A stretch of DNA of 64,000 nucleotides from Pseudaquabacterium terrae (GTDB lineage: Bacteria; Pseudomonadota; Gammaproteobacteria; Burkholderiales; Burkholderiaceae_C). Of the stretch, positions 1 to 64,000 are shown in pieces (position 1 is the first letter of the stretch; every line of letters starts with the position of its first letter). The notes beneath the pieces are model-generated. The model was not told the origin of the DNA, ran no database searches, and saw only the letters and a list, made by a program, of their open reading frames with translations. A program made the translations under genes and the position numbers. The stretch covers positions 248,001 to 312,000 of the forward strand of contig NZ_JABRWJ010000005.1 of assembly GCF_013266755.1 (NCBI RefSeq), written 5' to 3'.

Positions 1-1049
1 TGGCGAAGGCGCAGGGTCTGTGGAACCTGTTCCTGCCCGAATCGGCGCGCGGCGCCGGCCTGACGAATCTGGAATACGCGCCGCTGTGCGAAGTGATGGG
101 CCGCGTGCTGTGGTCGGCCGAGGTCTTCAACTGCGCGGCACCCGACACCGGCAACATGGAGCTGCTGGAACGCTACGGCAGCGCAGAGCACAAGCAGCGC
201 TGGCTCGAGCCGCTGCTGGCCGGCGAGATCCGCAGCTGCTTCGCGATGACCGAGCCGGACGTGGCCTCGAGCGACGCCACCAACATCGAATGCTCGATCA
301 CCCGCGACGGCGACGAGTACGTGATCGACGGCCGCAAGTGGTGGTCCTCGGGCGCCGTCGATCCGCGCTGCGCGCTGTTCATCGTGATGGGCAAAACCGA
401 TCCGAACCACCCCGACCGGCACCGCCAGCAGTCGATGATCATCGTGCCGCGCGACACGCCGGGCGTCACCGTCGTGCGGCCGCTGACGGTGTTCGGCTAC
501 GACGACGCGCCGCACGGCCATGCCGAGCTGATATTCGACAAAGTACGCGTGCCGGCCTCGAACCTGCTGCTCGGCGAAGGCCGCGGTTTCGAGATCGCGC
601 AGGGCCGCCTCGGGCCCGGCCGCATCCACCACTGCATGCGGGCGATCGGCATGGCCGAGCGCGCGCTCGAATTCATGTGCAAGCGCAGCGTGCAGCGCGA
701 GGCCTTCGGCAAGCGCCTGGCCGAGCAGGGCGTGACGCTGGAGCGCATCGCGCAATCGCGCATCCTGATCGACCAGGCGCGGCTGCTGGTGCTGAAGGCG
801 GCCGACATGATGGACCGCGTCGGCAACAAGGCGGCGCTGAAGGAGATCGGCATGATCAAGGTCGCCGCCCCGGCGATGGCCTGCCAGGTGATCGACTGGG
901 CGATGCAGCTGCACGGCGCGGGCGGTCTGTCGAGCGACTTTCCGCTGGCCTACGACTACGCGCAGGTGCGCACGCTGCGCTTCGCGGATGGGCCGGACGA
1001 GGTGCACCGCAACCAGATCGCCAAGCTCGAGCTCGCGCGGTATCGCTGA
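1..1049 (+). CDS. Acyl-CoA dehydrogenase, 5' end cut by window
   Basis: Flavoprotein that would introduce the alpha-beta double bond into an acyl-CoA, the first step of beta-oxidation in the cytoplasm. The frame is open from base 3 with no start, so the gene begins outside the window; 348 residues are present and perhaps 60-80 are missing against a usual 400-430. Visible family marks are the FAD-site stretch [16 protein letters not shown], the WWSSGA segment, and the C-terminal [14 protein letters not shown], where the Glu is at the usual catalytic-base position of the ACAD10/11-like branch. It lies 24 bp upstream of the CoA ligase on the same strand, so ligase and dehydrogenase probably act on the same acid. 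Substrate unknown. Confidence 0.93.
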
Positions 1050-1073
1050 GAACGACTGAACCAGGAGACGACG

Positions 1074-2777
1074 ATGGCAGAGCATCCGTGGATCAAGTCG
1101 TACCCGGAGGGCGTGCGCTGGGACGCCGCGCTCGAGCTCGGCAGCGTGCCGCAGATCCTGGACGGCGCGGCCGCGCGCTGGCCGGGGCTGCCGGCGCTGC
1201 ACTTCCAGGGCCGCAGCTTCACCTACCGCGAGCTGAAGGCGCTGTGCGACCGCGCGGCCGTCGGCTTCCGGCGCCTGGGTGTCGGCCCGGGCGTGCATGT
1301 CGGGCTCTACCTGCCGAACACGCCGCACTACCTGATCGCCTTCTTCGGCGTGCTGAAGGCCGGCGGCACCGTCGTCAACTACTCGCCGCTGGATGTCGAG
1401 CGGGTGATCGAGCACAAGGTCGAGGACAGCCGCACCGAGATCATGGTGACGCTCGACATGCCGGCGCTGCGGGACGTCGTCGAGCGGCTGCTCACCCACA
1501 CGCCGCTGCGTTGCGCGGTGGTGGGCGGCCTCGCCGAGTTCAGCGGTGACACGTCGCCGGCGCGGCCTGCCGCCCTCCCCGGCGATGGCCGGCACCTGCA
1601 CTTCGAGGACCTGCTGGCCAACAGCGGCGACTACGAGCGCTACCCGCTGCGGCCCGACGCGGCGATCGCCGTGCTGCAGTACACCGGCGGCACCACCGGC
1701 GAGCCGAAGGCCGCGATGCTCACGCATGCCAACCTCAGCGCCGCGTGCGGCCAGATGTGGGCCATCGTCAACGGCCGGCCGAAGATGCTGGACCTGGGCA
1801 GCGAGCGCGTGCTCGTGGTGCTGCCGCTGTTCCACATCTATGCGCTGGTGGCCGACATGCTGTTCGGCCTGATGATCGGCGCCGAGCTGGTGCTGCAGCT
1901 GCGCTTCGAGGTCGATACCGCGCTGGAGGTCTTGTCGGAGCGGCTTATCACCGTGTTCCCCGGCGTGCCGACGATGTTCGCGGCGATCGTCGACCATCCG
2001 GACATCGCCCGCTTCGATCTGCGCGCGCTGCGCCATTGCGGCTCGGGCGGTGCGCCGCTGCCGCTGGAGGTGGCTCAGCAGTTCCAGCGCCTGACCGGCT
2101 GCAGCCTCGGCGAAGGCTGGGGCATGACCGAGACCGCGCCGACGGGCACCTTCACGCCCGCCTTCGGCCGCCGCAAGCCGGGCTCCTGCGGGCTGCCGGT
2201 GCCGGGTGTGCGCATCAAGATCGTCGACATCGATGACCCGGCGCGCGAGCTGCCGCTGGGCGAGCGCGGCGAGATCTGCATCCAAGGCCCGAACGTGATG
2301 CAGGGGTACTGGAAGCGGCCCGAGGCCAGCGCCGCGGCCTTCACCGCCGACGGCTACCTGCGCACCGGCGATGTCGGCCGCATGGACGAGGACGGCTTCG
2401 TCTTCATCGTCGACCGCTGCAAGGACATGATCCTGTGCAGCGGCTTCAACGTCTACCCGCGCAATATCGAGGAAGCGATCTACGAGCACCCGGCCGTCGC
2501 CGAGGTCTGCGTGATCGGCGTGCCCGATGCCTACCGCGGCCAGTCGCCGAAGGCCTTCGTCAAGCTGCGCCACGGTGCGGCGGCGTTCGCGCTCGACGAG
2601 CTGAAGCAGTTTCTCGCCGACAAGCTCGGTCGGCACGAGATGGTGCAGCAGCTGGAGCTGCGCGCCGAGCTGCCGAAGACGCCCGTCGGCAAGCTGTCGA
2701 AGAAGATGCTGGTCGAGGAGGAGCAGCGCAGGCGCAGCCGCGAAGCGGCGACGAGTGGGTCAGAACTGTCCGCCTAA
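1074..2777 (+). CDS. Acyl-CoA ligase of the AMP-forming family (PimA/long-chain type)
   Basis: Activates a carboxylic acid to its CoA thioester through an acyl-adenylate. The 567-residue protein has the whole adenylate-forming signature: phosphate loop TGGTTGEPKAAM near residue 205, GWGMTETAPTG near 350, YLRTGDVGRMDEDGF near 430 and the C-terminal PKTPVGKLSKKM with the catalytic lysine. The N-terminal WIKSYPEGVRWD type is frequent in dicarboxylate/pimeloyl-CoA and long-chain ligases. AGGAG sits 6 bases before the ATG, fixing the start. It follows the acyl-CoA dehydrogenase and its last 18 bases overlap the convergent IclR gene. The exact acid cannot be read from the sequence. Confidence 0.93.
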   Translation: MAEHPWIKSYPEGVRWDAALELGSVPQILDGAAARWPGLPALHFQGRSFTYRELKALCDRAAVGFRRLGVGPGVHVGLYLPNTPHYLIAFFGVLKAGGTVVNYSPLDVERVIEHKVEDSRTEIMVTLDMPALRDVVERLLTHTPLRCAVVGGLAEFSGDTSPARPAALPGDGRHLHFEDLLANSGDYERYPLRPDAAIAVLQYTGGTTGEPKAAMLTHANLSAACGQMWAIVNGRPKMLDLGSERVLVVLPLFHIYALVADMLFGLMIGAELVLQLRFEVDTALEVLSERLITVFPGVPTMFAAIVDHPDIARFDLRALRHCGSGGAPLPLEVAQQFQRLTGCSLGEGWGMTETAPTGTFTPAFGRRKPGSCGLPVPGVRIKIVDIDDPARELPLGERGEICIQGPNVMQGYWKRPEASAAAFTADGYLRTGDVGRMDEDGFVFIVDRCKDMILCSGFNVYPRNIEEAIYEHPAVAEVCVIGVPDAYRGQSPKAFVKLRHGAAAFALDELKQFLADKLGRHEMVQQLELRAELPKTPVGKLSKKMLVEEEQRRRSREAATSGSELSA

Positions 2778-3584
2778 CGCCTGGTTGACGCGGTCGCGCA
2801 GCTGCATCAGGCGCGGCCCGACCTCGCTGATCAACTGGTCCTTGGCGAGCTGGCGCGCCGGCACGCTGCAGCTGAAGGCCATCACGCGGCGGCCGTCGCC
2901 GGACAGCATCGGCACGCTCACCGCGTGCACGTCCTTGTTCCAGTCGCCGAGCGACAGGCACAGGCCGTGGCGCGCGTAGTCGCGGAACGCCGCTTCGTAG
3001 TCGCGCTTGACCAGCGGCCAGTCGTCCTTCCTGACCGCCTTCTGCGCCGCTGCCATCAGCCGCTCGCGCTCGGCCGCATCGAAGGCCGCCAGGCAGGCGC
3101 GCCCGACCGCGGTGGTGCCGCGCGGCACGCGTTCGCCGACGCCGACGCGCAGCGCGAAGGTCGGGTTGCCGTGCACGACTTCGAGGAACACCATGTGCTC
3201 GGCCTGCGGCGCAGCCAGTGTGACCGTGGCGCGCATGTCGGTGGCCAACTGCTGCATCAGCGGGCGCGCGATCTCGCGCACGTCGAGCCCGGCGAGGTAG
3301 TTGACGCTGAACTGCACCACCGCCAGGCCGAGCGAGTACTTCTCGATCGACGGCTGGAAGTCGAGGTAGCCGAGCTCCGTCAACGTGTGCGTCAGCCGCG
3401 CGATCGTCGAGCGCGGCATGCCGGTGCGCGTGGCGAGGTCCTTGTTGCCGAGCGCGCGTTCACCGCGCTTGAAGCAGCGCAGGATCGCGAAGCCGCGCGC
3501 GACGGCGGTGACGAAATCGGGATCGTTGCGCTGTGCTTCGGTCTCGGGCGGAACCTCGGGCAGCTCGGGCTTCTTCTTCGTCAT
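2760..3584 (-). CDS. IclR-family transcriptional regulator
   Basis: Cytoplasmic DNA-binding protein, 274 residues, of the IclR type that usually controls catabolic operons in response to a small carboxylate. A winged helix-turn-helix occupies about residues 22-85 (FVTAVARGFAILRCF, then DLATRTGMPRSTIARLTHTL) and the effector-binding domain follows, with the family stretch VPRGTTAVGRACLA near 160. The ATG overlaps the stop of the upstream SDR gene by 4 bases (ATGA), so it is translated as the last gene of the transporter/SDR operon. Its 3' end overlaps the convergent CoA ligase by 18 bp. Regulation of this island is inferred from position only. Confidence 0.9.
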   Translation of the reverse strand: MTKKKPELPEVPPETEAQRNDPDFVTAVARGFAILRCFKRGERALGNKDLATRTGMPRSTIARLTHTLTELGYLDFQPSIEKYSLGLAVVQFSVNYLAGLDVREIARPLMQQLATDMRATVTLAAPQAEHMVFLEVVHGNPTFALRVGVGERVPRGTTAVGRACLAAFDAAERERLMAAAQKAVRKDDWPLVKRDYEAAFRDYARHGLCLSLGDWNKDVHAVSVPMLSGDGRRVMAFSCSVPARQLAKDQLISEVGPRLMQLRDRVNQALGGQF

Positions 3585-4420
3585 GCCTTCGCGCGCAGCG
3601 GCAGCGATTCGACCTGCTCGTTCCACAGCGCCGAGCCGACCAGGTTCGAGCCGCCATCGACGCCGATCACCTGGCCGGTGATCATGCGTGCCAGCGGCGA
3701 GGCCAGGAACACGGCGGCCTGGCCGATGTCGTCCGGCGTGCCGTAGGCGCGCAGCGGGATCGACTTCTTGTTGACCTCGTCGAAGGCCGGGTTCGACAGC
3801 CGCTTCAGCCCCTCGGTGCCCTCGATCGGCCCCGGCACGATGCTGTTGGCGCGGATGCCGTGGCGGCCCCATTCGACCGCCAGGTTCTTCATCATGATGT
3901 CGATGCCGGCCTTCGCGGCGGCCACGTGCAACTGGTAGGCCTGCGGCACGAAGGCCTGGCCGGCGGAGATGAAGAGCAGGCAGCCGCGGGTGGCTTTCAG
4001 CTGCTCGAAGGCGCCGCGCGACGACTGGAAGGCGCCCTGCAGGTCGATGTCGATCACCGTGCGGAAGCCGTTCGGGCTCAGCGCCTCGGCCGGGCACAGG
4101 AAGTTGCCGGCGGCGCCGCAGACCAGCACGTCGATCGGGCCGAGCTCGGCCTTCGTGCGCTCGAACGCCGCGTCGAGCGCTGCGGCATCGCGCACGTCGG
4201 CCACCACCGGCAGCACGCGGCCGCCGGTGTGGGCGTTGAGCTCGCGCAATTCACGCGCCGCGGTGTCCAGCTTGTCCTGCGTGCGGCCGCAGATCGCCAG
4301 CTGTGCGCCGAGCGCGGCGAAGTGGCGCGCCACCCCCAGGTTGATGCCGCTGCCGCCGCCGGTGATGAACACCGTCTTGCCCTGGAACAGCGTGGGCGGG
4401 AAGAACTGATCGATCACCAT
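3581..4420 (-). CDS. SDR oxidoreductase, 2,4-dienoyl-CoA-reductase-like
   Basis: NAD(P)H-dependent short-chain dehydrogenase/reductase, 279 residues. The nucleotide-binding TGGGSGINLG is near residue 20 and CGAAGNF stands for the NNAG motif. The active-site strand reads SAGQAFVPQAYQLHVAAAKAG: the lysine is present but the residue four before it is Val, not the usual Tyr. This layout, with EWG..GIRANSIVPGPIEGTEG behind it, is that of peroxisomal-type 2,4-dienoyl-CoA reductases, which handle double bonds during beta-oxidation of unsaturated acids. It starts 20 bp after livF and overlaps the IclR gene. The start is the ATG after AGGAGTACCCC. An ordinary 3-hydroxyacyl dehydrogenase role is less likely. 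Confidence 0.88.
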   Translation of the reverse strand: MVIDQFFPPTLFQGKTVFITGGGSGINLGVARHFAALGAQLAICGRTQDKLDTAARELRELNAHTGGRVLPVVADVRDAAALDAAFERTKAELGPIDVLVCGAAGNFLCPAEALSPNGFRTVIDIDLQGAFQSSRGAFEQLKATRGCLLFISAGQAFVPQAYQLHVAAAKAGIDIMMKNLAVEWGRHGIRANSIVPGPIEGTEGLKRLSNPAFDEVNKKSIPLRAYGTPDDIGQAAVFLASPLARMITGQVIGVDGGSNLVGSALWNEQVESLPLRAKA

Positions 4421-4440
4421 CGGGGTACTCCTGACGCCTC

Positions 4441-5136
4441 TCAGACCTCGAGCCACTCCTTGCGCACGTAGGCGTTGGCCTTCAGCTCGGTCGGCGTGCC
4501 CTCGAAGACGATCTGCCCGTGACCCATCACCAGGCAGCGCTCGCTGACTTCCAAAGCGATCGTCAGCTTCTGCTCGACCAGCAGCACCGAGATGCCGCGG
4601 CGCTTGAGCTCGCGCAGGTATTCGGCGACCAGCTCGACGATCTTCGGCGCCAGGCCTTCGGTCGGCTCGTCGATCATGATCAGGTCGGGGTCGCCCATCA
4701 GCGTGCGGCACAGCGTCAGCATCTGCTGCTCGCCGCCGGACAGCACGCCGGCCTCCGTGTGCTGGCGTTCCTTCAGCCGCGGGAACATCCCGTACATGTC
4801 GTCGAAGCCCCAGCGCGGCTGCTTGGCGCCGCGTTTCTGGCCGAGCATCAGGTTCTGGTGCACGGTGAGCTTCGGAAAGATGTCGCGGTTCTCCGGCACG
4901 TAGCCGATGCCGAGGTGCGCGATCTCGTAGGCCTGCTGGCCGAGGATCTGCTGGTCGCGCCAGGTGATCGAGCCCTGGCCCTCGACCAGGCCCATGATGC
5001 TCTTGACGGTGGTCGAGCGACCCGAGCCGTTGCGCCCGAGCAGCGCGACGATCTCGCCCGGCGGGACCTCGAAGTTGACCCCGTGCAGCACATGGCTCTT
5101 GCCGTAGAAGGCGTGCAGGTCGTGCAGTTTCAGCAT
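4441..5136 (-). CDS. livF: Branched-chain/organic-acid ABC importer ATPase, LivF type, with Arg in Walker A
   Basis: One of two ATPases of a Liv (HAAT) importer; 231 residues, usual length. Walker A reads GRNGSGRST at residues 34-42, so Arg40 (codon CGC) replaces the lysine that binds ATP phosphates. The signature LSGGEQQ (132-138) and Walker B LIMIDE (152-157) are canonical, and Gln189 stands at the switch-His position, as is normal for LivF. The Arg is a real codon, not a read error of one base. Together with the altered LivG signature this suggests one weak ATP site (see findings). The gene is fifth in the operon, 18 bp after livG. Confidence 0.93.
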   Translation of the reverse strand: MLKLHDLHAFYGKSHVLHGVNFEVPPGEIVALLGRNGSGRSTTVKSIMGLVEGQGSITWRDQQILGQQAYEIAHLGIGYVPENRDIFPKLTVHQNLMLGQKRGAKQPRWGFDDMYGMFPRLKERQHTEAGVLSGGEQQMLTLCRTLMGDPDLIMIDEPTEGLAPKIVELVAEYLRELKRRGISVLLVEQKLTIALEVSERCLVMGHGQIVFEGTPTELKANAYVRKEWLEV

Positions 5137-5154
5137 CGCTCGAGTTCTCCGGGT

Positions 5155-5946
5155 TCAGTGCCCGGCCGGCGCGGCGGCTTCGGCCGCCTGCGCATCGGCC
5201 AGCACCGAGCCGAGGTAGGCCTCCTGCACGCGCGGATTGGCGCGCACCGCATCGGGCACGTCGAAGGCGATCACCTCGCCGTAGACCAGCACCGCGATCT
5301 TGTCGGCCAGGCCGAAGACCACGCCCATGTCGTGCTCGACGGTCAAGAGCGTCTTGCCGGCGGTGACCTCGCGGATCAGCTGGATGAAGCGCTTGGTCTC
5401 GCTCTTGCTCATGCCGGCGGTCGGCTCGTCGAGCAGGATCACGCTGGAGCCGCCGGCGATCGTGATGCCGATCTCCAGCGCACGCTGCTCGGCATAGGTC
5501 AGGTTCATCGCCAGGTGGTCGCGCCGGCGCTCGAGCTTGATCATCGCCAGCACTTCCTCGGCGCGGTCATTCGCGTCGTGCGCGTCGGCCAGGAACTTCC
5601 AGAAGGCGTAGCGGTAGCCCTGCGACCACAATACCGCGCAGCGCAGGTTCTCGAACACCGACAGCCGCGTGAACAGGTTGCTGACCTGGAAACTGCGCGA
5701 CAGGCCGCGGCGGTTGATCTGGAACGGCGTCATGCCGTCGATGCGCTGGCCATCGAGCAGGATCTCGCCGCTCGAGGGCCCGAAGCGGCCGCTGATGAGA
5801 TTGAACAGCGTCGACTTGCCGGCGCCGTTCGGCCCGATGATCGCGACCCGCTCGCCCGCCTTCACCGCCAGGTTGGCGCCGCGAATGATCTCGGTCTTGC
5901 CGAAGCTCTTGCGCAGGTCGCGCAGCTCGACTGCAAACGCGCTCAC
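5155..5946 (-). CDS. livG: Branched-chain/organic-acid ABC importer ATPase, LivG type, with altered signature motif
   Basis: Second ATPase of the importer, 263 residues. Walker A GPNGAGKST is canonical (Lys44), Walker B is VILLDE (about 169-174) and the switch His205 is present. The signature is LTYAEQR at 149-155: Ala152 replaces the glycine of the usual YGQQR or SGGQ. The start is a GTG, because GGAGG lies 4 bases before it and the GTGA overlaps the livM stop, indicating coupled translation. The typical LivG tail GEVIAFDVPDAVRANPRVQEAYLG-type element is present. It would pair with LivF under LivH/LivM. Confidence 0.93.
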   Translation of the reverse strand: MSAFAVELRDLRKSFGKTEIIRGANLAVKAGERVAIIGPNGAGKSTLFNLISGRFGPSSGEILLDGQRIDGMTPFQINRRGLSRSFQVSNLFTRLSVFENLRCAVLWSQGYRYAFWKFLADAHDANDRAEEVLAMIKLERRRDHLAMNLTYAEQRALEIGITIAGGSSVILLDEPTAGMSKSETKRFIQLIREVTAGKTLLTVEHDMGVVFGLADKIAVLVYGEVIAFDVPDAVRANPRVQEAYLGSVLADAQAAEAAAPAGH

Positions 5947-7247
5947 AGGGCCTCCCTCCGCTTGATTTCCTTCTCGATCTCTTCCTGGATCACGCCCCAC
6001 TCGCGGCTGAAGCTGCGGCGCGTGAGCTCGAACATCAGCATGCCGGTCAGCATCACGAAGACCGCGCCGAACCAGCTGTCGAGGCTGCCAGCGTTCAGCG
6101 TCGCGCCGAGGAAGTTCATCTTCGGGCCGAGCGCCGCGTTCAGCTGCAGGTGGTACATCATCTCGATCATTGCCGCGGCGCCGATCAAGGCGATCAGCGC
6201 CGCGCCACCGAGCGCCAGGTACGAGGTCCAGACCCGCCTGAGCTTGCCGAACATCGCCAGCCGCAGGTTCATCATGATCAGGCTGGCGATGCCGCCGGGC
6301 GCATACATCACCATGAACAGGAACACGATGCCCAGGTACAGCAGCCACGCCTGCGTCAGCTCCGACAGCAGCACCAGCGCAATGACCATCAGCACCGCAC
6401 CGATGATCGGGCCGAAGAAGAAGGTGGCGCCGCCGAGGAAGACGAACAGCAGGTAGGCGCCCGAACGCGCCGCGCCGACGACCTCGGCGGTGACGATCTC
6501 GAAGTTCAGCGCCGCCAGCCCGCCCGAGATGCCGGAAAAGAAGCCGGCGACCATGAACGCGAGGTAGCGCACGGTCTGCGTGCTGTAGCCGATGAACTCG
6601 ACGCGTTCGGGGTTGTCGCGCACGGCATTCAGCATGCGGCCGAGCGGCGTGCGCGTCAGCGCGTACATCAAGGCGGTGGAGATGAAGCAGTAGATCGCGA
6701 TCAGGTAGTACAGCTGGATTTGCGGGCCGAACGTGATGCCCAGCACCGGCTTGCCGATCACACGGTTGCCCGAGATGCCGCCTTCGCCGCCGAAGAACTC
6801 CGGAATCATCAGCGACATCGACCACACCAGCTCGCCGATGCCGAGCGTGATCATCGCGAAAGTGGTGCCGGACTTCTTGGTCGTCACGTAGCCGAGCACC
6901 GCGGCGAAGAACAGCCCCGCCAGCCCGCCGACCATCGGCACCAGGCTGACCGGCAGGTTCAGCGTGCCCGCGGTCACCAGGTTCAGCGTGTGAATGGCGA
7001 GGAAGGAGCCCAGGCCGCTGTACACCGCATGGCCGAAGCTCAGCATGCCGCCCTGGCCGAGCAGCACGTTGTACGCCAGGCAGACGATGATCGCGATGCC
7101 CATCTGCGACAGCATCGTCTGCGCGAAGCTGCTGGTCCACAGCAGCGGCGCCACGGCGAGGATCAGCGCGAAGCCGCCCCAGATCAGCCAGCGGCCGACG
7201 TTGATGGGGCGAAAGTGGACGTGCGGACGAGTCTCGTGAACGTGCAT
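5943..7247 (-). CDS. livM: ABC importer permease, LivM type, with extended C-terminus
   Basis: Inner-membrane permease subunit, 434 residues; LivM proteins are usually about 310-360. The core has the expected helices and the landmark LLGQGGMLSFGHAVY near residue 65 and PLGRMLNAVRDNPERVEFIGYS near 205. After the normal end around MYAPGGIASLIMMN there are about 115 more residues with two further hydrophobic segments and a charged cytoplasmic tail (EEIEKEIKRREAL). AAGG lies 6 bases before the ATG, inside the end of livH; the gene starts 2 bp after livH stops and its own stop overlaps livG. Confidence 0.92.
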   Translation of the reverse strand: MHVHETRPHVHFRPINVGRWLIWGGFALILAVAPLLWTSSFAQTMLSQMGIAIIVCLAYNVLLGQGGMLSFGHAVYSGLGSFLAIHTLNLVTAGTLNLPVSLVPMVGGLAGLFFAAVLGYVTTKKSGTTFAMITLGIGELVWSMSLMIPEFFGGEGGISGNRVIGKPVLGITFGPQIQLYYLIAIYCFISTALMYALTRTPLGRMLNAVRDNPERVEFIGYSTQTVRYLAFMVAGFFSGISGGLAALNFEIVTAEVVGAARSGAYLLFVFLGGATFFFGPIIGAVLMVIALVLLSELTQAWLLYLGIVFLFMVMYAPGGIASLIMMNLRLAMFGKLRRVWTSYLALGGAALIALIGAAAMIEMMYHLQLNAALGPKMNFLGATLNAGSLDSWFGAVFVMLTGMLMFELTRRSFSREWGVIQEEIEKEIKRREAL

Positions 7248-7249
7248 GG

Positions 7250-8263
7250 TCAACCTTCGCGCGTGCCGAGCAGGCCCTTCGGCCGGAAGATCAGCATCAG
7301 CACCAGCAGCAGGTACGGCAGGATCGGCGCCGCCTGCGACAGCGTGATGCGCAGCAGCGGCCAGCCCGGGGTCGACGGGCCGATCTGGCCACCCATCGCG
7401 TTGATCGCATCGGCAAACGACTTGTCGACGGTCAGCGGCAGCGTCTGGATCAGGCCGATCAGGATCGACGCGACGAAGGCGCCGACCAGCGAGCCCATGC
7501 CGCCGACGACCACCACGACGAAGATGATCGAGCCGACGACACCGGCCATCGCCGGCTCGGTGACGAAGGTGATGCCGCCGATCACGCCGGCCAGCCCGGC
7601 CAGCGCACAGCCGCTGCCGAAGACCAGCATGAAGACACGCGGCACGTTGTGGCCGAGCGATTCCACCGCTTCCGGATGTGTCAGCGCCGCCTGGATCACG
7701 AGTCCGATGCGCGTGCGCGTCAGCAGCAGCCACAGCGCCAGCAGCATCAGCAGCGCGACCAGCATCATGAAGGCGCGGGTCATCGGGAAGCGCGAGCACT
7801 GGGCGACCTTGCACAGCGCTTCGGGCGCAGTGCCCAGCACGATCGACAGCCCGTCGGCGCCTTGCACGACGGTGAACGCCGCGCCGGCGAGCAACGCCGG
7901 CGGATCGAAGGGCAGCGGCGTGCGGCCCCAGATCAGCTGCACGACCTCGAGCACGACATAGGTCAGTCCGAAGGTGATCAGCAGCTCGGGCACGTGGCCG
8001 AACGCGTGCACGCGGCGCAGCGCCGTGCGCTCGAAGCCGGCACCTGCGAGGCCCACCGCGAGCGGCGCCAGCAGCAGCGCCGGCCAGAAGCCGACCAGCC
8101 CGGTCAGCGTGTACGCGAAGTACGCGCCGATCATGTAGAAGCTGGCGTGCGCGAAATTCAGCACGCCCATCATGCTGAAGATCAGCGTCAGCCCGGAGCT
8201 GAGCATGAACAGCAGCAGCCCGGAGCTGACGCCGTTCAAGGTGTTGATCAGGACTTGGTCCAC
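7250..8263 (-). CDS. livH: ABC importer permease, LivH type
   Basis: Inner-membrane permease subunit, 337 residues, somewhat longer than the usual 290-310. The N-terminal MLSSGLTLIFSMMGVLNFAHASFYMIGAY-type first two helices, the TRTRIGLVIQAALTHPEAVESLG loop and the C-terminal RPKGLLGTREG are all typical. Between helices 4 and 5 there is an extra hydrophilic loop with two cysteines (APEALCKVAQCSRF). The start is GTG, supported by GGAG 6 bases upstream. It follows the solute-binding protein gene after an 83-bp gap that holds a hairpin. Confidence 0.92.
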   Translation of the reverse strand: MDQVLINTLNGVSSGLLLFMLSSGLTLIFSMMGVLNFAHASFYMIGAYFAYTLTGLVGFWPALLLAPLAVGLAGAGFERTALRRVHAFGHVPELLITFGLTYVVLEVVQLIWGRTPLPFDPPALLAGAAFTVVQGADGLSIVLGTAPEALCKVAQCSRFPMTRAFMMLVALLMLLALWLLLTRTRIGLVIQAALTHPEAVESLGHNVPRVFMLVFGSGCALAGLAGVIGGITFVTEPAMAGVVGSIIFVVVVVGGMGSLVGAFVASILIGLIQTLPLTVDKSFADAINAMGGQIGPSTPGWPLLRITLSQAAPILPYLLLVLMLIFRPKGLLGTREG

Positions 8264-8294
8264 CGGCCTCTCCGCACTGTCGTCATCGAAGAAA

Positions 8295-8322
8295 GGGCCC
8301 GTCGGAGTGTTCCGCCGGGCCC
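8295..8322 (-). terminator. Hairpin between solute-binding protein gene and livH
   Basis: GGGCCCG and CGGGCCC pair over a loop that itself contains CGGA/TCCG, followed on the minus strand by TTTCTTCG, a poor U tract. Such hairpins between a binding-protein gene and its permease genes commonly lower downstream expression or protect the upstream message, giving an excess of binding protein. Partial termination is inferred. Confidence 0.5.
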
Positions 8323-8346
8323 GCCTCGTTCAAACGAAAGCGAAAC

Positions 8347-9585
8347 TCAAGGACGCTTCATCTGGCACGACGTGGGCGTTGAGGCCACGTAGGGGTCGTA
8401 GGCCTTGACCAGCGCGAAGTTGTGGCCGGTGTTCTCGGCGCTGTAGTTGTTCTTGGCGTCGGCCTTCTGCCACACCGCGATGTACACCGGCTGCTGCAGC
8501 TGGTGATCGCTCTTGCGCATCTCGACTTCGCCGTTGAAGCTCTTGAACTTCAGGCCTTCCATCGCCGCGGCGACCTTCACCGGATCGGTGCTCTTGGCCT
8601 TGGCCATTGCGTTGGACAGCAAGCCGATCGCATGCTCGCTGGCACGGGTCGTCCAGTCTTCCTTGAAGCGCGCCTGGAACTCGTCCATGATCTTGCGCTG
8701 GTCGCCGGTGGCGCTGTCGGTCGCGTAGCCGACCTGGTACACCTTGCCGGCGGCGCCGGGACCCAGGGTCGTCGGCGTGCCCGGTGCGGCGCCGTAGTAG
8801 GTGTAGAACTTGACGTTCAAACCGGCCGCATCGGCGGCCTTGACCAGCAGCGACAGGTCCGAGCCCCAGTTGCCCGTGACCACCGTGTCGGCGCCGGAGG
8901 CGCGGATCTTCGCGACGTAGGGCGCGAAGTCGCGCACCTGCGCCAGCGGATGCAGGTCTTCACCGACGATCTGGATGTCCGGCCGCTTGCGCTGCAGGTT
9001 CTCCTTCGCGTAGCGCGCGACCTGGTGGCCGTGGGCGTAGTTCTGGTTCAGCAGGTAGACCTTCTGGATGTCCTTCTGGTCCTTCATGAAGGTCGTCAGC
9101 GCTTCCATCTTCATCGACGTGTCGGCGTCGAGGCGGAAGTGCCAGTAGCTGCACTTGCTGTTGGTCAGATCGGGGTCGACCGCGGCGTAGTTGATGTAGA
9201 CCACTTCCTTGCCGGGATTGCGCTCGTTGTGCTTGGCCACCGCATCGGACAACGCCAGCGCAGCGCCGGAACCGGCGCCTTGCAGGATGTAGCGCACGCC
9301 CTGATCGATCGCCGCCTTCAGCACGTTGAGGCTTTCCGCGGGGCTCAACTTGTTGTCGAACGGCACGATCTCGAATTTCACGCCGGCCGGGTTGCCCTTG
9401 TTCGCGCGCTCGGCGGAGTACTGGAAGCTTTTCAGCTGGTTCTGCCCGATCGGGGCCATCAGGCCCGACAGCGGATCGATCCAGGCGATCTTCACCGTCT
9501 CGTCCTTCTGCGCATGAGCCGCCGAAGCGCCCACCACGAGCATCGCCGCCATCGCAATACTGGCCAAACTCTTCGAATTCCGCAT
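8347..9585 (-). CDS. Periplasmic solute-binding protein of the Liv-type importer
   Basis: Captures the substrate in the periplasm and delivers it to LivH/LivM. The chosen ATG gives 412 residues with a clean Sec signal peptide (MRNSKSLASIAM, hydrophobic core, AAHAQ cleavage region near residue 25); GGAG lies 7 bases upstream. The mature start KIAWIDPLSGLMAPIGQNQLKSF is typical of the Peripla_BP_6 family that includes LivK and aromatic/organic-acid binders. A longer in-frame start 57 bases upstream would put residues before the signal peptide and is unlikely. It begins 113 bp after the CoA ligase gene and is the first gene of the importer set. Confidence 0.92.
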   Translation of the reverse strand: MRNSKSLASIAMAAMLVVGASAAHAQKDETVKIAWIDPLSGLMAPIGQNQLKSFQYSAERANKGNPAGVKFEIVPFDNKLSPAESLNVLKAAIDQGVRYILQGAGSGAALALSDAVAKHNERNPGKEVVYINYAAVDPDLTNSKCSYWHFRLDADTSMKMEALTTFMKDQKDIQKVYLLNQNYAHGHQVARYAKENLQRKRPDIQIVGEDLHPLAQVRDFAPYVAKIRASGADTVVTGNWGSDLSLLVKAADAAGLNVKFYTYYGAAPGTPTTLGPGAAGKVYQVGYATDSATGDQRKIMDEFQARFKEDWTTRASEHAIGLLSNAMAKAKSTDPVKVAAAMEGLKFKSFNGEVEMRKSDHQLQQPVYIAVWQKADAKNNYSAENTGHNFALVKAYDPYVASTPTSCQMKRP

Positions 9586-9698
9586 GTCCGTCTCCGACAA
9601 ATTGATGCACTGCAACCAGCGCGAGAAGGTACCGGAAGGCATGGTCCTCGCGCTTCAGGGACTACCCCACACGAGCTGTCGCCCCAGAGACAGCTCGC

Positions 9699-11351
9699 TC
9701 ACACACCCGGCAGTCGATGCTCCTTGAATTGCTCCCGCAACTTCAATTTCTGGATCTTGCCGGTCGCCGTGTGCGGCAGCTCGGCGACGAAGGCCACGTC
9801 GTCCGGAATCTGCCACTTGGCAATGCGGCCTTCGTAGAAGCCGAGCAGCTCGTCGCGTGTCACCTGCGCGTCAGGCTTCTTGACGACGACGAGCAAGGGC
9901 CGCTCGTCCCACTTCGGATGCCGCGCCGCAATCACCGCGGCCTCGTGCACCGCGGGATGCGCCATCGCGATGTTCTCGAGATCGATCGAGCTGATCCATT
10001 CGCCGCCGGACTTGATGACGTCCTTGGAGCGATCGGTGATCTGCATGAAGCCGTCGGCATCGATCGTCGCGACGTCGCCGGTGGGGAACCAGCCCGGCTC
10101 GCCATCCACCGTCAGCAGCGGCGATTGGCCGGACTGGCCGAAATAACTCGCAATGACCCATGGCCCGCGCACCACCAGGTTGCCCGAGGCCGCGCCGTCC
10201 CACGGCAGTGCGCGGCCGTCGTCGTCGATGATCGCCATGTCGATGCCATAGATCGCGCGGCCCTGCTTCTCCAGCAGCTTCTGCTGGGCGTCGCGCGGCA
10301 GCGATGCATGCTTGGACTTCAGCTTCGACAGCGTGCCCAGCGGCGACAGCTCGGTCATGCCCCAGGCGTGGATCACCTCGACGCCGAAGTCATCCTGCAG
10401 CGTCTTCATCATGGCCGGTGGGCAGGCCGAGCCGCCGATCACCGTGCGCTTGAAGGTCGAGAACTTCAGCGCGTTGGTCTTGGCATAGGTCAGCAAGCCC
10501 AGCCACACCGTCGGCACGCCGGCCGAGAAGCTGACCTTCTCTTGCTCGAACAGCTCGTACAGCGACTTGCCGTCGAGGTGCGGCCCGGGCATCACGAGCT
10601 TGCAGCCGACCAGCGCGGCGGCATACGGCAGGCCCCAGGCGTTGACGTGGAACATCGGCACCACCGGCAGCACGACGTCGGCGGCCGAGCAGTCCATCGC
10701 ATCGGGCAGCGCCGCGGCGTAGGCATGCAGCACGCTCGAGCGGTGGCTGTAGACGGCGCCCTTGGGGTTGCCGGTCGTGCCCGAGGTGTAGCAGATGCTC
10801 GACGCCGTGTTCTCGTCGAAGCTCGGCCAGCGGTAGTCGCCGTCCTCGGCCTCGACCAGCTCCTCGTAGCACAGCAGGTTCGGAATCGCCGTCTGCGCCG
10901 GCATGTGGGCGCGAGCTGTCATCAGCACGAAGTGCTTCACCGTCGGCAGCTGCGCAGCCAGCTTCTCGATCAGCGGCAGGAAGTTCAGCTCGAAGAACAA
11001 TGCGCCGTCGGCTGCGTCGTTGGCGATCCAGGCGATCTGCTCGGGAAACAGGCGCGGGTTGATCGTGTGGCAGATCAGCTGCGAGCCGGAGCTGCCGTAG
11101 TAGATCTCGAGGTGCCGGTAGCCATTCCACGCCATCGTGGCGATGCGGTCGCCGCTGCGGTGCCCCAGCCGCTGCAGCGCCTGCGCCAGCTTGCGCGAAC
11201 GCAGCTCGACCTCGGCCCAGGTGGTGCGATGCATGTCGCCTTCGACGCGCTTCGAGACGATCTCCGTATCGCCCGAATGGCGCGCCGCGTGCCGCACCAG
11301 CGACGAGATCAACAACGGCATTTGCATCATCTGGCCCATCAAGGCTGGCAT
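9699..11351 (-). CDS. Fatty-acid/methylthiopropionate-type CoA ligase (DmdB-like)
   Basis: AMP-forming acyl-CoA synthetase, 550 residues. Motifs: [17 protein letters not shown] near residue 180, [12 protein letters not shown] near 330, [16 protein letters not shown] near 425 and [13 protein letters not shown] near 530 with the catalytic Lys. This layout is that of medium/long-chain and 3-methylthiopropionyl-CoA ligases. Two ATGs lie 12 bases apart; the second is chosen because GGAG sits 7 bases before it and the protein then begins MPALMGQ as family members do. It differs in subfamily from the ligase at 1074, so the island has two acid-activating enzymes. It lies upstream of the importer genes on the same strand. 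Confidence 0.92.
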
Positions 11352-11494
11352 GGCGGTCTCCATCGGTTTTGGATTGAACTCACAACGGGGTCGGATGCTG
11401 TCACGGCCGATGCTCCCCCCTTGTCATGCGGACGACAATCGGGCCGCCCCTACCATTGGAGGCATGCCGCTTGCCTGGAGGCCCGTTGCTCGCC

Positions 11495-11938
11495 ATGAAG
11501 CTCTTCAACCGCTCCGAACCCGTGCCCGACCATGACGACCCGCGCTACCCGGTGCGCAAGAGCGACGCCGAATGGCGTGCGCAGCTCGACCCGATGCAGT
11601 ACCAGGTCGCGCGCCATGCGGCGACCGAACGCGCCTTCACCGGCAAGTACTGGGACCACTGGGACAACGGCGCCTACCGCTGCATCGGCTGCGGCCAGGC
11701 GCTGTTCGAGAGCGAGCACAAGTTCGACGCCGGCTGCGGCTGGCCGAGCTGGTGGAAGGAGATCGAGCCCGGGCGCATCGAGCGCATCGTCGACTCCAGC
11801 CTCGGCATGACCCGCGTCGAGGTGCGCTGCGCGAAGTGCGGCACGCACCTGGGCCACGTCTTCGAAGACGGCCCCGAGCCGAGCGGCGAGCGCTACTGCA
11901 TCAATTCGGCGGCGATCGATTTCGTTCCGAAACCCTGA
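11495..11938 (+). CDS. msrB: Peptide-methionine (R)-S-oxide reductase MsrB
   Basis: Reduces the R epimer of methionine sulfoxide in oxidised proteins. The 147-residue protein has both zinc-binding CxxC pairs (YRCIGCGQ and RCAKCGTH), the GCGWPSWW substrate loop and the catalytic cysteine in GERYCINSA near the C-terminus. The start is uncertain: the chosen ATG follows GGAGG by 13 bases, and an in-frame TTG 9 bases upstream is closer to it. The gene heads a same-strand group with yciB, bolA and a PpiC-type isomerase, an arrangement common in Burkholderiales, and has no signal peptide, so it acts in the cytoplasm. Confidence 0.93.
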
Positions 11939-11967
11939 CCGCCCCAGCCCCCTACACTCCCCGCCGC

Positions 11968-12630
11968 ATGAAGCTGCTGTTCGACTTCCTCCCGATCATC
12001 CTGTTCTTCGCCGCGTACAAGATCGCCGGCGCTTACCCTGATGCCGCGGCGGCCTTCGCCACCGAGCACCTGGGCTTCCTGGTCGCCGGCGGCCAGGTGC
12101 GCACCGACGATGCGCCGGTGATGCTGGCCACCGTCGTCGTCATCATCGCCACGCTGACCCAGGTCGGCTGGCTCAAGGCACGTGGCAGGAAGGTCGACTT
12201 CATGTTGTGGCTGAGCCTGGGCCTGGTCGTCGTGCTCGGCGGCCTGACGATCTGGTTCCACAACGACACCTTCATCAAGTGGAAGCCGAGCGGCCTGTAC
12301 TGGGCGATGGGCCTGTCGTTCTGGATCAGCCAGATGGTCTTCGGCCGCAACCTGCTGCGGCTGATGCTGGGCGAGCAGATCACGCTGCCCGAGCATGTCT
12401 GGCGCCGGCTCAATGTCGCGTGGATCGCCTTCTTCGGGCTGATGGGCCTGTTGAACCTGTGGGTCGCGTACAGCTTCAGCCGCGACGCCTGGGTCAACTT
12501 CAAGCTCTTCGGCGGCGTCGGGCTGATGCTGGCCTTCACGCTGGCGCAGGGCTTCTACCTGGCCAAGTACATCGAGGACGAACCCGCTTCCCCCGAAGGC
12601 GCGACGGCCAAGAGTCCCGAAAGCTCCTGA
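11968..12630 (+). CDS. yciB: Inner-membrane septation protein A (YciB/IspZ)
   Basis: Integral inner-membrane protein, 220 residues, linked in other bacteria to cell-envelope synthesis and division. It opens with MKLLFDFLPIILFFAAYK, the family hallmark, and has about five or six hydrophobic segments, GGLTIWFHNDTFIKWKPS near residue 95 and WVNFKLFGGVGLML near 175. The C-terminal tail is short and polar. It begins 29 bp after msrB and ends one base before bolA. No strong ribosome-binding site is visible. Confidence 0.92.
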   Translation: MKLLFDFLPIILFFAAYKIAGAYPDAAAAFATEHLGFLVAGGQVRTDDAPVMLATVVVIIATLTQVGWLKARGRKVDFMLWLSLGLVVVLGGLTIWFHNDTFIKWKPSGLYWAMGLSFWISQMVFGRNLLRLMLGEQITLPEHVWRRLNVAWIAFFGLMGLLNLWVAYSFSRDAWVNFKLFGGVGLMLAFTLAQGFYLAKYIEDEPASPEGATAKSPESS

Positions 12631-12631
12631 C

Positions 12632-12904
12632 ATGCCGCACGTCACCGCCGCAGAAGTCGAGCGCGTGCTGCGCGAGGCGTTGTCCCCGCTGCAAAGCCTC
12701 GAAGTCATCGACGACAGCCACCTGCATGCCGGCCATGCCGGCGCCCGCGAAGGCTCGCATCTGACGGTCAAGATCGTCAGCGAGCGCATGGCCGGCCTGA
12801 GCAGAATTGCCCGACATCGCCTCGTGTATGATGCCCTGCGCCGGGTGATCCCCCAGGGCATCCACGCGCTGGCCATCGAGGCGCGCTCGCCGGAAGAAGC
12901 CTGA
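12632..12904 (+). CDS. bolA: BolA family protein
   Basis: Small cytoplasmic protein, 90 residues, that in other bacteria partners monothiol glutaredoxins in iron-sulfur cluster handling and influences cell shape. Family marks visible are DDSHLHAGHAGAREGSHL near residue 27 and the RHRLVYDALRR helix with the conserved histidine near 62, followed by GIHALAIEA. The gene starts one base after the yciB stop, so the two are surely co-transcribed. It is nearer to BolA than IbaG by the HAGHAGA motif. Confidence 0.92.
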   Translation: MPHVTAAEVERVLREALSPLQSLEVIDDSHLHAGHAGAREGSHLTVKIVSERMAGLSRIARHRLVYDALRRVIPQGIHALAIEARSPEEA

Positions 12905-12993
12905 AAGCCGCCGCCGCAAGCCCCTCCCCGCCGCATTTCCTCCCCGCGCAGCCGCATCCGGCGCCGCAATATCCCGAAAGACCTTCCAACGCC

Positions 12994-13806
12994 ATGATCG
13001 CCAAGCCTTCTGCCGTGCGCGCAGCAATCGCTGCTGCCGCTGCCGCCCTGCTGCTGCCGCTGGCCGCCCAGGCCCAGAACATCGCCGTCGTCAACGGCAA
13101 GGCCGTGCCGAAGGCCCGGCTCGACATGCTGGTGCAGCAGGCGCAGCGCGCCGGCCAGCAGGTGACGCCGGAACTGCAGGCACAGGCCAAGGACCAGGTC
13201 GTGCTGCGCGAGATCTTCGCGCAGGAAGCCGAGCGCAAGGGCATCGCCACCAACGCGGACTACAAGGCGCAGATGGAACTGGCGCGCCAGAGCATCATGA
13301 TTCGCGAGCTGTTCGAGGACTTCAAGAAGAAGAATCCGGTCAGCGACGCCGAAGCCAAGGCCGAGTACGACAAGTTCAAGGCCCAGGCCAGCGGCACCGA
13401 GTACCGCGCGCGCCACATCCTGGTCGAGAACGAGGACGAGGCCAAGCAACTGATCGCCAAGATCAAGGCCGGCGCCAAGTTCGAGGACCTGGCCAAGGAG
13501 AAGTCCAAGGATCCGGGCTCCGGCCAGAACGGCGGCGACCTCGACTTCGCCAAGCCCGACAACTACGTGCCCGAGTTCGGCAAGGCGATGACCGCGCTGA
13601 AGAAGGGCGAGATGACCGAAGCGCCGGTGAAGAGCCAGTTCGGCTGGCACATCATCCGCCTCGAGGACACCCGCGACGCGCAGTTCCCGGAGTTCGACGC
13701 GGTGAAGCCGCAGATCCTGCAGCGCATCGCCCAGGTCAAGCTGCAGAAGTACCAGGACGACCTGCGCAAGGGCGCCAAGACCGACTACAAGTTCACGGCG
13801 CAGTAA
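12994..13806 (+). CDS. Periplasmic peptidyl-prolyl isomerase, PpiC/parvulin type
   Basis: Foldase of the SurA/PrsA kind acting on exported proteins; 270 residues. A Sec signal peptide occupies residues 1-28 (ending AAQAQ). A helical chaperone-like region follows, then the parvulin domain from about 140: YRARHILVENEDEA, the SKDPGSGQNGGDLDF loop, and PVKSQFGWHIIRLED. The C-terminal segment is helical and charged. It is the last gene of the msrB-yciB-bolA group, 89 bp after bolA, and is followed by a GC-rich hairpin. Confidence 0.92.
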   Translation: MIAKPSAVRAAIAAAAAALLLPLAAQAQNIAVVNGKAVPKARLDMLVQQAQRAGQQVTPELQAQAKDQVVLREIFAQEAERKGIATNADYKAQMELARQSIMIRELFEDFKKKNPVSDAEAKAEYDKFKAQASGTEYRARHILVENEDEAKQLIAKIKAGAKFEDLAKEKSKDPGSGQNGGDLDFAKPDNYVPEFGKAMTALKKGEMTEAPVKSQFGWHIIRLEDTRDAQFPEFDAVKPQILQRIAQVKLQKYQDDLRKGAKTDYKFTAQ

Positions 13807-13815
13807 TCCGCGCTC

Positions 13816-13836
13816 CCCGGCCGCCCGGCGGCCGGG
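13816..13836. terminator. GC-rich hairpin between convergent genes
   Basis: CCCGGCCGC and GCGGCCGGG form a 9-bp stem with a 3-base loop in the 34-bp gap between the ppiC-type gene and the convergent LysR gene. There is no U tract on either side, so intrinsic termination is only possible, not clear. Confidence 0.45.
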
Positions 13837-13840
13837 TCGA

Positions 13841-14740
13841 TCAGCCGGCCGCCGTGCCGCCGATGCGCGCGGCGTTTTCCCGCATCACCTCGATCACGAA
13901 GCCGATCACCGCCTGCACCGGCGGCGCAAGACGCGCTTCACGCGGATAGACGAGCAGCAGCTCGCGGGTCGCCAGCACCCGGGGCGTCACGCGTTGCAGG
14001 CCGGCATCGTCATCGGCGATCAGGCAGGGCAGCAACGCGAGGCCGGCGCCGCTCAACGCGGCCGCCAGCATGTCCGTCATCTCGCGGCTGCGCAGCACGA
14101 GGGTCGCGCCCGTCATGTGCAGCTCCAGCCATTTCGCGGCCGGCACGTCGGCCAGCACCAGGTCGTAGCCGATGACGTCGTGGCCGCGCAGATCGTCCGC
14201 ATCGGCCGGTACGCCGCGGCGCGCCAGGTAAGCCGGCGACGCGTAGAGCGACCAGCCCGATTCGCACAGCGGCCGCGCGATCAGGTCCTCGTCGCCGACC
14301 GGACCGGAGCGGATCGCGAGCTCCGCTTCGCCCTTCTTCAAGTCGACCATGCGCGCGCTGGCCAGCAATTCGAGCGCCAGCCGCGGATACGCCGTGCGCA
14401 GGCGTGCCAGGTTGGCGCTCAGCAGTTTCGTGAATCCGGTCGGCATGGCCAGGCGCACGCGCGCGTCCTTGGCTGCTGCGCCGGTCTGCACGGCGAGCAC
14501 GGCGCGCTCGACCTGTTCGACCAGCGGCGCCAAGCGCTCGCCCAGCGGCGTCAGGTGCAAGCCATCGGGCGCACGGATCACCAGCGGCGCACCGAGCGCA
14601 CGTTCCAGCGCCGACAGCCGCCGGCCGATCGTGCTGTGGTCGACCCCCATCGCCCGCGCAGCGCCGGACAGCGTGGCCGACTCGATCGCACGCAGGAAGT
14701 AGCGCAGATCGTTCCAGTCGAGCTCGTCGGCGGCAGGCAT
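13841..14740 (-). CDS. LysR-family transcriptional regulator
   Basis: 299-residue regulator. The N-terminal winged helix (DLRYFLRAIESATLSGAARAMGVDHSTIGRRLSALE) carries a somewhat unusual recognition helix, HSTIGRRLS rather than the common PSAVSRQI, a form seen in the branch of LysR proteins that includes many uncharacterised proteobacterial members. The effector domain runs from about residue 90 to 290. The ATG is chosen because the frame upstream has no family similarity. It is divergent from the small monooxygenase gene (117 bp apart), which is its likely target by position. Confidence 0.9.
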   Translation of the reverse strand: MPAADELDWNDLRYFLRAIESATLSGAARAMGVDHSTIGRRLSALERALGAPLVIRAPDGLHLTPLGERLAPLVEQVERAVLAVQTGAAAKDARVRLAMPTGFTKLLSANLARLRTAYPRLALELLASARMVDLKKGEAELAIRSGPVGDEDLIARPLCESGWSLYASPAYLARRGVPADADDLRGHDVIGYDLVLADVPAAKWLELHMTGATLVLRSREMTDMLAAALSGAGLALLPCLIADDDAGLQRVTPRVLATRELLLVYPREARLAPPVQAVIGFVIEVMRENAARIGGTAAG

Positions 14741-14857
14741 GCGCTGCAGTCTAGAACCGGCCCGGGGATCTGCGCACAAGGGCTGTGCGGCGGTGGGCAA
14801 TCGACACCGCCGCGCCGCGCCGCGACGATCGGCGCATCCCATCCAACGGAGCAAGCC

Positions 14858-15151
14858 ATGGCCGTCATCGTCAACGTCGAAGTCCGCGGGCAGACCGAAG
14901 CCGGCTACGACGGCATGTTGAACGCGCTGGCCGACTTGGCGCGGCAGGCCGACGGCTTCGTGCTGCACAGCGCCTATGTCGTCGACGGGCAGTGGCGCGT
15001 CGTCGAAGTGTGGCGCTCGAAGGCCGAGGCCGATCGCTTCTTCGCCCGGTGCGTCGCGCCGCACCTGCCGCCGGGCGTGCATCCGAAGCGCACGCTGCAC
15101 GAAGCGCACAGCCTGATCACGGCGGCGCCCCGCGCGGCCTCGGTCAGTTGA
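14858..15151 (+). CDS. Antibiotic-biosynthesis-monooxygenase-fold protein (ABM)
   Basis: 97-residue protein of the dimeric ferredoxin-like ABM fold: VNVEVRGQTEAGYDGMLNAL at the start, then a DGFVLHSAY strand and VVEVWRSKAEADRFF helix. Such proteins are quinol monooxygenases, heme-degrading enzymes or have no known activity; no residue here singles one out. GGAG lies 6 bases before the ATG. It is divergent from the LysR gene and its last 8 bases overlap the convergent ATPase gene. Confidence 0.8.
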   Translation: MAVIVNVEVRGQTEAGYDGMLNALADLARQADGFVLHSAYVVDGQWRVVEVWRSKAEADRFFARCVAPHLPPGVHPKRTLHEAHSLITAAPRAASVS

Positions 15152-15815
15152 CGAGCCGCCCGGCCTCGATGTGCAGCTGCCGGTCGCAGCGCCCGGCAAT
15201 GCCGCTGTCGTGCGTCACCAGCACCAGCGTCGTGCCCGATTCGCGGTTCATCTCGAACATCAGCTCCATCACGCGCTCGCCGGTCGCGAAATCGAGGCTG
15301 CCGGTCGGCTCGTCGGCCAGCAGCACCGCGGGCTCGACGACGAAGGCGCGCGCCAGCGCGACGCGCTGCTGCTCGCCGCCGGACAGCGTGCGCGGGTAAT
15401 GCGCCAGCCGCTCGCCCAGGCCCACGCGCTTGAGCATCTCGCTGGCCTTCGCGCGCGCATCGTTGCGGCCGAGCAATTCGAGCGGCAGCATCACGTTCTC
15501 CAGCGCGCTCAGGTGGCCGAGCAGCTGGAAGCTCTGGAATACGAAGCCGAGCTGGCGTGCGCGCAGCGCGGCACGCGCATCCTCGTCGAGCGTGAAGAGA
15601 TCGGTGCCCGCCAGGCGCACGGTGCCCGCGGTCGGCAGGTCGAGCCCGGCGATGATCGCCAGCAGCGTGCTCTTGCCCGAGCCCGACGCGCCGACGATCG
15701 CCGTCGACTCGCGCGGCCGCAGCGTGAAATCGATGTCGTGGAGAATCGTCAGCGTGCCGGTGGAATCGGTCACCTGCCGGGTGACGTGATCGACGGCGAT
15801 GATGGGATCGGTCAT
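15144..15815 (-). CDS. ABC transporter ATPase, LolD/YbbA type
   Basis: 223-residue ATPase of the LolD/MacB family. Walker A GASGSGKST is near residue 43, Q-loop GFVFQSFQLLGHLSALENV near 95, signature LSGGEQQR near 145, Walker B AVLLADEPTGSLD near 165 and switch His in LVTHDSGIA near 200. In Escherichia coli the corresponding ybbA lies divergent from tesA, exactly as here, and works with the large permease YbbP. No such permease is adjacent in this window. The ATG overlaps the divergent esterase start. Confidence 0.9.
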   Translation of the reverse strand: MTDPIIAVDHVTRQVTDSTGTLTILHDIDFTLRPRESTAIVGASGSGKSTLLAIIAGLDLPTAGTVRLAGTDLFTLDEDARAALRARQLGFVFQSFQLLGHLSALENVMLPLELLGRNDARAKASEMLKRVGLGERLAHYPRTLSGGEQQRVALARAFVVEPAVLLADEPTGSLDFATGERVMELMFEMNRESGTTLVLVTHDSGIAGRCDRQLHIEAGRLVN

Positions 15816-16476
15816 GAAGGATGGATGGGCGCGGTACGGCGCGCGGCGCGGATTTTTGCGGCACTGTAGCGTGCTCGCGCTGGCGGCCGCCGCACAGGGA
15901 GCGTGGTGCGCCGCACCGGCGCGCACGATCGTCGTGCTCGGCGACAGCCTGTCGGCCGAGTACGGCCTGGCCCGCGGCAGCGGCTGGGTCGCGCTGATGG
16001 AGCGCAAGCTCGCCGACGAGAAACTGCCCGCCAGCGTGGTCAATGCCAGCATCAGCGGCGACACCAGCTCCGGCGGCCGCTCGCGGCTGCCCGCGCTGCT
16101 GAAAGCACACAAGCCGAGCCACCTCGTCATCGAGCTCGGCGGCAACGACGCGCTGCGCGGCCTGCCGCTGGCGATGACGCGCGACAACCTGCAGGCGATG
16201 GCCCGCGCCGGCAAGGCCGCCGGCGCGAAGGTGCTGATCGTCGGCATGCAGGTGCCGCCGAACTACGGCGCCCGCTACACGCAGGACTTCGCGGCCTTGT
16301 TCGAGAGCGTCGCGCGCGCGGAAGGCGCGGCGCTGGTGCCGTTCCTGCTCGCAGGCGTCACCGATGGGCCGCAGCCGGAGCGGCTGTTCCAGCCCGACCG
16401 CATCCACCCCACCGCCGAAGCGCACCCGCGCATGCTGGCCAATGTCTGGCCGGTGCTGAAGCCCTGGGTGCGCTGA
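15814..16476 (+). CDS. tesA: Periplasmic SGNH/GDSL esterase, TesA-like
   Basis: Multifunctional acyl-CoA thioesterase/arylesterase/lysophospholipase type, 220 residues from the chosen ATG. A signal peptide covers about residues 1-36 (ending AAPA). Block I is VVLGDSLSAEYGLARGSGW with the catalytic Ser, block III is ELGGNDALRGL, and block V is DRIHPTAEAH with the catalytic Asp/His. Two ATGs 15 and 12 bases upstream are in frame; the internal ATG is preferred because GGA sits 6 bases before it and the signal peptide then starts normally. It shares its start region with the divergent ATPase. Confidence 0.9.
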   Translation: MKDGWARYGARRGFLRHCSVLALAAAAQGAWCAAPARTIVVLGDSLSAEYGLARGSGWVALMERKLADEKLPASVVNASISGDTSSGGRSRLPALLKAHKPSHLVIELGGNDALRGLPLAMTRDNLQAMARAGKAAGAKVLIVGMQVPPNYGARYTQDFAALFESVARAEGAALVPFLLAGVTDGPQPERLFQPDRIHPTAEAHPRMLANVWPVLKPWVR

Positions 16477-16522
16477 CCCCGACACCGCGGACCCGGGCGA
16501 CCCGGAATCGGCTGAACGAGGC

Positions 16523-18445
16523 TTACTGGATCTGCGTGCGCTCGCGCATGCCCCCGCGCTGCTCGGGCGCGCGCTGGCGGCGCTCTTCGTCGCGCGACTC
16601 GCGCGGCGCCGGCTGAGCCGCTTGCTGGCCGCGCGGTGCTTCGCCGCGCGGCGTCAGCACCGGCGAGGGCGCGGGGGCGCGCATCAGCGCTGCGGGCGGT
16701 GCGGCCGGCGCGGCGGCCGGCGGCGCCTGGACGACCACCGGCGGCGCCGCTGCGGGCTGCGGCGCTGGCTGCGGTGCCGGCCGAGGCGCGGCCACCGGCT
16801 GCGGCGCCGGTGCCTGCGCCTGGGGCACGGCGGCCCGATGGCCGGGATGCACGAGCTGCGGCTCGCCGCGCCGGCCGGGCTGTGGCCGGGCAGCGGTCGG
16901 CTCGTCGTCGCGATCGGCCTGCGCGCCGCGCTGCACCGCGCCGTCGCGCCGCAGCGGGTGCTCGGTCTGCACCGGTGGGCCGGAGGGCCGTTGCGGCATG
17001 ACCGCCACCGGCGGCGCCGTCATCGGCGCCGGCTGCGGAACTGCGCTGGGCGCCGGAAACTGCGGTGCGAGCGTGCGCCCGGCCGGCGCCGCCGGCGGCG
17101 CGATCGCCATCAGCGGCGAGGTCGGCTCCCGGCCGCGCGTCGGCAGCGACCGGCCGCCGTCCTCGTGATGCCGGCCGACCACCGGCACGACACGCCGAGT
17201 TTGCGAGAACGCATCGGGCGCCACCGTCGTCACCGCTCCCGGCACGCCCTGGTTGGTGTACATGATCGGGCCGGTCGGCACGCGGCCGTCGCGGCGGCGG
17301 TCATCGTGGCGGTCGTCGCGGCGTCCATCGCGGCGCCCGTCGCGCCAACCGTCGTGATTGCGGCCGTGCCAGCGGTGGTAGACGTCACGCGGTCCGAGCG
17401 GAATCCAGCCCACCGGCCCGCCGATCGTCACGCCGATCGAGCCATGCGAGCCGCCGACCCAGGCGACCAGCGCCGGCGAGAACACCGGCCGCGCGACACG
17501 CTGCCCCGGCACCCAGCACCAGCGGCGGCCCCAGTGCACCCAGCGGCCGTAGTGGAACGGCGCGAAGCCCCAGCGCATCGAATCGACCCAGGTCCAGCCC
17601 CACGGGGCGATCCAGGCCCAGTGGCCGCTGCGGTACGGCGCCCAGTCGACCGGCACCGCCGTCGGGATCCAGACGCCGCCGTACTCGGGGTGCGTCTGCC
17701 AGCGGCCGTGCTGGTCGAGGTCTTCCGCGCCGGTCATCTCGGGTGACACGTAGCGCGCGGTCTCGCTGCGCTCGTAGGCGCGCTCGTCCTGCGCCACCCA
17801 TTCCGAAAAGGCGTCGCGCTCGGTCTCCAGCCAGCGCTGCTGCAGCCGCTGCGACGGCCCCTGCAGCCACAGCTCGGCATGCTGGCCGCGGCCGACGATC
17901 AGGATGTGCTCGCGCCCTTCGGCCTGCTCGCGGCCTTCGAAGCGCAGCGTGCCGCGCCAGGCAGTGGCGTGGCTGGCCTCGTTCTGGCGATCGATGCGGT
18001 AGTGGCCGGGCTCGCGCGGGCGGAAGCGACCCTCGGGCGTCACCACCTCGACCTGCGCGGCCAGCTCGGCCGAGCTGATGCGCAGCGCGACGCTGCCCTG
18101 GTCGAGCTGCAACACCACGCCGTGGTCGTCGATGCGCCGCAACTGCAGCTCGGTGGCGCTGTCGAGCCGGACCTGCGTCGAGCCGATGCTCAGCTCGAGC
18201 CGGCTGCCGGGGTCGGTGACCAGGTGATCGCCGCTGGTCAGCGGGTAGTTCGGCGTGGCGGCGATCCACTGGCGGTCGCCCCGGTCGAGCAGGCGGGCGC
18301 TGCCTTGCACTTCGACCAGCCGGCCGACGCGGCCCGGCCAGTCGGGTTCGTCGACGGTGTTCTGTGCTGCAGCGCACAAGGGCACCACGCCCACCAGCGT
18401 GGCCAGCAGGAACGACCGGGCGCGGTTGATCCAGGCAGCGTTCAT
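16523..18445 (-). CDS. Secreted FecR-like/DUF6600 protein rich in Trp, Arg-Asp and Pro
   Basis: 640-residue exported protein of unknown function. A signal peptide ends near residue 28 (CAAAQ). Residues 45-150 resemble a FecR-type beta domain (GRLVEVQGSARLLDRG, LTSGDHLVTDPGSRLELSIGS). Residues 235-345 are Trp-rich repeats of the DUF6600 kind (GRWQTHPEYGGVWIPT, YRSGHWAWIAPWGWTWVD, HYGRWVHWGRRWCWVPG). There follows an Arg/Asp-rich stretch (about 365-395) and about 200 residues of Pro/Ala/Gln-rich low complexity to the end. AGGAG lies 8 bases before the chosen ATG; a start 24 bases upstream has no such site. No catalytic motif is visible. Confidence 0.88.
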   Translation of the reverse strand: MNAAWINRARSFLLATLVGVVPLCAAAQNTVDEPDWPGRVGRLVEVQGSARLLDRGDRQWIAATPNYPLTSGDHLVTDPGSRLELSIGSTQVRLDSATELQLRRIDDHGVVLQLDQGSVALRISSAELAAQVEVVTPEGRFRPREPGHYRIDRQNEASHATAWRGTLRFEGREQAEGREHILIVGRGQHAELWLQGPSQRLQQRWLETERDAFSEWVAQDERAYERSETARYVSPEMTGAEDLDQHGRWQTHPEYGGVWIPTAVPVDWAPYRSGHWAWIAPWGWTWVDSMRWGFAPFHYGRWVHWGRRWCWVPGQRVARPVFSPALVAWVGGSHGSIGVTIGGPVGWIPLGPRDVYHRWHGRNHDGWRDGRRDGRRDDRHDDRRRDGRVPTGPIMYTNQGVPGAVTTVAPDAFSQTRRVVPVVGRHHEDGGRSLPTRGREPTSPLMAIAPPAAPAGRTLAPQFPAPSAVPQPAPMTAPPVAVMPQRPSGPPVQTEHPLRRDGAVQRGAQADRDDEPTAARPQPGRRGEPQLVHPGHRAAVPQAQAPAPQPVAAPRPAPQPAPQPAAAPPVVVQAPPAAAPAAPPAALMRAPAPSPVLTPRGEAPRGQQAAQPAPRESRDEERRQRAPEQRGGMRERTQIQ

Positions 18446-18540
18446 CGACGTGGCTCCTAGGCAGCTCATAGCGGCACAACGCCGGCCGCGCGGCGAGCGC
18501 TGACCGGCGGGCCGCGGCGTCGAACTTCTTTACACGGCGA

Positions 18541-19080
18541 TCAATCGTCGCCGGCTCTTGCGTCGAGGTCCGGGAAGAGCACGCTGGTGAAACCGAGCTT
18601 GCGCAGGTCGGTCATGCGCGTCGGGTAGAGCCGGCCGATCAGGTGATCACATTCGTGCTGCACGACCCGCGCATGGAAGCCCTCGGCCTCGCGCTCGATG
18701 CGCTGGCCCCGTGCATCGAAGCCGGTGTAGCGGATGCGTGCAAAACGCGGCACGACACCGCGCAGCCCCGGCACCGACAGGCAGCCCTCCCAGCCCTCCT
18801 CGAGCGCATCGGACAGCGGCGTGATCACCGGATTGATCAGCACCGTCTGCGGCACCGGCGGCGCCTCGGGGTAACGCTCGTTGCGCTCGAAACCGAAGAT
18901 CACGAGCTGCAGGTCGACGCCGATCTGCGGCGCCGCCAGCCCGGCGCCCTGCGCCGCGGCCATCGTGTCGAACAGGTCGGCCACCAGCGCGTCGAGCTCG
19001 GGCGTGCCGAACTCGCGCACCGGCTGCGCGACGCGCAGCAGGCGCTCGTCGCCCATCTTCAGGATCTCGCGAATCGCCAT
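18541..19080 (-). CDS. def: Peptide deformylase
   Basis: Removes the N-formyl group from new proteins; 179 residues, normal length. The three motifs are present: [10 protein letters not shown] near residue 45, EGCLSVPG near 97 with the metal-binding Cys, and HECDH near 139 with two His ligands and catalytic Glu. AAGGTGA lies 7 bases before the ATG. It lies 54 bp downstream of ligA on the same strand; no fmt gene is beside it, and the next genes do not continue a translation operon, so this may be one of several deformylases. Confidence 0.95.
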
Positions 19081-19134
19081 GCCGGCATCACCTTTGCAGT
19101 CAGAGTGGGGACGGCAATTGTCGAGCCTGGCCGC

Positions 19135-23814
<4,680 letters not shown>

Positions 23815-23829
23815 GACCGACCGGGCCCG

Positions 23830-24567
23830 TCAGCGCGGCGTCGCGGCGCGCTCGTAGCGGGCATCGATCGCCGCCGCCAGCCCTTCGCGCCACAGCGCCG
23901 CCGCATGACGGCCGAGCTCGCCGATCAGCCCATCGGGCAGTTGCCGGTTGCAGGCCAGGTAGAGCTCGGTGCGCTGGAAGGTCAGCAAGGCCTTGACGCT
24001 GCCGGTCAAGCCCGCCTCGGCGATCAGCAGCGGCCCGTCGTAGCGCCCCGACACCCACAGGTCGATGCGCCCCATCGCCAGCTTGCGCGGGTTCTGCGCG
24101 TCGCTCGGCACCGATTCGACGCGAAAGCCCCGAGAGCGCAGGTACTCCTCGCGCACGTCGCCGAGGTAGGCGCCGATCACGTAGGGCCGCGCATCCTCCA
24201 GCGTGCTGAGCCGGATGCCGCCCTCGCTGCGCCCGAACAGCACCCACTCGTTGAAGGCGATCGGCCCGACCCACTTGAACAGCCCCTCGCGCTCGCTGGT
24301 GCGGGTGGTCGAGTAGACGCAGGTGTCGGGCTGCTCGAGCGCCAGCTCGTAGGCGCGCTTCCACGGCAACAGCTCGATGCGGTGCGGCTGGCGCGCGCGC
24401 CGCATCAGCTCGCGGACCTTCTCGGTGCTGCTGCCGCCGATCTCCTGCCCCTGGCGCAGGTTGTACGGCGGCGACTCCTCGGTGGTCAGCAACAGCGTCG
24501 CTTGCGCGCAGGCCACGCCCGCCGCGAGCAGCAGTAGCAGCAGCGTGCAGACGGCACAGCGCTTCAT
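23830..24567 (-). CDS. Periplasmic solute-binding protein, family 3-like
   Basis: 245-residue protein with a signal peptide (MKRCAVCTLLLLLLAAGVACAQ) and the amino-acid-binding-protein fold: TEESPPYNLRQGQEIGG at the mature start, then LMRRARQPHRIELLPWKRAYELAL. There is no ABC permease or ATPase beside it. Orphan proteins of this type often feed sensing systems, and the next gene upstream on the same strand (50 bp away) encodes a GGDEF-EAL protein, so a shared regulatory role is possible but unproven. Its 3' end converges on the aminopeptidase gene. Confidence 0.85.
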   Translation of the reverse strand: MKRCAVCTLLLLLLAAGVACAQATLLLTTEESPPYNLRQGQEIGGSSTEKVRELMRRARQPHRIELLPWKRAYELALEQPDTCVYSTTRTSEREGLFKWVGPIAFNEWVLFGRSEGGIRLSTLEDARPYVIGAYLGDVREEYLRSRGFRVESVPSDAQNPRKLAMGRIDLWVSGRYDGPLLIAEAGLTGSVKALLTFQRTELYLACNRQLPDGLIGELGRHAAALWREGLAAAIDARYERAATPR

Positions 24568-24617
24568 CGCGCCATTGGAGTCCTGCGCAGGGCCCGCTGG
24601 CAAGACCCCGGTCCGGG

Positions 24618-26783
24618 TCAGGCGGTGGCCGCCTCCGCGGCATGCCGCCACAGCAGCGCGCTCACCGCGCGCGGCGGCACCGGCTTGCTGAAGTAGTAGC
24701 CCTGGATCTCGTCGCAGCCGTTCTCGCGCAGCACCGTCTGCTGCTCCAGCGTCTCGACGCCTTCGGCCACCACCGTCAGGCGCAGGGTGCGGCCCATCGC
24801 GATGATCGCCTCGGTGATCGCACGGTCCTTGCTGTCGCTGGAGACATCGCGGATGAACGAGCGGTCGACCTTCAGCGAGTCGACCGGGAAGCGCTTGATC
24901 TGCGCCAGCGACGAATAGCCGGTCCCGAAGTCGTCGATCGCGATGCGCACGCCCATCTGCTTGATCGCGCGCAGCTGCGCCAGCGCGCGCTCGACGTTGT
25001 GCATCACCATGCCCTCGGTGATCTCGAGCTCCAGCTGCTCGGGGGCGAGCCCGCTGTCGCGCAGCGCCTCGGCCAGGTCGGCCAGCAGGTCCTCGTGCTG
25101 GAACTGGCGCGCCGACAGGTTGACCGAGACGCACATCGGCGGCAGACCTTCGTGCTGCCAGGCCCGGTTCTGCGCACACGCGGTGCGCAGCACCCACTTG
25201 CCGATCGGCACGATCAGCCCGGTCTGCTCGGCCACCGGGATGAACTGCGCCGGCGGCACCGAGCCGAGCTCGGGGTTGTTCCAGCGCAGCAGCGCCTCGA
25301 CGCCGGTGATCGCATTGGTCTTCAGGTTCAGCCGCGCCTGGTAGTGCAGGCTGAACTCGTTGCGCGCCAGCGCACTGCGCAGCTGGGTTTCCAGCGTCAG
25401 CCGCTCGAGCGTGTGCGTGCGGACCTGCGGCGCGTAGCGCTGGAAGGTGTTCTTGCCCTCTTCCTTGGCCTGGTACATCGCGATGTCGGCGCATTTCATC
25501 AGCGTCGCCTCGTCCTGCGCGTCCTGCGGGAACAGTGCCATGCCGACGCTCGCGGTGACACGGCAGGCCTGCTGCTGCACGACGATCGGCTCGAGCACGG
25601 TGTCGAGGATCTTGCGCGCGACGATCGCCGCGTCGTCCGGGTGCGGCAGCTCCGGCAGCAGCACGACGAATTCGTCGCCGCCGAGCCGGGCGACCACGTC
25701 GCTCGCGCGCAGGCAGGTCTTCAGCCGCTGCGCGACTTCGCCCAGCAGCGCGTCGCCGGCCCCGTGGCCGAGCGTGTCGTTGACGAGCTTGAAGCGGTCG
25801 AGGTCGATGAACAGCACGCCCAGCGTGTGCTGGTAGCGCCGCGCGGCATGCATCGCCTGCGTCAGCAGATCGCCGAACCAGGTGCGATTCGGCAAGCCGG
25901 TCAGGCCGTCGTGCGTGGCCAGGTAGCGAAAACGCGCTTCGCTGTCGCGCAGCCCGCGCTCGGCCCGCGCGCGCTGCGTGATGTCGGTGTAGATCGATAC
26001 GCAGCCACCGCCCGGCAGCGGCAGGCCGCGGATCTCGAGCACGGTGCCGTCGGGTCGCTCGCGCTCGAAGCGATGCGGCTCGAAGCGCCGGGCCTGCTCG
26101 ACCCGCGCCTGCACCTGCTCGTCCACATCACCCGGCCCGTAGTCGCCGCGCTCGGCGTTGTAGCGGATGAAGGCCTCGAAGGGGGTGCCGGGCCGGCACA
26201 GCGATTCCGGAAAGTCGAGCAGCTCGCGAAAGCGGCGGTTCATGCCGAGCGCATGCAGCCCGGCATCGAAGATGCTGATGCCCTGGTCCATGTGCTCGAA
26301 GGTGTTCTCGAGCACCCGCTGGCTCGCGCGCAGCGCCCGCTCGGCACGCGCCTGCTGCGTGATGTCGGCATACACCGTCACCAGGCCGCCGCCGGGCAGC
26401 GGGCGGCCGCGCACCTCGAGGATCGTGCCGTCGGGCCGCTCGCGCACGAAGCGGTGCGGCTCGAAGCGCCGCGCCTGCTCGACGCGCTCGCGCACCTGCT
26501 GGTCCGCATCGCCGGGGCCGTAGTCGCCGCGTTCGACGTTGCAGCGCACGAAGGCCTCGAAGGGCGTGCCGGCACGGTACAGCTCCGCCGGGAAATCGAA
26601 CAGCGCGCGAAAGCGCTGGTTCACCGCCACCAGCCGCAGCTCGCCGTCGAAGACGCTGACGCCCTCTTCCATCGTCTCGAACATCACGTCGAGCACGCGG
26701 CGGCTCTGGCGCAGGGCCTGCTCGGCGAGGTCGAGGCGCTGCTCGACGCTGAGGTCGGCCCCGGGTGATTGCGCAATCGTCAT
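24618..26783 (-). CDS. Cyclic-di-GMP turnover protein with two PAS, GGDEF and EAL domains
   Basis: 721-residue cytoplasmic protein with no membrane segment. Two consecutive PAS-type domains (about 15-140 and 142-268) are close copies of each other, each containing [24 protein letters not shown] and ERGDYGPGD. The diguanylate cyclase motif is [13 protein letters not shown] near 380 with an inhibitory-site RxxD (RASD) five residues before it. The phosphodiesterase domain has [25 protein letters not shown] and AEGVETLEQ, so both enzyme activities look intact. The ATG after the 18-residue shorter alternative is chosen because the upstream extension is GC-rich and unconserved. Confidence 0.93.
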
Positions 26784-26861
26784 GGACGGTGTTCGGCCGC
26801 CCGGCGCCGGGATTGACCTCTGGCCCGGCCCCCGCACCGGCGGGTACCACTTTTTTCACAT

Positions 26862-26883
26862 TTCAGTTGGCTGGCTAACTGAA
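26862..26883. repeat. Inverted repeat across the zipA stop codon
   Basis: TTCAGTT and AACTGAA are separated by 8 bases and span the zipA stop; TTTTTT lies 6 bases outside on the plus-strand left side. For the minus-strand zipA message this gives a hairpin followed by A residues, so it is not a normal intrinsic terminator in that direction. Function unknown. Confidence 0.45.
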
Positions 26884-27918
26884 GAGGCGCCGCGCTGCCG
26901 TCGATCCCGCCGCCAGGTCGCGCGCTTCGAGCTTGCGGTACAGGATCTTCAGGTCCTCGCCGATCGCGGCGAAGGCGTGCAGCGTGATCGTGCGGCCCTG
27001 GTCGTCGACCATCGCGGCATCCATGTCCGCGGCCAGCGTGCGGGCGGCGTCGTGCCAGGCCGGGAACGGCTCGGCGACCTCGGGCGTCTGCAGCACGTCG
27101 AGCGACAGCGTGACCTCGCGCACCGCGGCGATGTTCGGATCCTCGGCCAATGCGGCCTGCGCATCGAAGCCCAGCACCAGCAGCGGCGGCGCGCCGTCCT
27201 CGGCCGACGGCAGCACCAGCCGCCCCGGCAGCACGCCGGGCACGAAGCCGCGCCGGCCGGCGCACTGCTGCACATAGCCGACCGACCAGGCGGCGCCGTT
27301 GGCGCGCAGGGTCACCGCGAGTTGCGCGTCGTGCTCGCCGGCGAAGGCATCGAGCTCGCGCGCGCGGTTGACGACATCGATCATGTCGGGCACCTCGACC
27401 ATGCCGCCGACGCCATCGGCAAAGCCCTGCAGCTTCTGCACGAACTCGGAGAACTCGATCTGGTTCAGCCCGCCGCTGCGGTTGGCCATCTGCACACCGG
27501 CCTGGAACTCGCCGTAGCGCTGGCCCGAGGCCGGCAGCTCCCAGTCGCCGGTCTCGGCGTTCAGGCCTTCGATCAGGAAGGGCTTGGTGCCGGCGCGGCG
27601 CGACGGCGGCAGGTGCGTCAGCGCCAGCTCGCCGCTGACCGGCGCCTCGAGCGTGATCGGCGCGATCGCGTCGATCAGCGGGTCGAGCCGCGCGCTGGCG
27701 CGGCGCGGCGGCGGCTTCAGCTCCGGCAAGGCACCGGGGTCGAGCACGATGCCGGGGTCGTTGGCGTGCTGCTGATGCAGCGTCGGCTCGACACGCGGAC
27801 CATCGACCGGGCCTTCAGCGCGGCGCGGGCTGGCCTTGCGCGCGCTCCACGCGCCATGCGCGATGACCGCCGCGAGCACCAGCGCCCCGACGATCGCCAG
27901 CGCCGCCATCAGGCTCAT
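26875..27918 (-). CDS. zipA: Cell-division protein ZipA
   Basis: Inner-membrane protein that anchors FtsZ at the division site; 347 residues. One N-terminal membrane segment (MSLMAALAIVGALVLAAVIA) is followed by a charged linker rich in Pro, Arg and Glu, and a C-terminal FtsZ-binding domain from about residue 200 (SGGLNQIEFSEFVQKLQGFAD, LDVLQTPEVAEPFPAWHDAARTLA). The N-out/C-in topology and length fit. GGAGG inside the end of smc precedes the ATG by 10 bases and only 2 bases separate it from the smc stop. The sequence is diverged, as ZipA usually is, but position after smc supports the call. Confidence 0.85.
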   Translation of the reverse strand: MSLMAALAIVGALVLAAVIAHGAWSARKASPRRAEGPVDGPRVEPTLHQQHANDPGIVLDPGALPELKPPPRRASARLDPLIDAIAPITLEAPVSGELALTHLPPSRRAGTKPFLIEGLNAETGDWELPASGQRYGEFQAGVQMANRSGGLNQIEFSEFVQKLQGFADGVGGMVEVPDMIDVVNRARELDAFAGEHDAQLAVTLRANGAAWSVGYVQQCAGRRGFVPGVLPGRLVLPSAEDGAPPLLVLGFDAQAALAEDPNIAAVREVTLSLDVLQTPEVAEPFPAWHDAARTLAADMDAAMVDDQGRTITLHAFAAIGEDLKILYRKLEARDLAAGSTAARRLFS

Positions 27919-27920
27919 GT

Positions 27921-30900
27921 TCAGACCGCCTCCGCCATGCTGACCGCTGCTTCCATGTCGACAGCGACGATGCGCGACACCCCCTGCTCCTGCATCGTCA
28001 CGCCGATCAGCTGCTCGGCCATCTCCATCGCGATCTTGTTGTGGCTGATGAACAGGAACTGCGTGCCCTTCAGCGACATCTCGGTGACCAGCTTCGAGTA
28101 GCGCTCGGTGTTGGCGTCGTCCAGCGGCGCGTCGACCTCGTCGAGCAGGCAGAACGGCGCCGGGTTCAGCAGGAAGATCGCGAACACCAGTGCGATCGCC
28201 GTCAGCGCCTTCTCGCCACCGGACAGCAGGTGGATCGTCGAGTTCTTCTTGCCGGGCGGCTGCGCCATCACCTGCACGCCGGCGTCGAGGATCTCGTCGC
28301 CCGTCATCTGCAGCTTCGCGGTGCCGCCGCCGAACAGCGACGGGAACATGCGGCCGAAATGCTCGTTGACCTGGTTGAAGGTCTTGGCCAGCAGGTCGCG
28401 CGTCTCGAGGTCGATCTTGTGGATCGCGTCTTCGAGGGTGCTGATCGCCTCGTTCAAGTCGGCGTTCTGCGCATCGAGGAAGGTCTTGCGCTCGCGCGCC
28501 GCGGTCAATTCGTCGAGCGCGGCCAGGTTCACCGCGCCGAGCGCGGCGATGTCGCGGTTGATGCGGTCGATCTCGCCCTGCAGGCCCCAGAGCTTGACGT
28601 TGTTGGCGGCGACGTCGGCCGCCAGCGCTTCCATGTCGACCGCCGCGGCGGTCAACTGCTCGAGGTACTGCGCGCCGCCGAGCTGCGCGGCCTGGGCTTC
28701 GAGCTGCAGCTTGGTGATCTTCTCGCGCAAGGGCTCGAGGCTGCGCTCGAAGCCGAGGCGCTGCTCGTCGGCGTGGCGCAGCTTGGCCGACAGGTCGTCG
28801 TATTCGCTGCGCTGCGCACCCAGCGCCTGTTCGCGCTCGGTCTTCAGCGCCAGCGCGTCCTGCAAGCCGGCCTGCGCGGCGCTGTCGTTCAGCGAGCCGA
28901 GCTCCATCTCGAGCTGCTCGCCGGTCTGCGCGTTGCTCGCCGCCTGGGCGTCCGCGGTCTCGATCGAGCGCTGCAGCTCGCCGCGGCGGGCGGCGAGTGC
29001 GCGGGCCTGGAACTGCGACTCCTGGGCCTGGCGTTCGAGCGCGCGCAGCTGCTCGCGGGCATCGGACAGCCGGCGTTCGGCGCCGATCACCGCCTCGTCG
29101 AGCTCGGCGTGGCGCTCCTGGGTGTTGGCCAGCTGCAGGTCGAGTTCTTCGAAGCGCGCCTCGCCGGTCATGCGGCGTTCTTCGAGTCCTTCGAGCGCGG
29201 CGTCGACCTCGGCCAGCTCCTCGTCGAGCTGGCCGCGGCGCTGGCTGGTGGCTTCGGCCTGCTGCTGCAGGCGCAACAGCTCGACGTGCAACTGGTGCGC
29301 GCGCGTCTGCGTCTCGCCGGCCTCGCGCCGCGCGCTGACCAGCCGCTGCGCCGATTCGGTGTACGCCGCTTCCATGCGCACCAGCGCGCCACGCGCCTCG
29401 TCGGTGATCAGCGCCTGCGCGCGCGACTGGCGCTCCAGGTTCTCGATCTCCTGGGCGCGCGCCAGCATGCCGGCCTGCTCGGAATCGGGGGCGTAGAAGG
29501 TGACCGAGAACTGGCCGACCGCATGGCCCTCGCGGGTCATGATGACCTCGCCGTGCGTCAGCTTGCCGCGGTTGGCGAGGGCCTCGTCGATGCTGCCAGC
29601 GGTATAGACGCCTTCGAGCCAATCGTTGAGCAGCGCGGTGAGGCCCGCGTCGCCCAGGCGCAGCAGCGTCGACAGCGGCGACAGCGTCAGGTGCGTATTG
29701 CTGATCGCGGCCTGCGGCGGCGTGTAGAAGGCGAGCTTGGCCGGCGGCGCGTCGTCGGCAAAGGCGCGCACGGTTTCGATGCGGCCGACTTCGAGGGCAT
29801 TGAGCCGCTCGCGCAGCGCGCTCTCCAGCGCCGTCTCCCAGCCGGTCTCGATGTGGACCTTGGTCCACAGGCCCTGCAGGCTTTCCAGCCCATGCTTGGC
29901 GAGCCAGGGCTTGAGCTTGCCCTCCGTCTGCACCTTCTCCTGCAGCGCGCGCAGCGCGGCCAGGCGGGCGGCCGTGTCGGCCTGCTTGTGGGCCTCGGTG
30001 TTGACGAGATCCTGCTGCGCGCGGCGCTGCTCGTCGAGCGCCGGCGCCTGCTCCTGCAGCTCGTGCAGGCGGGCGTCGGCCATCTGCTGGGCTTCGGTCG
30101 CCGCGGCTTCCAGCGTGCGCAGCTCGGCGAGCCGCTTCATGTCCGGCGTCGCCAGGGTCTTGCCCTCGGCGGCCAGCCGGTCGCGCCGCGTGCGCAGGCC
30201 GCGCGCCTGCTCGTCGATGTTGCGGCTGTCGGCCGCGAGCACCTGGATCTGCTGCTGCACCTCGGCGACCTTGCCACGCTGCTCGTTGGCCCGCGACTGC
30301 GCGTTGCGCACGGCCTCCTCGGCGTCGGGCAGGCGCAGCGATTCTTCCTCGGCCTGCGCGGCGAGCGTCGCGGCCTGCTCGTCGGCGGCCTCGATCTGCG
30401 CGGCGATGTCTTCCAGCTCGGCCTCGGCGGCGCCCTTGCGCTCGTCCCATTGCGCCGTCTGCGCCTTCAGGTCGGCCAGCCGCTGCGCGACGCGCTGCCG
30501 GCCTTCGACAACATAGCGGATGCGCTCCTCGAGCCGGCTGACTTCGAGCGAGGCCTGCGCCAGCTCACCCTGCGCCGCATGCAGCTTGTCGCTGGCGCCG
30601 TAGTGCGCCTGGCGGATCGTCTCCAGCTCGGCCTCGACGTGGCGCAGCTCGGCCAAGCGCGCTTCGAGCGCGTTGGTCGCTTCGGACACCGCCTGCTTGA
30701 CGCGTTCTTCCTCGGTCGCCGCGTCACGCTGCTTCAGGAACCACAGGTGGTGCAGCTTGCGCGTGCCCTCGTCCTGCAGGCCGCGGTAGTGGCTCGCGAC
30801 CTCGGCCTGCTTCTCCAGCTTGTCGAGGTTGTTGTTCAGCTCGCGCAGGATGTCGTCGACGCGGGTCAGGTTCTCGCGCGTGTCCTTCAGCCGGTTCTCG

Positions 30901-31439
30901 GTCTCGCGGCGGCGCTCCTTGTACTTCGAGACGCCGGCGGCCTCCTCGAGGAACATGCGCAGCTCTTCGGGCCGCGACTCGATGATGCGGCTGATCGTGC
31001 CCTGGCCGATGATGGCGTAGGCGCGCGGCCCGAGGCCGGTGCCGAGGAACACGTCCTGCACGTCGCGCCGGCGCACCGGCTGGTTGTTGATGAAGTAGCT
31101 GGACGTGCCGTCGCGCGTCAGCACGCGCTTCACGGCGATCTCGGCGAACTGGTTCCACTGCCCGCCGGCGCGCGCGTCCTCGTTGCTGAAGACCAGCTCG
31201 ACGCTGGAGCGGCTCGCCGGCTTGCGGTTGCCCGAGCCGTTGAAGATCACGTCCTGCATCGACTCGCCGCGCAATTCGCTGGCCTTGCTCTCGCCGAGCA
31301 CCCAGCGCACCGCGTCCATGATGTTGGACTTGCCGCAGCCATTGGGACCGACCACGCCGACACGCTGGCCCGGCAGCTGGAAGGTGGTGGGTTCGGCGAA
31401 GGACTTGAAGCCGGAGAGCTTGATCTGGTTCAGGCGCAT
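27921..31439 (-). CDS. smc: Chromosome-partition ATPase SMC
   Basis: 1172-residue SMC protein that organises and segregates the chromosome. The N-terminal ATPase half has Walker A GPNGCGKSN near residue 32; two long heptad-rich coiled coils (about 170-510 and 670-1000) flank a hinge near 520-650 (LQGLWTKVHIETGWETALESAL, THGEVIMTREGHAVG). The C-terminal half has the signature HLLSGGEKALTAIAL near 1075 and Walker B FCLLDEVDAPLDD. Overlap of antisense frames along its whole length is a codon-bias effect. AAGG lies 8 bases before the ATG. zipA follows at once; scpA/scpB are not in the window. Confidence 0.97.
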   Translation of the reverse strand: MRLNQIKLSGFKSFAEPTTFQLPGQRVGVVGPNGCGKSNIMDAVRWVLGESKASELRGESMQDVIFNGSGNRKPASRSSVELVFSNEDARAGGQWNQFAEIAVKRVLTRDGTSSYFINNQPVRRRDVQDVFLGTGLGPRAYAIIGQGTISRIIESRPEELRMFLEEAAGVSKYKERRRETENRLKDTRENLTRVDDILRELNNNLDKLEKQAEVASHYRGLQDEGTRKLHHLWFLKQRDAATEEERVKQAVSEATNALEARLAELRHVEAELETIRQAHYGASDKLHAAQGELAQASLEVSRLEERIRYVVEGRQRVAQRLADLKAQTAQWDERKGAAEAELEDIAAQIEAADEQAATLAAQAEEESLRLPDAEEAVRNAQSRANEQRGKVAEVQQQIQVLAADSRNIDEQARGLRTRRDRLAAEGKTLATPDMKRLAELRTLEAAATEAQQMADARLHELQEQAPALDEQRRAQQDLVNTEAHKQADTAARLAALRALQEKVQTEGKLKPWLAKHGLESLQGLWTKVHIETGWETALESALRERLNALEVGRIETVRAFADDAPPAKLAFYTPPQAAISNTHLTLSPLSTLLRLGDAGLTALLNDWLEGVYTAGSIDEALANRGKLTHGEVIMTREGHAVGQFSVTFYAPDSEQAGMLARAQEIENLERQSRAQALITDEARGALVRMEAAYTESAQRLVSARREAGETQTRAHQLHVELLRLQQQAEATSQRRGQLDEELAEVDAALEGLEERRMTGEARFEELDLQLANTQERHAELDEAVIGAERRLSDAREQLRALERQAQESQFQARALAARRGELQRSIETADAQAASNAQTGEQLEMELGSLNDSAAQAGLQDALALKTEREQALGAQRSEYDDLSAKLRHADEQRLGFERSLEPLREKITKLQLEAQAAQLGGAQYLEQLTAAAVDMEALAADVAANNVKLWGLQGEIDRINRDIAALGAVNLAALDELTAARERKTFLDAQNADLNEAISTLEDAIHKIDLETRDLLAKTFNQVNEHFGRMFPSLFGGGTAKLQMTGDEILDAGVQVMAQPPGKKNSTIHLLSGGEKALTAIALVFAIFLLNPAPFCLLDEVDAPLDDANTERYSKLVTEMSLKGTQFLFISHNKIAMEMAEQLIGVTMQEQGVSRIVAVDMEAAVSMAEAV

Positions 31440-31589
31440 GCACGAGGCCTTCCGGCCTGTCGGCAGCGGCTCGAGGCGCCGCCGTCAAGTATCCGCAAGT
31501 GGTTGATTTGTATGGATTTATTGCGGACCGACCGGACCGCAAAGCGGGCCGGATGATACCATCGCGCCCCTCTCGAAAGACCCACCGCC

Positions 31590-32051
31590 ATGGCGAAGAA
31601 ACCCGCGCTGAAAGAGCGCCCGATGCCCCCGAACCCGCCCAGCGCCCCGAGCAAGGAGCTGCACGTCTTCGCCAACCCGGCGCCGGAGCGCGACTACGTG
31701 ATCCAGTTCCAGGTGCCCGAGTTCACCTGCCATTGCCCGCTGACCGGCCAGCCCGACTTCGCGCACTTCACGATCGACATGATCTGCGACGAGCTGTGCA
31801 TCGAGCTGAAGAGCCTGAAGATGTACTTCTGGAGCTACCGCAATGAGGGCGCGTTCCACGAGAAGGTGACCAACACCATCCTCGACGACATCGTCAAGGC
31901 GAGCCAGCCGCGCTTCATCCGCATAACGGCCAAATGGTACGTGCGCGGCGGCATCTACACCAACGTGATCGCCGAGCACCGCCGCAAGGGCTGGAAGCCG
32001 CAGCCGGCGGTCGACCTGCCCAGCATGCCGATGGAGCGCGGGCTGCTGTAG
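31590..32051 (+). CDS. queF: NADPH-dependent 7-cyano-7-deazaguanine reductase QueF
   Basis: Reduces preQ0 to preQ1 in queuosine biosynthesis. At 153 residues it is the short, single-domain form. The catalytic Cys is in [19 protein letters not shown] near residue 47, the NADPH-binding motif is [20 protein letters not shown] near 80, and the C-terminal [19 protein letters not shown] is characteristic. It is divergent from smc across a 150-bp gap that is less GC-rich and probably holds both promoters; I do not see a convincing preQ1 riboswitch there. Other queuosine genes are not nearby. The 3' end lies 4 bp from a convergent gene. Confidence 0.96.
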
Positions 32052-32055
32052 CGCG

Positions 32056-33636
32056 CTACAACAACTCCTCCGGCGCCAGCGGCGCCAGCAGGTTCAGCCA
32101 GAAGCGGGTCCAGAAGGTCGCCTCGGGCTCGTTGGTCAGCACGATCTCCTTCTCGTCGTCCTGCGCCAGCCAGCGCAGCCGGCCGTCGGCATCGAGCACG
32201 ACGCGCCACGAGGCCTGCAGCTTGTCGAGGTCCATCAGCCGCAGCACCTCGCGCGCGAGCTGCTGGCTGTTGATGAAGATGCCCATCTCGGTGTTGTGCT
32301 TCTCCGAGCGCGGATCGAAGTTCATCGAGCCGATGAAGACCTGGCGGCGATCGATCACCGCGGTCTTGGCATGCAGCCGCCCTTGCGTCGAATCGAACAT
32401 GCCCAGGCGAGACGTGCGCCTCATCCGCAGCGGGCTCAGCTCGTGCAGCTCGACGCCGAGCTTGAGCATCGCCGGCCGGTAGCGCCGGTAACCGCTGTGG
32501 GCCAGCGGCTCGTCGGTGGCGGCCAGCGAATTGGTCAGCACCCGCACCGTGACGCCGCGCTGGCGCATCGCCTCCATCAATTCCAGGCCGCGCTGGCCCG
32601 GGATCAGGTAGGGCGAGGTCAGCACGACCTCGCTGCGCGCGCGCCGCATCAGCTCGACGACGTTGGAGCGCACCGAGTCGATGTCCTCCAGCGGCACCAG
32701 GCCGTAGCTGGCGCCCAGGCCCTTGTCGCGCGCCGGCGGATCGGCATACGCCGCCGCATCGGCCCACACCAGCCCGAGCCGGCCGGCATCGAGGTCCTCG
32801 CCGATCGGGCCGTAGCCGAGCACGTCGTTGACCGGCGGCGGCTCGGGCGGCGGCGTGCCCTCAGGCCCGGTCATCGCCTCGAACTGCCGGCGCAGCAGCT
32901 CGGGCGGCAAGTCGCTGCGCATCACCGCGCGCGCCGGGTACACCACCTCGCTGTTCCAGTAGCTGTCGAACAGCTCCTGCAGCAGCGGCACCAGCGCGCC
33001 GGTCAGGAACGTGTCCAGGTCGACGAAGTTCGCCTGCTCGTGGCGCATGAAGTACTCGTTGGCGATGTTGCGCCCGCCGGTCACCGCCATCGCGCCGTCG
33101 GCGATCAGCAGCTTGTTGTGCATGCGGCGGTTGACGCGGCTGAACTCGTTGAGCGCGAACAGGAAACGCGTCGTGAACGCGCCGCGGCCGACGGTGAACG
33201 GATTGAACAGCCGCAGCTCGATGTTCGGATGCGCGTCCAGGCCGAGCAGCAGCAGGTCGGCGCCCGAGGTGTAGAGGTCGTCCATCAACAGCCGCACGCG
33301 CACGCCGCGCTGCGCTGCGTCGCGCAGCGCGCGCAGCAGGTAGCGGCCGGTCTCGTCGTCCTGGATCAGGTAGTACTGGACGTCGATCGAGCGCTCGGCG
33401 CGGCGGATCAGCTGCAGCCGCGTGTCGATCGCGAACGAGCCGATCGGCAGCAGCCGGAAGCCGGTCAGCGAGCGGTCGGGCGACGAATCGGCGGCGATGC
33501 GGCCGAGCGTCGACGCGGTGGTCGCCGGCAAGGCGGTCGACAGCGGCCGCTCGACGTGCTGCGGCAAGGACGAGCAGCCGCCGAGCACGACGAGCAGCAG
33601 CAGCGCGCACAGCGCCGCGAATGCCCGTGCCCGCAA
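32056..33636 (-). CDS. Phospholipase D/cardiolipin-synthase-like lipoprotein
   Basis: Two-domain PLD-superfamily protein, 526 residues from the chosen start. The two HKD motifs are RRMHNKLLIADGAMAVTGG near residue 185 and GRLHAKTAVIDRRQVFIGS near 430, both with His, Lys and Asp. A lipobox (VVLGGC) near residue 20 marks it as membrane-anchored in the periplasm. The start is uncertain: no ATG sits close to the signal peptide; a TTG 13 codons before the hydrophobic core is used here, while the nearest in-frame ATG is 99 bases further up at 33735, giving an implausibly long leader. A paralogue lies at 61933-63495. Confidence 0.85.
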   Translation of the reverse strand: MRARAFAALCALLLLVVLGGCSSLPQHVERPLSTALPATTASTLGRIAADSSPDRSLTGFRLLPIGSFAIDTRLQLIRRAERSIDVQYYLIQDDETGRYLLRALRDAAQRGVRVRLLMDDLYTSGADLLLLGLDAHPNIELRLFNPFTVGRGAFTTRFLFALNEFSRVNRRMHNKLLIADGAMAVTGGRNIANEYFMRHEQANFVDLDTFLTGALVPLLQELFDSYWNSEVVYPARAVMRSDLPPELLRRQFEAMTGPEGTPPPEPPPVNDVLGYGPIGEDLDAGRLGLVWADAAAYADPPARDKGLGASYGLVPLEDIDSVRSNVVELMRRARSEVVLTSPYLIPGQRGLELMEAMRQRGVTVRVLTNSLAATDEPLAHSGYRRYRPAMLKLGVELHELSPLRMRRTSRLGMFDSTQGRLHAKTAVIDRRQVFIGSMNFDPRSEKHNTEMGIFINSQQLAREVLRLMDLDKLQASWRVVLDADGRLRWLAQDDEKEIVLTNEPEATFWTRFWLNLLAPLAPEELL

Positions 33637-33676
33637 CCGATCGCCGCGCGGCTGCGTATCATTTGCGGCACTGCCT

Positions 33677-33712
33677 GCAAAAGCCGATGCACAGGCCGAT
33701 GCAATAGCCGAT
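33677..33712 (+). repeat. Three tandem 12-bp repeats in a divergent promoter region
   Basis: The unit GCAAAAGCCGAT is followed directly by GCACAGGCCGAT and GCAATAGCCGAT; a fourth partial copy starts with GTAATG. The array lies between the PLD lipoprotein and the peroxiredoxin genes, in the region expected to hold promoters for both. A repeated regulator site or a slippage-prone array are both possible. Confidence 0.7.
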
Positions 33713-33781
33713 GTAATGTCCGTGCTTCCCGGCATGACCAACGTGATCGCCCCGTTCCCCAAAGGGCGCCAAGGATACGCA

Positions 33782-34327
33782 ATGAAGCAATCGCTCGTCA
33801 CCGTGGTTGTCGCCGCGCTCGCGGCACTGACCGCGCCCGCCCAGGCGGCGCTCGACATCGGCGACAAGGCGCCGGACTTCGCGATCGACTCGTCTCTGGC
33901 CGGCAGCGTCACGAAGTTCCACCTCACCGAGGCACTGAAGAAGGGCCCGGTGGTGCTGTACTTCTTTCCGGCCGCGTTCTCGGTCGGCTGCACGATCGAG
34001 GCCAACAAGTTTGCCGAGGCGACCGACGAGTACCGCACCCTCGGCGCCACGGTGATCGGCGTCTCGCACGACGACATCGAGACGCTGAAGAAGTTCTCGA
34101 CCACCGAGTGCCGCAACAAGTTCGCCGTCGGCGCCGACGTCGACCAGAGCGTGATGAAGTCCTACGACGCGGTGCTGGCGCTGAAACCCGACTACGCCAA
34201 CCGCACCTCGTACGTGATCTCGCCGGACGGCAAGATCGTCTACCAGTTCACCAGCCTGAATCCGCTGCGGCACGTGGCGAACACGATGGCGGCGCTGAAG
34301 GGCTGGGTGGCGCAGAAGAAGCAGTGA
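33782..34327 (+). CDS. Periplasmic peroxiredoxin, AhpC/TSA-BCP type
   Basis: Thiol peroxidase, 181 residues with a signal peptide (MKQSLVTVVVAALAAL, cleavage after APAQA). The peroxidatic Cys is in FFPAAFSVGCTIEANKFA near residue 72, a second Cys in FSTTECRNKF can act as resolving residue, and TSYVISPDGKIVYQF near 140 is the usual strand. AAGGA lies 6 bases before this ATG; an ATG 48 bases upstream would hide the signal peptide. Export is unusual for BCP-type enzymes and suggests defence against peroxide in the periplasm. Its stop overlaps the next gene (GTGA). Confidence 0.9.
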   Translation: MKQSLVTVVVAALAALTAPAQAALDIGDKAPDFAIDSSLAGSVTKFHLTEALKKGPVVLYFFPAAFSVGCTIEANKFAEATDEYRTLGATVIGVSHDDIETLKKFSTTECRNKFAVGADVDQSVMKSYDAVLALKPDYANRTSYVISPDGKIVYQFTSLNPLRHVANTMAALKGWVAQKKQ

Positions 34328-34746
34328 ATCCGGCCCGCCCGGCCTATCAAAAGTTCGACGTCGCGGTTCGAAAAAGCGCGATCGACGGGTTCGGCGTCTT
34401 CGCGGCCGAGGACATCCCGCCGCAGAAGAAGATCGGCGAGATCCGCGGCGAATCGATCAGCGTCGCCGAAGGGCGCCGGCGTGCCGAGGGGCGGCAGCGG
34501 ATCATGATCGTCGAGGTGTCGTCGCGCAAGGCGATCGACGCGTCGCAGTCCGAGGACCCGATGCGCTTCACGAACCACTGCTGCAAGCCGAACGCGCGCC
34601 TGACGATCCGCGACGGCCGCATCGAGTTCTACGCGCTGCGCGCGATCGGCCCGGGCGAAGAGATCACCGTGAACTACGGCGAGACGCATCACGCCGGCAC
34701 GCTGGCCTGCCGCTGCGGCGCCCCGGGCTGCATCGGCTGGCTGTAG
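34324..34746 (+). CDS. SET-domain protein-lysine methyltransferase, small
   Basis: 140-residue SET protein. It has the pseudoknot motifs RFTNHCCKPNARL (in place of RFINHSCxPN) near residue 83 and GEEITVNYG near 115 with the catalytic Tyr, and a post-SET zinc site CRCGAPGCIGWL at the end. The N-terminal KSAIDGFGVFAAEDIP is typical of SET cores. Such proteins use S-adenosylmethionine to methylate lysines; bacterial targets are mostly unknown. Start is GTG, overlapping the peroxiredoxin stop by 4 bases, so translation is coupled. The cytoplasmic enzyme cannot meet the exported peroxiredoxin unless before export. Confidence 0.9.
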   Translation: MNPARPAYQKFDVAVRKSAIDGFGVFAAEDIPPQKKIGEIRGESISVAEGRRRAEGRQRIMIVEVSSRKAIDASQSEDPMRFTNHCCKPNARLTIRDGRIEFYALRAIGPGEEITVNYGETHHAGTLACRCGAPGCIGWL

Positions 34747-34771
34747 CGCAGGCGGCGCCGATAATCAGCCG

Positions 34772-36009
34772 ATGAACCCGCTGCTGACCCGGCTGCACCC
34801 CTACCCGTTCGAGCGCCTGCGCGAGCTGACGCGCGACATCACGCCGGCGGCGCACCTGCACCCCATCGGCCTGGGCATCGGCGAGCCGCGCCACCCGGCG
34901 CCCGAGCTGATCAAGCAGGCGCTGGTCGAGGGCATGCCGGGCCTGGCGGTCTATCCGCCGACGCTGGGCGAGCCGGCGCTGCGCGAGTCGATTGCCCACT
35001 GGCTGCAGCGCCGCTACCGCCTGAGCGTGAATCCGGCGACGCAGATCCTGCCGTGCTGCGGCTCGCGCGAGGCGCTGTTCGCGCTGGCGCAGACGGTGAT
35101 CGATCCGTCGAAGGCTGGCGCCACCGTCGTCTGCCCGAATCCGTTCTACCAGATCTACGAGGGCGCGGCGCTGCTGGCGGGCGCCGACACGGCCTTCGCC
35201 AACAGCGATCCGGCGCGCAATTTCGCCGCCGACTGGAGCCGGATCGACGAGGCCACCTGGTCGCGCACGCAGCTGCTGTACGTCTGCTCGCCGGGCAACC
35301 CGTCGGGCGCGGTGATGCCGCTGTCGGAGTGGCGGCGCCTGTTCGAGCTGTCGGACCGTCACGGCTTCGTGATCGCCAGCGACGAGTGTTATTCGGAGAT
35401 CTACTTCCGCGACGAGCCGCCGCTCGGCGGCCTGGAGGCGGCGGCGGCACTCGGCCGCGACGACTTCCGCAACCTGATCGCCTTCACCTCGCTGTCCAAG
35501 CGCTCGAACGTGCCGGGCATGCGCTCGGGTTTCGTCGCCGGCGATGCCCGCGTGATCAAGGCCTTCTTGCTGTACCGCACCTACCACGGCTCGGCGATGA
35601 GCCCGATGGTGCAGCGCGCCAGCATCGCCGCCTGGTCCGACGAGACGCACGTGGTCGAGAACCGCGCGCTCTATCGCCAGAAGTTCGCCGAAGCCACACC
35701 GGTGCTCGCCGACGCGCTCGACGTGCGGCTGCCCGATGCCGGCTTCTACCTGTGGGCCGGCGTGCCCTCGCACGACGGCGAGCCCGGCAACGACATCGAC
35801 TTCGCGCGCCGCTTGCTCGCTCAATACAATGTCACGGTGTTGCCCGGCAGCCTGCTGGCGCGCGATGCCCACGGCAGCAACCCCGGCCGCGGCCGCATCC
35901 GGATGGCGCTGGTGGCCGGCACCGCCGAGTGCCTCGAAGCCGCCCAGCGCATCGCCGACTTCACGCGACGCTACGAACCTCCCTCCTCCTCCCCTCCGAG
36001 CACCCGCGC

Positions 36010-36013
<4 letters not shown>
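34772..36013 (+). CDS. dapC: N-succinyldiaminopimelate aminotransferase
   Basis: PLP-dependent class I/II aminotransferase, 413 residues, making N-succinyl-LL-diaminopimelate for lysine and peptidoglycan. Visible are the substrate loop [11 protein letters not shown] near 35, [13 protein letters not shown] near 175, [11 protein letters not shown] near 208 with the PLP-binding Asp and Tyr, and the PLP lysine in [18 protein letters not shown] near 242. The C-terminal Arg in [10 protein letters not shown] binds carboxylate. Its last 4 bases overlap the dapD start (ATGA). It heads a chain of same-strand genes running to 42.1 kb. Confidence 0.94.
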
Positions 36014-36846
<833 letters not shown>

Positions 36847-36873
36847 GCGTTTCCAACTGACAAGGGGATCGGC

Positions 36874-38073
36874 ATGAGTGGAAACATGGAGCGCGTGCTG
36901 CGCCTGATGAGCGAGCGCAGCGCCTCGGACGTGTACCTCTCGGCCAACATGCCGATCCTGATCAAGATCCACGGCCAGGTGCTGCAGCTGTCGGACCAGA
37001 TCCTGACGCCGCAGCAGCCGAAGGCGCTGCTGTCCGAACTGCTGACGCCCAAGCAGATGGAAGAGCTCGAGGAGACCGGCGAGCTCAACATGGCGATCGG
37101 CCTCGAGAAGGTCGGCAGCTTCCGGATCTCCGCCTTCAAGCAGCGCGGCACCATCGCCGCGGTGTTCCGCCACATCCCGCACAACATCCCGTCGCTCGAG
37201 TCGCTGAACGTGCCCGAGATGCTGTCGCAGCTGGTAATGGAAAAGCGCGGGCTGATCCTGATGGTCGGCGCCACCGGCACCGGAAAGAGCTCGACGCTCG
37301 CATCGATGCTCGAGATGCGCAACAAGGCGCTCGCCGGCCACATCCTGACGATCGAGGACCCGATCGAGTTCCTGTTCAGCAGCAAGAAATCGGTGGTCAA
37401 CCAGCGCGAGGTCGGGCGCGACACCACCAACCTGCAAACCGCGCTGAAGAACGCGCTGCGCCAGGCGCCCGACGTCATCATGATCGGCGAGATCCGCGAT
37501 CGCGAGACGATGACGCTGGCGCTGAGTTATGCGTTGTCCGGCCACCTGGTGCTGGCGACGCTGCACGCGAACAACAGCTACCACGCGCTCGGCCGGATCC
37601 TGTCGTTCTACACGCCCGAGGCACGGCCGGTGCTGCTGTCCGACCTGGCTGCCGGCCTGCGCGCAATCGCCTCGCAGCGCCTGCTGCGCGCGATCGCCGG
37701 CGGCCGGCTGCCGGCCGTCGAGATCATGCTCAACACCAAGCTGGTGGCCGAGATGATCGAGAAGGGCGACTTCCCCGGCGTCAAGGAAGCGATGGAGAAG
37801 TCGCTGGCCGAGGGCTCGCAGACCTTCGAGCAGGACATCGCGCGCATGATCACCGACGGCCTGGTGACACGCGACGAGGGCCTGGCCTACGCCGACTCAC
37901 CGACCAACCTGATGTGGCGGCTGCAGAACGAGACGCAGCCGGTCTCGCGTGCGGCGCCGAAGAAGGAAGAGTCCGACACCGCGACCTACACCGAGTTCAC
38001 GATCGAGGTCTATCCGGAAGGCGCCCCGCCGCCGCGCAAGCTCGTGTTCGGCCCGGCCGGCGCAGCCCGCTGA
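36874..38073 (+). CDS. pilU: Type IV pilus retraction ATPase PilU
   Basis: Hexameric ATPase of the PilT/PilU family, 399 residues, assisting PilT in pilus retraction. Walker A is [10 protein letters not shown] near residue 134, the Asp box and Walker B lie in [10 protein letters not shown] and [14 protein letters not shown] near 200, and a His box in [12 protein letters not shown]. PilU rather than PilT is supported by [22 protein letters not shown] and by absence of PilT's C-terminal AIRNLIRE motif, with [16 protein letters not shown] instead. AAGGGG precedes the ATG by 6 bases. It lies 27 bp after dapD and 16 bp before dapE, so it is probably transcribed with lysine genes; pilT is not here. 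Confidence 0.93.
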
Positions 38074-38089
38074 ACCCCTATCCCCTGAA

Positions 38090-39235
38090 ATGAGCGACAC
38101 CCTCCGACTGCTGGAAGCCCTGATCTCACGCCGCTCGGTGACCCCGGACGATGCCGGCTGCCAGGCGCTGGTCACCGAACGGCTCGCACCGCTGGGCTTC
38201 GAGTGCGAGACCCTGCTGCGCGGCCCGGACGACTTCCGCGTCACGAACCTGTGGGCCACGCACCGCGGCGCGCGCGCCGGGCCCACCGTCGTGCTCGCCG
38301 GCCACACCGATGTGGTGCCCACCGGGCCGCTGTCGCAATGGACCAGCGACCCCTTCGTGCCCAGCCACCGCGACGGCAAGCTCTTCGGCCGCGGCGCCGC
38401 CGACATGAAGACCTCGATCGCCGCGATGACCGTGGCGGCCGGCGAATTCGTGAACGCCTACCCGGACCACGCCGGCACACTGGCGCTGCTGTTCACCAGC
38501 GACGAGGAAGGGCCCTCGGTCGACGGCACGGTGCGCGTCGTCGAGGCCTTGCAGGCCCGCGGCGAGCGGCTCGACTGCTGCATCGTCGGCGAGCCGACCT
38601 CCGTCGAGACGCTCGGCGACACGATCAAGAACGGCCGCCGCGGCACGCTGTCGGCGAAGCTGACGGTGCGCGGCATCCAGGGCCACGTGGCCTATCCGCA
38701 GCTCGCGCGCAACCCGATCCACCAGCTCGCACCGGCGCTGGCCGAGCTCGCGACCACGGTCTGGGACCAGGGCAACGAGCACTTCCCGCCGACCACCTGG
38801 CAGGTCTCGAACATCCACGGCGGCACCGGCGCGCTGAACGTGATCCCCGGCGAGGTGGTGGTCGACTGCAACTGGCGCTTCTCGACCGAATCCACGCCCG
38901 AATCGCTGAAGTCGCGCTTCGAGGCGACGCTCAGGCAGCACGGCCTGGACTACGCGGTCGCCTGGACGCTCGGCGGCTCACCCTTCCTGACGCGGCCGGG
39001 TCGCTTAAGCGAGGCGCTGAGCGCCGCGATCCGCAGCGAGACCGGCGTCGCCACCGAGCTGTCGACCACCGGCGGCACCAGCGACGGCCGCTTCATCGCC
39101 CGCATCTGCGAGCAGGTGGTCGAGTTCGGCCCGATCAACGCCAGCATCCACAAGATCGACGAGAACGTGAACGTGGGCGACATCGAGCGGCTGAAGAACA
39201 TCTACCGCCGCACGCTCGAGTCTCTGTTGACATGA
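38090..39235 (+). CDS. dapE: Succinyl-diaminopimelate desuccinylase
   Basis: Dinuclear zinc hydrolase releasing LL-diaminopimelate; 381 residues. Metal ligands are visible in [13 protein letters not shown] near 68, [14 protein letters not shown] near 102 and the Glu pair of [14 protein letters not shown] near 136; dimerisation domain [22 protein letters not shown] near 180; final His in [14 protein letters not shown] near 350. It completes, with dapC and dapD, the succinylase branch of lysine synthesis except for the reductase and epimerase. Stop overlaps prmB (ATGA). Confidence 0.96.
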
Positions 39236-40109
39236 CGCTGATCCAGATCATCGAAACGATGAGCGCCCGCCTCGAATCGGCGGGCGTTTGTTTTGGGCAC
39301 GGCACGAGCAACGCCTTCGACGAGGCGGCGTGGCTGGTGCTGTGGCAGTTGAAGCTGCCGCTCGATGCGCTCGATCAATTCGCGGAGCGCGCGCTGAGCG
39401 CGGACGAGCAGCAGGCCATCGAGGCGCTGGTCGAGCAGCGCATCCAGACGCGCCGGCCGGCCGCCTACCTGACCGGCGAAGCCTGGCTGCAAGGCGTGCC
39501 GTTCACGGTCGACGAACGCGTCATCGTGCCGCGCTCGCTGATCGCCGAGGTGCTGGCCGACGGCACGATCGACGCGTGGCTCAGCGACCGCACCCAGGCG
39601 GTGCTGGATCTCTGCACCGGCAACGGCAGCCTCGCCGTGCTGGCGGCGATGGCCTGGCCCGAGGTCACGGTCGACGCCGCCGACTTGAGCGCCGATGCGC
39701 TCGCTGTTGCGCACGTCAACGTCGAGCGCCATGACCTGGCCGCTCGCATCACGATTTATCAAGGCGACGGCCTCGCCGCGGTCGCGGGCCGCCGCTACGA
39801 CCTGATCCTGTGCAACCCACCCTACGTCAACCGCACGTCGATGGCCGCGCTGCCGGCCGAGTACCGCGCCGAGCCGGTGCTGGCGCTCGACGGCGGCGAT
39901 GACGGCATGGATTTCATCCGCACGCTGCTGCACGACGCGCCGGCCGCGATGACCGACGACGACGCCGTGCTGGTGCTCGAGATCGGCCACGAGCGCGCTC
40001 ATTTCGAACACGCCTTCCCGACGCTCGAACCGGTGTGGCTGCCGACCAGCGCCGGCGACGACCAGGTGCTGCTGCTGACGCGTGCGGCCCTCGCTCCCTT
40101 GAAGAAACC

Positions 40110-40113
<4 letters not shown>
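39232..40113 (+). CDS. prmB: Ribosomal protein L3 N5-glutamine methyltransferase
   Basis: S-adenosylmethionine-dependent methyltransferase, 293 residues. The PrmB/PrmC class motif is ILCNPPYVN near residue 197, SAM-binding loop is [16 protein letters not shown] near 125, and the N-terminal helical domain has [15 protein letters not shown]. PrmB rather than PrmC is favoured by [28 protein letters not shown], typical of the L3 enzyme. It overlaps the dapE stop and the next gene's start by 4 bases each, showing tight coupling along the operon. Confidence 0.93.
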
Positions 40114-42086
<1,973 letters not shown>

Positions 42087-42108
42087 ACCCACCCGACGGA
42101 GTGCCCCG

Positions 42109-42402
42109 ATGAAGTGTCCCCATTGCCCCGACGTCACGCTGGTGATGTCCGACCGCCAGGGCGTCGAGATCGACTACTGCCCGCAATGCCGCGGCGTCTG
42201 GCTCGACCGCGGCGAGCTCGACAAGCTGATCGAGCGCTCGGCGACGATGCAGGCGCCGGCGCCGGCGCAGCCGCCGGCGGGCGTGCCGCAACAACAGCAG
42301 CCCTACCCGCCGCGCCGGCCGGACTTCGTCGATTCGGACTACGGGCACCAGGGCAAGGGCCACTACAAGCGCAAGTCCTGGTTGAGCGACATCTTCGACT
42401 GA
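42109..42402 (+). CDS. TFIIB-type zinc-ribbon protein
   Basis: 97-residue protein with an N-terminal zinc ribbon (CPHCPDVTLV, then CPQCRGVWLDRGELDKLIE) of the zf-TFIIB family, followed by a Pro/Gln-rich linker and a basic, His-containing tail ending KSWLSDIFD. Widespread in proteobacteria with no established function. It starts 22 bp after the ABC-F gene, which may place it at the end of that operon. Confidence 0.85.
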   Translation: MKCPHCPDVTLVMSDRQGVEIDYCPQCRGVWLDRGELDKLIERSATMQAPAPAQPPAGVPQQQQPYPPRRPDFVDSDYGHQGKGHYKRKSWLSDIFD

Positions 42403-42418
42403 CCGAGTGGGCGTGGGC

Positions 42419-42928
42419 TCACCCGATGCGCGTGCAGTCCATCACCCAGTTCGTCTCCCACCCGTCGGCTTCCGCGGTCGACGTCGGCCCGCCCTTCAGC
42501 CGGAACGCCTGCTCCCAGCGGGCGCTATCGGACGAAATGCGCGTCCAGCGATAGCGCACGTCGACCGCACGCCCATCGTCCTCGTCGTCGCCGTAGAAGT
42601 CCCCGACCAAGCCCTCGAAGCCGCCGTGCACCGGCGGGAACAGCAGCCCGCTCTTGCTGTTGATCCACCAGATCGCCCATTGCCGGCGCGCGTGGTCGAA
42701 GCTGCGCAAGGTCAGCCCCGAGAAGCCCAGCGTCGGGAAGTCGATCTGGTCGACGTTCGCGCCGCCGCCCAGGCGCGGCTCGCAGGCCGCCGTGGCTGGA
42801 AACTCGGCCCAGTCGTTCGCACCGACCAGGCGCGTCATCAAGCGCCGGTTGGCGACCGACCAGCGGCCGAACAGGAAGTCAAAGTCGTTCACGTGGCCGG
42901 TCGGTTGCGGCAGGGTGATCGTGGTCAT
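42419..42928 (-). CDS. Conserved hypothetical protein, DUF1579-like beta-barrel type
   Basis: 169-residue protein, no signal peptide or membrane segment. VNDFDFLFGRWSVANRRL near the start and DVRYRWTRISSDSARWEQAF near the end are of the kind seen in DUF1579-like, lipocalin-fold hypothetical proteins. AGGAG lies 8 bases before the ATG, which is why the shorter start is used. It lies 36 bp downstream of the NIPSNAP gene in the same direction and converges on the zinc-ribbon gene with 16 bp between. Function unknown. Confidence 0.8.
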   Translation of the reverse strand: MTTITLPQPTGHVNDFDFLFGRWSVANRRLMTRLVGANDWAEFPATAACEPRLGGGANVDQIDFPTLGFSGLTLRSFDHARRQWAIWWINSKSGLLFPPVHGGFEGLVGDFYGDDEDDGRAVDVRYRWTRISSDSARWEQAFRLKGGPTSTAEADGWETNWVMDCTRIG

Positions 42929-42964
42929 GGTGCTGTCTCCTGAAGTGGTTGGAATCAACAACGC

Positions 42965-43636
42965 TCAGCGCCAGGCCGAGCGCGGGGTGGCCTGCAGGTG
43001 CAGGCTGGTCGGCAGGTCGCGCAGCCAGCGGTCGAGCAGCGCGCCGATGTCCAGCGCCGGCCACGCGCCGTCACGCGGCACCGAGGCCAGCCACACGACC
43101 ACCTGCTCGCCCTCGCGCACCGGCAGGCGCGGAAAGTTGTTCCGCGCCGGCTCGGTCTCCAGGCAGGCCAGCGGCGTCGCGCCGGCTGCTGCCAGGCGCG
43201 GCAGCACGAGCTCGGACAGCTGCCGGCGCAACGCATCGTCGGCCGGTGCGCGCAGCGGGCAGATCGTCGCGATCACGCGGCCACTGCCCGCGGCAGCGCC
43301 GGAGGCCACCGGCACGCACGGCCGCAGCATCAGCACGTCGTCCGAATCGATCATCGTCGCGTTGGCCGCGTTGCGGTGCGCCTGCCAGATCGGGCCGCCG
43401 TAGAAGTCGGCGAGCGCCTGCGCGCGCTGGGGCATGCCGGCGAAGCCGCGCAGCCAGACGAAGCGATCCGGCGCGTCCAGGTCGCGGAACTGGCCGAGCA
43501 CGCGCATGCCGCAGTCCTGCTGAGAGAACAGGAATTCGCGCTCGAACAGCTCGATCAGCTCGTCGCGCCGGCCGGGGTGCAGCGTGTACTGCCGCAGCTC
43601 GATCACCGGCGGCAGGGCGTGGGTGGAAGTGGGCAT
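42965..43636 (-). CDS. NIPSNAP-domain protein
   Basis: 223-residue protein with two dimeric alpha-beta-barrel halves. The first is a NIPSNAP domain: IELRQYTLHPGRRDELIELFEREFL near residue 12 and FRDLDAPDRFVWLRGF near 50. NIPSNAP proteins are small-molecule-binding or enzymatic ferredoxin-like folds of poorly known role. The strong AGGAGGT site 4-5 bases before the ATG fixes the start and predicts high translation. It is the first gene of a two-gene unit, divergent from the WYL regulator. Confidence 0.85.
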   Translation of the reverse strand: MPTSTHALPPVIELRQYTLHPGRRDELIELFEREFLFSQQDCGMRVLGQFRDLDAPDRFVWLRGFAGMPQRAQALADFYGGPIWQAHRNAANATMIDSDDVLMLRPCVPVASGAAAGSGRVIATICPLRAPADDALRRQLSELVLPRLAAAGATPLACLETEPARNNFPRLPVREGEQVVVWLASVPRDGAWPALDIGALLDRWLRDLPTSLHLQATPRSAWR

Positions 43637-43724
43637 CGGGAACCTCCTTTGATTCAACGAGCCGCGATGCTGCGCCGCCAAACCTGCCACCGCATGTCAG
43701 CTTTTACGGCGACACTTCATCACC

Positions 43725-44723
43725 ATGCGCGCGAGCCGATTGCTGACCCTGCTGATGCTGCTGCAGACCCGCGGCCGGCAGAGCGCGCCGGCGCTGGCGC
43801 GGATGATGGAAATCTCGGTGCGCACCGTCTACCGCGACATCGACCAGCTCAGCGCCGCCGGCGTGCCGGTGTGGGGCGACCGCGGGCGTTCGGGCGGCTT
43901 CCAGCTGCGCGAAGGCTGGCGCACGCAGCTGACCGGCTTGACGGTGCCCGAGGCGCGCGCGATCTTCATGGCCGGCCTGCCCGGCCCGGCCGCCGAGCTG
44001 GGCCTGGGCGAAGCGATGGCCACCGCGCAGCTGAAGCTGCTGGCCGCGCTGCCGTCGGACTGGCAGGCCGACGCGCAGCAGGTCGCCGCGCGCTTCCACC
44101 TCGATCCGATCGACTGGTTCCGCAGCGCCGCGCCGCCGCCGCACCTGCAGGCCGTCGCCGAGGCGGTGTGGCACACGCAGCGGCTGGCGCTGCGCTACGA
44201 GAGCTGGCAAGGCGTGAATCAGCGCATCGTCGAGCCGCTGGGCGTGGTGCTGAAGGCCGGCACCTGGTACATGGCCGCGCGCCGCGCGCCTGATGCGCAA
44301 AAGGAGCGTCCACGGGAGCCGCATGTCTACCGCCTCGCGGCGATCCAGTCGCTCGAGGTGCTCGATCAATTCTTCGAACGCCCGCGCGGCTTCGACCTGG
44401 CCGACTGGTGGGCGCGCGAGACCGCTCGCTTCGAAGCCGGCGTCTACCGCGGCGAGGCGCGGCTGCGCGTCAACGAGGCGGGGCTCAAGACGGTGCTGGC
44501 CTTCAGCGCGCTGGTGGCAGACGCCGCGCTCGCCAGCGCCGAGCCGAGCGCGGCCCACGAGGGCTGGATCGAGCTGCGCATGCCGATCGAGTCGGTCGCG
44601 CACGCCGCGCGGCAGCTGCTGCGCCTGGGCAGCGATGGCGAGGTGCTGGCGCCGGCCGAGCTGCGCGACGCGCTGGCCTCGACCTACCGCACGCTGGCCC
44701 AGCGCTACGACCGCGCCGGCTGA
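43725..44723 (+). CDS. YafY-type HTH/WYL transcriptional regulator
   Basis: 332-residue regulator. The N-terminal helix-turn-helix (LLTLLMLLQTRGRQSAPALA, ISVRTVYRDIDQLSAAGVPV) is DeoR/HTH-11-like; the WYL domain lies at about 135-215 (LALRYESWQGVNQRIVEPLG, LKAGTWYMAARR), and a WCX domain ends the protein. WYL regulators bind nucleic acids or nucleotides and many respond to DNA damage, but those beside small stress enzymes are common too. It is divergent from the NIPSNAP pair with 88 bp between, which are its likely targets. Confidence 0.9.
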   Translation: MRASRLLTLLMLLQTRGRQSAPALARMMEISVRTVYRDIDQLSAAGVPVWGDRGRSGGFQLREGWRTQLTGLTVPEARAIFMAGLPGPAAELGLGEAMATAQLKLLAALPSDWQADAQQVAARFHLDPIDWFRSAAPPPHLQAVAEAVWHTQRLALRYESWQGVNQRIVEPLGVVLKAGTWYMAARRAPDAQKERPREPHVYRLAAIQSLEVLDQFFERPRGFDLADWWARETARFEAGVYRGEARLRVNEAGLKTVLAFSALVADAALASAEPSAAHEGWIELRMPIESVAHAARQLLRLGSDGEVLAPAELRDALASTYRTLAQRYDRAG

Positions 44724-44737
44724 TCGAGGCGGCAGCC

Positions 44738-46897
<2,160 letters not shown>

Positions 46898-47048
46898 CTC
46901 TGAGGGCCCGCAGTCGGCGTCGTGAGCCTCGGCAGCGCGCAAGGTCCCGATCATCATCCAGGCGCGACCCTGGTGTCGACCCGGGTTCGCAAAGTCTTAC
47001 GCGGCGCGGCCTATGCTCGACCCTTCCTTGTCCGTGAGGAACTCGGCA

Positions 47049-47132
47049 ATGCGTGTGCCCAAGCTGTTGCGCAGCGGCATCGCGGCCGGACTGGCCAGCA
47101 CGCTCGGCACCGACAACCGAATACCCATTTAG
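47049..47132 (+). pseudogene. 27-codon ORF, probable gene relic or leader
   Basis: A GAGG site 9 bases before an ATG opens a 27-residue frame (MRVPKLLRSGIAAGLASTLG, then TDNRIPI) that reads like the start of a small membrane or exported protein and stops at TAG just before the ohrR operator. The part after codon 20 no longer looks like the same protein, and the base composition turns AT-rich there. Most likely a truncated relic of a gene cut at the ohrR promoter; a leader peptide is a less likely alternative. Confidence 0.35.
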
Positions 47133-47139
47133 ATTGTGT

Positions 47140-47152
47140 GCAATTTAATTGC
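47140..47152. promoter_or_regulatory. Probable OhrR operator
   Basis: GCAATT T AATTGC is a perfect 6-1-6 inverted repeat in an AT-rich patch (about 47121-47165), 17 bases before the ohrR ATG. Known OhrR operators are AT-rich palindromes around CAATT...AATTG, so repression of ohrR-ohr released by organic hydroperoxide is a good inference. Confidence 0.75.
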
Positions 47153-47169
47153 TCGCTACATTAACGGTC

Positions 47170-47652
47170 ATGGCACGGCGACACCCCCCCACCGAACACG
47201 GCAGCACCGCCGACTGGCTGGCGCTCGACAGCCAGCTCTGCTTCGCGCTGTACTCGGCGTCGCTGGCGATGACCAAGGCCTACAAGCCGCTGCTCGAACC
47301 GCTCGGGCTGACCTATCCGCAGTACCTGGTGATGCTGGTGTTGTGGGAAGGCGATGGGCTGACCGTGTCGCAGCTCGGCGATCGGCTGACGCTCGATTCC
47401 GGCACCCTGACGCCGCTGCTGAAGCGCCTCGAGGCGCTCGGCTTCGTCCAGCGCCTGCGTGACAGCGCCGACGAACGCCGCGTGCTGCTGCAGCTCACCG
47501 CCGGCGGCCGCAAGTTGAAGACCCGCGCACTGGCCGTGCCGCAGGCCATCGCCTGCGCCACCGCCTGCGACCTGGGCCAGATCTCCGACCTGGCGCAACG
47601 CGTTAGAACGCTGCGCGACCAGTTGACCGCTTCTTCACCGCGGGCCGCCTGA
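47170..47652 (+). CDS. ohrR: MarR-family organic-peroxide sensor OhrR
   Basis: 160-residue winged-helix repressor. The peroxide-sensing cysteine is in the N-terminal LDSQLCFALYSAS at about residue 24, as in OhrR of other bacteria; further Cys in ACATACDL near 140 may form the disulfide of the two-Cys type. The DNA-binding part has LTVSQLGDRLTLDSGTLTPLLKRLE and RRVLLQLTAGG. The ATG inside the track of a slightly longer frame is used because the upstream residues lie in the operator. It lies 45 bp before ohr, its target. Confidence 0.93.
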   Translation: MARRHPPTEHGSTADWLALDSQLCFALYSASLAMTKAYKPLLEPLGLTYPQYLVMLVLWEGDGLTVSQLGDRLTLDSGTLTPLLKRLEALGFVQRLRDSADERRVLLQLTAGGRKLKTRALAVPQAIACATACDLGQISDLAQRVRTLRDQLTASSPRAA

Positions 47653-47697
47653 CGCGGCACCGCACCTCTTCCCACCAGCACCGAAAGGCTGAACATC

Positions 47698-48123
47698 ATG
47701 GCTCTCGACAAGGTTCTCTACACCGCCACCGCCACCGCCACCGGGGGCCGCACCGGCACCGCGAAGTCGTCCGACAACAAGCTCGAAGTCAACCTGTCGA
47801 CGCCGCGCGAGCTGGGCGGCGCCGGCGGCGAAGGCACGAACCCCGAGCAGCTGTTCGCGGCCGGCTACTCGGCCTGCTTCATCGGCGCGATGAAGGCCGT
47901 CGGCGCGGCGCAGAAGCTCAAGGTGCCGGACGACGTGTCGATCACGTCGGAAGTCGGCATCGGCCCGATCCCCGGCGGTTTCGGCATCCAGGTGGCGATG
48001 AAGATCACGCTGCCCGGCTTCGAGCGCGAAGCCGCCGAAGCGCTGGTCGCCGCCGCGCACAAGGTGTGCCCGTACTCGAACGCCACGCGCGGCAACATCG
48101 ACGTCACGCTGACGGTGGTCTAA
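47698..48123 (+). CDS. ohr: Organic hydroperoxide resistance protein Ohr
   Basis: Cys-based, lipoyl-dependent peroxidase for organic and fatty-acid hydroperoxides; 141 residues. The two redox cysteines are in YSACFIGAM near residue 60 and [14 protein letters not shown] near 124, and the Arg/Glu that tune them lie in [21 protein letters not shown]. The C-terminal DVTLTVV is typical. AAAGG precedes the ATG by 9 bases. Downstream is an 11-bp perfect hairpin. Confidence 0.96.
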
Positions 48124-48133
48124 CGCCCACGGC

Positions 48134-48161
48134 ACCTGGCCGAGCAGCGCCTCGGCCAGGT
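48134..48161. terminator. Bidirectional hairpin after ohr
   Basis: ACCTGGCCGAG and CTCGGCCAGGT form a perfect 11-bp stem with a 6-base loop in the 63-bp gap between the convergent ohr and StyC-like genes. It lacks a U run, so efficiency is uncertain. Confidence 0.55.
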
Positions 48162-48186
48162 CGCCCGCAAAGCAGCAGGCGCCGAC

Positions 48187-48606
48187 CTACAGCGACACGA
48201 ACGCCGCGTAGATCAGCGCGAACACCGCCAGCAGCGAGGTCGCCGCGCCGAGCAGGTTGCCGGCATAGACCAGCTTGCCGGACCACGGGCCGTCCGGCGT
48301 CAGGCCACGCTGACCGACGATCGCCGCCAGCGGCAGCGAGACGCAGAACGCGTACGACGAGACGATCAGCGACAGCGCGATCAGCCACTTGACCGCGTCA
48401 CCGCCGGCCAGCGGCGTCAGCACCGCCCCGACCACCAGCATCAGCAGGCCACCGGCCGGCAGGCTGGCATGGGCGACGCGCCAGGCATTGACGATGTGCG
48501 CCGGCGCCTGCCGGTTGATCGCCCGGCCGAACGGCGCGCCGCACAGCAGGCCGATCAGCAGCACGATCGATCCATGGAATACCAGTTGTTTGGCGCAAGC
48601 ATGCAT
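48187..48606 (-). CDS. Four-helix membrane protein, styrene-oxide-isomerase/HabA-like
   Basis: 139-residue inner-membrane protein with four hydrophobic segments. The pattern FHGSIVLLIGLLCGAPFG, then WRVAHASLPAGGLLML (a His where StyC has its heme-ligand His58 in RAHSGPALNG), then GQRGLTPDGPWSGKLVYAGN before the last helix, matches the layout of styrene oxide isomerase and hydroxylaminobenzene mutase, recalled from the family. The enzymes rearrange epoxides or hydroxylamines. Identity appears low, so the reaction is unknown. It starts 8 bp after the isomerase gene on the same strand. Confidence 0.72.
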   Translation of the reverse strand: MHACAKQLVFHGSIVLLIGLLCGAPFGRAINRQAPAHIVNAWRVAHASLPAGGLLMLVVGAVLTPLAGGDAVKWLIALSLIVSSYAFCVSLPLAAIVGQRGLTPDGPWSGKLVYAGNLLGAATSLLAVFALIYAAFVSL

Positions 48607-48614
48607 TGGATGAA

Positions 48615-49205
48615 CTAGCGCCGCAGATGGCGCTCGAGGTGGGGAAGGCGGTCGTGGCCGAAGTAGGCCTCGCCGTCGAAGACCAGCCAGGGGACGCCGA
48701 AACAGCCGGAGCGCAGCGCCTCGGCGGTGCTGACGTCCTGCGCCTCACGTGCGCTGGGTGACTGCGCTGCGCGCACGATCGCATCGGCGTCCAGCGCGCC
48801 GTGCGCGGCGGCCAGGTCCTGGGGTTCGTCGATCGGCTGCCCTTCGGCGAAGTGCCGGTGCCACACGGCGCGGATGAAGCGCTTCGCGCGTTCGCCATCG
48901 TCACTGTTCAGTCCGTGGAAGGCCAGCTTCGCGAGCGCCGTGCCGGCCACGCGCGTGACCGGCCGGGCGAGGGTCAGCCCGAGCTCCTGCGCGCAGCGTT
49001 GCGCGTCATGAAAGATGTGGGCCCGCTTGACGCGGCGCACGGCTGCGTAGGCCTCCAGCACGCCGTGCGCCTGCCAGACCGCCTCGAGATCGATCGGCCG
49101 CCAGGCGACCACGTGCCCGGCCTCGGCGGCAATCCGGTCGATCTGGTGCGACGCGAGGTAGCTGTACGGAGAAGCGAGCTCGAAGAAGAAGTCAATCGTG
49201 GCCAT
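48615..49205 (-). CDS. DsbA-fold 2-hydroxychromene-2-carboxylate-isomerase-like protein
   Basis: 196-residue protein of the kappa-GST/DsbA fold. The start [16 protein letters not shown] carries the Ser-Pro-Tyr active-site region used by glutathione-dependent 2-hydroxychromene-2-carboxylate isomerase; [11 protein letters not shown] and [21 protein letters not shown] (broken here only as motif text) are typical of the second half. No CxxC is present, so it is not a disulfide oxidase. A palindromic operator lies 15 bases upstream. The unit with the StyC-like gene may isomerise an aromatic intermediate or detoxify an electrophile; no ring-cleavage genes are adjacent. Confidence 0.85.
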
Positions 49206-49219
49206 GGTCACGCCCAAAA

Positions 49220-49235
49220 CATACGCATGCGTATG
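49220..49235. promoter_or_regulatory. Perfect 16-bp palindrome, candidate operator
   Basis: CATACGCATGCGTATG is a complete palindrome 15 bases upstream of the isomerase ATG, in a small AT-rich patch. TetR- or MarR-type regulators bind such sites; no regulator gene of that type is adjacent, so control in trans is likely. Confidence 0.7.
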
Positions 49236-49279
49236 CTATGAGCGCGAGCCGGCCGCGTCAAGCCTGCGTCATTGGGGCG

Positions 49280-50215
49280 CTAGCCCGGCGTGCCGAGCAG
49301 GCTCAGCATCAGGTCGATGCGCGCCTGCCAGGGCGACGGCGTCGGCGCCGCGGGCAGCGTCTCGTCGTTGACGCCGACGAGATTGCCGCCGGCGCAGCGC
49401 GTGCAGCGCCACACCGGCACGCCGCCAGCCACGGCGCGGCGCAGCGCCGGCTCCAGCGCCTTGTGCAGGCTGCCGTTGCCCGGCGCCGCGACGATCAGCC
49501 CGTGCACGCCCGAGGCCAGCAGCGCATCGACCAGCGCGGCGCCCGACCCGGCATGGCCGCTGATGACCTCGACGCGCGGCCACGATGCCGGGTCGAAGCC
49601 GATGCGCGCCAGGCCCAGCGCGCTGCCGATCGGCCACAGCCGGTGTCGGCGCAGCCGCCCCTCCTCGATGCGCGCGATCGGCCCGGCATCGCCCGACGAG
49701 AAGGCATCGATGCGATAGGTGTGGACCTTGCGCACGTCGTGCGCGCTGTGCACCGCGCCGCCGAACACGACCACGACCCCGCAGGCGCCCGGCTCGCGCG
49801 CGACGACCGTGGCGTCGAGCAGGTTCTGCGGCCCGTCGGCCTGCAGCGCGGTCGACGGCCGCATCGCGCCGGTCAGCACCACCGGCTTGCCTGGCGCCAG
49901 CACACGCTGCAGGAACCAGGCGGTCTCCTCCATCGTGTCGGTGCCGTGGGTGATGACGATGCCGCAGACCTCGGGCCGCGCCAGGTGCAGGCCGACCCGC
50001 TGCGCCAGGCGCTGCCAGGTCGGGTAGTCCATGTCCTTGCTGTCGACCTGGGCCACCTGCTCGAGCTCGAGCGGCGCCTCGCCGAGCCGCGGCACCGCGG
50101 CGACCAGCTCGGCCACGCCGCGCTGCGCGGCGGTGTAGCCGACGTTGTCGGCAGGGTTGCTGGCGGTGCCGGCAATCGTGCCGCCGGTGCCCAGGATCAC
50201 TACGGTGCTTGGCAT
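49280..50215 (-). CDS. L-asparaginase (type I/II fold)
   Basis: Hydrolyses asparagine to aspartate and ammonia; 311 residues, no signal peptide. The two active-site Thr regions are [14 protein letters not shown] at the N-terminus and [17 protein letters not shown] near 90. The rest, including [20 protein letters not shown] and [12 protein letters not shown], fits the amidohydrolase fold. Its ATG is only 11 bases from the first of two LexA boxes, so its promoter must overlap them. It is divergent from lexA. Confidence 0.92.
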
Positions 50216-50226
50216 CGAGCCCTCAT

Positions 50227-50242
50227 CTGGATAAAAATACAG
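50227..50242. promoter_or_regulatory. LexA (SOS) box 1
   Basis: CTGGATAAAAATACAG fits the CTG-N10-CAG LexA consensus with an AT-rich centre. It lies in the 90-bp gap between the asparaginase and lexA, nearer the asparaginase start. Confidence 0.8.
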
Positions 50243-50245
50243 ATA

Positions 50246-50261
50246 CTGGATGAATACGCAG
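50246..50261. promoter_or_regulatory. LexA (SOS) box 2
   Basis: CTGGATGAATACGCAG again fits CTG-N10-CAG and starts 19 bp after box 1. Two tandem boxes before lexA are the usual autoregulation arrangement. Confidence 0.75.
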
Positions 50262-50305
50262 GTGGCAACCCTGCCGCTTTGTCCGCCGCAGCTTCGGAGA
50301 ACAGC

Positions 50306-50980
50306 ATGGAAGAAGGCCCGAAACTCACCGCCCGCCAGCAGCAGATTCTCGATCTCGTGCAGAGCGCGATCGAACGCACTGGCGCCCCCCCCACCCGCGC
50401 CGAGATCGCCGCAGAGCTCGGCTTCCGCTCCGCCAACGCCGCCGAGGAACACCTGCAGGCATTGGCCCGCAAGGGCGTCATCGAGTTGGTCGGCGGCACC
50501 TCGCGCGGCATCCGGCTGCGGTCGGACACCCTGCGGGCGTTGCACGAAGCGCGCGGCAAGCAATTCTCGCTGCCCTTGCCGAGCCTGGCCCAGCTCACCC
50601 TGCCGCTGATCGGCCGCGTCGCTGCCGGCAGCCCGATCCTCGCGCAGGAACACATCGACCAGACCTACGTGGTGGAGGCCAGCATGTTCCCGCGCCGGCC
50701 CGATTACCTGCTGAAGGTGCGCGGCATGAGCATGCGCGACGCCGGCATCCTCGATGGCGACCTGCTCGCGGTGCAGCGCACGCAGGAGGCGAAGAACGGG
50801 CAGATCGTCGTCGCCCGGCTCGGCGACGATGTCACCGTCAAGCGCCTGCGCCGCACCCGTGCGGGCATCGAGCTGCTGCCCGAAAACCCGGACTACGCCG
50901 TCATCGTCGTGCCGCCCGAGGCCGACTTCCAGCTCGAGGGCATCGCCGTCGGCCTGATCCGCAACACGATGCTGATGTGA
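50306..50980 (+). CDS. lexA: SOS repressor LexA
   Basis: 224-residue repressor-protease. N-terminal winged helix: [17 protein letters not shown] and [26 protein letters not shown]. The self-cleavage bond is Ala-Gly in GRVAAGSPI near residue 111. The catalytic Ser is in [15 protein letters not shown] near 145 and the Lys in [10 protein letters not shown] near 182. GGAG lies 6 bases before the ATG. Two LexA boxes lie 45-79 bases upstream. The stop overlaps the next gene's start by one base. Confidence 0.97.
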
Positions 50981-51303
50981 TGCTGCCCACCGCCGTCAAG
51001 AAGCTGCGCGTCGTGGCGCCGAAGGCCGCCAGCGCGGCCGAGTGCCAGCGCCTCGAACAGCTGCCGAACATCGGCCCGGCGATGGCCGCCGACCTGCGCG
51101 CGCTGGGCATCGTGCATCCGCGCGAGCTCGCGCACCGCGATGCCTTCGTGCTGTACCAGGCGCTGTGCGCGCACAGCGGCAAGCGCCAGGACCCCTGCGT
51201 GCTCGACACCTTCATGGCCGCCACCGACTTCATGCGCGGCGCCGAGCCGGCGCCTTGGTGGGCCTACACCGCGCAACGCAAGCTGCTGTACGGGCCGGTG
51301 TAG
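50980..51303 (+). CDS. Helix-hairpin-helix protein of the Cdd1/pathogenicity-locus family
   Basis: 107-residue protein. ECQRLEQLPNIGPAMAADLR with GIVHPRELAHRDAFVLYQAL is a helix-hairpin-helix DNA-binding unit; PCVLDTFMAATDFMRG and PWWAYTAQRK complete the Cdd1 family pattern. Function is unknown, but the domain suggests contact with DNA. Its ATG overlaps the lexA stop (TGATG), so it is expressed from the LexA-controlled promoter. The last codons and stop lie in a 13-bp tandem repeat, which limits certainty about the original C-terminus. Confidence 0.85.
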   Translation: MLPTAVKKLRVVAPKAASAAECQRLEQLPNIGPAMAADLRALGIVHPRELAHRDAFVLYQALCAHSGKRQDPCVLDTFMAATDFMRGAEPAPWWAYTAQRKLLYGPV

Positions 51304-51329
51304 CGGGCCGGTGTAGCGGGCCGGTGCAG
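51291..51329 (+). repeat. 13-bp tandem repeat over the stop codon of the HhH gene
   Basis: CGGGCCGGTGTAG occurs twice in a row and a third time as CGGGCCGGTGCAG; a degenerate fourth copy with two extra bases follows. The unit contains the TAG stop, and since 13 is not a multiple of 3, a gain or loss of a unit upstream of the stop would not change the protein beyond the first TAG. Confidence 0.8.
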
Positions 51330-51365
51330 CGGGCCGCGGTGCAGCACCTGCCGGTGCTGCCGTCG

Positions 51366-51400
51366 AACAGGCGCCCTTTGCGGCGCCTGTTTGCGTTTTT
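51366..51400 (+). terminator. Rho-independent terminator after lexA-HhH unit
   Basis: AACAGGCGCC and GGCGCCTGTT form a 10-bp stem with loop CTTTGC, followed by TGCGTTTTT. This is the clearest intrinsic terminator in the window and defines the end of the lexA transcript. Confidence 0.88.
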
Positions 51401-51463
51401 GCGGCCCGCTGCGCGCCGAACAATTGGCTACAGCCCAGCCGCCCGACGGTCGATATCACCATC

Positions 51464-51913
51464 ATGAGCACGCTGCACCACCTCCTGCCCCGCTGGGCCT
51501 CCCGTTCGGGGGCTCAACGCGACAGCGGCATGTCCAGCACCCTGTTGTCGCGCACGGAGATCTGCCCGCCGGCGCTGTGGCCGTCGTCGCTGACGCTGTG
51601 GGGCCGCGCCAAGCGCTGGCTGCAGCGCTCGCCGTGGATGCCGGCCGCGCAGCGCCCGGTCAACCGCCTGGCGCTGGTGAAGAACGAATTCCGCATCAGC
51701 CTCGACGACCTGGCGTCCTCGGACGCCGTGGCGCTGGGCGACCGCATCGAGCGCGCCCGCTCGCTGCGCGAGCTGTGGCATCTTCGCTCGCTGCTCTACG
51801 GCCTGCTGGCCACCGCGTTCAGCCAGGCCGAGGCCGAGGAGCGCATGGCGCGGCTGAACCGCCATTTCCCGACGCGCGCGCCGCGCAGCGGGCCGGCGAG
51901 CCAGATCATCTGA
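51464..51913 (+). CDS. Small conserved-type hypothetical protein
   Basis: 149 residues, no recognised domain. The C-terminal half is helical and charged (FRISLDDLASSDAVALGDRIERA-type, then LRELWHLRSLLYGLLATAFS, AEAEERMARLNRHFP), consistent with a real soluble protein. The first 20 codons fall in a sequence (CACCACCTCCTGCCCCGCTG, GGGCCTCCCGTTCGGGGGCT) that resembles repeats spread through Burkholderiales genomes, so the true start may be the ATG at 51530. It starts after the lexA terminator and precedes another small unknown gene by 17 bp. Confidence 0.65.
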   Translation: MSTLHHLLPRWASRSGAQRDSGMSSTLLSRTEICPPALWPSSLTLWGRAKRWLQRSPWMPAAQRPVNRLALVKNEFRISLDDLASSDAVALGDRIERARSLRELWHLRSLLYGLLATAFSQAEAEERMARLNRHFPTRAPRSGPASQII

Positions 51914-51930
51914 ACCCGATGGGGCCGGCG

Positions 51931-52293
51931 ATGTCTGCCCTGTCGTCGATCCCAGCCGCGCCGCCGCGCCACTACATCGGCATGCCGGCCAGCCCGGCGC
52001 TCTACAGCGCCGCGGTGCCGCCGGCGCAGCGCCGCGCGCGCATCGCCGCACGGCGCGCCTTCGTCGAGCTGAAGCAGCGCTTCATGGCCGCCGTCGCCAC
52101 CATCGACGGCAGCCGCGGCCGCTGGCTGCGCCACCAGGTGCGGCAGACCGAAGCGCCGCTGGACCTGTGGCTGCTGCGCGGCGCGGTGTTCGACGCCTTG
52201 CGTGCCGGCGGCGACGGCGACCACCGCACCCGCCACACGCTGCGCGACGCGCTCGACAGCGCATTCCCGAACAGCGCCTTCCCGGCCGTCTGA
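51931..52293 (+). CDS. Small basic hypothetical protein
   Basis: 120 residues rich in Ala and Arg, without a recognised family. QRRARIAARRAFVELKQRF and RWLRHQVRQTEAPLDLWLLR are amphipathic, basic segments that could bind nucleic acid or protein. GGGG lies 6 bases before the ATG; a second ATG 12 bases upstream is also possible. It probably forms a unit with the gene before it; the pair may be lineage-specific. Confidence 0.6.
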   Translation: MSALSSIPAAPPRHYIGMPASPALYSAAVPPAQRRARIAARRAFVELKQRFMAAVATIDGSRGRWLRHQVRQTEAPLDLWLLRGAVFDALRAGGDGDHRTRHTLRDALDSAFPNSAFPAV

Positions 52294-52296
52294 CCT

Positions 52297-52344
52297 CAGT
52301 CGGCGCCGGGCCGCTCCCAAGCCGACTGAGCGCCCCTCGGGGGC
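52297..52344 (+). repeat. Hairpin repeat of the Burkholderiales intergenic type
   Basis: CAGTCGGC pairs with GCCGACTG across 16 bases, and directly after it GCCCC-TC-GGGGGC forms a second hairpin; the text continues CGCGAACGAAGTGAGCTGGGGGC toward the convergent gene. Elements of this wording are scattered in genomes of this order. It separates the small basic gene from the convergent DUF1993 gene and may end transcription. Confidence 0.5.
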
Positions 52345-52374
52345 CGCGAACGAAGTGAGCTGGGGGCTGACATC

Positions 52375-52887
52375 TCAGCTGCCGAGCGCGAGGAAGTCGG
52401 CCTTGCCGACCTCGACGCCGTTGTGGCGCAGCAGCGCGTAGGCCGTCGTGACGTGGAAGAAGAAGTTCGGCAGCGCCCAGTGGTTCAGGTAGAACGCGCC
52501 CTTGAAGGTGAACGGGTCGCGGTTGCGCACGGTCAGCGTGATGTCGCGCTCGTCGCTGCCGTCGAACGCCTCGGCCGGCACGCTGGCGATGTAGTCCAGC
52601 GTCTTGCGGATGCGCTGGCGCAGTTCGTCGAGGCTGGCCTCGTTGTCCTCGAACTTCGGGATCTCGGCGCCCGCCAGGCGCGCGACGCAGCCCTTGGCGT
52701 TGTCGCTGGCGATGCGGATCTGCGACACGAAGGGCAGCATGTCGGGCGCCAGGCGCGCCTGCAGGAAGTTGGCGGCGTCGAACTTGCGCGCCTGGGCATG
52801 GGCCTCGGCCTTGTCGAGCCAGCCGAGCATCGCCGTCAACTGGCGCTTGAACACCGGCACGCTGGCCGAGTACATCGAGAGGGGCAT
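52375..52887 (-). CDS. DUF1993-family protein
   Basis: 170-residue cytoplasmic protein of the DinB-like four-helix type. The N-terminal MYSASVPVFKRQLTAMLGWL and the TFKGAFYLNHWALPNFFFHV region with His residues near 140 are family marks; DinB-like relatives bind a metal through three His. Function unknown. The first of two close ATGs is used. It is divergent from the dehydrogenase gene with 117 bp between. Confidence 0.88.
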   Translation of the reverse strand: MPLSMYSASVPVFKRQLTAMLGWLDKAEAHAQARKFDAANFLQARLAPDMLPFVSQIRIASDNAKGCVARLAGAEIPKFEDNEASLDELRQRIRKTLDYIASVPAEAFDGSDERDITLTVRNRDPFTFKGAFYLNHWALPNFFFHVTTAYALLRHNGVEVGKADFLALGS

Positions 52888-53004
52888 GCGTATCTCCGCG
52901 TCGTTCGAATGGGCCCGGATTATTGGACGGCGCGCCGCTGATCGTCTTGCTGACGCCTTGAAACCCTCACGGCGATCGACGCGGCACAATCGTCCGCGCC
53001 CGCC

Positions 53005-54012
53005 ATGAACATCATCATCCTCGACGACTACCAGGATGCCGTGCGCAAGCTGCGCTGCGCGGCAAAGCTCGAAAACCTCAATGCCAAGGTCTTCACCAAC
53101 ACGGTCAAAGGCATCGGCCAGCTGTCGGTGCGCCTGCGCGATGCCGACATCCTGGTGCTGATCCGCGAACGCACGCATTTCCCGCGCGCACTGCTGGAGA
53201 AGCTGCCGAAGCTGAAGCTGATCGCGCAGACCGGCCGCGTCGGGCCGCACATCGATGTGCCGACCTGCACGCGCATGGGCATCGCGGTCGCCGAAGGGGT
53301 CGGCTCTCCGATCGCGCCGGCCGAGCTGACCTGGGCGCTGATCATGGCCACGATGCGCCGGCTGCCGCACTACATCGGCACGCTGAAGCACGGCGCGTGG
53401 CAGCAGTCGGGGCTGAAGTCGGCATCGATGCCGCCGAACTTCGGCGTCGGCATGGTGCTGCGCGGACGCACACTCGGTATCTGGGGCTACGGCAAGATCG
53501 GCCAGCTCGTTGCCGGCTACGGCCGCGCCTTCGGCATGCAGGTGATGGTCTGGGGCAGCGAGGCTTCGCGCCTGAAGGCTGCGGCCGACGGCTATATCGC
53601 CGCCGAGAGCCGCGAGGCCTTCTTCGAGCAGTGCGACGTGCTGAGCCTGCACCTGCGGTTGACCGACGCGACGCGCGGCATGGTCACGCTCGACGACCTG
53701 GCCCGCATGAAGCCGACCTCGATCTTCGTCAACACCTCGCGCTCCGAGCTGGTGCAGGAGAACGCGCTCGTCACCGGCCTGAACCGTGGCCGCCCCGGCA
53801 TGGCCGCCGTCGACGTCTTCGAGACCGAGCCGATCCTGCAGGGCCATCCGCTGCTGCGGCTGGAGAACGCCGTCTGCACGCCGCACATCGGCTACGTCGA
53901 GCAGGACAGCTACGAGCTGTACTTCGGCGCGGCCTTCGACAACGTCGTCAACTTCATTCGCAACGAGCCGACGAACCTGCTCAATCCGGATGCCTTGAAA
54001 GTGATCCGGTGA
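53005..54012 (+). CDS. D-2-hydroxyacid dehydrogenase family protein
   Basis: 335-residue NAD(P)-dependent oxidoreductase related to phosphoglycerate dehydrogenase. The dinucleotide loop is LGIWGYGKIGQLVAGYGRAF near residue 155, TSRSELVQENAL near 245 carries the Arg, the Glu lies in VDVFETEPI and the His in CTPHIGYVEQDSYELYFG near 292. The EQDSYE variant after the His marks a branch with unassigned substrate. Its stop overlaps the MFS start by 4 bases, so the carrier may move its substrate or product. Confidence 0.9.
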   Translation: MNIIILDDYQDAVRKLRCAAKLENLNAKVFTNTVKGIGQLSVRLRDADILVLIRERTHFPRALLEKLPKLKLIAQTGRVGPHIDVPTCTRMGIAVAEGVGSPIAPAELTWALIMATMRRLPHYIGTLKHGAWQQSGLKSASMPPNFGVGMVLRGRTLGIWGYGKIGQLVAGYGRAFGMQVMVWGSEASRLKAAADGYIAAESREAFFEQCDVLSLHLRLTDATRGMVTLDDLARMKPTSIFVNTSRSELVQENALVTGLNRGRPGMAAVDVFETEPILQGHPLLRLENAVCTPHIGYVEQDSYELYFGAAFDNVVNFIRNEPTNLLNPDALKVIR

Positions 54013-55190
54013 ATCCAGAAAGAGCCGCCAGCGCGCGCTGGGCCCTGCTGTTCGGCAACTTCACGATCGGCTGCGGCGTGATGGTGCCGACCGGCGCGCT
54101 GAACGACCTGGTCACGTCGCTGCAGATCAGCGTCGCGGTCGGCGGCCAGCTGATCGCCGTCGCGGCGGTGATGATGGCCTTCGGCGCGCCGCTGCTGGCC
54201 GCCTTCGTCGCCGGCATCGACCGGCGCCGGCTGCTGAGCTTCGCGCTGGCCTGGTTCGCGATCGGCCATGCGCTGTCGGCGCTGATGCCGAACTACGCAG
54301 CGCTGCTGCCGGTGCGCGCGCTGTCGGTGCTCGGCGCGGCGGTCTTCACGCCGCAGGCGGCCGCCGCCATCGGCGTGATGGTGCCGCCCGAACAGCGCGG
54401 CCGCGCGATCACCTTCGTCTTCCTGGGCTGGTCGGTGTCGTCGGTGCTCGGCATGCCGCTGCATGCCTACATCGGCGAGGCCTTCGGCTGGCGCTGGGCC
54501 TTCGGGCTGGTGGCGCTGCTGTCGGCGGGCGGTGCGCTGTGGGTGTGGCGCGCGCTGCCCGATGGCGTGCGGCCGCCGGCGCTGTCGCTGGCCAGCTGGC
54601 GCGAGGTCTTCACCCACCCGGCGCTGATGGCGACGATCGGCGTCACCGCACTGAGCGCGGCCGGCCAGTTCACGCTGTTCTCGTACTTCGCGCCCTACTA
54701 CCGCCAGGTCCTGGGCGCCGACGCCAGCCACATCAGCCTGAGCTTCATGTGGTTCGGCGCGATCGGCGTGATCGGCAACGTGCTGGTCGCGCGCTACATC
54801 GACCGACTCGGTGCCGCGCGCGTGGTCGGCTGGCTGCTCGGCTGCATGGCACTCAGCCTGCTGCTGTGGCCGCTGGGCACCAGCCTGATGCTGATGGCGC
54901 TGGTGATCACGCCCTGGGCGCTCGGCTGCTTTGCCTCGAATTCGGCGCAGCAGGCGCGCCTGAGCCTCGCGGCACCGGCGCTGACCTCGGCGCTGGTGGC
55001 GCTGAACAGCTCGGCGATGTATGCCGGCCAGGCGCTCGGCGCGGCCAGCGGCGGCGCGATCGTCGCACAGGCCGGCTTCGGGCCGCTGCATTGGGTGGGC
55101 CTGGCCTGGATGAGCGCGGCGATAGCCTTGAGCGTATGGGCGGCGCGCCGCATGGCCGCGACGCCGCGGCCGGCGCCCGCGCATGGCTGA
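54009..55190 (+). CDS. MFS transporter, arabinose-efflux/sugar-efflux type
   Basis: 393-residue major-facilitator carrier with twelve predicted helices. A GTG start overlaps the dehydrogenase stop. The loop 2-3 reads AGIDRRRLLSFALAWF and helix 5 has LGWSVSSVLGMPLHAYIGEAFGWRWAF, common in the AraJ/YdhP-like drug and sugar efflux group. Substrate unknown. Its end overlaps the next gene by 8 bp. Confidence 0.88.
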   Translation: MNPERAASARWALLFGNFTIGCGVMVPTGALNDLVTSLQISVAVGGQLIAVAAVMMAFGAPLLAAFVAGIDRRRLLSFALAWFAIGHALSALMPNYAALLPVRALSVLGAAVFTPQAAAAIGVMVPPEQRGRAITFVFLGWSVSSVLGMPLHAYIGEAFGWRWAFGLVALLSAGGALWVWRALPDGVRPPALSLASWREVFTHPALMATIGVTALSAAGQFTLFSYFAPYYRQVLGADASHISLSFMWFGAIGVIGNVLVARYIDRLGAARVVGWLLGCMALSLLLWPLGTSLMLMALVITPWALGCFASNSAQQARLSLAAPALTSALVALNSSAMYAGQALGAASGGAIVAQAGFGPLHWVGLAWMSAAIALSVWAARRMAATPRPAPAHG

Positions 55191-55788
55191 GGGCACGCCC
55201 GGTCCGCTGGCCGAGCCACCACCGCGCCGGCCGCAATCGACGGCCGAGCTGTTCCGCGTCTTCAACCGCCTCGCGCTGCAGGGCTTCGGCGGCGTGCTGC
55301 CGATCGCGCACCGCGAGCTGGTCGAGCGCGAGCAGTGGCTCACCCCGACGCAGTTCGTCGAGCTGCTCGCGCTCGGCCAGGTGCTGCCGGGGCCGAACAT
55401 CGTCAACATGTCGATCATCTTCGGCGACCGCCACTTCGGCTGGCGCGGCGCACTGGCGGCCAGCGCCGGGCTGATGACGGTGCCGCTGGCGATCGTGCTG
55501 CTGCTGGCGACGCTGTACACGCAGGTCGCGACGCAGGAACTGGCGATCGGCGCGCTGCGCGGCATGGGTGTGGTGTCGGCCGGCCTGGTGATCGCCACCG
55601 CGGTGAAGCTGCGCACGACGCTGCAGGCCAATCCGCTCGGCCAGCCCGCGAGCTACGCGATCGGCGCGCTGACGCTGGCGCTGGTCGGCGGGCTGCGCTG
55701 GCCGCTGGTGTGGGTCGTGCTCGGCCTGGGCGGCGCGGCGATGGCGCTGGCCTGGTGGCGCATCCGTGTGCTGGAGTCGTCGAGGTGA
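55183..55788 (+). CDS. Chromate transporter, N-terminal-type half (ChrA)
   Basis: 201-residue membrane protein of the CHR family, short-chain type that works as a pair with a second half. FRVFNRLALQGFGGVLPIAHRE near residue 25, LGQVLPGPNIVNMSIIFGDR near 68 and the WRGALAASAG helix are family marks. It exports chromate in known members; many have unknown anions. Start overlaps the MFS stop and its stop overlaps the second half. Confidence 0.9.
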   Translation: MAEGTPGPLAEPPPRRPQSTAELFRVFNRLALQGFGGVLPIAHRELVEREQWLTPTQFVELLALGQVLPGPNIVNMSIIFGDRHFGWRGALAASAGLMTVPLAIVLLLATLYTQVATQELAIGALRGMGVVSAGLVIATAVKLRTTLQANPLGQPASYAIGALTLALVGGLRWPLVWVVLGLGGAAMALAWWRIRVLESSR

Positions 55789-56378
55789 GCTTCTGGCCCG
55801 ACGCGACGATGCTCGCCGCGGCCGCCGAGCTCTGGGGCCTGCACGGGCTGGACTGGGACGATCTGCTGAAGCTGACGCTGCACTTCGCGCTGCTGTCGAT
55901 GCTGGCCGTCGGCGGCGCGATCACGACGGCGCCGGACATGCAGCGCTATCTGGTGCACGAGCAGCTGTGGCTCAGCGATGCGCAGTTCACCGCGTCGGTG
56001 GCGATCGCGCAGGCGGCGCCGGGACCGAACATCCTGTTCGTCGCGCTGCTGGGCTTGAATGTCGCCGGCGCTGCCGGCCTGGTCGCGGCGATGGCCGGCA
56101 TCCTGCTGCCATCGTCGCTCGTCGCCTGGGGCGTCGGCCGCCTCGGCCGCCGGCGCTCGGAGTCGATCGCCTTGCGCGCCTTCACCGCCGGCCTGACGCC
56201 GCTGACGCTCGGCCTGTTGCTGTCGACCGGCTGGGTGCTGACCGCGCCGACGCGCGAGCATGCGGGCACCTGGGTGTTGATCGCCGCGACGGTCGCGGCG
56301 ATGGCGTGGACCAAGCTCAGCCCGCTGTGGCTGATCGCCGCCGGCGCGGTGGCCGGCATGTTCGGACTGGTGGGGTGA
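55785..56378 (+). CDS. Chromate transporter, C-terminal-type half (ChrA)
   Basis: 197-residue partner of the preceding protein. FALLSMLAVGGAITTAPDMQR near residue 34 and SVAIAQAAPGPNILFVALLG near 72 are the homologous motifs to those in the first half, showing the ancient duplication. GTG start overlaps the first half by 4 bases (GTGA); an internal ATG 24 bases on is possible. The two halves should form one transporter. Confidence 0.9.
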   Translation: MSFWPDATMLAAAAELWGLHGLDWDDLLKLTLHFALLSMLAVGGAITTAPDMQRYLVHEQLWLSDAQFTASVAIAQAAPGPNILFVALLGLNVAGAAGLVAAMAGILLPSSLVAWGVGRLGRRRSESIALRAFTAGLTPLTLGLLLSTGWVLTAPTREHAGTWVLIAATVAAMAWTKLSPLWLIAAGAVAGMFGLVG

Positions 56379-56386
56379 CGAGGGAA

Positions 56387-57052
56387 ATGCTGCTGCTCGA
56401 TGGGATCCATGACCTGCCGCTGTTCATCGCCGCGGGGCTGCTGCTGAACATCACGCCGGGTGCCGACATCGCACTGATCGCCGCGCGCAGCGGCGCGCAA
56501 GGTTTTCGTGCCGGCGCAGCAGCGGCGCTCGGGGTTGGTGCGGGCTGCATGCTGCATGCGGCGGCCGCGGCGCTCGGGCTGTCGGCGCTGCTGGCCGGCT
56601 CGGCGACGGCCTTCGACGTGATCCGCTGGATCGGCGCGGCCTACCTGGTGTGGCTGGGCATCTCGATGCTGCGCACGAAGTCCACGAGCGGCGGCGATTC
56701 GGCCGCCGTGGCGTCCGTGCCGCCGGCGCGCTTCGGCCGCGTCTTCCTGCAAGGCTTCCTGACCAACGCGCTGAACCCGAAGGTCGCCCTCTTCTTCCTC
56801 GCCTTCGTGCCGCAGTTCATCGCTGCCGGCACGCCGCACAAGGCGCAGGCCTTCCTGGTGCTCGGCCTGATCTTCAACATCAACGGCACGCTGGTGAACC
56901 TCGGCTTCGCGTGGGGCATCGCCGTGCTGCGCGCGCGGCTGGCCGGCGGTAGCGGCCGGTGCCGCTGGACCCTCTGGCTGACGCGTGGCGTCGGCGCGCT
57001 GTTCGTCGCGCTCGGCTTGCGGCTGGGGCTGGCCGAGTCGCCGGTGCGTTAG
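56387..57052 (+). CDS. LysE/RhtB-family exporter
   Basis: 221-residue inner-membrane exporter for amino acids or related metabolites. LLLNITPGADIALIAARSGAQGFRAG near residue 17 and FLQGFLTNALNPKVALFFLAFVPQFI near 120 are the RhtB family marks. GGGA precedes the ATG closely; a GTG 12 bases upstream overlapping the ChrA stop is an alternative. It ends the transporter cluster begun at the MFS gene; a small GC hairpin (57062-57083) follows. Confidence 0.92.
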   Translation: MLLLDGIHDLPLFIAAGLLLNITPGADIALIAARSGAQGFRAGAAAALGVGAGCMLHAAAAALGLSALLAGSATAFDVIRWIGAAYLVWLGISMLRTKSTSGGDSAAVASVPPARFGRVFLQGFLTNALNPKVALFFLAFVPQFIAAGTPHKAQAFLVLGLIFNINGTLVNLGFAWGIAVLRARLAGGSGRCRWTLWLTRGVGALFVALGLRLGLAESPVR

Positions 57053-57124
57053 CGATCGAGCCGCCGCGGAACTTGCTGCGGCGCGTTCGACTCCGAGCCG
57101 TCATCCTGACGACGGGAGCCGTGG

Positions 57125-57469
57125 ATGATCGACAGCGCCGCGCTGAAAGCGATCGGGGTCTACCAACGCTACCTCTCGCCCTACAAGGGCTTCTGCTGCG
57201 CGTACCGTGTGCATTCGGGGCGCGCCTCGTGCTCCGAATACGCGCGCCGCATCGTGCGGCGCATCGGCGCACTGGCGCTGCTGCAGGCGCTGCCGCGGCA
57301 GTTCGCGCGCTGCCGTTCGGCGTTCGCGGCCTTGCGCTCACGCAGCGAGCAGCAGCGCGCGGAGCGGCGTGAGCGACGTCGCGAAGCCGGGCGCGACTGC
57401 ATCGAAAACGCCTGCGAGGAGTGCGGCAACTCGGCCTGCGACGTCGGCGCTTGCGACTGCTCGCCCTGA
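57125..57469 (+). CDS. YidD-family protein with Cys-rich tail
   Basis: 114-residue protein. The YidD core reads IGVYQRYLSPYKGFCCAYRV with HSGRASCSEYARR; the family assists membrane-protein insertion and is usually encoded between rnpA and yidC, which are absent here. The C-terminal 45 residues are helical and charged, then carry six Cys in DCIENACEECGNSACDVGAC and DCSP, ten in the whole protein, suggesting metal or disulfide. GGAG lies 6 bases before the ATG. It is probably a stand-alone paralogue. Confidence 0.85.
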   Translation: MIDSAALKAIGVYQRYLSPYKGFCCAYRVHSGRASCSEYARRIVRRIGALALLQALPRQFARCRSAFAALRSRSEQQRAERRERRREAGRDCIENACEECGNSACDVGACDCSP

Positions 57470-57473
57470 GCGT

Positions 57474-57493
57474 GGCCGCGCGGCCGCGCGGCC
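57474..57493. terminator. 20-bp GC palindrome between convergent genes
   Basis: GGCCGCGCGGCCGCGCGGCC is fully self-complementary and lies between the yidD stop and the imuB stop, 3 bases from the latter. It could fold on both transcripts, but there is no U tract. Confidence 0.4.
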
Positions 57494-57496
57494 GCT

Positions 57497-59047
57497 TCAG
57501 GCGAAGCGGCCCTGCAGGAACCAGCTGTCGTCCTCGTCGATCGGTGCCAGCCGCGGCCGGAACAGCCAGACCAGCGCGCCGTCGGCGGTGCCGGCGACGT
57601 AGTAGTCGCGCAGCACCAGGTCCTCGTCCCACCAGCCGGTCTCGATGCGTTCGGGGCCGGCCAGGAGCAGCAAGGGCTGGCCGTTGAGCAGCGGGCGGCC
57701 GTCGCGTTGCGCCAGCGGCAGCGGGTCGGGCAGCAGCCAGGCCGGGCGGCTCAGCACGTCACCGGCGGCATCCGCCAGGGCCTGCGCCATCAGCCGAGAG
57801 ATGGCGGCATCGGCCACCGGTGGCGCACCGGCGCGCGCGGCGTTCAGCGGCTGTGACACGGTGGCGCGTTCGGGGCGGTGGTCGCGCGCCAGGGCCAGCG
57901 CGCGAACGGCCTCGCGGCCGAGCCGGGCCTGCAGGCGCTCGATCAGCCGCGTCAGGCCGGCGCGCTCGCTGGCGCGGGTCGGGAACAACTCGGCATTCGG
58001 CGCCGCGCCGGGCACCAGCGTTTCGCTGTGCAGGCTCAGCTCGAGCGCCGGCGCGACCAGCGGCAGCCGGCCCAGCCGCTCGGCCAGCAGCATCTGCAGG
58101 TGCGCCGCATCGGCTGAAGGCAGGGCCGGTTCGATCTCCAGGCATGTCGTCGGCGGCGTGCGGTCGTCAGCGCGGTGGCGCGGCTCGTGGTGCATCAGCA
58201 GGCTGAAGCGGCCGATGCGCCCGTGCTGCGCCTGCGCCCAGGCGACCAGCCGCGCCAGCAGGATGTGCGCGCCGGCGATCACCTGCTCGCTGCGGTCGGC
58301 ACGGGCGAACAGCTCGAGCCGGCTGTGGAACTGCGGCGGCGCCACGATCCAGCGCTGCGGCTCGGGCGCACGGCCGCGCGCCTGGTCCAGCTCTTCGAGC
58401 AGCTCGGGGCTGAAGCGGCGCGCGACGCCCGAGCGCGGCAGCGCGCGCAGATCGGCCAGCGTGCGCAAGCCCATGCCTTGCAGCGCGTCCCAGTGCTCGC
58501 GGCCGGGGCCGAGCAGCCACACCGGCGCGTCGTCGAGCAGGCGGCACAGCTGCGCGAGGTCGGTGCTGTGGGGCCCGAGTTCGAAGCCAGCGCGCCAGCG
58601 CGCCAGCAGCGCGGCACCGCGCGCGGTTGGCGCGGTGGCGAGCTGCAGCCGATGCTGCAGCGGCGCGAGCGCCTGCTGCAGCCGATCGATCAACCGGGTC
58701 AGCCCGCCGAAGTAACGCAGGCTGGCCTGCACTTCGAGTTGAATCGTCGCGGCGTGATCGGCCAGCGTCACCGCCGGCGTGAAGGCCAGCGCTGCCTGAG
58801 CCACCGATTGCAGCGCGATCGCATCGCGGTGCGGATCGGCCTGGCCGAGCAGCAGGTCGGCCGACAGCGCCAGCGCCGTCGGGCGCTTCAGTCCGGGCCG
58901 GATGCCGAGCGCGCGTGCGGCGGCGTCGGCCTGCACGATGCGGCCGTCCTCGACCAGCGCGATCGGGCGAGACTCGGGCAAGGCGGCCAGCGTCGCGCAG
59001 AAGGTTTCCAGCGACAGCCAAGGCAAATGCAGACCGATCCACAACAT
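57497..59047 (-). CDS. imuB: Y-family polymerase-like protein ImuB
   Basis: 516-residue protein of the DinP/UmuC fold that acts as a hub for mutagenic translesion synthesis, linking the DnaE2 polymerase, ImuA and the beta clamp. MLWIGLHLPWLSLETF starts the family; the palm acidic residues of active polymerases are not apparent in the corresponding positions (LALVEDGRIVQADAAARALG), as expected for ImuB. A QPLNAAR-type and C-terminal WFLQGRFA ending are typical. The ATG shown is used because the longer frame has a basic, unconserved leader overlapping imuA. No dnaE2 follows. Confidence 0.92.
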   Translation of the reverse strand: MLWIGLHLPWLSLETFCATLAALPESRPIALVEDGRIVQADAAARALGIRPGLKRPTALALSADLLLGQADPHRDAIALQSVAQAALAFTPAVTLADHAATIQLEVQASLRYFGGLTRLIDRLQQALAPLQHRLQLATAPTARGAALLARWRAGFELGPHSTDLAQLCRLLDDAPVWLLGPGREHWDALQGMGLRTLADLRALPRSGVARRFSPELLEELDQARGRAPEPQRWIVAPPQFHSRLELFARADRSEQVIAGAHILLARLVAWAQAQHGRIGRFSLLMHHEPRHRADDRTPPTTCLEIEPALPSADAAHLQMLLAERLGRLPLVAPALELSLHSETLVPGAAPNAELFPTRASERAGLTRLIERLQARLGREAVRALALARDHRPERATVSQPLNAARAGAPPVADAAISRLMAQALADAAGDVLSRPAWLLPDPLPLAQRDGRPLLNGQPLLLLAGPERIETGWWDEDLVLRDYYVAGTADGALVWLFRPRLAPIDEDDSWFLQGRFA

Positions 59048-59075
59048 GGGCAGGACGGGGGCACGTGGAGGACGG

Positions 59076-60068
59076 TCAAGGCTGTTCGGATCGGCTCGAG
59101 CGCCCGGCGCGCGCCGCACGCAGCAGCTGCGCCGGCGTGCGGCCGCGCAGATCGGGCTCGAGCACCGGCGGCAGCTGCAGCCGCAGCGCCTCGGCCAGCG
59201 GTGGGCCGCGGCGCTTCAGCAGCTTCACGGACAGCGTGTCGAAACCCGCCGGCTGCAGCGCCAGGCGCAGCGGGGCGGCGCTCGGCCGCTGGCGCGCTTC
59301 CGCCTCGCGGAACAGGAACACCGGCCCGTCGTGCGCCTGCGCGGCCAATTGCAGTCGGCGCAGCACGTCGGCCGTCAGCCGCGCCGGCAGCCAGGCCAGC
59401 GCCGCGCCGAGGTGGCCGCTGCGCAGCGATTGTTCGAGCGCCCACAGCACGTCGGCGCTCGGCAGCAGGTGCCGCAGATAGGTCGCGCCCTTGCGGCCTT
59501 CACGGCCGTGCACGACCACGAGCCGGCGCGCATCGACGCCCAGCTGCGCCAGCGCCCAGCCGCACAGCCCCGCCGGCGGATCGAACAACATCACGCAACG
59601 GCCGCCGTCGTCCGCGGCCTCGCCGTGCGCAGCGGCGGGCTGCAGCAGCGCCGCCAGCGCCGGCGCAAGCAAGCGCAGCTCGCCGAGGCCCGGATGCGGC
59701 AGCAGCAGCTCGGTCAGCATGCGGTGCGGCCAGCCGCCGCCGGGCAGCTCGGCATCGAGCGCGGCAAAACCGCTGGCGGTGGCGACGATGCGGCCGCCGC
59801 CGAGCTGGTGCGCATGCCACAGCGCCGGGTGCAGGGTTTCTGGCGCCAGCGGGCGCGACGGCGCCGTGGGGCTGAGCGCGCCCGGTGCAGGCGCCGACGT
59901 CAACGCAGGGGCTGGCGTCAACGCAGGCGCCGGCGTCAACGCAGCGGCTGGCTGGGGCGGCGCGGGGTCCGACACCACCGCCTCGTCCCGCGCAGGCACA
60001 GCGACAGCCGGCGCGGGCGCGGGCTCGTCGTCGAAAGGCAGCGGCAAGTTGAGCGGCGACAGGTTCAC
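59076..60068 (-). CDS. imuA: SOS mutagenesis protein ImuA
   Basis: 330-residue RecA/SulA-like protein of the mutasome. The core starts near residue 78 (LHPALWHAHQLGGGRIVATASGF, GGGWPHRMLTELLLP), with RRLVVVHGREGRKGATYLRHL and the ALEQSLRSGHLGAALAWLP element typical of ImuA. Residues 15-70 are Pro/Ala/Thr-rich and contain a three-fold 18-bp DNA repeat. The ATG lies 7 bases after a LexA box on the minus strand, giving tight SOS control. It precedes imuB by 28 bp. Confidence 0.92.
   Translation of the reverse strand: MNLSPLNLPLPFDDEPAPAPAVAVPARDEAVVSDPAPPQPAAALTPAPALTPAPALTSAPAPGALSPTAPSRPLAPETLHPALWHAHQLGGGRIVATASGFAALDAELPGGGWPHRMLTELLLPHPGLGELRLLAPALAALLQPAAAHGEAADDGGRCVMLFDPPAGLCGWALAQLGVDARRLVVVHGREGRKGATYLRHLLPSADVLWALEQSLRSGHLGAALAWLPARLTADVLRRLQLAAQAHDGPVFLFREAEARQRPSAAPLRLALQPAGFDTLSVKLLKRRGPPLAEALRLQLPPVLEPDLRGRTPAQLLRAARAGRSSRSEQP
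59896..59949 (+). repeat. Three tandem 18-bp repeats inside imuA
   Basis: GACGTCAACGCAGGGGCT, GGCGTCAACGCAGGCGCC and GGCGTCAACGCAGCGGCT follow each other and encode the six-residue unit PAPALT-like in the disordered N-terminal region. Units of 18 bp keep the frame, so length changes would be tolerated. Confidence 0.75.
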
Positions 60069-60075
60069 GAAGATA

Positions 60076-60091
60076 CTGTAGTTTTATACAG
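60076..60091. promoter_or_regulatory. LexA (SOS) box before imuA
   Basis: CTGTAGTTTTATACAG fits the LexA consensus well, with flanking TA and TC (TACTGT...ACAGTC). It lies 7 bases upstream of imuA and 80 bases upstream of the divergent MsbA-like gene, which may therefore share SOS control. Confidence 0.88.
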
Positions 60092-60171
60092 TCATCATGG
60101 CAAGGCCGGGCGGGGTCGCGATAATCCGCGTCGCGCTGCGCTCCTTGACCCTGCCGGCGTCGAACGCCGAG

Positions 60172-61896
60172 ATGCCCTCCCTGCTGCAGCGACTCACCCG
60201 CCTCCTGCCCTACTTCAGCCAAGCCCGCCTCGGCCTGGCACTGGCGCTGTTCGGTTCGATGATCGGCGCGGCCACCGAGCCGATGGTCGGGCAGCTGCTG
60301 AAGACGCTGCTCGACTCCGGTTTCCAGGACCGCTCGCTGCCGCTGTGGGCGGTGCCGGTGGCCATCGTCGGGCTGTTCACGGTGCGCGGCGCCGCCGGCT
60401 TCGTCGCGCAGCTCGGGTTGTCGTGGTCGGCGCAGCGCGGGCTGCAGGTGCTGCGCCAGCAGCTCTTCGAGCGCGTGCTGACGGCCGAGCCGGCGATGTT
60501 CGGCCAGCGCTCGGCGAGCCAGCTGACCAATACGCTGGTCTACGAAGCGCAGACCGGCGCGACGCTGCTGGTCAGCGCGCTGCTCACCGCCGTGCGCGAT
60601 TCCTTGGCGCTGCTGGCGCTGCTGGCTTATCTGTTCTGGCTGAACTGGAAGCTGACGCTGTTCGTCGCCGTGTTGTTCCCGGCCGTGGCGTGGGTCATGC
60701 GCGTGGTCGGCAAGCGGCTCGACCGGCTGACGCGCGAAGGCCAGACCGCCGTCGACGAGCTGGCCTACGTGGTCGAGGAAAACGCGCTCGCCTGGCGCAT
60801 CGTGCGCATGCACGGTGCCGGCCCGGCGCAGGGGCGGCGCTTCGAGCGCCATGCGGTGCAGCTGCGCCGCGTGCTGCTGAAGATTGCTGCCGCCAGCGCG
60901 ACGATCACGCCGCTGACGCAGGTCTTCGCCGCGCTGGCGCTGTCGGCGGTGGTGACGCTGGCGCTGTGGCAGAGCCAGACCAGCGGCTCGTCGGTCGGCA
61001 GCTTCGTCGCCTTCGTCACGACGATGCTGATGCTGGTGGCGCCGATCAAGCACCTGTCCGACGTCTCGGCACAGCTGACGCGCGGGCTGGCGGCGATCGA
61101 GCGCGGCCTCGAGCTGCTCGACCAGAGCCCGCCCGAGCACGGCGGCACGCACGACCCCGGCCGCGCCGCCGGCGACATCACGCTGCAGTCGGTGGGCCTG
61201 CGCTACCGCGACGACCAGGCCCCCGCGCTCGATGCGCTGGACCTGACGATCCACCGCGGCGAGACGGTGGCGCTGGTCGGCCCGTCAGGGGCCGGCAAGA
61301 GCTCGCTGATCAACCTGCTGCCGCGTTTCATCGAGCCGAGCGCCGGCCGGCTGCTGCTCGACGGCGTGCCGCTGCCCGACTGGCAGGTGCATGCGCTGCG
61401 GCGGCAATTCGCGCTCGTCAGCCAGGACGTCGTGCTGTTCAATGACACGGTGCTCGCCAACATCACGCTCGGCCAGGAGGCCGACCGCGCCCGCGCGCGC
61501 GCCGCGCTGAAAGGCGCGCACCTGCTCGATTTCGTCGACGGCCTGCCGCAAGGCCTGGACAGCCTGATCGGCCACAACGGCAGCCAGCTCTCCGGCGGCC
61601 AGCGCCAGCGGCTGGCGATCGCCCGTGCGCTGTACAAGAACGCGCCGATCCTGATCCTCGACGAGGCCACGTCGGCGCTCGACAGCGAGAGCGAGCGCGC
61701 GGTGCAGGCGGCGCTGGAAGAGCTGATGCGCGACCGCACGACGATCGTCATCGCACACCGGCTGTCGACGATCGAGCATGCCGACCGCATCGTCGTGCTC
61801 GAAGGTGGCCGCGTCGCCGAGCAGGGCGCACATGCCGAGCTGCTGGCGCGAGGTGGCGTCTACGCGCGGCTGCACGCATTGCAATTCCGAACCTGA
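60172..61896 (+). CDS. msbA: Lipid A/lipid ABC exporter, MsbA type
   Basis: 574-residue half-transporter with six membrane helices (about 20-310) fused to an ATPase. Walker A GPSGAGKSS near 374, Q-loop FALVSQDVVLFNDTV, signature QLSGGQRQRLAIARAL near 478, Walker B ILILDEATSALDSES and switch His in IVIAHRLSTIEHAD. MsbA flips lipid A-core across the inner membrane; other lipid or peptide exporters share the build. The ATG at 60097 just past the SOS box would add 25 unconserved residues, so the later ATG is used. Function as the essential MsbA is likely but not certain. Confidence 0.88.
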   Translation: MPSLLQRLTRLLPYFSQARLGLALALFGSMIGAATEPMVGQLLKTLLDSGFQDRSLPLWAVPVAIVGLFTVRGAAGFVAQLGLSWSAQRGLQVLRQQLFERVLTAEPAMFGQRSASQLTNTLVYEAQTGATLLVSALLTAVRDSLALLALLAYLFWLNWKLTLFVAVLFPAVAWVMRVVGKRLDRLTREGQTAVDELAYVVEENALAWRIVRMHGAGPAQGRRFERHAVQLRRVLLKIAAASATITPLTQVFAALALSAVVTLALWQSQTSGSSVGSFVAFVTTMLMLVAPIKHLSDVSAQLTRGLAAIERGLELLDQSPPEHGGTHDPGRAAGDITLQSVGLRYRDDQAPALDALDLTIHRGETVALVGPSGAGKSSLINLLPRFIEPSAGRLLLDGVPLPDWQVHALRRQFALVSQDVVLFNDTVLANITLGQEADRARARAALKGAHLLDFVDGLPQGLDSLIGHNGSQLSGGQRQRLAIARALYKNAPILILDEATSALDSESERAVQAALEELMRDRTTIVIAHRLSTIEHADRIVVLEGGRVAEQGAHAELLARGGVYARLHALQFRT

Positions 61897-61932
61897 CCGA
61901 AGGCGCCGCGCGCGCCGCCCGACTTGGCTCCG

Positions 61933-63495
61933 ATGATCCGCCTCTCCCAGCTTTTGATGCTCGCGCTGCTGAGCCTGCTCGGCGCCTGCGCCGGCCTGCC
62001 GCCGCGCGGCGAGCCCGCGGCCAGCACGGCCTACCGCGACACCGCCGGCACCGCGCTGGCGCGCATCGCCGCCGCCAGCCGGCCCGCCGGCGAAACCGCG
62101 CCCTCGGGCTTTCGGCTGCTGCCGAGCGGCGAGTTCGCGTTCAATGCGCGCGTCGCGCTGGCGCAGCGCGCCGAGCGCTCGCTCGACCTGCAGTGTTATC
62201 ACATCCAGCGCGACGAGGCCGGTCGCATGCTGCTGCGCGCGCTGCGCGATGCGGCGCAGCGCGGCGTGCGCGTTCGGCTGCTGGTCGACGACTTCTACGC
62301 CGCCGAGATCGACGACCTGCTGCTGGGTCTGGCGGCGCATCCGAACATCGAGCTGCGGTTGTTCAACCCGCTGCCGCTGCGCCGCGGCGCGCCGATCGTG
62401 CGCCTGCTGCTGTCGCCGGGCAACTTCCAGCAGATGAACCACCGCATGCACAACAAGCTGTTCATCGCCGACAACGCGGCGGCGATCTACGGCGGGCGCA
62501 ACATCGCGGACGAGTACTTCATGGGCCACCGCGAGGCCAACTTCATCGACATGGACGTGCTCTCGACCGGCCAGGTGGTCGACGAGCTCTCCACGGTCTT
62601 CGATCGTTATTGGAACAGCGAGGTCGCGTGGCCGCTGCAGGCGCTGCTGCCGCCGCCTGAAGACGCGGCGCAGGCGCGCGCCGCCTTCGACGAGGCGGTA
62701 CGCGACGCCAAGCCGGTGATGCCGCGCTACCGCCTCGATCCGCTGGGCCACACGCCCGTCGAGGCGCAGCTCTCCGAGGGCCGCCTGGTGCAGGCCCATG
62801 CGAGCGCGAAGGTGCATGCCGATCCGCCGGAGAAGGCCACCGTGCGCAGCCTGCTGAACAAGCCCACTGCCGCGATGCAGGGCCTGCTCGACACGATGCA
62901 GACCGCGCGCCGCTACGTCGCGATGACCTCGCCCTACTTCCTGCCCAACGACGCCGCGATGCAGCGCATGCGTTACGCCGGCCAGAACGGCGTCAAGCTG
63001 GTGCTGGTGACCAACTCGCTGGGCTCGACCGACGAGCCGCTGGTGCACGACCACTACAGCCGGCGCCGCATCGAGATGCTGAAGATGGGCATCGACATCT
63101 ACGAATTCAGCCCCACGCATGCGCAGCGCTCGCTCGGCTTCGGCTCGTTCGGCCAATCGGTGCCGCGGCTGCATGCCAAGGTGGCGATCGTCGACCATCG
63201 GCATGTGCTGGTCGGCTCGGTGAATCTCGACGCGCGCTCGGCGATCGGCAACACCGAGCTCGGCGTGGTGATCGACAGCCCGCCGCTGGCCGAGGATCTG
63301 AGCCAGCTGGTCACCGGCCGGCAGTTCGCCAACATGTACAAGCTGCGCCTGGCCGACGACGGCGAGCGCATCGAGTGGCTCAGCACCGAGGCCGACGGCC
63401 GGATCACCGCCACCAGCGAAGAGCCCGCCGGCAGCGCCTGGCTGCGCTTCAAGCTCTGGCTGCTGTCGCTGGTGGTCGACGAGCGCCTGCTGTAA
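61933..63495 (+). CDS. Phospholipase D/cardiolipin-synthase-like lipoprotein, second copy
   Basis: 520-residue PLD-superfamily lipoprotein. The signal peptide ends in the lipobox LLGAC near residue 19. HKD motifs: HRMHNKLFIADNAAAIYGG near 175 and PRLHAKVAIVDHRHVLVGS near 412, each with His, Lys, Asp. It shares the domain order and many blocks (FRLLPSGEF, DAAQRGVRVRLLVDDFY, AHPNIELRLFNP) with the gene at 32056-33636. A TTG 9 bases upstream is not needed. It follows msbA by 36 bp; both may serve envelope lipid metabolism. Confidence 0.9.
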   Translation: MIRLSQLLMLALLSLLGACAGLPPRGEPAASTAYRDTAGTALARIAAASRPAGETAPSGFRLLPSGEFAFNARVALAQRAERSLDLQCYHIQRDEAGRMLLRALRDAAQRGVRVRLLVDDFYAAEIDDLLLGLAAHPNIELRLFNPLPLRRGAPIVRLLLSPGNFQQMNHRMHNKLFIADNAAAIYGGRNIADEYFMGHREANFIDMDVLSTGQVVDELSTVFDRYWNSEVAWPLQALLPPPEDAAQARAAFDEAVRDAKPVMPRYRLDPLGHTPVEAQLSEGRLVQAHASAKVHADPPEKATVRSLLNKPTAAMQGLLDTMQTARRYVAMTSPYFLPNDAAMQRMRYAGQNGVKLVLVTNSLGSTDEPLVHDHYSRRRIEMLKMGIDIYEFSPTHAQRSLGFGSFGQSVPRLHAKVAIVDHRHVLVGSVNLDARSAIGNTELGVVIDSPPLAEDLSQLVTGRQFANMYKLRLADDGERIEWLSTEADGRITATSEEPAGSAWLRFKLWLLSLVVDERLL

Positions 63496-63554
63496 CTCCA
63501 GGCGCACGGCGCCGCGCTATGCTGCGGGCCCCTCCCGGCCCGAGCGAACCCGCC

Positions 63555-64000
63555 ATGCCTGCGATCAGCCGCTATCCCGTGCCCGACCTGGCCGACCTGC
63601 CCGAGGACATGCGCACGCGCATCCTCGAGGTGCAGGAGAAGGCCGGCTTCGTGCCCAACGTCTTCCTCGCGCTCGCGCACCGCCCGGCCGAATGGCGCGC
63701 CTTCATGGCCTACCACGACGCGCTGCTGCTGAAGGAGACCGGCTCACTGAGCAAGGGCGAGCGCGAGATGATCATCGTCGCCACGTCGGCGGTGAACCAG
63801 TGCCTGTACTGCGTCGTCGCGCACGGCGCGATCCTGCGCGTCTACGAGAAGAAGCCGCTGGTCGCCGACCAGGTGGCGGTGAACTACCGCAAGGCCGACA
63901 TCACGCCGCGCCAGCGCGCGATGCTGGATTTCGCGCTGAAGGTCTGCACTGAATCGCACACCATCGACGAAGCCGACTTCGCCGCGCTGAAGCCGCACGG
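63555..64000 (+). CDS. AhpD-like peroxidase-related protein, 3' end outside window
   Basis: 148 codons are visible. The carboxymuconolactone decarboxylase/AhpD fold is shown by SKGEREMIIVATSAVNQCLYC with VVAHGAILR: a CxxC followed by His two residues later, the redox site of AhpD-like and peroxidase-related proteins. The N-terminal RILEVQEKAGFVPNVFLALAHRP is typical of the longer (about 190-residue) group. The remaining 40 or so residues lie beyond the window. Confidence 0.9.
   Translation, partial: MPAISRYPVPDLADLPEDMRTRILEVQEKAGFVPNVFLALAHRPAEWRAFMAYHDALLLKETGSLSKGEREMIIVATSAVNQCLYCVVAHGAILRVYEKKPLVADQVAVNYRKADITPRQRAMLDFALKVCTESHTIDEADFAALKPH

Follow-up and report, generated by a model that had tools for sequence, protein, structure and literature searches.

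An importer of the Liv type in Pseudaquabacterium terrae with an arginine Walker A motif and an altered signature in one predicted ATP site

The operon and its ATPase motifs

We analysed a stretch of 64,000 nucleotides of Pseudaquabacterium terrae (contig NZ_JABRWJ010000005.1, forward-strand positions 248,001 to 312,000), referred to here as the window and numbered from its first base. It contains an intact Liv/HAA-type operon, which on the (-) strand reads binding protein, LivH, LivM, LivG and LivF, as follows.

4441-5136, (-) strand: livF, 231 aa, with an Arg in Walker A and a canonical LSGGEQQ signature
5155-5946, (-) strand: livG, 263 aa, altered in the signature but canonical in Walker A and at the switch His
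5943-7247, (-) strand: livM-type permease, PF02653 (its start, 7247, deduced from the translation)
7250-8263, (-) strand: livH-type permease, PF02653
8347-9642, (-) strand: periplasmic binding protein, Peripla_BP_6

The assignment to the Liv/HAA type is given by two PF02653 permeases, a Peripla_BP_6 protein, and one LivG-type and one LivF-type ATPase within one operon, in which the livM and livG frames share four bases and LivG carries PF12399. Against the NCBIfam equivalog cut-offs, LivF reached 222 of 286 bits for UrtE and 173 of 441 for LivF, and LivG reached 199 of 304 for UrtD and 174 of 362 for LivG; all of these scores lie below the cut-offs and support no assignment to the E. coli-type LivF/LivG or UrtE/UrtD equivalogs and their substrates. 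The operon is flanked (window 93-4420 and 9699-11363) by genes for an acyl-CoA dehydrogenase, two CoA ligases, an IclR regulator and a short-chain dehydrogenase. Given these neighbors, the imported substrate may be an organic acid that is degraded via its CoA ester rather than leucine.

The catalytic motifs of the two ATPases were located as listed below, with the coordinates of the Walker A and signature motifs obtained by arithmetic from the translations.

5011-5037, (-) strand: LivF Walker A, GRNGSGRST, in which Arg40 (codon CGC, 5017-5019) replaces Lys
4729-4743, (-) strand: LivF signature LSGGE (of LSGGEQQ), canonical and expected opposite the LivG Walker A
4570-4572, (-) strand: LivF Gln189 at the position of the switch His, a Gln in most LivF
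4567-4569, (-) strand: LivF Lys190, the residue after the switch
5809-5835, (-) strand: LivG Walker A, GPNGAGKST, canonical
5482-5502, (-) strand: LivG signature LTYAEQR, with Ala152 (codon GCC, 5491-5493) at position 4
5332-5334, (-) strand: LivG switch His205

Walker B and switch read IDEP and VEQK in LivF, and LLDEP and VEHD in LivG. A preliminary description of this DNA had reported Arg40 and Ala152 and placed both in the same composite ATP site; the residue numbers and codons were verified, and the position of the motifs supports the shared site. The site formed by the LivG Walker A and the LivF signature is canonical as described there (GPNGAGKST, LSGGEQQ and His205). The same description had held that neither change can arise from a single base substitution, which was mistaken, as Gly to Ala (GGN to GCN) takes one change and Lys to Arg can also take one (AAR to AGR). 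The route from Lys to a CGN codon takes two, and CGN is used in 118 of 119 pairs that combine the LivF Arg with a LivG Ala or Ser.

Distribution and history of the two substitutions

The livGF stretch found matches (E <= 1e-100) in 14 of 21 genomes of the genus, at 15 places including the window's own. LivF had Arg at all 15, and LivG had Ala at 13 and Ser at 2. Absence of the pair from all close relatives had been named beforehand as a sign of isolated decay; instead, Arg stands with Ala or Ser at 14 of 14 other places in the genus. Searches with LivF matched 80 of 100 family genomes (E <= 1e-60) and 37 of 397 phylum genomes (E <= 1e-66), one of the latter (G252, locus L104) reading Lys+Gly (LivF Walker A residue first, LivG signature residue second, here and below). 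A search with LivG matched 5 of 274 class genomes (E <= 1e-62), the window's own included. The loci that we read comprised 30 from the family search, 30 from the phylum search (4 of them common to both) and 40 stretches taken by hand, mostly from weaker rows. We also scanned contigs with a LivF alignment, using peptide patterns for the LivF signature and Walker B rather than Walker A, although the alignment itself came from Arg-type LivF. The best 80 of 595 candidates gave 15 Arg+Ala, 1 Arg+Ser, 7 Arg+Gly, 55 Lys+Gly and 1 Lys+Ala pairs; at locus L161 the match starts 31 bases before the fetched DNA ends and LivG is missing, and this locus was excluded from the pair counts.

Arg with Ala or Ser occurs in Variovorax, Comamonas, Tepidimonas, Paraburkholderia, Achromobacter, Ottowia, Reyranella, Bradyrhizobium and Ruegeria, in a gammaproteobacterial MAG and in one MAG titled Deltaproteobacteria that is placed in Myxococcota. 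The Arg+Ala/Ser clade (clade 1 hereafter) therefore spans beta-, alpha- and gammaproteobacteria and one myxococcal MAG, and the earlier suspicion of a conserved subfamily with similar sets in other Burkholderiales was borne out by a clade that extends well beyond that order. The five-gene order was kept in 15 of its 16 named loci, the sixteenth being L134, which had no match to the binding protein. This locus (at 5049, from an Ottowia MAG) has GRQGSGRST and an IDQR switch in LivF and a long branch, and is possibly relaxed. A relative of the ligase at 9699-11363 was seen at 4 of 16 named Arg+Ala/Ser loci, 2 of 55 Lys+Gly loci and 2 of 7 Arg+Gly loci.

Motifs were extracted by regular expression and profile, and by hand for LivG of L084, L102, L103 and L107 and LivF of L110. 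The 228 distinct LivF/LivG pairs comprised 109 Arg+Ala, 10 Arg+Ser, 34 Arg+Gly, 74 Lys+Gly and 1 Lys+Ala; thinned at 80% identity, the remaining 140 comprised 46, 9, 17, 67 and 1, respectively. These counts mirror the sampling of loci, as both Arg lineages were deliberately searched, and of all the samples the contig scan depends least on which residue stands in place of the lysine. A LivF with Lys faced a LivG with Gly in 74 of 75 pairs. The single exception, L187 (Bacillota, on a long branch), has LSYANRR with Ala and a Walker B of DAP without Glu in LivG, and GGNASGKST with Lys in LivF.

Seven further Liv sets of the window's own genome were read (L002-L008), all seven with Gly in the LivG signature, and in one of them, L002, this Gly is combined with a LivF Arg. 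The LivF of L002 found matches at E <= 1e-80 in 61 of 299 genomes of the phylum, and among the 30 loci read from this search LivF had Arg in 27 and Lys in 3, with LivG Gly in all 30. With 8 pairs found earlier (one common to both), these 27 make a second Arg lineage of 34 distinct pairs, including L002, L229-L253, L255, L258 and others, from the same genome and from Pseudomonadota. It resembles clade 1 in the Arg Walker A and Gln switch of LivF and differs from it in a LivG signature, (L/M)xYG(R/Q)KR, that retains Gly, and in having the switch Gln followed by Asn in all 34 pairs. Its LivF Walker B read DEI rather than DEP in the 8 pairs inspected.

The question that had been posed for these operons, whether the two substitutions occur together, thus has a divided answer: among the loci read there is no exception within clade 1, and across Liv the association is not strict. 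Strict coupling of Arg and Ala is ruled out by the Arg lineage with LivG Gly, and across Liv systems as a whole neither residue dictates the other. Since Arg without Ala or Ser is stable in another Liv lineage, the change in the signature is not a necessary answer to Arg. Independent occurrence across genomes, which was to count against the idea of a linked pair, was found in part, in that the Arg+Gly lineage and one Lys+Ala pair exist, and the joint state itself arose once. Because this joint origin is a single event, co-evolution is not statistically demonstrable, and a sign test for correlated evolution had two independent pairs to work with (p = 1, no power). The two Arg stem branches make up 0.48 of a total tree length of 71.7 (0.7%, a rough post hoc figure), so that a loss of the glycine would seldom land on one of them by chance, though this is based on one event.

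These origins were read from a quick tree of 132 pairs (80% identity cut, SH-aLRT support only) from which the Walker A and signature columns had been excluded. A single branch (SH-aLRT 100) set the Arg+Ala/Ser pairs, 60 of the 132 rows, apart from all the rest, and no other row had both changes. Arg+Ser formed one sub-clade of 9 rows within clade 1, and Arg+Gly formed a separate group of 7 rows nested among Lys+Gly sets that share the xYGRKR signature. The minimum number of changes on this tree was 2 between Lys and Arg and 3 at the signature position, and the Liv origins are one of Arg with Ala/Ser jointly, one of Arg without Ala/Ser and one of Ala without Arg (L187). A second quick tree (121 rows, again SH-aLRT only) was rooted with 22 RbsA-type (CUT2) ATPases, with clade 1 thinned to 20 Arg+Ala rows and L003, L134 and L187 left out. 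The 22 CUT2 rows stood apart (SH-aLRT 100) and clade 1 was nested inside Liv among Lys types, so that Arg and Ala are derived; inheritance of this state from CUT2 is excluded by the rooted quick tree. The importer is likewise not a CUT2/RbsA member, as livG and livF are separate genes and do not group with RbsA-type domains on the tree.

The nearest relative of clade 1 was L136, from a MAG titled Deltaproteobacteria, which has LivF Lys with a switch His and LivG Gly; none of the loci read branches at the base of the clade as an Arg+Gly or Lys+Ala intermediate. With the L136 LivF as query, 2 of 397 phylum genomes gave 3 places in all, one of them within clade 1 and two with Lys+Gly. The Ser of the Arg+Ser pairs is encoded by TCN in 10 of 10, and because TCN is one step from the Ala codons, the codons suggest that the signature changed from Gly to Ala to Ser.

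Clade 1 is marked by a third change at the same site. The residue after the LivF switch is Lys or Arg in all 119 Arg+Ala/Ser pairs, whereas 68 of 74 Lys+Gly pairs and all 34 Arg+Gly pairs have Asn there. This position, residue 190, was the best LivF column after the class-defining Walker A one in separating thinned Arg+Ala/Ser from Lys+Gly pairs (Lys/Arg in 82 of 82 versus Asn in 63 of 68), although many other columns separate the two clades as well, as expected of separate lineages. We offer as a guess that Lys/Arg190 may replace part of the lost positive charge. Both genes are under purifying selection, with dN/dS among seven genus orthologues of 0.13-0.27 for livF and 0.16-0.32 for livG, computed on profile-aligned stretches that may include a few codons before the start. 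The Arg40 codons of the 119 pairs are CGC in 95, CGT in 13, CGA in 8, CGG in 2 and AGG in 1, and Arg is kept in all 60 clade-1 tree rows although its codon varies. Judged from its sequence, the operon looks like a working transporter.

Asymmetry in other Liv ATPases and in known transporters

Part of the asymmetry was common to ordinary Liv ATPases. Among the 75 Lys-type LivF, the switch residue was Gln in 71 and the Q-loop position was Glu in 64, Gln in 9 and Asp in 2; in Arg-type LivF, switch Gln and Q-loop Glu were both fixed (153 of 153). The sole switch His of a Lys-type LivF was that of L136 (VEHN, gene at 2346-3053), and L004, L005 and L151 had a switch Arg or Lys (VDRN, VDRD and VDKN). 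As E. coli K-12 also has the Gln (LivF reads VEQN and VPE, LivG IEHD and TFQ), Gln189 loses the standing of a special feature that it had been given. In 71 of 75 Lys-type pairs the first Gly of the LivG signature is replaced by Tyr or His. Because the Gln switch, the Glu Q-loop and the Tyr/His signature are this common, the LivF-side site is off-consensus in ordinary Liv too.

The other site stays canonical, because LivG keeps the Q-loop Gln and the switch His in 228 of 228 pairs and the Walker A Lys in 227 of 228. The exception, L084 (803-1971), has its LivG Walker A in a different frame from the signature, a frameshift of either the gene or the assembly. The altered motifs are thus confined to one of the two composite sites and are conserved in orthologues, as is characteristic of a degenerate site. 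The canonical LivFG of E. coli K-12 shares with the window's importer the livHMGF order, the PF02653 permeases and the Gln switch and Glu Q-loop of LivF, but it retains the Walker A Lys of LivF and the signature Gly of LivG.

A closely similar layout is found in fused importers. Of 21 relatives of the window's genome, 9 yielded RbsA-type matches, 22 in total, and we read all of these matches. Their second nucleotide-binding domain (NBD2) had Arg in Walker A in 20 and Gln in 2, with a Glu Q-loop, a Ser switch and LSGGNQQ in 22 of 22 and an altered Walker B in 2 of 22. NBD1 kept a canonical Walker A, Gln and His in all 22, and its signature had Ala at position 4 in 13 (L200-L203, L207, L208, L211, L213, L214 and L216-L219, each with an NBD2 Arg) and Gly in 9; residue 3 of this signature was mostly Val or Ile, versus Tyr in LivG. 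Two of the matches, L207 and L217, contain one internal TGA each. E. coli RbsA has the Arg in NBD2 (GLMGAGRTE) and LSIGDQQ in NBD1, so that an NBD1 Ala is common but not general. NBD2 thus resembles LivF (Arg Walker A, Glu Q-loop, canonical signature) and NBD1 resembles LivG, and RbsC and LivHM both belong to PF02653, whereas RbsA and NupO carry their domains in one chain rather than in separate livG and livF products and have a separate origin on the tree. A published study (PMC11466899) describes a degenerate site in B. subtilis RbsA and NupO, in which the second Walker A Lys is lacking and a signature is deviant; these are the only two fused ATPases of that species, and the study queries a link with fusion. 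Asymmetric sites had been said to be much less known in importers, a view that is overtaken by this degenerate site (PMC11466899) and by the same kind of double alteration in the fused RbsA-type importers that we read. As the layout is closely similar in unfused LivF and LivG, fusion is not required for an Arg Walker A with an Ala signature.

The heterodimeric exporters PatAB, TAP and CFTR likewise combine one consensus with one degenerate site, and TAP and CFTR retain the Walker A Lys. PatA has a Gln switch and a Walker B changed from Glu to Asp, and PatB an altered signature (PMC9541285). The importer described here has kept the Walker B Glu and lost the Walker A Lys. A loss of the kind seen in PatA was found in none of our 228 LivF, all of which have the Walker B Glu; because of this, the altered site may still hydrolyse some ATP. 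Human ABCG5/ABCG8, which exports sterols, is a eukaryotic exporter and a separate case of degeneration. Its degenerate site also pairs a Walker A Arg with an altered signature, and the signature changes accompany the change from Lys to Arg, according to PMC7756269. In the importer DppBCDF, an ATP analogue occupies one of two subunits without the binding protein and both with it, as reported in PMC12136057. Searches of PDB sequences returned no complex structure of the subfamily, the chain nearest to LivF being 1ji0, a single ATPase chain, and no solved relative of the RbsA-like L199 at 1e-40. In the literature searched, outside which most subscription journals lie, we found no biochemistry of these proteins and no paper on motif degeneration in LivF/LivG.

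Proposed mechanism and alternative explanations

On the evidence of these motifs and their conservation, we consider it probable that the importer works as a LivFG heterodimer in which one nucleotide site hydrolyses ATP and the other is structural. The first would consist of Walker A, Walker B, the Q-loop Gln and the switch His of LivG, closed by the LSGGE of LivF, and the second of the LivF Walker A with the LivG signature closing it. This second pairing is off-consensus already in most Liv sets read (Glu Q-loop, Gln switch, LxYG or LxHG signature), and clade 1 adds to it the Walker A Arg, the signature Ala or Ser and the Lys or Arg after the switch. In the general view of degenerate ABC sites, hydrolysis at the other site alone drives transport. 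By analogy, the altered site may bind nucleotide weakly or hold it unhydrolysed, and transport would be powered by hydrolysis at the LivG site alone.

A decaying or mis-sequenced operon in this genome has practically no chance of being the explanation: the Arg with Ala/Ser at all 14 other genus places, its spread across classes, the open frames and the dN/dS of 0.13-0.32 already refute it. Neutral drift deserves more attention, though we think it unlikely. By this account the LivF-side site lost catalysis early in Liv, and Arg, Ala and Ser are historical accidents that serve no function in themselves. Such a loss would fit the Gln switch and Glu Q-loop of most Lys-type LivF (71 and 64 of 75), the two changes from Lys to Arg within Liv and the prevalence of Arg in RbsA-type NBD2 (20 of 22), as well as the Gly kept at 30 of 30 loci from the search with the second Arg lineage and the interchange of Ala and Ser within clade 1. 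A neutral site should vary, however, and Arg was constant in 60 of 60 clade-1 and 7 of 7 second-lineage tree rows in spite of codon variation. It is more improbable still that both sites hydrolyse, with Arg40 substituting for Lys and Ala152 still closing the site, so that the transporter would be an ordinary one; the retained Walker B Glu, the positive charge of Arg and the smallness of the change to Ala speak for this reading, but the altered site also lacks the Q-loop Gln and the switch His while the other site is canonical.

A wider version of the one-hydrolytic-site model is possible, if rather doubtful: every Liv/HAA importer, and probably every other importer with PF02653 permeases, would have a built-in asymmetric ATPase in which the LivG-side (RbsA NBD1-side) site alone fires. 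Loss of the Walker A Lys, in RbsA-type ATPases and twice in Liv, would then be a repeated end point, and Arg40 with Lys/Arg190 in clade 1 would form a fixed clamp without hydrolysable nucleotide, with one ATP used per cycle.

The layout that is probable for this importer, one working and one silent ATP site, has already been described for ribose-type importers and for ABCG5/G8, and would here occur in two unfused subunits and in several proteobacterial groups. As Lys+Gly, Arg+Gly, Arg+Ala and Arg+Ser occur as natural variants in separate genes, they make it testable whether such importers use one or two ATP hydrolyses per transport cycle.
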